From positions 1 to 24,442 of the IMG/VR virus record IMGVR_UViG_3300037847_000507: 24,442 nt of DNA, one strand, 5' to 3'. A model generated the notes under the pieces. That model was given only the letters and a program-made list of their open reading frames with translations, had not been told where the DNA came from and ran no database searches. The DNA is from a virus. Positions within the stretch are counted from its first letter, which is position 1; each line of letters starts with the position of its first letter. The position numbers were made by a program, and so were the translations under genes. Below, one piece after another: positions 1 to 24,442 of this stretch.

Positions 1-282
1 GCATTGAATATGTTGTTACAGTCAGCAGGTGCAGTGACGATGAAGGTGGCACTTGTACAATTGTTTCATCGACTCAATCAAATTAAGTGGCAGCACGGTC
101 GGGAGTATTCGTTTGTTGCTAATGTACACGACGAGTTCCAAGCAGAGGTACAGCCTGATAAAGCTAATGTGTTCGGAGAGTTGGCAGTGGATGCAATACG
201 ACGGGCTGGTAAAGAATTAAAACTAAACGTGATGTTAGACGGTGAAGCAAAGGTGGGGATGTCGTGGAAGGAAACACATTAG
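1..282 (+). CDS. T7-type DNA polymerase (family A), C-terminal fragment
   Basis: This is the 3' end of a phage family A DNA polymerase, the enzyme that copies the phage genome; the gene begins before the window. The frame is open from base 1 (A-L-N-M-L-L-Q-S-A-G), matching the T7 gp5 palm segment with ALNTLLQSAG. Further on comes the polymerase motif C, VHDEF (about codons 41-45 of the visible part); its Asp and Glu are the metal-binding carboxylates, VHDEI in T7. The protein ends MSWKETH. The last 19 bases overlap the GTG start of the next gene, which suggests coupled translation. The family call is firm; whether the missing part carries a 3'-5' exonuclease domain cannot be seen. Confidence 0.96.
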   Translation, partial: ALNMLLQSAGAVTMKVALVQLFHRLNQIKWQHGREYSFVANVHDEFQAEVQPDKANVFGELAVDAIRRAGKELKLNVMLDGEAKVGMSWKETH

Positions 283-743
283 AGCTGGCTTACGATTGGC
301 ACTTGAAGGTTGCAGAATTATACGATACTGTTGACCTAACGTTACCCATGCCATCCTCATCAGCACAGCGTACAGGTGCAATAGCCGAGTCTAAGTTTAT
401 AACTGAATGCTTGGAGCGTAACTTCGAACCACACCTACCAACAACACCTATGCCGTGGGACTTTATTGTCACTTGTCCAGCAGGTATGTTGAAGGTGCAG
501 ATCAAGTCGTCGAACACAAAAGATAAGGGCTGCTTCAGTTGTATCACATCAGTAGGCTCTACAAACAAGGAATATATGTCTAATGATATAGATGTCGTTG
601 GTATTTATATTCCTGCTATTGATATGTGGTGGATGATACCACGAGAAATAGTAACATCTAAAACAGTCAAGCTAAACCCCGCACCTGACAGCAACAGTAA
701 GTACAAGAAATACCAAGAGAACTGGAGTATATTTTATGAGTAA
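264..743 (+). CDS. PD-(D/E)XK nuclease-like protein, possible junction resolvase
   Basis: A 159-residue protein with the layout of a small PD-(D/E)XK nuclease. The sequence shows a GAIAESK helix start (Glu42), a strand with WDFIV (Asp66), and VQIKSS (Gln79-x-Lys81): motifs I, II and III in order. This spacing resembles the PDDEXK_5-type proteins, which share the GxxxE...YDLV...VQVK pattern. It sits between polymerase and exonuclease, so it may supply the branched-DNA cleavage done by endonuclease I (gp3) in T7, although it does not look like a gp3 homologue; that role is inference. The start is a GTG at 264 inside the polymerase gene, preceded by a purine-rich AAGGTGGGG. The next Met is residue 29, so a later start would remove little of the nuclease core. 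It ends 8 bases inside the exonuclease start. Confidence 0.68.
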   Translation: MEGNTLELAYDWHLKVAELYDTVDLTLPMPSSSAQRTGAIAESKFITECLERNFEPHLPTTPMPWDFIVTCPAGMLKVQIKSSNTKDKGCFSCITSVGSTNKEYMSNDIDVVGIYIPAIDMWWMIPREIVTSKTVKLNPAPDSNSKYKKYQENWSIFYE

Positions 744-1659
744 CAAGAAAACCAAACTACTGATTGATGCAGACGTACTAGCGTTTGAAGCGTCAGTAAT
801 AGCCGAGGAATCAATTGAATGGAAGGAGGAGATGTGGACGGTACACGCTGACATGGCACTTGCTAAAGCTCGTGTTGTTAATCGTGTTGAAGAGTTCAAG
901 GAAAAGCTACAAGCCAACGACGTCGTCATGTGCTTGTCTGACCGTGCGAACTTTCGTCGTAAATTAAATCCTGACTATAAATCAAACAGATCAAAAGCAA
1001 GACTACCTATAATACTAAGACAAGTTAAGCAGTGGATAATAGACGAACTCGACGGACAGTTGTGGTCAACGTTAGAAGCAGATGACATCATATCAATTCT
1101 TGCAACGGACAAAGAGATGGATGAAGAAACGATTGTTGTCAGTATCGACAAAGACTTCCAAAGTGTACCGGGCATCTATTACGACTACAACAAAGACGAA
1201 ACACATCACGTCAGTGAAGAAGAAGCGGACAACTTCCACCTGATGCAGACACTGACAGGAGATGCTACAGATGGATACAGTGGTGTACCTAAAGTCGGAG
1301 CTGTCACTGCTAAACGTTTGTTAGATAAACAAGGGTATGACTGGGACGTTGTAGTAAAGTGCTACGAAGATGCAGGTATGACGGAACACGACGCTTTGAT
1401 GAATGCATGGATGGCACGACTACTACGAGCAGATAACTACAGCTTTAGAACAAACAGAATAAAGAAACTATGGACACCGAGAAACTACCAAACCAAGGAT
1501 ATACTAAAGATTTCACCACAGGTGCTAGACGTGACGGGGACATTGGACGTGGACGACCCAGCCTTATACCTCCAATCGCCTTACGCAGTCTCGCCAAAAG
1601 ATTTGAAGATGGCGGTAAACTTTACGGAGACAACAACTGGAGAAAAGGTTTCCCGTTAA
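736..1659 (+). CDS. T7 gp6-like 5'-3' exonuclease (FEN family)
   Basis: A 307-residue flap/5'-3' exonuclease of the T7 gp6 type, which degrades host DNA and removes primers during phage replication. Visible FEN motifs: LIDADVLAF (Asp11, Asp13), an arch-like basic run after CLSDR with NPDYKSNR (about residues 66-85), LEADDI (Glu114, Asp116, Asp117), VVSIDKDFQ (Asp138, Asp140), and the helix-3-turn-helix LTGDATDGYSGVPKVG (Asp176, Asp179). All expected metal ligands are present, so it should be active. ATG 736 lies in the end of the preceding nuclease gene. The last 62 codons (residues 246-307), after the recognisable core, are also read in a second frame by the DUF5664 gene, which may constrain this tail. 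Confidence 0.95.
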   Translation: MSNKKTKLLIDADVLAFEASVIAEESIEWKEEMWTVHADMALAKARVVNRVEEFKEKLQANDVVMCLSDRANFRRKLNPDYKSNRSKARLPIILRQVKQWIIDELDGQLWSTLEADDIISILATDKEMDEETIVVSIDKDFQSVPGIYYDYNKDETHHVSEEEADNFHLMQTLTGDATDGYSGVPKVGAVTAKRLLDKQGYDWDVVVKCYEDAGMTEHDALMNAWMARLLRADNYSFRTNRIKKLWTPRNYQTKDILKISPQVLDVTGTLDVDDPALYLQSPYAVSPKDLKMAVNFTETTTGEKVSR

Positions 1660-1835
1660 GTAGATTATATGATTCGATGTTTAGACATTTGTTGGGGTTG
1701 GCTGAGGGGGATGAGTCTGAAGACCATGCGGGTGCTATACTGTGGAATGCGTCAGCTTGGATATGGACGAAAGATCAAATAAACAACGGTAATTTACCAA
1801 TGGAACTAAATGATATAGAGAATGATGACAACTGA
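1470..1835 (+). CDS. DUF5664 / dATP-dGTP diphosphohydrolase N-terminal-like protein
   Basis: A 121-residue protein matching the phage family known as DUF5664, named in Pfam as the N-terminal domain of dATP/dGTP diphosphohydrolase. Diagnostic segments are TGARRDGD, LIPPIALRSLAKRFEDGG, KLYGDNNWRKG, the helix LYDSMFRHLLGLAEGD, and the all-alpha SEDHAGAILWNASAWIW. The Glu/Asp-His pattern (about residues 87-92) suits a MazG-like metal-dependent nucleotide hydrolase; the substrate is not predictable here. The first 63 codons overlap the exonuclease gene in another frame (190 bases). The conserved TGARRD and LIPP elements lie inside this overlap and no later in-frame start would keep them, so ATG 1470 is the best start. 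The upstream Shine-Dalgarno is weak. Family call good, enzymatic role inferred. Confidence 0.8.
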   Translation: MDTEKLPNQGYTKDFTTGARRDGDIGRGRPSLIPPIALRSLAKRFEDGGKLYGDNNWRKGFPLSRLYDSMFRHLLGLAEGDESEDHAGAILWNASAWIWTKDQINNGNLPMELNDIENDDN

Positions 1836-2025
1836 CGAAATAGTATTACCAGCACTTAGTAAAGATTTGATAGATAAGCTTGACAAGCTGTACCCAGATA
1901 AATGTCCTCTCTTGACAGACGACGACAGAATGATATGGTATAAGTCAGGACAACGTAGTGTAATTAATTATTTACAACAGATATACGACGAACAACTTCA
2001 AGATAATATCATAACCAAACAATAG
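1822..2025 (+). CDS. Small conserved phage protein of unknown function
   Basis: A 67-residue acidic protein that starts inside the end of the DUF5664 gene (two in-frame ATGs at 1822 and 1825; either may be used). It has a LSKDLIDKLDKLYPDKCPLL stretch, an aromatic-basic IWYKSGQRSVINYLQQIYDEQ helix, and no membrane segment. I recall similar short proteins (PxxLxxxLxxxFPxxCP...WYxxGQRSVxxxL) in other marine T7-like phages at about this place, but I know no function. The 14-base overlap with the gene before and 2-base gap to the gene after suggest one coupled transcript. Confidence 0.72.
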   Translation: MMTTDEIVLPALSKDLIDKLDKLYPDKCPLLTDDDRMIWYKSGQRSVINYLQQIYDEQLQDNIITKQ

Positions 2026-2027
2026 TC

Positions 2028-2237
2028 ATGTGTTTCAGCTCACCTAAGATGCCACCTCCACCGCCACCCCCAGCACCGCCACCTCCTCCGCTTCCTACTG
2101 CGGAACGTGCTGTAACTCAACGAGCTGCACAAACTGCCACTAAGAAACGTCGTGGTACTCAGCAGTTGACCGTTCGTCGTCCTAGTGTTGGAATGGGTGG
2201 AGCAGCAGGTCAGACTGGTGTACAACTTTCACAATAA
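2028..2237 (+). CDS. Poly-proline small protein, possible gp7.3-like virion factor
   Basis: A 69-residue protein starting MCFSSPK, followed by an almost pure proline run (about residues 9-22), a basic KKRRG patch near 39-43, and a Gly/Ser/Gln-rich end. The pattern after the basic patch (K-x-R-x-G, then L-x-V-x-R, then Gly-rich) loosely resembles the C-terminus of T7 gp7.3, a tail assembly and host-range protein that also lies just before the portal gene. This is position plus weak composition, not demonstrated homology. The proline run makes a compact globular fold unlikely; an extended linker or virion-associated peptide is more plausible. The start lies 2 bases after the previous stop. Confidence 0.6.
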   Translation: MCFSSPKMPPPPPPPAPPPPPLPTAERAVTQRAAQTATKKRRGTQQLTVRRPSVGMGGAAGQTGVQLSQ

Positions 2238-2240
2238 TAA

Positions 2241-2262
2241 AATTAAGCAATAATATAATATG
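2241..2262 (+). promoter_or_regulatory. AT-rich leader motif, copy 1
   Basis: The 22-base gap before the gene at 2260 has no Shine-Dalgarno but holds AATAATATAATAT (2249-2261), preceded by AATTAAGC. The same 13 bases with a similar left flank recur at 20950-20962 before the tail fibre gene. It contains TATAAT (2254-2259), a perfect bacterial -10 hexamer, but no good -35 is seen at normal spacing. It could be a phage promoter element or an A/U-rich translation enhancer. Confidence 0.35.
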
Positions 2263-2577
2263 AGCCTTCGCACACTAGATAAAAAGACACTACTCTCAGA
2301 TGCTACATCAGCAGGGGCGGGTAGTTCATTCGGGTCTGAGCGTACTAAGGGATATACATTTGTTATCTCCACCACGGTCAGCGGTACAGCAACCATAGCC
2401 ATTCAAGCATACATAGGTGGTGGATGGAGAACGATTCACTCTGAAGATGTAACAACTGATGGAGACGTAATGATTCGTGACGATCACGGACACTACGAAA
2501 AGATCAGAGCTAACATCACAGCTTACACCAGCGGTACACATAGTGTGTTCTCTACTGGTACAGTTGATTCCCTATAA
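2260..2577 (+). CDS. Small beta-rich putative virion protein
   Basis: A 105-residue protein rich in Thr, Ser and Gly with alternating hydrophobic strands: YTFVISTTVSGTATIAIQAY, WRTIHSEDVTT and KIRANITAYTSGTHSVFSTG. The last motif (x-IRANxTAYTSGTxSVxxTG) is one I associate with minor structural proteins of phages, suggesting a beta-sandwich. No signal or membrane segment is present. It opens a run of surface-type genes up to 4928 and is preceded by the AT-rich leader instead of a Shine-Dalgarno. Its stop TAA shares a base with the next ATG (TAATG), so the next gene is probably translated by re-initiation. Exact role unknown. Confidence 0.66.
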   Translation: MSLRTLDKKTLLSDATSAGAGSSFGSERTKGYTFVISTTVSGTATIAIQAYIGGGWRTIHSEDVTTDGDVMIRDDHGHYEKIRANITAYTSGTHSVFSTGTVDSL

Positions 2578-2795
2578 TGGGACTGACATTTACATCAGAC
2601 GCACGTCCTCCTAGCGGTACACAGCTTCTGCCTAACAGATTCCTACGTCCTGCGTTTGGTGAGTTGTACGGTTTTGATGCAGATGCTGATTCAGGAGGCG
2701 TAACTCCACCCGCTATAGACGGAGCGTTAACAACAGAACTAGCTGAACCATTAACAGCAGAGAATGGAGACATATTAATATTTGAACCCGCATAA
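2577..2795 (+). CDS. Small hypothetical protein
   Basis: A 72-residue acidic protein, no recognised family. It has an early RPPSGTQLLPNRFLRPAFGE segment and an Asp/Ala/Gly/Thr/Pro-rich second half ending in GDILIFEPA, a short strand-like end. There is no membrane segment. Its ATG overlaps the preceding TAA by one base and its stop lies 2 bases before the next gene, so it looks like part of one translationally coupled structural group. A role as linker or chaperone for the neighbouring fibre-like proteins is possible but not shown. Confidence 0.6.
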   Translation: MGLTFTSDARPPSGTQLLPNRFLRPAFGELYGFDADADSGGVTPPAIDGALTTELAEPLTAENGDILIFEPA

Positions 2796-2797
2796 AA

Positions 2798-3454
2798 ATG
2801 GCTAATAAAAAATTTACAGAACTTACAGACCTACCGAGTCCCGCAGGAGCCGACATAATGGCAATCGTTGACGATGTCGCAGGAACACCCACAACAAAGA
2901 AAGTAACAGCTACGAACCTGATGACCCTTGCTCCTGTGCAAAGCGTTAACACAGCAACTGGTGCAGTAGTGTTAGATGCAGACGACATCAGCGACGCTTC
3001 CACCACCAACAAGTTTGTTACAGCTTCTGACATTACAAACCTTGGAAACCTAAGCGGTACGAACACAGGCGACCAAGACCTTAGCAGCTACTTACAAAGC
3101 GTTTCAGCAGGAGATTTGACAGACGGAAACTTTGACGGTACGGCTATCTTAGGATTTGATGCATCCATCAATGACCAAACAGGAACTGCATACACGCTTC
3201 TATCTAGTGACAACGGAAAAGTAGTAGTGTTGGACAATGCCTTAGCAATTACAGTCACAGTACCAAGCGGTTTAGGAGCAGGATTCAATTGTTCGTTCGT
3301 ACAAAAAGGAGCAGGACAAGTTAGCTTTAGTGCTTCTAGTACTACAATAAACAACAGACAGTCGCACACTAAGATTAACGCTCAGTACGGAGTAGCTAGT
3401 TTATTAGCATACGCTGCTGACACATTCGTCTTAGCCGGAGACACAGCTTCCTAA
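2798..3454 (+). CDS. Fibre-like structural protein
   Basis: A 218-residue protein built like a short phage fibre. The N-terminus MANKKFTELTDLPSPAGADI with IVDDVAG is the common opening of phage fibre and spike proteins. The middle has LDADDISDAS, ASDITNLGNL and GTNTGDQDLSSYL, the last a recurring fibre-shaft motif. The C-terminal region (about 130-218, YTLLSSDNGKVVVLDN to VLAGDTAS) looks like a compact beta domain also found at ends of marine phage fibres. No enzyme motif is visible. It lies well away from the gp17 locus and directly before the double LamG gene, so both may form one appendage; that link is inferred from adjacency. Confidence 0.75.
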   Translation: MANKKFTELTDLPSPAGADIMAIVDDVAGTPTTKKVTATNLMTLAPVQSVNTATGAVVLDADDISDASTTNKFVTASDITNLGNLSGTNTGDQDLSSYLQSVSAGDLTDGNFDGTAILGFDASINDQTGTAYTLLSSDNGKVVVLDNALAITVTVPSGLGAGFNCSFVQKGAGQVSFSASSTTINNRQSHTKINAQYGVASLLAYAADTFVLAGDTAS

Positions 3455-3455
3455 G

Positions 3456-4928
3456 ATGACTTTTATTCTTCCAAGTATTGGTAGCGGAATAATTGCTAGT
3501 CCTATTGCTACTGCTGCTCCTGCATGGAATGGTAATACCTACTCTGTGGATCTTGATGGCACGGATGATGCAGTAGAAACCACTTATTCTCCTACAGTAG
3601 GCTCGACAGCATTTACGGCTACTATGTGGATAAAGTCCTCAAATACCACTACCAACCAAGGTTTTATTTCTAATCTCTCATCATCAAGTGTTCACAACTT
3701 AGCGGTTCTTTCCCCCGCATCTACATACTCATTTTTTGTAATTATTAATAACGGATCAACTCAATCAGTCATAAACGGCATTGGTGGTACTAATTCAACC
3801 CTAGATATTCGTGATGGTAATTGGCATCATCTCGCAATCACTGTTAATGGTACTTCTGTTAAAATTTACAAAGACGGAGGGGACGCTGCAATCAACACAT
3901 CAAACCCCACTAACACCCAAGGCACTCCGTTTGGCACATGGACTTCGGGGACTTCTTATATCGGTAAAGCTCAGAATTTTTGGTTCGGAACTAATGGTTC
4001 GTTATCTTACAGTAGTGGTAATCGTTACTACCTAGACGGCAATATAGATGAAGCAGCGGTGTGGGAATCAGAATTAAGTGGTTCAGACATCTCAGCTATT
4101 TACAACTCAGGACTTCCAAATGATATATCATCTTATTCCCCTGTAGGTTGGTGGCGTATGGGAGATAACGACTCAGGAACAGGAACTACAGTTACCGATC
4201 AAGGTAGTGGTGGTAATGACGCAACGCTTGATAATGGAGCGTCTTTTTCAACGATTGTGCCTACTTACAGTACCTACTCCGTAGAGTTTGACGGTAGTAA
4301 TGATTATGTTGAAGTAGGAAATGTAAGCGGTCTTAGCGGAACATCTTTCTCAATCAGTGCTTGGTTTTACTTAACAGCTGGTCCTAGTGGAGAAGGTATA
4401 TTTGGAGCAGGTAGTTCTCCATCGGATAGAATTTGGTTACAGGTATTAGATAGTGATACAATTAGATTTGGAAGCATTGGTAATATTAACACCTTTGATT
4501 TAGCTAGCGGTACATTTTCTTTAAATACTTGGTATCATGTTGTCGGTGTTATAGACGGCACAAGCAAAGAAGTATTTATCAATGGTAGTTCTCTCGGTAC
4601 AACTACAGTGTCAAGCCTTTCAGGTACTAACGGCAACAATGTAAGAATAGGTTCTTTACCTTCTCAGACTACTGCTTTTAATGCATTAAATCCATATCAA
4701 GGTATATTAGATGAAGTGGCTGTTTTTAATACTGCTTTATCATCAACCAATGTGTCTAGCATTTATAACAGCGGTGTACCTAACGATATATCTTCTTTAA
4801 ATCCTGTCGGTTGGTGGAGAATGGGAGATAACGATGGGGGCACGGGCACTACTATAACAGATCAAGGGAGTGGAGGTAACAACGGAACACTCACTAACGG
4901 ACCAACATTTTCAACAACAGTACCATGA
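3456..4928 (+). CDS. Double LamG (concanavalin A-like) domain protein
   Basis: A 490-residue protein with two LamG/concanavalin A-like jelly-roll domains, at about residues 29-217 and 272-440. Each begins Y-S-V-(D/E)-x-DG and contains the W-x-H-x-(A/V) strand (WHHLAITVNG; WYHVVGVIDG) and a late (L/I)DE-x-AV-(W/F) strand (NIDEAAVWES; ILDEVAVFNT). Each is followed by a near-identical 41-residue PVGWWRMGDND module (229-269 and 450-490). LamG domains bind carbohydrate or other surfaces, so this is probably a virion adhesin; it has no signal peptide and no enzyme motif. The second module ends the protein exactly, as if a unit of LamG plus module had been duplicated. Its base usage looks more T-rich than its neighbours, a visual impression only. 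The start follows the previous stop by one base with a poor ribosome site; the stop overlaps the next start (ATGA). Confidence 0.9.
   Translation: MTFILPSIGSGIIASPIATAAPAWNGNTYSVDLDGTDDAVETTYSPTVGSTAFTATMWIKSSNTTTNQGFISNLSSSSVHNLAVLSPASTYSFFVIINNGSTQSVINGIGGTNSTLDIRDGNWHHLAITVNGTSVKIYKDGGDAAINTSNPTNTQGTPFGTWTSGTSYIGKAQNFWFGTNGSLSYSSGNRYYLDGNIDEAAVWESELSGSDISAIYNSGLPNDISSYSPVGWWRMGDNDSGTGTTVTDQGSGGNDATLDNGASFSTIVPTYSTYSVEFDGSNDYVEVGNVSGLSGTSFSISAWFYLTAGPSGEGIFGAGSSPSDRIWLQVLDSDTIRFGSIGNINTFDLASGTFSLNTWYHVVGVIDGTSKEVFINGSSLGTTTVSSLSGTNGNNVRIGSLPSQTTAFNALNPYQGILDEVAVFNTALSSTNVSSIYNSGVPNDISSLNPVGWWRMGDNDGGTGTTITDQGSGGNNGTLTNGPTFSTTVP
4140..4262 (+). repeat. WWRMGDND repeat, copy 1 (within LamG gene)
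   Basis: First copy of a 41-codon direct repeat encoding PVGWWRMGDND...TDQGSGGN...FST-x-VP. It matches the copy at 4803-4925 at 33 of 41 residues by my count. The bases have drifted more than the residues, so the duplication is not very recent or the protein is under selection. It joins the first LamG domain to the second. Confidence 0.9.
4803..4925 (+). repeat. WWRMGDND repeat, copy 2 (within LamG gene)
   Basis: Second copy of the 41-codon repeat at 4140-4262, forming the last 41 residues before the stop codon. The similarity extends further upstream, through YNSG(L/V)PNDISS and the (L/I)DExAV strand, so the duplicated unit is a whole LamG domain plus this module. Confidence 0.9.
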
Positions 4929-5152
4929 GAAACTATGTAATTATTGATGCATCGGAAGTTAGTTCCGTAAATTTTAATCAAGTGCTTGAGACAAGTGCCG
5001 AAACTCTTAGATACTCGCTAGACGGGTCGCAGACTTTTGTAAAGTTCGAGGGTGACACACCTAGCTTTCTTGAGGGTAAGACTGCCTATGATCGTTCGGA
5101 GATGTTGACAATCTTAGCGAATGAAGAGTGGTCTTCTGACGATCCTATTTAA
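4925..5152 (+). CDS. Small conserved protein following LamG gene, unknown function
   Basis: A 75-residue acidic protein (MRNYVIIDASEVSSVNF...). The middle reads LRYSLDG-x-QTFVKFEGDTPSF and the end has a helix, RSEMLTILANEEW. No membrane segment or enzyme motif. I recall similar short proteins directly after LamG-type genes in marine phages, which suggests a partner of the adhesin, perhaps an assembly factor, but no function is known to me. The ATG overlaps the LamG stop by four bases (ATGA), a typical coupling arrangement. The stop lies 5 bases before the portal gene. Confidence 0.7.
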   Translation: MRNYVIIDASEVSSVNFNQVLETSAETLRYSLDGSQTFVKFEGDTPSFLEGKTAYDRSEMLTILANEEWSSDDPI

Positions 5153-5157
5153 GAGTT

Positions 5158-6711
5158 ATGCACGAGACAGCACAAGGGTTATATTCGTCGTTGGAGAACC
5201 AGCGGTGGTCGTTCTTAGACAGAGGTCGTCAGTCATCTGAGTTAACTCTTCCATACGTATTACCACCTGACGGACACAACTACGCAACCAAGTACTACAC
5301 ACCGTACCAAGGCATCGGAGCTAGAGGAGTACTGAACCTAGCATCGAAGTTGTTGTTAGCTTTATTACCGCCCAATGCTCCGTTCTTTCGTTTGGTCATA
5401 GATCGCTACGAGCTGGATAAAGCAAAAGCTGAACTAGGACCTGAAGGAGCGGAGCAACTACGCAGTGATTTAGAGAAAGCATTAGCTGATGTTGAACGTA
5501 GTGTATCACAGGAAGTAGAAGTACAGAACTTTAGGAACGGTATATTCCAAGCGTTAAAGAACTTGTTAATTACAGGTAACGCTTTGTTATATCTGCCGGA
5601 CGAAGGAGGAATGAGAACATTCAAGTTGGATCGTTACGTTGTTAAGCGTGATCCAATGGGTAACGTTACTCACATAGCAGTAAAAGAAACAGTGTCACCG
5701 ATGATGCTTCCTGAGAGTGTAAGAGAGGAAGTATACAGACAAGAGAAAGAAAACACCTGTGACTTATATACTGCCGTCGTTCGTGAAGATGATGAATTTA
5801 AAGTGTATCAAGACGTCAAGGGTATGCTTATCGAGGAAAGCGTCGGACGTTATCCAATAGAAAAGTCCCCGTGGCTACCCTTGCGTTATACACAAATTGA
5901 TGGAGAAGACTACGGACGTGGGTTTGTTGAAGAGTACATCGGAGACATTCGTTCGTTGGAGTCATTGACCAAAGCTATAGTCGAAGCCAGTGCAGCTGCT
6001 GCTAAAGTATTGTTCATGGTTAATCCTAACGGTACAACACGAGCACGTACACTGGCAGAAGCTCCTAACGGTGCTATCGTACAAGGCAGTGAAGGTGACG
6101 TCTCCGTCTTACAACTTAATAAGTTCAACGATCTACGTACTGCACAGACTACAATGGCTGGTATAACGGATCGTTTGTCACAAGCATTTCTTCTGACATC
6201 AGGGGTTGTTAGGGATGCCGAGAGAGTGACTGCCGAGGAGATACGGATGTTAAGTCAAGAGCTTGAATCTGCCCTCGGTGGTCTCTACTCTTTGTTGGCA
6301 CAGGAACTACAACTACCTATCGTCAGTCGTCTGATGGATCGTATGTCCAAGGATAAACGTTTACCTAAACTTCCAAAGGACATTGTTAAACCTACTATTG
6401 TTACCGGGGTGGAAGCACTTGGTCGTGGTAATGACTTGAATCGTCTTGATATGTTTCTTGCAGGAGCTAATCAGATCGTTGGTCCTCAAGCAGTCAATCA
6501 ATACCTCAATGTCAGTGACTACTTCAAGCGTCGTGCTACTGCTCTTGGTATAGAAACGGAAGGACTAATCAAGACGGAAGAAGAGATTCAACAAGCTATG
6601 CAACAAGCTCAGATGTTAGAGATGGCACAGAAACTAGGTACACCTGCTATCAACGCAGCACAGGAGCAGTACATGGCAGCACAAGAACAAGAACAACCAC
6701 AAACAGAATAA
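5158..6711 (+). CDS. Portal (head-tail connector) protein, T7 gp8-like
   Basis: A 517-residue portal protein of the T7 gp8 family (536 residues in T7). Twelve copies form the ring at one capsid vertex through which DNA enters and leaves. Visible family features: N-terminal LYSSLENQRWSFLDRGRQSS and LTLPYVLPP, the ARGVLNLASKLLLALLPPNAPFFRL segment (about 61-86), GNALLY near 141, LPLRYTQIDGEDYGRGFVEE (about 240-259), and AERVTAEEIRMLSQELESALGG (about 351-372). The C-terminus is Gln/Glu-rich. It opens the core morphogenesis run and is followed 6 bases later by the scaffold gene. Confidence 0.96.
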   Translation: MHETAQGLYSSLENQRWSFLDRGRQSSELTLPYVLPPDGHNYATKYYTPYQGIGARGVLNLASKLLLALLPPNAPFFRLVIDRYELDKAKAELGPEGAEQLRSDLEKALADVERSVSQEVEVQNFRNGIFQALKNLLITGNALLYLPDEGGMRTFKLDRYVVKRDPMGNVTHIAVKETVSPMMLPESVREEVYRQEKENTCDLYTAVVREDDEFKVYQDVKGMLIEESVGRYPIEKSPWLPLRYTQIDGEDYGRGFVEEYIGDIRSLESLTKAIVEASAAAAKVLFMVNPNGTTRARTLAEAPNGAIVQGSEGDVSVLQLNKFNDLRTAQTTMAGITDRLSQAFLLTSGVVRDAERVTAEEIRMLSQELESALGGLYSLLAQELQLPIVSRLMDRMSKDKRLPKLPKDIVKPTIVTGVEALGRGNDLNRLDMFLAGANQIVGPQAVNQYLNVSDYFKRRATALGIETEGLIKTEEEIQQAMQQAQMLEMAQKLGTPAINAAQEQYMAAQEQEQPQTE

Positions 6712-6717
6712 CCTATC

Positions 6718-7503
6718 ATGGCAGAACTACACCGAGTAGAAATTAACGAAAAAGCACCGAGTGAGATCGAACCCGAAGAGAAGCAACAAGCTGACGAAAC
6801 GGCTGAGACTCCTGAAGTACAACAACAAGAAGAACAGCAGCAAGAAGACCGTCCTGAATGGTTACCTGAGAAGTTCAAGTCAGCGGAAGACATGGCGAAC
6901 GCTTATAGTGAGCTTGAAAAGAAACTCGGACAACCACAACAAGAAGAAGAACAACAAACGGAAGAACCACAACAGAACGATGAAAACAAAGAAGCAGAAA
7001 GCTCTGATTATAATCAGGCTGTTATGGAAGCTAGTCAGGAGTTCTTTCAAAATGACGGTCAACTGTCTGAAGAAACTTATCAAAAGCTTGAAGGGATAGG
7101 ACTGCCACGTGATCTCGTCGATAGTTACGCAGCTGGTCAACAAGCTCTCATGCAAACAGAAGAGTCGGAAATCAAAGGAGTTGCAGGTGGTGATTACGAC
7201 GCAATGGCTGAATGGGCAAACGAACACTTACCATCCGAAGAGATCGATGCCTTTGACGAAGCTGTTACGTCGGGGTCAGTACAACAAGCGAAGTTAGCAG
7301 TACAAGGACTACACGCACGTTATCAGAATGCTACAGGTAGCCGACCAAAGACTTTAGTACAAGGTGCAGTAAACGGTACATCTACTATGCCGTTCAAAAG
7401 TATGCAGGAGTTAGCACGAGCACAAGCTGACCCACGTTATCGTAGTGGTGACAAAGCATATCACGAAGAGATTGACAGACGACTTGCAGTGAGTAATATC
7501 TAG
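6718..7503 (+). CDS. Capsid assembly scaffolding protein, T7 gp9-like
   Basis: A 261-residue scaffold protein, which guides shell assembly and leaves before DNA packaging (307 residues in T7). The first 95 or so residues are extremely Gln/Glu-rich with repeated QQQEEQQQE-type runs and look disordered. Between them lies RPEWLPEKFKSAEDMANAYSELEKKLG, the hallmark WLP-x-KF...A-x-AY-x-x-LE motif of phage scaffolds. The C-terminal part (about 100-261) is helical, ending EEIDRRLAVSNI, where scaffold proteins usually contact the coat protein. Its place right after the portal agrees. A hairpin terminator begins 20 bases after the stop. Confidence 0.92.
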   Translation: MAELHRVEINEKAPSEIEPEEKQQADETAETPEVQQQEEQQQEDRPEWLPEKFKSAEDMANAYSELEKKLGQPQQEEEQQTEEPQQNDENKEAESSDYNQAVMEASQEFFQNDGQLSEETYQKLEGIGLPRDLVDSYAAGQQALMQTEESEIKGVAGGDYDAMAEWANEHLPSEEIDAFDEAVTSGSVQQAKLAVQGLHARYQNATGSRPKTLVQGAVNGTSTMPFKSMQELARAQADPRYRSGDKAYHEEIDRRLAVSNI

Positions 7504-7523
7504 TTTCGTTATTCATAATGTGT

Positions 7524-7600
7524 ACCGCCTTGGGCGTTCGTATTGGGGTGCTTCCTTTATGGTTTTTGGAAGTTATGCGAAAGGCTCAAGGCGGTTTTTC
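7524..7600 (+). terminator. Long-loop hairpin terminator after scaffold gene
   Basis: ACCGCCTTGGGC (7524-7535) can pair with GCTCAAGGCGGT (7584-7595) to give a 12-pair stem with one G-U pair, followed at once by a T run (7595-7599) and CTTT. The loop is unusually long (48 bases) and holds a second small stem, CTTCC (7551-7555) with GGAAG (7568-7572). The outer stem and T tract fit intrinsic termination; the long structured loop is not typical. It would separate portal/scaffold transcription from the lysis-type genes. Confidence 0.72.
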
Positions 7601-7625
7601 TTTGCTTAGATAGTCGTTCGTTACT

Positions 7626-7988
7626 ATGATTAAAGACATGGCAGCAGAATTAGGAGAAAGCACACAAGTCAAAGCCAACCTAGCATTCATGGCGAAAGTC
7701 ATAGCTATTGTTGGTACGGCAGTATGGGGGTACAGTGTTATATGGAACAAACTAACTACACTGGATAACGGACTGGATCGGGTACAGCACGAAGGTACAC
7801 TATTAGGTGACTTATCTGCACGAATGATGCACATTGAGAAGTTTGCAGAACAAGCTAAAAGCGACTTAGACCATTTGGTAGAGATGCAAGATATGCCGAT
7901 AACCTCTGACCATCAACAGTTTGAGAGAATAAAGTACTTGGAAAAAGAACTAGATAGACTGAGAGATAAAGTAGAAGGGGTGAAATGA
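7626..7988 (+). CDS. Membrane-anchored coiled-coil protein, possible i-spanin or lysis factor
   Basis: A 120-residue protein with one predicted membrane helix at about residues 19-40 (LAFMAKVIAIVGTAVWGYSV) after a short N-terminal segment. A long charged, helical, coiled-coil-like part follows (about 78-120, with EKELDRLRDKVEGVK at the end). An N-terminal anchor plus a periplasmic coil is the layout of inner-membrane spanins (Rz type), but small phage membrane proteins of other kinds share it. It directly precedes the holin-like gene, and its TGA overlaps the ATG at 7985 of another frame (ATGA). ATG 7626 follows the terminator; no strong Shine-Dalgarno is seen. Protein is likely real; function inferred. 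Confidence 0.7.
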   Translation: MIKDMAAELGESTQVKANLAFMAKVIAIVGTAVWGYSVIWNKLTTLDNGLDRVQHEGTLLGDLSARMMHIEKFAEQAKSDLDHLVEMQDMPITSDHQQFERIKYLEKELDRLRDKVEGVK

Positions 7989-7989
7989 A

Positions 7990-8457
7990 ATGGGAGAACT
8001 GCTTATGTTGTTCATTACGGGCGGGGGTAGCACGGCTATGGGTGCTATTCTCAAGGGTGTTTTTGGGTACGTATTTGAAGCTCGTCAGCAAAAGCACGAT
8101 ATTGAAATGGCGAGAGAAGCTCGTGCAAACGATAATTTTCTTAGACTCCAAGCTGAGCTTGCTAAAGCAGGTACTTCTGAGTTTGTTTCTAATACTCGTC
8201 GTTGTCTTGCTATTATCGGGGTGTCTACGCTCTGTGCGTGTATCGTCCTCTGCACCCTATATCCACACGCAGAAATCCTTACAGTCACCAACGCAGACGG
8301 AGAAGGATACAACGAGTTCCTCTTTGGACTCTTCAAGTGGCAAGCTGCTCAAAAGCCGATCGTTATTTCTTCTGGACACATCAGCCTTATGGGATGCACA
8401 GTAATTCTGCCTTGTATCTTAGGTTTCTATTTCGGTCCTTCTGGCAGAAGAGGTTGA
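7990..8457 (+). CDS. Putative holin, 3-TM gene-transfer-agent type
   Basis: A 155-residue membrane protein. It has a weakly hydrophobic N-terminus (about 1-28, with GGGSTAMGAILKGVFGYVF), then a charged helix (EARQQKHDIEMAREARAND...LQAELAKAG, about 30-62), then two membrane helices (about 71-92 and 125-148). This order matches the family called GTA_holin_3TM (holin of 3 TMs), so it may make the inner-membrane lesion that triggers lysis. Start ATG 7990 is preceded by AAGGGG at good spacing, supporting this start over ATG 7985 in the other frame. It lies between scaffold and capsid genes, while T7 keeps its holin after the tail fibre gene. A nested frame with a lipoprotein signal lies inside it. 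Four Cys residues in the second helix are unusual. Confidence 0.72.
   Translation: MGELLMLFITGGGSTAMGAILKGVFGYVFEARQQKHDIEMAREARANDNFLRLQAELAKAGTSEFVSNTRRCLAIIGVSTLCACIVLCTLYPHAEILTVTNADGEGYNEFLFGLFKWQAAQKPIVISSGHISLMGCTVILPCILGFYFGPSGRRG
8123..8404 (+). CDS. Candidate nested lipoprotein (Rz1-like o-spanin) frame inside holin gene
   Basis: Within the holin-like gene, a second plus-strand frame open from 7985 to 8404 encodes a strong lipoprotein signal: K-Q-V-L-L-S-L-F-L-I-L-V-V-V, then LLLSGC. The lipobox Cys codon is at 8222-8224. Possible starts giving a normal-length signal are GTG 8123 (preceded by GAGAGAAG) and TTG 8159; I give the GTG. The mature part would be about 60 residues, Ser/Thr-rich with a basic patch and few prolines. 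Outer-membrane spanins (Rz1) are typically short lipoproteins nested in, or next to, a lysis gene in another frame. The i-spanin-like gene ends just upstream. Against it: T-rich membrane-helix codons often look hydrophobic in shifted frames, neither start is ATG, and Rz1 is usually proline-rich. Treat as a candidate. Confidence 0.3.
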   Translation: MQTIIFLDSKLSLLKQVLLSLFLILVVVLLLSGCLRSVRVSSSAPYIHTQKSLQSPTQTEKDTTSSSLDSSSGKLLKSRSLFLLDTSALWDAQ

Positions 8458-8482
8458 CAGTCAAGGATATTTTGATTTTAAT
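8454..8482 (+). promoter_or_regulatory. Sigma70-like promoter upstream of capsid gene
   Basis: TTGACA (8454-8459), a perfect -35 box overlapping the holin stop codon, is followed after exactly 17 bases by TTTAAT (8477-8482), a five-of-six match to the -10 box. Transcription from about 8489 would give a leader of about 130 bases for the capsid gene. Promoters of this quality suggest use of the host RNA polymerase, while T7-like late genes are normally read by the phage enzyme. It is a good sequence match, not proof of activity. Confidence 0.5.
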
Positions 8483-8493
8483 TAAGGATATTT
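8463..8493 (+). repeat. Direct repeat AAGGATATTT around the -10 region
   Basis: AAGGATATTT occurs at 8463-8472 and again at 8484-8493, 21 bases apart, close to two turns of the DNA helix. The copies lie in the spacer and just downstream of the putative -10 box. This spacing puts both on the same face of the DNA, as expected for a protein binding site, but the bases are AT-rich and chance is possible. Confidence 0.4.
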
Positions 8494-8603
8494 ATATAGA
8501 CGATTACGACAATTAGTCCTCGACCTACTGCGGTAGACAATCCTGTGAACGAACGAAGTGAAAGTCAAACAACCACAACTAATAATAATAACATACGTAA
8601 TAT

Positions 8604-8610
8604 AGGAGAT
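8604..8610 (+). promoter_or_regulatory. Strong ribosome binding site of capsid gene
   Basis: AGGAGAT at 8604-8610, ending 8 bases before ATG 8619, is one of the best Shine-Dalgarno sequences in the window, fitting the very high output needed for coat protein. Most other genes here rely on overlaps or weak sites. Confidence 0.8.
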
Positions 8611-8618
8611 AATATATC

Positions 8619-9680
8619 ATGGCTAATGGAGATACATCCCCCTCACGTGTAGGACAGATTAATGGTGCTGGTGACGTAGATGCTTTGTTTCTTAAAAAGT
8701 TTAGCGGAGAGATTCTGCAAACCTTCGAAGAAAACAACGTCTTCAAAGCTCTTCACACTGTTCGCACAATCGAAAACGGTAAGTCTGCTCAGTTCCCTGT
8801 AACTGGTGTTGCTTCCGCTTCATATCACACACCCGGTGAAAACATCGCTGACGCTGGAAACAGTTACCTCAGTGACATCAACAAGGCAGAGAAAGTCATC
8901 ACTATCGATAAGATGCTTTTGGCTTCTACTTTCTTGTCAAACATCGACGACGTAAAGAACCACTACGACATTCGTTCAGTATACGCTAACGAGTTGGGTA
9001 AGGCTCTTGCTGTCCGTTTTGACACTGCTCTTGCTAAAGTGTTCATCGCTGCTGCTCGTTCTGCTGCTGCCGTAACTGGTGGTAAAACTGGTGGTATCTT
9101 GGACGTTTCTGCTAATGCAATGGGTGACGTAAGTGACTCAGAAGACGACGCTGACAACAGTGATCCAACAGGTGCAGAATTAACAGCTGCTCTCTTTACC
9201 GCAGCTCAGAAGCTCGACGAAAACGACGTTCCTAGCGATGGTCGTTTCGCAGTTCTTCGTCCTCAAGAGTACTACAAACTTATCACTGGTGGTGCTGGAA
9301 CTCTTGCTATCTCTACTTCCGCAGTCAACAAAGACGTTGGAGGTTTAGGAAGCATCGCTTCAGGATCAATCCCACAAGTAGCTGGTATCACGATCTACAA
9401 ATCCAATCACATCCCATCGACTGACTTGTCAGCTGTTTCTACTGGAGACGGAGCTGCAAGCAATGACGTGTTTGGTGCTAGTGGTGTCGGATACAATGGT
9501 AACTTCACTAATACTCTTGGTGTTGTTTCTCATTCCGCTGCTGTTGGAACAGTTAAACTTCTCGACTTGGCTACTGAATCTGAGTACCAAATCGAACGTC
9601 AAGGTACGCTTTTTGTTGCTAAGTACGCTATGGGTCACGGAGTTCTCCGTCCTGAGTGTGCTATCGAACTTCAGAAGTAA
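8619..9680 (+). CDS. Major capsid protein, T7 gp10-like
   Basis: A 353-residue coat protein (345 in T7 gp10A) of the HK97-fold T7 family that forms the icosahedral shell. Features: N-terminal DALFLKKFSGEILQTFEENNVFKALHTVRTI, the typical N-arm and first helix; KSAQFPVTGVASASYHTPGE (about 54-73); ITIDKMLLASTFLSNIDDVKNHYDIRSVYANELGKALA (about 94-131); FAVLRPQEYYKLI (about 208-220); and a C-terminus ending GVLRPECAIELQK. It has its own promoter-like site, a strong ribosome site, and a terminator right after the stop, so it appears to be expressed as a separate, highly produced unit. I see no slippery sequence for a T7-like 10A/10B frameshift at the end. Confidence 0.96.
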   Translation: MANGDTSPSRVGQINGAGDVDALFLKKFSGEILQTFEENNVFKALHTVRTIENGKSAQFPVTGVASASYHTPGENIADAGNSYLSDINKAEKVITIDKMLLASTFLSNIDDVKNHYDIRSVYANELGKALAVRFDTALAKVFIAAARSAAAVTGGKTGGILDVSANAMGDVSDSEDDADNSDPTGAELTAALFTAAQKLDENDVPSDGRFAVLRPQEYYKLITGGAGTLAISTSAVNKDVGGLGSIASGSIPQVAGITIYKSNHIPSTDLSAVSTGDGAASNDVFGASGVGYNGNFTNTLGVVSHSAAVGTVKLLDLATESEYQIERQGTLFVAKYAMGHGVLRPECAIELQK

Positions 9681-9688
9681 CCACTCTC

Positions 9689-9742
9689 TCGGTGTTGGGA
9701 GGTCTGTGATTCGTTCCGCTCCCTTCTACCGAACTTTTTATT
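9689..9742 (+). terminator. Terminator after capsid gene (T-phi position)
   Basis: TCGGT (9689-9693) and GGGAG (9697-9701) pair with CTCCC (9719-9723) and ACCGA (9728-9732), giving a two-part stem with a small internal loop, followed by TTTTT (9735-9739) and ATT. This is the place of the main T7 late terminator, just after gene 10. The T run ends only three bases before ATG 9743, and the GGGAGG that could act as a Shine-Dalgarno is locked in the stem. Confidence 0.78.
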
Positions 9743-10321
9743 ATGGCTCTTACAACTAAACTCGAAGCGGTAAACACAATGATTGCCGTTATAGGCGAAG
9801 CACCCGTTAACACATTAGGAGGCACAGCTGTTCCCGTCACCGTAGTACAAGCAGAGAATGTACTGGACGAAACAAGTAGAGCTATACAGTCAGAAGGCTG
9901 GCATTATAACACAGAACACGAATATACTTTCACCCCCGACGCTACAAACAGTAAGATCACTTTACCAAGTAACGTCTTAAAGATAGACCTAAACCCAGAG
10001 AACTACACAGACGTCGATCCAGTACAACGTGGTAATACTTTATACGACAGAAAGAACCACACAGACGTTTGGTCAAAAGAGGTAGATGCAACCGTAGTCT
10101 TTCAATTAGACTTTACGGAACTACCTGAACAATTTAGACACTACATCACTGTCAAAGCAGCCCGTATCTTCAGCAACCGTTTTCTTGGTAGTCGTGAGAT
10201 CGAAGGGTTTGCGTTGCGTGATGAAATAGAAGCGAAAGCTAGAGCAATAGACAGCGACTCCGAGAACGCAGACAGAACCATCTTTGATAACTACAGCGTA
10301 TTGCGAGTACTAGATAGATAA
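9743..10321 (+). CDS. Tail tubular protein A, T7 gp11-like
   Basis: A 192-residue tail protein (196 in T7 gp11), which forms the ring joining the portal to the nozzle. The family start is clear: MALTTKLEAVNTMIAVIGEAPVNTL, followed by NVLDETSRAIQSEGWHYNTE and a beta-rich part with KITLPSNVLKID, then LPEQFRHYITVKAARIFSNRFLGS and a C-terminal helix. The start at 9743 sits right at the end of the terminator T run with no free Shine-Dalgarno, so expression may depend on read-through or hairpin opening. The stop overlaps the next start (TAATG), keeping gp11 and gp12 synthesis linked. Confidence 0.95.
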   Translation: MALTTKLEAVNTMIAVIGEAPVNTLGGTAVPVTVVQAENVLDETSRAIQSEGWHYNTEHEYTFTPDATNSKITLPSNVLKIDLNPENYTDVDPVQRGNTLYDRKNHTDVWSKEVDATVVFQLDFTELPEQFRHYITVKAARIFSNRFLGSREIEGFALRDEIEAKARAIDSDSENADRTIFDNYSVLRVLDR

Positions 10322-13300
10322 TGCCGTTATTAGTTAACAGCGTACCAAACCTCGCACAAGGTGTATCACAACAACCTGACAACCTGCGGTATCCCGGTCA
10401 GTGTGACGAACAGATTAACGCTTGGGCTACTGTTGTTGAGGGACTAAAGAAACGTCCTAACACCAACTACGTAAAGAACTTAGACAGTACCAGCACTAGT
10501 AGTAATATCTTCACACACTTTGTTAAAAGGGACGAGACGAACCAATACATCATAGCAGTATCATTAGGTAGTGTTAGTGCTTACAACTTATCACTCGGTA
10601 CTTCTATACCCGTAGTCGTTACATCCCTTGCTAATAGTTATCTTGGTCTTAATACTTCTGTTACTAATCCACTACAAGACTTACGAGCATTGACGGTAGC
10701 TGACTATACATTCCTTGTTAATAAGAAGAGAATAGTAAAGAGGGACACATCAGCAGATTTTAAAAGTAAAGACGTACGTAACGACGAAGGTAAATACGAA
10801 GCGTTAGTTGTTGTTAAACTTGGTGATTACGAGAAAACATACGACGTTTATTTAGACGGTAAAGTAGTACCTTACAATTCCAGTGTTGCTAATAACAGTA
10901 ATAAAAACGCACCGAGTGGTCATACTTACGAGAGTGGTACTGCATCAGACGGTACACACGCAGACACAGAAATAATAGCAGAAGATTTAGAAGCACAGCT
11001 AGGTGGTTACATCGGTTCCAGTGACGACGGTACTTTAGATGGGGTTACTTTTAGTAGCGTCGGTATGAGTGGTTTTGAGAATAGCGGTTCAAAAGAAACA
11101 AGCGATCTTCAAGCCTTGATAACAACTGTTGCGTATGAATTTTTAATAGACCAATACGAAACTAATGCACATACAACGCAAATAGGGTTTGGTGCAAAGG
11201 GTACGATGGTTATTAAAGATAATACTATACAATCCTCGGAGCTTACACATTTTGGAAACGGGTATGACGGGACAAAAGCCGATGATACATATACTCTTAC
11301 TATTAAGAAGCATGAGCTTAGAACAAATTGGTTAGGCAAAACAACAACAAAGACAACCACTATTACGTCTTCTACAGCTGGTTACGTTCTTCCTACTTTC
11401 ACTCCGAATGCTTCAACAGGTGTATCAAACTTTGAAGTGGAGCGTGATGGTTCTGTCATTAAGATAATAGCAGATAAAGACTTCAGTATCAGAACGGAAG
11501 ACGGATTAGCTAACCAAGGTTTAGGGACAGTATATAAAGAAGTAAATAGTATAACAGATTTACCAGCTCGTTGTTACGAAGGATTTAGGGTTAGAGTTAT
11601 AGGTGACGCTGATATAGGACAAGACGACTACTACGTGGAGTTTCAAACAAAGGACAGGGAAGAGTTTGGAGAGGGTAGCTGGGTGGAGACAGTTGGGTGG
11701 ACAAGTGACGTTCGTGCTGCTAAACCACCTGAAGGTATAGACACTACGATGGATCACGAAACTATGCCTGTCACTTTAGTTCCTGAGTTTAATACAGACG
11801 GAGAGATTACTAAGTTGTTCTTACAGATACCTAACGAATTAAAAGGAATAGTAAAAGTAGGAACAACAATATACGAAGTCTTAGAAGAACATGATTCAGA
11901 TACGACGGATAACAAACCCGGTACAGGTACTGAATGGCAGGAATACTGGAAGACTACTACAAGATATACAGATGCACCCGCTTGGCAGGAGAATATAAAG
12001 TACGAACCGGGTACTATAGGTTACGCACCAAGACAAGCAGGTGACGATTACACTAATTCATTTCCTACATTTACTGATAAGACTATCAACGACGTCTTCT
12101 TCTTTAAGAATCGATTAGGGTTTGTTACTGATACGAGTGTTGTCTTCAGTGAAGCAGATCAATACTTTAACTTCTTCAGGACTACTACACAGCAGTTGTT
12201 AGACAGTGCTCCAATAGATGTAGGACTCAGTCACACTAAGACAGCAATACTACAACACGCTATACCGTTCCAAGAGAAGCTGATGCTGTTCAGTAAGCAG
12301 TCACAGTTCGTATTGCGTGGTGCTGATGTGTTAAGTCCTAAGACGGTAGCTATCTCCCCTGTTACTGAATACGATATATCTGACAGTGTAGAACCAGTAG
12401 CACTAGGTAACTATATATACTTTACATTTAAACGTAACGACTTTGAGGGACTGTATGAATACTTTGTTGATAACAATACAGAAGTCTTTGATGCAGAGGA
12501 AGTTACGCAACAAGTACCCAAGTACATACCGAAAGACGTACGTAAGATAGCAGGTAGCCAAGCAGAGAATACATTGGTTGTTAGTACCAGTGAAGACCTG
12601 AAGACATTGTACGTATATAAATACTTTTGGAGCAACAAGGAGAAGATACAGAGTGCTTGGATGAAGTTCTCTTTTGATCGTGACGTTGTTGGTTTTGATT
12701 TTATAGACAGTAAGTTGTTCATGATAACCAAGGACACGGAAGGGTTACACCTAGAGTTCTTGACACTAGAAGACGGACTGACGGACGAAGGACTAGACTA
12801 TCCGTTGTTGTTAGATAGTAGAGTGGATGGTACAGCTTTGACTGTTAGCTACAGTACTACCACTAAGAAGTCTACTATAAGTAACTTTCCGTACGATCCA
12901 GCAGATGTAGAGGTGTACAGTAAGATCGGACATAAGTACGACTTTACTAAGACCACATCTACAGCAGGTGAAGTAACAGGAGATATAACATCTGTACCAT
13001 TCTTTGCTGGAGTGCCGTACAATATGTTGTACAGGTTCTCCGATCAATCGTTAAAACAACCAACGGAAAGAGGAGGTCGTAGTGCTTCTGATTACACATT
13101 CCAAACAATCCGTAATGGTAGTATTAACTATGCAGACACTGGACACTTTGTTGTTGAAGTAACTCCTAAATACAGAGACACATACAAGTATGTATTTAAT
13201 CCTGACATCGTAGGAGCTAATCTTTTGTTGAACGACTTTGAACCACAGAACGGACACTTCAGGTTTGCAGTACAAGGACAACCCGGTGAGGTGACTATCG

Positions 13301-13392
13301 AAGTAAAGAGTGATAGTGCGTTACCGTGTAAGTTGTTAGCTGCTGAGTTTGAATCTATGTTTGTACCGAGGAGCAGAAGATATGGGTCTTAG
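10321..13392 (+). CDS. Tail tubular protein B (nozzle), T7 gp12-like
   Basis: A 1023-residue nozzle protein, clearly longer than T7 gp12 (794). It forms the lower tail tube that DNA passes through and contacts fibres. Diagnostic parts: N-terminal VPNLAQGVSQQPDNLRYPGQCDEQINAW with GLKKRPNT (about residues 6-47); FPTFTDKTINDVFFFKNRLGF (about 580-600); VVFSEADQYFNFFRTTTQQLLDSAPIDVG (about 607-635); and AILQHAIPFQEKLMLFSKQSQFVLRG (about 641-666). The C-terminus ends in a beta-rich domain and FVPRSRRYGS. An extra Thr/Ser/Gly-rich portion at about residues 180-360 probably accounts for the added length and may be surface-exposed. The ATG overlaps the gp11 stop; the last 11 bases overlap the gp13-like gene. 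Confidence 0.95.
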   Translation: MPLLVNSVPNLAQGVSQQPDNLRYPGQCDEQINAWATVVEGLKKRPNTNYVKNLDSTSTSSNIFTHFVKRDETNQYIIAVSLGSVSAYNLSLGTSIPVVVTSLANSYLGLNTSVTNPLQDLRALTVADYTFLVNKKRIVKRDTSADFKSKDVRNDEGKYEALVVVKLGDYEKTYDVYLDGKVVPYNSSVANNSNKNAPSGHTYESGTASDGTHADTEIIAEDLEAQLGGYIGSSDDGTLDGVTFSSVGMSGFENSGSKETSDLQALITTVAYEFLIDQYETNAHTTQIGFGAKGTMVIKDNTIQSSELTHFGNGYDGTKADDTYTLTIKKHELRTNWLGKTTTKTTTITSSTAGYVLPTFTPNASTGVSNFEVERDGSVIKIIADKDFSIRTEDGLANQGLGTVYKEVNSITDLPARCYEGFRVRVIGDADIGQDDYYVEFQTKDREEFGEGSWVETVGWTSDVRAAKPPEGIDTTMDHETMPVTLVPEFNTDGEITKLFLQIPNELKGIVKVGTTIYEVLEEHDSDTTDNKPGTGTEWQEYWKTTTRYTDAPAWQENIKYEPGTIGYAPRQAGDDYTNSFPTFTDKTINDVFFFKNRLGFVTDTSVVFSEADQYFNFFRTTTQQLLDSAPIDVGLSHTKTAILQHAIPFQEKLMLFSKQSQFVLRGADVLSPKTVAISPVTEYDISDSVEPVALGNYIYFTFKRNDFEGLYEYFVDNNTEVFDAEEVTQQVPKYIPKDVRKIAGSQAENTLVVSTSEDLKTLYVYKYFWSNKEKIQSAWMKFSFDRDVVGFDFIDSKLFMITKDTEGLHLEFLTLEDGLTDEGLDYPLLLDSRVDGTALTVSYSTTTKKSTISNFPYDPADVEVYSKIGHKYDFTKTTSTAGEVTGDITSVPFFAGVPYNMLYRFSDQSLKQPTERGGRSASDYTFQTIRNGSINYADTGHFVVEVTPKYRDTYKYVFNPDIVGANLLLNDFEPQNGHFRFAVQGQPGEVTIEVKSDSALPCKLLAAEFESMFVPRSRRYGS

Positions 13393-13819
13393 GGTGGAAG
13401 AAGCACAACGTGATATGGATGCATTTGAGTTGTACGACGACATGAGGGAAGAGGACATGATGGAATGTATCGGACTAATGCATCACCCAAAGGACGCTGT
13501 GAACCTGTCATTTGAAACAAGTAGTAAGTGTTATTCACTGAGAGGTAACGACGGATTGTATTGTAGTTTTGGTGTTAGTCCTAGTGAGAATGTTGGTATT
13601 GTATGGTTGTTAGGAACACGACGACTTGCTACTGCTAAGAAGTACTTTCTAAAACATTCCAAGCAGTGGGTAGACGAGATGATGCACGGTTTTGACTATT
13701 TAACAAACGTAGTGATGAAGACTAATACGTTGAGCTACAGGTGGTTGCGTTGGTTGGGTGCTGAGTTTAGCGATTGCCAGTACGACGGGTATATGTCATT
13801 TATATTAGAGAGGAAGTAA
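13382..13819 (+). CDS. Internal virion protein A, T7 gp13-like (GNAT-like fold)
   Basis: A 145-residue protein (138 in T7 gp13) of the DUF2833/gp13 family, which resembles small acetyltransferases in fold. In T7 it is needed for assembly of infectious particles. Family features: DDMREEDMMECIGLMHHPKDAVNLSF near the N-terminus, CSFGVSPSENVGIVWLLGT in the middle, AKKYFLKHSKQWVDEM, and the late RWLRWLGAEF. I chose ATG 13382 because GAGGAG (13368-13373) precedes it at ideal distance; an earlier in-frame ATG (13349) would add 11 residues read from the gp12 end. Acetyltransferase activity is not implied. Confidence 0.85.
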   Translation: MGLRVEEAQRDMDAFELYDDMREEDMMECIGLMHHPKDAVNLSFETSSKCYSLRGNDGLYCSFGVSPSENVGIVWLLGTRRLATAKKYFLKHSKQWVDEMMHGFDYLTNVVMKTNTLSYRWLRWLGAEFSDCQYDGYMSFILERK

Positions 13820-13824
13820 ACGAT

Positions 13825-14478
13825 ATGTGTTTTCCAGTAATAGGTGCAGCAATGTTAGGTTATGGTTCGGCAACAGCAGCAACAGCAGCTACGGGCATAA
13901 CGGCTACGGGTCTTGGTATAATGGCAGGTACGACTGCATTGGGTATAGCTTCTCCGATTGTTAGTGCAGCAGGACAGCGTCAGCAAGCTAAAGCACAGAT
14001 GGCGTTTCAAGCACAACAACAACGTGCAGCACAAAAGAAACTAGGTTATCAACAAACAGCCACTTTATTAGAACAAAACCAACAGGCAGAAGCTTTAAAC
14101 GAACAACGACGCTTGATAGCTCTTAAAAGTCAAGAATTGAAAGATAGAGCAAATGTTATAATGGCAGAAAGAGGAGCCGGAGGTAGAGTACGAGAAACTG
14201 TTTTAGGTGAGTACGACCGCGAGCTAGGTGACCATCAAGCAAAATTAAATCGTCAACAAGAGCTATATTCCATGCAATATGGTTTAGGATTACAACAATT
14301 GGGGTTACAGCACCAACAGGAAATGTTATCGTTAAGTCAGCCTGTAGATACTCAAAGTCCTTTAGTTACGAGTATGCGAGCTTTAAGCGGGGGTTTAGGA
14401 GGATTAGGCACAGGATTAACTTTAGCACAAGCAGGTCGTCGTCGTTTTCCTGAACCTGAAGAAAAAGAGGAAGGGTAA
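13825..14478 (+). CDS. Internal virion protein B, T7 gp14-like
   Basis: A 217-residue protein in the gp14 place (196 in T7). gp14 is ejected on infection and forms a pore across the outer membrane. The N-terminus is Ala/Gly-rich and hydrophobic (about 4-46, AMLGYGSATAATAATGITATG onward), then comes a long Gln-rich amphipathic helical region (QRQQAKAQMAFQAQQQRAAQ to HQQEMLSLSQ), a Gly-rich GGLGGLGTGL and an acidic tail. ATG 13825 is preferred over an upstream in-frame start because AGAGAGGAAG precedes it and MCFP begins many relatives. The stop overlaps the next ATG by one base (TAATG). Confidence 0.85.
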   Translation: MCFPVIGAAMLGYGSATAATAATGITATGLGIMAGTTALGIASPIVSAAGQRQQAKAQMAFQAQQQRAAQKKLGYQQTATLLEQNQQAEALNEQRRLIALKSQELKDRANVIMAERGAGGRVRETVLGEYDRELGDHQAKLNRQQELYSMQYGLGLQQLGLQHQQEMLSLSQPVDTQSPLVTSMRALSGGLGGLGTGLTLAQAGRRRFPEPEEKEEG

Positions 14479-16214
14479 TGGCACAACTACAAAGATTAGG
14501 TCCAGCTGCTCCGATACAACCTGTTAATCTGCCTAGCTTTCAGTATGGTTTAGCTAATGTAAGAGTAGGTAGAAGTAAGTTATCTGATTTAGCTGATGCC
14601 CTTGCAGGAGTAAACCCTGCTTTGGAACAGTTTGGTAGAATAAGTTTAGCAAAGCAGAAGTTAGAAGAAGAACAACGGGAATTACAACTACAGAGGGGTA
14701 GAGAAGCTTTTGCTTTAGACCCTACTGGAATGTCGGAGAAACTTAAATCAGTTGCCCGTAAAGGAGCTGAAACAGGAGAAATACCTGAAGCACAGAATGT
14801 ACCGTTTTTAATCGGAGGTTCTCAAGCTTTAGGAGAAGTATTAGTACGTAGAGATTATCGTGCAATGCTTAGAGATTTAGTATCTGATACTGTAGACGTA
14901 GAAACTACCATACTACAAAACAGGCAAGCTTTCTTACAACGTGATGAGTTTTCTAATCCTCTTGTTAAATCTTTTATATTAGAATCACTTGAAGATGTAG
15001 AAGATGAGTTTCGTAAGAATGTACAATCAAGATTAGACGATGTACAAATAGAAACAAATAAAAGGAATTGGCTTGAACTTGGTAGAGATTCGATAGGTCA
15101 AGCTATAGCGGGTGTTGTTGATATAAACGACCCTAGTATTAGACGTTGGATAAATCATCCTGTTGGTATTTTTAAAGGTGCTCGTAAGTTTGCTTGGGAT
15201 AATTTAATAAAAGAAGACTTAAAAGAAGGACTGCTTACTGGTACATACACTCCGTCACAAGTTACAGGCTTTCTTGATAAACTAAGTGAATGGGATATAG
15301 GAGGCGGTGTTAAATACGCAGACGCTGAAACAGGAAATGCTATATTAGAATTTCGTGGTTATGTGGAAGGTCAACGTGCTGTACTAGAGAATAAGAATAA
15401 AGAGAAAATTAATCTAGAATACGAAGCAGCAGCTACCACGGCAAGTATTGCGTTTTTTGAAGAGTATAAAGAGACAGGTGCAGTTTCTGAAGACACTCTA
15501 AAAACTCAGATCGATTTAGCATTAGAAAAAGTTCCTTATCATAAACGAGATGCTTTGATGGCTGATATTATGCAAAGTTATTCTAGGCAAGGTAAACTCA
15601 AAGACGAAGCTACTGTTGTTGTTTTTGCCTCTTTAAATAATTTAATAGAAGACGGAACGGACACGGACGTTACTAAAGGTGCAATACAAGACGCTTATAG
15701 TACGGGAAGCATAACAGCCGAACAGTACGATAAACTAAACACACGACTAGAGAACTCTAGAGACTTTGATATTCAAGTTTTGAAAAACCCTAGCTATATT
15801 GACCTAAAAGCTGATTATAACGAGTTAATTACAGGTTTTAAGCGTGTCAAGGGAGGTCTTGATCTTGGTTTTGATCCGGGTACATTGGGTTATTTTCAAA
15901 CAATTACATTAGATAAAAACCCAAAAACAGACGATGATCCCGAATTTAATTCTATATATAAACAAATTAAAGATCACGCAGGTGAATCAAAAGCTAAGAT
16001 GTTTGTTAATAGGCAGTATAGAGCTTTTGATCGTAGTTTAAGAGGTGCTCTTGAAAATGAGTTTAATAAAATAATCGCTAAAGGTAATAGCACCGAACAG
16101 GCACGTGATTTAGTAGAGGAACGACAAGACGATATTGCTCAGAAACTGTTTGACACTTGGGTAGATGATTCTATCACTGTGGCAAATACTATGTTTTTAA
16201 CAACACCTAAGTAA
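14478..16214 (+). CDS. Internal virion protein C, T7 gp15-like
   Basis: A 578-residue, mainly helical, charged protein in the gp15 place (747 in T7). gp15 forms part of the core stack on the portal and, with gp16, the ejected channel in the periplasm. The N-terminal LPSFQYGLANVRVGRSKLSDLADALAGVNPALEQFGR is typical of phage gp15-like proteins. Segments such as FANPLVKSF-like NPLVKSFILESLEDVEDEF and WLELGRDSIGQAIAGVVDI follow. No enzyme motif is visible. The assignment rests on position, length, start motif and helical character more than strong sequence identity. One-base overlaps with both neighbours (TAATG) imply matched production of gp14, gp15 and gp16. Confidence 0.8.
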   Translation: MAQLQRLGPAAPIQPVNLPSFQYGLANVRVGRSKLSDLADALAGVNPALEQFGRISLAKQKLEEEQRELQLQRGREAFALDPTGMSEKLKSVARKGAETGEIPEAQNVPFLIGGSQALGEVLVRRDYRAMLRDLVSDTVDVETTILQNRQAFLQRDEFSNPLVKSFILESLEDVEDEFRKNVQSRLDDVQIETNKRNWLELGRDSIGQAIAGVVDINDPSIRRWINHPVGIFKGARKFAWDNLIKEDLKEGLLTGTYTPSQVTGFLDKLSEWDIGGGVKYADAETGNAILEFRGYVEGQRAVLENKNKEKINLEYEAAATTASIAFFEEYKETGAVSEDTLKTQIDLALEKVPYHKRDALMADIMQSYSRQGKLKDEATVVVFASLNNLIEDGTDTDVTKGAIQDAYSTGSITAEQYDKLNTRLENSRDFDIQVLKNPSYIDLKADYNELITGFKRVKGGLDLGFDPGTLGYFQTITLDKNPKTDDDPEFNSIYKQIKDHAGESKAKMFVNRQYRAFDRSLRGALENEFNKIIAKGNSTEQARDLVEERQDDIAQKLFDTWVDDSITVANTMFLTTPK

Positions 16215-19200
16215 TGGCTGACGAAGAAAAAATAATTACAGAAGAGGAGAAGAAAAGACTTACTGAACAAGTAACAGGTCCTATCCTTAAAGAAGCAGAA
16301 GAACGTATGGTCGAGGGTGTTCGTACTCGTAAGCCTGTTAAACCTCTTACTAGACAAGAACAGATAGAAGCGACACCTGAAGGACAAGCACCACAACGAT
16401 TACGTCCGGGTGCTCCAACTACTGAACGCATAGAACTACCAACAACTTTACCCGATCACGGTATCAGAGCGTTATATAATGATGGTGAACGTATCCTTGA
16501 AAGAGCTTCCCAAATAACAAACTTACCGCCTGAGAGTCCGTTTACTCATACTATTGCACAGCGTATAGCCAAGGGTGATCCGTTTTCGTCAGAAGCAATG
16601 GATGATGCTAAAAAGGAAACGATGAGGCTCGTCCGTGCTGGTGTTATTCCTAATCCTTTCTACGAGGGTTTTAGCGGAAAAGTAACACAAGCTTACGAAA
16701 TGTTTGCTCCGTTGGTCGTGGAAGTAGGATTGCCTATGATGCAAGGTATAGCTACTTCTCCTATGCTAATCTCTCCAGTGCCCGGTTCTAGAGTAGCTTA
16801 CTTTGGTGGACTAGGATTGACTTCAGGTGTTGCCAATATGTGGGCACAGCAGATGCGTATAGGATACGGTCATCAGGAGGAAACATCTTATCAGGAAGCA
16901 GCAGCAGCGATGGCGTGGGGTATGATTCCCGGTATTAAGACTGGTAAGGATATGTCAAAAGCCGCAACCGTAGTGCTTCGTGGTTTTGAAGGTGCTGTAA
17001 TGGCAGGTGGAGAAAATGCTACACATCAAGGACTTGAATTATTATACGGTAAAAGAGGTGAGTTTAAAGTAGGAGAACTAGGACTGACATCAGCGGGTGG
17101 TGCAGCTATCGGTGGAGTATTAGGACGTTTAGAATCTGCTCTTGTTAAGTATGATCCAAAAGAAAAAGCAGCACCTCTACTACGCAAAGCTATTAAAGAC
17201 GAAATACGAGGAGTAAAGAAAGAGGTAGCACGTCTGAAGAAAACTGGGCAGCGTCGAGGTTTAAAAACATACGAAGCAAAGATAGCAAAGCTAGAGAAGA
17301 AATTTAACGATCTAAGAGAGCCTGAAGATAAGATACTACAACGAGCTATAGACGAACTTGAAGAGTTTGAACAACAACAAGTAGAAGCTATAGAGTTATA
17401 CGCTAAAGAGTTTCAACAAAGCGAAGCAGCTAGAGTACTGAAGGAAAGCGATGTTGAAGCCGAAGCACCTCAACCAAAACCTGAAGCCCCTACTATTGAC
17501 ATAGATGAAACCGAGTACGCTGATATTAAAGAAGCAGCAGAACGTGCTAGAGAAGCTCAAAAGAATTTAAGAAGAGCACAAAGACAAGGAGGTGACCCTC
17601 AAGAAATATCAGAACTAGATAGTATAGCTGAAGAAACAGAAGAAAGTCTTCGCAATGTTATAGAAAAAAGTAAGTCGCTAGAAAAAGTAGATAAAGAAAC
17701 TGCTGGTAAATTTGTAACAGAAATAGATAAATTCGTAAGACAGACTCAAGCTGATTTAGAAGAAGCAGGAGTGGGCGGCTTTGATGTGCCTTTTCCAAAA
17801 GTAAAACAACAAGCTAGAGAAGCACTAGACGACTTCATGGCTGGCGGTGGTACTCGTGATGTTGACCCTGAGACGGGTAAGATACTTGATACTGAAGACG
17901 AGGTAAAAGCACGTTTGTTAACTTCTGATGCTGAAAAACAACGACTAATAAACTCCGTACAAGATGCTATCAAGGAAGACCTAAAGAATGTAAAGGGTGG
18001 TCGTGAAGGACAAGTTGAATACTTAGCTAAAGTACAGCGTGAGTTGGATAGAAGACTAGGTACTGACATGGGTGAAGAGTTTGCACTTGTGTTAAAAGCT
18101 GCACAGTTAAGTGACAATATAGAAGTAGCGGATGCTATTAACGAGTTGTCCATTCAAATGTCAGCTAACGGTGCTATCATGGTGAAAGGTTTTGATGACT
18201 TGTTGAAGCTGACTCGTGAGAAAGAGTTTAATGATGTTAATAGTAATGATTTTGAAGTAGCTGCTAGAAAACTGATACCTCAAATGTTAGGGTGGAAGAA
18301 AGCGGGTAGTGCTGCTGGTCGTTTGTTGCAATCAAGAAAATATACTAAGGATCAACTTGAGATGAAGGTTGAAGAACTAGAGACTCAACTAGAAGAAAAC
18401 TTAGTAAGCGATCTAAAAGCTTCTAAGGATATGACTCCTGAAGAACTAGATAAGCAGATAAAAACTTTTGGTGACTTAGAAGCTAGGAAGCGTTTGTTTA
18501 AAGCAGTGCAACAAGCAAACGACGTTAGTGAGGTAAAAGACATTTTAATAAAACAACAACAAGCGTTTCAAAATAAGAGCACATTAAAGAAAAACTTTGA
18601 ACAAGGTGCTAACTTATACACTAAAGTAAGAGACGCAGGAATGGATGTTCTGTATTCTAGTATGTTATCCGCTCCTACCACTCTTATAAAAGTAGGTTTA
18701 GGTAATGCTGTTATGTCTCGTTACAACTCTTGGATGGGTAAAGCAGGTGCTAAATATATGGCTCTAGCTCCGTGGGCACGTCGTGGTATGACTAAGCAAC
18801 AGTTTGAAGAAGCTTACGACTTTTGGGCTAGAGTAGGTACGACTTACGGAGAGTTTAACGACATTGCTTTACAAGAAGCTAGAAAAGCTTTTAAGTCAGG
18901 AATATCTGATTTACGTAGTCATTTTGAAAGAGTAGGAGAATCTGCTTTATCGATGGAGCGTACTGGTATAGGAGGTGCGTTAGGTCAGTCACTAGAGAAT
19001 GTAGGTCAGTTTATAGATGTACCGGGTAAAGCAATGGCTGCTGTAGATGCTCGTTCTAGAATGAGGATCGCACACGCCATGACTAAAGCTAAAGCTGTTT
19101 ATGATTATCGCATGGCAAAAGCTAACGGTGAAGAAGTGCCTGATAATTTCGATGCTTACTATAAAGGTTTTCTTAATAGAGTATTTACGGAAGACGGAAC

Positions 19201-20923
19201 ACGTTTGATGACTGAAGACCAAGCAAGAAGACAAGCTATTCTTAATGCTGAAAAAGAAGGTGTTAAAGCTGAGAATATGGCTTCTTACATTGAAAACTAT
19301 TTAAAGAATAACTGGGACAAGAACACTAGTAACTTTGTTGACTACGTACAGCGGAATGTAAAGGAAGTTACTTTTACTGACGAGTTAGGTGAGTTCGCTA
19401 ATATGACTTGGTTGGAACAAGGGGCACTAAAACCAATAGAAAATCTGCTCGCTAGTTTTCCGTTACTTAAAACAATCATAAGTCCGTTCCAAAGAACAGG
19501 TAGAAACATTATAAGAGAAGGTTTAAGTAGTACTTCAGTACTTGCAGATGTACCCGGTATAAGAAAGTTTTCGGACAAAATATGGGCGAAGACAACTCAA
19601 GACTTAAACAGCGGTGATCCTATCGTAGCAGCTAGAGCCAAAGGGAGGCAGATAATCGGAGCAGGTGTTATAGCTACTGCTTGGGGAATGGCTGAAGCAG
19701 GGCTGTATGAAGGGATGATCGGACAGAATTGGAAGAAGAGAGAAAATGTACAAACAGGAACTGGACTTAGTGATTATCAACTACGGATACCAGTAGGAGA
19801 CGAAGTGCTCGCTCAAGATATAAATGCTCTTGAACCATTTGCTACGATAATGAATATAGTTGCAGACATTCACACTCTCAGTAAAGGGACTATGGCACAA
19901 CGCAGGGAAGCTATGACTGCATTAGGAATCGTTCAACTCGTTGTATCTAATAATATAGGTAATAAATCATACTTTAAAAACCTTGGGGATGCTATTGAAC
20001 TTGTTACAGCTACCAGTGAATCGGAAGAGGCTTTAGATGCTAAAAGATCAAGATTAGTAAAAGGTATGTTTGGATCAGCAGTGCCGTCAGCGATGAACGC
20101 TATGTCTATGGCTACTGATGAATTTAGAAGACGCAGTGATAATATGATGCAACTCTTAGGTAAACGTATCGGAGGTATAGCTAGAGAAGTACCACCGTAT
20201 CGTGATATGTTTGGTGACCCTCAACCGCTTCATAAAACAGATCGTCTAAAAGCTTTTAGTTTGTTTAATCCTTTTCGGGTCAGTAAGCAGATAATGGATG
20301 TAGAAGACTATGTCGTTACTGATAAGGACGGTCTTAGGAGTTTCAATAAAGAGAAGCTTGCGAGTGTTAATTTAAAAGACGAAGAAGCTGTGCGTAACGC
20401 TGCATGGGCTATTGCTATTGAATTAGATGGTGAGTATCACTTTAACGGAGGAACTACTACTAAGGACGGTGTTGACTTACAGGAAATAGTGCACCCTGAA
20501 ACTCGTATTGATGCGTTTGAAGCGTGGCAAAAAGAGTACCAAACAATTAAAATAGACGGTTTAAATGTTAAACAAGCTACTGTATTACTTGGTAAAAAAC
20601 TTACAACTCCTACTAAATTAAATCCCAATAAAGCCCCTGAAGGTTTTAAGCAGGAAGACTTTAGATTGAAGAAGCTAAATCAGATGCTAGGTAAATTTAG
20701 AGAGGTTGCTTATAAAAAAGTGCAAATGCAATATCCTGTATTAATGGAACAAGAGAAAGAAAATAAAATACGAAATGCTTTATTAGCTACTGCTCCTAAT
20801 GCTAAACAATTAGAACGCATAACATCAGAAATGCCGATTGAGGAATATAAAAAGACACAACCCGATACGAGACTTAAAGAATTACTCGGCAAGACTCCAT
20901 ATAAACCAGTAACCTTAGACTAA
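16214..20923 (+). CDS. Internal virion protein D, T7 gp16-like large ejection protein
   Basis: The largest gene here, 1569 residues (1318 in T7 gp16). In T7 this protein is ejected first-phase into the cell envelope and helps pull DNA in. Visible: a charged N-terminus; a hydrophobic, Gly/Ala-rich stretch at about residues 160-220 and again near 290-302; a very long charged coiled-coil region (about 320-620); helical repeats to about 800; a middle with TTLIKVGLGNAVMSRYNSWMG and FVDYVQRNVKEVTFTDELG; hydrophobic QIIGAGVIATAWGMAEAGLY (about 1150-1170); and a helical C-terminus. I do not see the lytic transglycosylase domain that T7 gp16 carries at its N-terminus. Position and size make the role likely; homology over the full length is not shown. 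Confidence 0.85.
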   Translation: MADEEKIITEEEKKRLTEQVTGPILKEAEERMVEGVRTRKPVKPLTRQEQIEATPEGQAPQRLRPGAPTTERIELPTTLPDHGIRALYNDGERILERASQITNLPPESPFTHTIAQRIAKGDPFSSEAMDDAKKETMRLVRAGVIPNPFYEGFSGKVTQAYEMFAPLVVEVGLPMMQGIATSPMLISPVPGSRVAYFGGLGLTSGVANMWAQQMRIGYGHQEETSYQEAAAAMAWGMIPGIKTGKDMSKAATVVLRGFEGAVMAGGENATHQGLELLYGKRGEFKVGELGLTSAGGAAIGGVLGRLESALVKYDPKEKAAPLLRKAIKDEIRGVKKEVARLKKTGQRRGLKTYEAKIAKLEKKFNDLREPEDKILQRAIDELEEFEQQQVEAIELYAKEFQQSEAARVLKESDVEAEAPQPKPEAPTIDIDETEYADIKEAAERAREAQKNLRRAQRQGGDPQEISELDSIAEETEESLRNVIEKSKSLEKVDKETAGKFVTEIDKFVRQTQADLEEAGVGGFDVPFPKVKQQAREALDDFMAGGGTRDVDPETGKILDTEDEVKARLLTSDAEKQRLINSVQDAIKEDLKNVKGGREGQVEYLAKVQRELDRRLGTDMGEEFALVLKAAQLSDNIEVADAINELSIQMSANGAIMVKGFDDLLKLTREKEFNDVNSNDFEVAARKLIPQMLGWKKAGSAAGRLLQSRKYTKDQLEMKVEELETQLEENLVSDLKASKDMTPEELDKQIKTFGDLEARKRLFKAVQQANDVSEVKDILIKQQQAFQNKSTLKKNFEQGANLYTKVRDAGMDVLYSSMLSAPTTLIKVGLGNAVMSRYNSWMGKAGAKYMALAPWARRGMTKQQFEEAYDFWARVGTTYGEFNDIALQEARKAFKSGISDLRSHFERVGESALSMERTGIGGALGQSLENVGQFIDVPGKAMAAVDARSRMRIAHAMTKAKAVYDYRMAKANGEEVPDNFDAYYKGFLNRVFTEDGTRLMTEDQARRQAILNAEKEGVKAENMASYIENYLKNNWDKNTSNFVDYVQRNVKEVTFTDELGEFANMTWLEQGALKPIENLLASFPLLKTIISPFQRTGRNIIREGLSSTSVLADVPGIRKFSDKIWAKTTQDLNSGDPIVAARAKGRQIIGAGVIATAWGMAEAGLYEGMIGQNWKKRENVQTGTGLSDYQLRIPVGDEVLAQDINALEPFATIMNIVADIHTLSKGTMAQRREAMTALGIVQLVVSNNIGNKSYFKNLGDAIELVTATSESEEALDAKRSRLVKGMFGSAVPSAMNAMSMATDEFRRRSDNMMQLLGKRIGGIAREVPPYRDMFGDPQPLHKTDRLKAFSLFNPFRVSKQIMDVEDYVVTDKDGLRSFNKEKLASVNLKDEEAVRNAAWAIAIELDGEYHFNGGTTTKDGVDLQEIVHPETRIDAFEAWQKEYQTIKIDGLNVKQATVLLGKKLTTPTKLNPNKAPEGFKQEDFRLKKLNQMLGKFREVAYKKVQMQYPVLMEQEKENKIRNALLATAPNAKQLERITSEMPIEEYKKTQPDTRLKELLGKTPYKPVTLD

Positions 20924-20941
20924 GTGCTTGAACTCCTCGCT

Positions 20942-20963
20942 CAATAAGTAATAATATAATATC
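20942..20963 (+). promoter_or_regulatory. AT-rich leader motif, copy 2
   Basis: The 40-base gap before the tail fibre gene has no Shine-Dalgarno but carries CAATAAGT then AATAATATAATAT (20950-20962), almost the same as the leader at 2241-2261 (about 18 of 21 positions). It includes TATAAT (20955-20960); TTGAAC at 20928-20933 is a possible but badly spaced -35. A role as phage promoter or translation enhancer is inferred from the repeat. Confidence 0.38.
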
Positions 20964-21923
20964 ATGTCAACACCAACGACCTACGTAGACTACACAGCAA
21001 CAGCAGCACAAACTGACTTTGTTTTTACCTTTGAATTTTTAGAAGAGGAGCACGTAACTGTTGAGATTGATGGTTCTCCTATATCCTCCAGCCTCTTCAG
21101 CGTTGTCACATCTCCTACTAAGAAGATTGTACTTAACAGCGGAGCTACTGCTGGACAGGTTGTCAGAGTTCGTCGTAAGAGTCAACCTGACATCAACCTT
21201 GTAGACTTTGAGAATGGATCGGTACTAACTGAATCAGAACTGGACAGAGCGTATCAACACAATCGTTTTTTAAATGAAGAGATTGCAGAACTGAACGATG
21301 CGTCGTTGCAAAAGAAAGAAGGCACTAACGACTTTACAGCAAAGAATAATAAGATTGTAGACCTAGCTGATCCTACCGACCCACAAGACGCATCCACTAA
21401 GAACTACGTAGATACCGAGATAGACACTGAGGAAGCAGCTAGGATAGCAGGAGATGCACTGAAGGTAAGCAAAGCTGGCGATGCAATGTCAGGGGATTTG
21501 GAAATGTCGGGTAATAAGATTACTGGACTAGGAACACCCACAACAGACACTGACGCAGCTAACAAGACTTATGTGGATAGTAACATATCTTCTGCGGTAT
21601 CGGGAACAGGTGCTGCTCCTGACTTTAATAAGTTTACGGGAGATGGTTCAACCACTGACTTCCCTTTAACATTTCAAACAAACAGTCTTACCTCCACTGC
21701 TTATTTAGTAACCATTGATGGAGTTGTTATTGATCCTGAAGATTATACTCTTGTTGGAGGTGCTTCTGAGTTACGGTTCACAACACCACCCGGCAATCTT
21801 ACTGAAGTCATAATCGTGGAAAGAGGTTTTAAGACACAAGTAGAAATACCAACAGATTACGACTACGGTAGTATAGTGGGTGATCCAGTAACAGCATCTT
21901 ACAGCTACGGAGGAATTGCATAA
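20964..21923 (+). CDS. Tail fibre anchor with T7 gp17 N-terminal domain
   Basis: A 319-residue fibre protein (553 in T7 gp17). The first 110 or so residues match the T7 fibre N-terminal domain that attaches to the tail: DFVFTFEFLEEEHVTVEIDG, VVRVRRKSQPDINLVDFENG, SVLTESELDRAYQHNRFLNE. The shaft has two related repeats, NNKIVDLADPTDPQDASTKN-YVD and GNKITGLGTPTTDTDAANKT-YVD, the latter following KVSKAGDAMSGDLEMSG, a common fibre motif. A C-terminal beta module (FTGDGSTTDFPLTF to IIVERGF) may dock further fibre parts. There is no receptor-binding tip or chaperone, so the tip probably comes from the next genes. Preceded by the AT-rich leader; the next ATG follows the stop directly. Confidence 0.9.
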   Translation: MSTPTTYVDYTATAAQTDFVFTFEFLEEEHVTVEIDGSPISSSLFSVVTSPTKKIVLNSGATAGQVVRVRRKSQPDINLVDFENGSVLTESELDRAYQHNRFLNEEIAELNDASLQKKEGTNDFTAKNNKIVDLADPTDPQDASTKNYVDTEIDTEEAARIAGDALKVSKAGDAMSGDLEMSGNKITGLGTPTTDTDAANKTYVDSNISSAVSGTGAAPDFNKFTGDGSTTDFPLTFQTNSLTSTAYLVTIDGVVIDPEDYTLVGGASELRFTTPPGNLTEVIIVERGFKTQVEIPTDYDYGSIVGDPVTASYSYGGIA

Positions 21924-22424
21924 ATGAGTATTGAAGTACAACTACGAAGAGGGACAGCTGCTGAGAATGCTGCGTTTACAGGACAGGAAGGAGAGCTTGT
22001 ATACACCACCGATACTAAAGACTTGTTTATACACGACGGTTCTACGCTTGGTGGTAATCCTGTTGGTTCGTTAGCGTCAATAGCTGATGACTCTGTTACC
22101 TTTGCTAAGATAGAAGAGATACCTGCCAATACGATACTTGGTAACAATACAGGTAGCTCTTCTGATATATTAGAACTTACCACGGCTGATACACGGACTT
22201 TGTTAAATGTAGCAGACGGTGCTACCGCTAATAGTAGTGACGCAACTTTACTAGCTAGAGCTAACCACACAGGCACACAGACTGCATCTACTATCTCTGA
22301 CTTTGACACGGAAGTAGCTAACAACTCTGCTGTAACTGCTAACACTGCTAAGGTAGGACTTACCAACGGATCAGTAGACTCCGATAAATTATCAACAACA
22401 TTAGACTTTGGATCAATAACATAA
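21924..22424 (+). CDS. Short Mtd_N-type fibre protein
   Basis: A 166-residue fibre module. The N-terminus VQLRRGTAAENAAFTGQEGELVYTTD...LFIHDGSTLGG matches the Mtd N-terminal-type domain (xxxRRGTxxEHxxFTGxxGElxxxxDxxxLxVHDG), found at the start of many phage fibre and tropism proteins. The rest is repetitive Thr/Asn/Ala/Ser-rich shaft (NTGSSSDILELTTADTRTLL, GATANSSDATLLARANHTGTQ). No tip or chaperone domain is visible and it is much shorter than its neighbour, so it may be an adaptor, a shaft piece or a fibre remnant. Start follows the previous stop with no gap. Confidence 0.8.
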   Translation: MSIEVQLRRGTAAENAAFTGQEGELVYTTDTKDLFIHDGSTLGGNPVGSLASIADDSVTFAKIEEIPANTILGNNTGSSSDILELTTADTRTLLNVADGATANSSDATLLARANHTGTQTASTISDFDTEVANNSAVTANTAKVGLTNGSVDSDKLSTTLDFGSIT

Positions 22425-22436
22425 CCACTTACAATC

Positions 22437-23576
22437 ATGGCAAACATAGAAGTAAAACTTAGAAGAGGAACCACATCGCAACACGGTAGCTTTACAGGTG
22501 CTCAAGGTGAAGTAACAGTAGACACTGATTTAGATACACTCAGAGTACACGACGGTAGCACAGCTGGTGGAATACGTCTAGCAAAGCACAGTGAGTTAGG
22601 AGGAGGGGGTACAGGCATGACAGGTGGTCCTATTACGACAAGTGGTACGCTTGCCATAGCCAACGACGGTGTTAATACTACACAGATAGCAGACGACGCA
22701 GTTATAGCTGATAAGATAAGTTCTACTGATAATACCTTTAAAGTATCTACTACTGATGTCGTAGTAAACGAAGGTGGTGCTGACATAGACTTTCGAGTAG
22801 AAGGTGACGCCAATGCTAATTTAATAAACGCAGATGCGGGTGAAAACATTGTAGGAATTGGTGTCACCGTGGATACAAGTGATACTTTTTCTAGTGGAAC
22901 TACTTACAAAGCTCAAGTAAAAGACGGACTTCGTGTAATTAATGACTCAGGTGTAGCTAAATTAAAACTACTTAACGACGAAGCAGGTGGAGGTGGTGCT
23001 TCTATAACCTTAAAGTCAACTACTGCTCCTTCTGCAAACGAAGGTCACTACTCGATATTTACAGGTGATGCTAATGGTATTCTTAACTTTAAGAACGAAA
23101 CAGCTAATAAAACTATAAATATGGACGCATCTGGTGATTGGTATTCATTTACTAATACTCAAGATTTAGGTAAAACAGGCAGCAGATGGGATGATGTATG
23201 GAGTAACGGTACATTCAATGGTTCCGACCAAAACATAAAACAAGACATTGAAGAGCTAAATGAAGCTGAAAAACGGGTGGCTGTTAAATGTAAAGGTCTT
23301 ATCAAAAAGTACCGACTAAAAGACGCTGTTGCTGAGAAAGGAGCTAACGCTCGTATTCATGTAGGTATCATAGCACAAGAGTTACAAGCTGCTTTTGAGA
23401 GTGAAGGTTTAGACGCTTTTCGTTATTCAATGATTGGAAGAGATACTTGGTGGGAAGGTACAGATTCTGAAGGGAACCGTGAAGTAAAGTATGAAGCTAC
23501 CGAAGGGTATACTGAAGTCACTCAAATGAGTGTTAGGTATAACGAACTACTCGCATTTATCATCGCAGCAATGTAG
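22437..23576 (+). CDS. Mtd_N fibre protein with C-terminal S74 intramolecular chaperone
   Basis: A 379-residue fibre tip protein. Residues 1-45 are a second Mtd_N-type domain (VKLRRGTTSQHGSFTGAQGEVTVDTD...VHDGSTAGG). A Gly-rich beta shaft follows, then residues about 180-250 with LKLLNDEAGGG and NFKNETANKTINMDASGDWY. From residue 263 on comes a peptidase S74 domain: SDQNIKQDI with the expected Ser263-Lys268 catalytic pair, HVGIIAQEL and a final VRYNELLAFIIAAM helix. S74 domains fold fibre trimers and then cut themselves off before the Ser, so the mature fibre would end near residue 262. Its N-terminus is similar to the preceding gene, suggesting duplication of that module. Confidence 0.93.
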   Translation: MANIEVKLRRGTTSQHGSFTGAQGEVTVDTDLDTLRVHDGSTAGGIRLAKHSELGGGGTGMTGGPITTSGTLAIANDGVNTTQIADDAVIADKISSTDNTFKVSTTDVVVNEGGADIDFRVEGDANANLINADAGENIVGIGVTVDTSDTFSSGTTYKAQVKDGLRVINDSGVAKLKLLNDEAGGGGASITLKSTTAPSANEGHYSIFTGDANGILNFKNETANKTINMDASGDWYSFTNTQDLGKTGSRWDDVWSNGTFNGSDQNIKQDIEELNEAEKRVAVKCKGLIKKYRLKDAVAEKGANARIHVGIIAQELQAAFESEGLDAFRYSMIGRDTWWEGTDSEGNREVKYEATEGYTEVTQMSVRYNELLAFIIAAM

Positions 23577-23577
23577 G

Positions 23578-23832
23578 ATGATAGAATCTCTATCAGGTCT
23601 TCTTAACACCGTCATAGCGGTAGCACTTGGAGTTATAGGGTGGATTATCAAAAGGTTGTTAGAACGATTGGATGTCGGGGATAAACGGATGACTAAGATA
23701 GAGGTGGAGTTAGCTGCTCAGAAAGAACGAGACACTGCTGTTGAGAACCGTATGAGTGGACTAGAAACTACTGTAAAAGAAATCAATAACAAGCTTGATC
23801 GCTTAATGGAGATGTTAATGAAACGTGGCTAA
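23578..23832 (+). CDS. Small membrane plus coiled-coil protein, possible lysis protein
   Basis: An 84-residue protein with one membrane helix (about 5-25, LSGLLNTVIAVALGVIGWII), a basic KRLLER edge, and a helical coiled-coil tail (about 37-80, VELAAQKERD to EINNKLDRLMEML). It takes the place of T7 gene 17.5 (holin), right after the fibre gene, so a class II-like holin or spanin role is possible, but one membrane helix plus coil is also seen in phage proteins of unknown use. I chose ATG 23578, one base after the fibre stop (TAG-G-ATG), over a longer frame inside the S74 region. Its last 8 bases overlap the next gene. Confidence 0.7.
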   Translation: MIESLSGLLNTVIAVALGVIGWIIKRLLERLDVGDKRMTKIEVELAAQKERDTAVENRMSGLETTVKEINNKLDRLMEMLMKRG

Positions 23833-23977
23833 GATTTGTCCAAAAGGTATAGCGTGGGCTAAACGTACTTTCGATAAGTATCCAAGTGCGTATGCCAACA
23901 TGGCTGCATCTAAATACTGCAAGAGCCCCACGTACGGTAAGAAACGCAAGAAGCTTGCAATAAAGAAGAAGAAGTAA
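23825..23977 (+). CDS. Tiny Lys-rich protein, MAKICPKG family
   Basis: A 50-residue, strongly basic protein starting at a GTG that overlaps the previous gene by 8 bases. It reads (M)AKICPKGIAWAKRTFDKY then PSAYANMAASKYC and a Lys/Arg-rich end (KKRKKLAIKKKK). Cys5 and Cys32 could bind metal or form a bond. I recall this CPKG...YPSAYAN pattern from small proteins of cyanophages and other marine phages, with no known function. The conserved start supports GTG. Very basic composition suggests nucleic acid or virion binding, by inference only. Confidence 0.78.
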   Translation: MAKICPKGIAWAKRTFDKYPSAYANMAASKYCKSPTYGKKRKKLAIKKKK

Positions 23978-23978
23978 G

Positions 23979-24236
23979 ATGGGAGAGTTAGCAAAGTGGA
24001 GAGCACAGAACTGGGTGCGTATTAGTAGTTCAGGTAAGATAGCAGGTAAGTGTGGGACTTCTAAAAACAAAAAGAATCCTGATCGTTGTCTTCCTATGTC
24101 TAAAGCACGTTCACTGTCCACCTCTCAAAGAGCAGCTACCGCTAGAAAGAAGAAAGCTGGCGGTGCAAAAGGTAAACAGTTTGTTAGTAATACACCCGCA
24201 GCACGGGTATCATTAAAGATTAAAAAGAGGAAATAA
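23979..24236 (+). CDS. Small basic two-Cys protein, DUF6321-like
   Basis: An 85-residue, very basic protein. It has a tryptophan-containing start (LAKWRAQNWVRISSSGKIAG), then KCGTSKNKKNPDRCLP with Cys25 and Cys37, SKARSLSTSQRAATARKKKAGG, and a basic end (SLKIKKRK). The order W...NW(V)xI...CG...K-x-x-x-RC-(L/V)-P...K-A-x-S-x-(S/T)-xSQ resembles phage and cyanophage proteins I know as DUF6321/DUF5872-like, of unknown function. It starts one base after the previous stop. Likely part of a coupled set with its neighbours. Confidence 0.78.
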   Translation: MGELAKWRAQNWVRISSSGKIAGKCGTSKNKKNPDRCLPMSKARSLSTSQRAATARKKKAGGAKGKQFVSNTPAARVSLKIKKRK

Positions 24237-24238
24237 CT

Positions 24239-24340
24239 ATGCCATACGGTACTGGAACATACGGATCACAAGTTGGTCGTCCACCTAAGAAACAAAAGAT
24301 GAAACGTCGTAAAGGCTTGATGATTAAGAAAGATAAGTAA
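24239..24340 (+). CDS. 33-residue MPYGTGTYGSQVGRPP micro-protein
   Basis: A 33-residue frame starting MPYGTGTYGSQVGRPPKK and continuing as a Lys/Arg-rich tail to KKDK. The MPYG-x-GTYGS-x-x-GRPPK start recurs in marine phage micro-proteins as far as I recall, and the compact spacing (2 bases after the previous stop, 1 base before the next ATG) supports a real gene despite its size. The GRPP-K core resembles an AT-hook (R/K-G-R-P), which binds the minor groove of AT-rich DNA; this is a short motif and only suggestive. Confidence 0.65.
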   Translation: MPYGTGTYGSQVGRPPKKQKMKRRKGLMIKKDK

Positions 24341-24341
24341 T

Positions 24342-24442
24342 ATGCCATACAGTAAATACACACCTAAACAGAAGAAGCTTGCTGCCGTTGCTGGTGACAA
24401 GAAAAAGATTACCCAAGCTGACATTATCACTTTGAAACGTCG
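24342..24442 (+). CDS. Small basic MPYSKYTPKQKKLA protein, truncated by window end
   Basis: A frame that starts MPYSKYTPKQKKLAAVAGDK and runs open to the window edge (33 residues seen). It shares the MPY start and Lys-rich nature with the gene before it. Short MPY-starting proteins with KxxxKLAAxA are known in marine phages without assigned function. Length and end cannot be seen. Confidence 0.65.
   Translation, partial: MPYSKYTPKQKKLAAVAGDKKKITQADIITLKR

Follow-up and report, generated by a model that had tools for sequence, protein, structure and literature searches.

A cluster of tiny, strongly basic genes in a T7-like marine phage and its relation to fused proteins of T4-like cyanophages

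What might a phage do with a row of proteins that are very small and very basic, encoded just ahead of its terminase genes? The question is raised by a contig of a T7-like marine phage (IMG/VR record IMGVR_UViG_3300037847_000507; the window is the whole stretch analysed, 24,442 nucleotides), whose right end consists of four tightly spaced, strongly basic genes of 50, 85, 33 and 33+ codons, the last being cut. An earlier note, made from the sequence alone, had proposed small DNA-binding virion proteins or host take-over peptides, not described before.

A packed tract of basic genes under purifying selection

The features at the right end of the window are as follows.

23578..23832, + strand: upstream gene, 84 aa, holin-like (membrane segment at the N-terminus, coiled coil); a neighbour outside the basic set with weak PHROG matches only
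23825..23977, + strand: P1, 50 aa, GTG start; its first 8 bases are shared with the upstream gene
23979..24236, + strand: P2, 85 aa
24239..24340, + strand: P3, 33 aa
24342..24442, + strand: P4, truncated at the contig end; the complete form, in the related contigs L003 and L004, has 43 aa

The four consecutive genes are thus where the earlier note had placed them, separated by 1 base (P1-P2), 2 bases (P2-P3) and 1 base (P3-P4). Their net charges per residue are 0.30, 0.26, 0.30 and 0.21 for P1 to P4, compared with a maximum of 0.12 and a median of -0.04 among the 25 other scored genes of the window. A chain of three comparably basic, packed open reading frames appeared in 0 of 3000 shuffles of the tract, indicating that the P1-P4 cluster is not due to chance. 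The earlier note had named loss of the frames in relatives as one outcome that would refute its reading; the frames are kept, with dN/dS against near relatives of 0.00-0.04 for P1 (four pairs), 0.01-0.03 for P2 (three pairs) and 0.00-0.03 for P3 (two pairs), and with 8 synonymous and 0 non-synonymous differences between P4 and its counterpart in L003 (one pair). For P2, the value reaches 0.10 against a more distant relative, L027. In every gene, synonymous changes far outnumber amino-acid changes against near relatives, the pattern expected for translated genes. P1 to P4 are real genes under purifying selection. The 84-aa upstream gene is also kept 5' of P1 in close relatives. The poly-Lys codons that end P1 (23955-23980, AAGAAGAAG) may serve also as the ribosome-binding sequence for P2.

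The near-identical contig L004, in which P2 is the same as in the window, runs past the window end and there carries, in order, the 43-aa P4, a fifth basic gene (P5), and the genes of the small and large terminase subunits. P5 (L004:1843-2076, 78 aa) matches the Pfam family DUF6321 (PF19846) with 90.8 bits (E=8.8e-26), the family's curated threshold being 28.5 bits. The next protein, of 82 aa, matches DNA_Packaging_2 (small terminase) and is followed by a large terminase of T7 type; the terminase genes that the earlier note expected after the cluster are therefore present, behind P5. The portal, scaffold, capsid and tail tube genes of the window match T7-type families as well. Further upstream, downstream of a T7-type tail fibre gene, two consecutive proteins (21924-22424 and 22437-23576) have an N-terminal Mtd_N domain, the second with an additional Peptidase_S74 chaperone domain, which suggests that they are adhesins.

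P1 (net charge +15) has Cys5 and Cys32 and an invariant YPSAYAN motif, and gives a near full-length profile match to phrog_27331 (E=1.5e-20, 49/50 positions). Its AF2 model (mean pLDDT 77) has helices at residues 6-15 and 22-33, a predicted helical hairpin followed by a basic tail. The two cysteines lie at helix ends that would meet in this hairpin, so that a Cys5-Cys32 disulfide is possible in the model. P2 (net charge +22; AF2 model with mean pLDDT 76) has Cys25 and Cys37; residues W7, W12, V13, C25, G26, C37 and P39 are invariant in the alignment, and the profile match to phrog_23735 is again near full-length (E=1.1e-24, 78/81 positions). P2 itself gives no Pfam match, including to DUF5872 (PF19197; cut-off 27.5 bits). 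Its homologue gp50 of Pelagibacter phage HTVC027P scores 21.0 bits against DUF5872, under that cut-off, and protein 22 of P-SCSP2 scores 53.3 bits, over it; P2 is therefore classed as DUF5872-related through intermediates, not as a member. Searches of the PDB by sequence and by fold gave no significant match for the proteins of the set, and NCBIfam gave no match.

The paired cysteines noted earlier in two of the genes belong to P1 and P2, and the two MPY starts to P3 and P4, both of which lack Cys. P3 has a net charge of +10 and the family motif MPxGxGTYGSxVGRP, and 11 homologues, the window counted, are found in the first set of loci (described below). The AT-hook likeness that the earlier note saw in its GRPP core does not hold, since an AT-hook needs an RGRP core with basic flanks; the window has VGRPP, and Val or Ile precedes GRP throughout the listed P3 family. 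P4 has the motif K-K-I-T-x-A-D-[ILF] and 29 homologues. In MedDCM-OCT-S28-C3, P3 is joined to a P4-like segment.

Occurrence and gene neighbourhoods in marine phages

We compared two sets of loci. The first comprises 143 records, namely the window, phage C75C1 and viral loci retrieved with P1 or P2, with a few contigs entered twice; the second comprises 80 loci retrieved with the distant P2 homologue of HTVC027P. P2 is present in all 143 records of the first set and P1 in 140, on the same strand and mostly within 60 bases of each other. In the HTVC027P-like loci, P1 is found in 78/80, and in both exceptions P2 begins no more than 150 bases from where the locus ends; a DUF6321 protein of P5 type is present in 65/80. 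The synteny that the earlier note proposed to check across all four genes therefore holds for the P1-P2 pair; P3 and P4 are variable members of the cluster, as are P6, another basic family, and peptides of CDGSH type. Strongly basic small open reading frames are about five times denser around P1 and P2 than elsewhere in the same loci.

Where the flanks of P1/P2 in the 143 records could be assigned, the commonest position is between the scaffold and major capsid protein (MCP) genes (45 loci, with 15 more having one of these two flanks and 4 lying just after MCP). Another 17 loci resemble the window in lying after a tail fibre gene and/or before terminase, and 62 are without assigned flanks. Cultured phages with both P1 and P2 include HTVC027P, HTVC023P, HTVC106P and P-SCSP2. 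In HTVC027P, the set lies between a large gene of the structural region and a GroES gene, 5' of the capsid gene. Syn5 was set aside as a virion-proteome test of the set, since the region read contains no homologue of P1, P2 or P5; the small basic genes near its terminase genes, gp50 and gp59, are unrelated.

These families are numerous. At least 531 sequenced phage records contain a DUF6321-type protein, and P1 relatives and P2 relatives each occur in more than 570 viral contig stretches among the matches listed, a lower bound. A search of 84,980 species genomes with the P2 profile matched 17 contigs, all of them metagenome bins or one single-cell assembly by their titles; these matches are consistent with phage DNA, and a cellular origin of P2 was rejected.

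Several other small proteins were seen in such clusters. Peptides of 32-38 aa with a CxC...PxCDGSH motif are encoded at L017:7612-7710, L022:7639-7755 and L018:3409-3525, that of L017 scoring 32.9 bits against PF09360 (cut-off 29.5); they are possibly minimal iron-sulfur peptides within a head-gene cluster. Tiny basic cluster proteins with an EF-hand-like loop are found in P-SCSP2 (L146:4174-4299; 25.3 bits against PF13202, slightly under the cut-off of 25.9) and HTVC023P (L148:4664-5029), and P4 of the window has a comparable KITxADI segment without the calcium ligands. In Vibrio phage 5P1a, the block before terminase contains a shortened DUF6321-like protein of 59 aa (L152:4917-5096), followed by a Lys/Met-rich protein of 51 aa.

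Fused counterparts and their reported occurrence in virions

Segments related to three of the five proteins occur together in single proteins of T4-like cyanophages. Gp114 of P-SSM2 (271 aa) contains P2-like, P1-like and DUF6321 segments in this order, each with its own Cys pair, and is encoded with the tail sheath stabilizer gene directly 5' and the gp16 gene directly 3'. The same three segments are found in proteins of S-SCSM1, S-TIM4, S-RIM2, P-RSM1 and Bellamy. In profile comparisons of window-type and fusion segments, P2 gave a probability of 96% (E 2.8e-9) and P5 99.8% (E 5.7e-28); P1 gave 61% (E 8e-5) over 12 columns only, and non-matching pairs remained at or below 1%. The cysteines of the P2-like segment are spaced by 12 residues in the fusions and the window alike. 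In Foldseek searches, the P2 and P1 models matched the S-SCSM1 virion protein and DUF6321 proteins; each match is weak by itself, but together they point the same way. A P1-P2 fusion in L163 lies near homopolymers and may reflect a sequencing slip. As judged by these comparisons, P1, P2 and P5 appear to be separate-gene versions of three mini-domains, each with one Cys pair, that are fused in T4-like cyanophage proteins.

The gp114-type proteins (DUF6321 proteins; phrog_727, 3477 and 10346) thus share segments and Cys pairs with the window set, and they too are encoded near terminase genes. In contrast to the window phage, where a T7-like genome encodes the pieces separately in genes of 50-85 codons, they are single proteins, 271-936 residues long, that also contain linkers and additional segments. 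Members of this type have been reported in the virions of S-SCSM1 and S-CREM2. ORF137 of S-CREM2, which has only the DUF6321 part of the three domain types, appears in the published mass-spectrometric virion table on the basis of 4 unique peptides, which cover 4.1% of the protein (PMC10665884, Table 3); its DUF6321 domain is at the C-terminus, and the detected peptides need not fall within it. For S-SCSM1, the depositors' publication reports 45 virion proteins by mass spectrometry (PMC9602691), and gp029, a full fusion, is a "virion protein" by the label of their record rather than by the proteome table. In S-SZBM1, 30 virion proteins were detected, and S-SZBM1_192, another DUF6321 protein, is not one of them (PMC9146016). 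All of these virion data concern homologues of P1-P5.

The N-terminus of S-SZBM1_192 (MKTFKQYITEA) resembles the targeting sequence of T4 IPII (MKTYQEFIAEA in the T4 record), with 0 of 1000 shuffles scoring as high. T4-like capsid-targeting starts, equally with 0/1000 shuffles as high, were found in its neighbour S-SZBM1_191 and in S-SCSM1 gp030. None of the P1-P5 sequences begins with a capsid-targeting sequence of the kind that ends in a Glu cleavage site. Near the DUF6321 gene of S-SZBM1, the Lys-rich S-SZBM1_194 (L244:1454-3577, 707 aa) contains an internal targeting-like FITYREFIAE (0/1000 shuffles as high).

One capsid structure also bears on the family. In P-SCSP1u, a DUF6321 gene adjoins MCP, and cryo-EM reported no decoration proteins; gp20 and gp21 are not mentioned in the text of that paper (PMC10575957). 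A disordered internal protein would escape such an analysis.

A probable role inside the head

We favour, with moderate confidence, the reading that the set encodes small, strongly basic, late-expressed internal head proteins of the T7-like marine phage, probably DNA-associated and possibly ejected. Packing in the head with the DNA is preferred since the same pieces are fused in a protein of larger ocean phages that has been reported in the virus particle. In addition, the genes are under purifying selection, travel as a set and lie, where neighbours can be assigned, mostly in head or packaging clusters. The virion part of the earlier proposal is thus supported by homology, through the fusions of P2, P1 and P5 types (two such proteins being reported in virions by mass-spectrometry studies) and the targeting sequence of S-SZBM1_192, and DNA binding by the set is plausible from its charge. 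For the window's own proteins, we infer late expression and packaging: they would be synthesised alongside capsid and packaging proteins, be taken into the procapsid (probably together with scaffold) and come to lie inside on the packaged DNA, whose charge they would neutralise. Disulfides may form, and some copies may follow the DNA into the host in the manner of T4 internal proteins.

The latter are small and basic, are present in hundreds of copies per head, bind DNA at low salt and are ejected into the host (PMC9026906). IPI, IPII and IPIII of T4 resemble the window set in size and basic character and resemble S-SZBM1_192 in the targeting sequence, the likeness having been compared at the targeting peptide only; they differ in a net charge of just +2 to +9, the window proteins being far more basic and without an N-terminal targeting sequence.

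A broader proposal is that a portable ocean-phage kit of basic Cys-pair mini-domains dresses the packaged genome, as separate genes in T7-like phages and, in T4-like phages, as a polyprotein that would be cut in the head by the prohead protease at hydrophobic-x-Glu sites. Such sites occur near 13/26 domain starts in the fusions, with about 3 expected at random positions, the sequences being related and not independent. Internal targeting-like matches are significant only in P-RSM1 and S-TIM4; the likeness is not significant in the other 7 of the 9 fusion proteins, and we therefore rank polyprotein cleavage below the internal-protein reading and regard the broader proposal as a whole as tentative and rather doubtful.

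The proteins could instead work alongside scaffold, portal or terminase as helpers of assembly or packaging in the infected cell, and be absent from the finished virion. This agrees with the position of most assigned loci between scaffold and MCP, with the window type directly preceding the terminase genes, with the location of the HTVC027P set and with the non-detection of S-SZBM1_192 in virions. We consider it unlikely, however, given the reported presence of fused homologues in virions of two phages and the T4-internal-protein-like targeting sequence of that same S-SZBM1_192.

Distinctly unlikely, in our judgement, is the second proposal of the earlier note, host take-over, which we read as proteins that would work in the cell rather than the head by binding a host target such as RNA polymerase, the ribosome, the nucleoid or a defence nuclease. 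Their position among late genes speaks against early peptides expressed on their own, P1 and P2 change little (dN/dS mostly 0.01-0.04), unlike proteins in a fast arms race, and the PADLOC defence families gave no match. Nevertheless, the accessory members differ among phages, the charge fits nucleic acid or ribosome binding, and T4 internal proteins are ejected, IPI inhibiting a restriction enzyme (PMC9026906); a take-over role stays conceivable because ejection could bring internal proteins into the host cell.

That these are zinc-binding or redox mini-proteins with metal handling as their chief role is very improbable: nearly all P1, P2 and P5 members have a single conserved Cys pair, and the cluster of some relatives includes tiny proteins that resemble CDGSH or EF-hand types, but no P1 member and hardly any P2 member contains His, two Cys alone make no zinc site in a monomer, and P3 and P4 have no Cys. 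Least likely are decoration or cement proteins on the shell exterior, for which frequent adjacency to MCP and conserved Cys pairs might speak, but which the P-SCSP1u structure disfavours for DUF6321 and for which a charge of +0.3 per residue would, to our knowledge, be unusual.

The internal proteins of the T7 virion are gp14, gp15 and gp16, the larger ejectosome proteins; P1-P5 are tiny and additional to these. DUF6321 (the domain of P5), DUF5872 and PHROGs 27331 and 23735 are already catalogued as families without assigned function, and internal head proteins are known as a kind, so that "not described" does not apply to the families; it stands for the set, since no description of it as a module was found in the literature on pelagiphage virion proteomics and on DUF6321. 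For DUF5872, the literature found comprised one listing, in a virus of the alga Chrysochromulina parva. What is new is that, on profile evidence, the domains encoded by separate tiny genes in T7-like marine phages recur in the fused virion proteins of T4-like cyanophages. Ordinary tryptic proteomics and gene callers often overlook such small basic proteins. Linking three families without assigned function as one putative head-protein set gives abundant ocean phage genes a directly testable role, and suggests that T7-like phages, too, may carry small basic proteins with their DNA.
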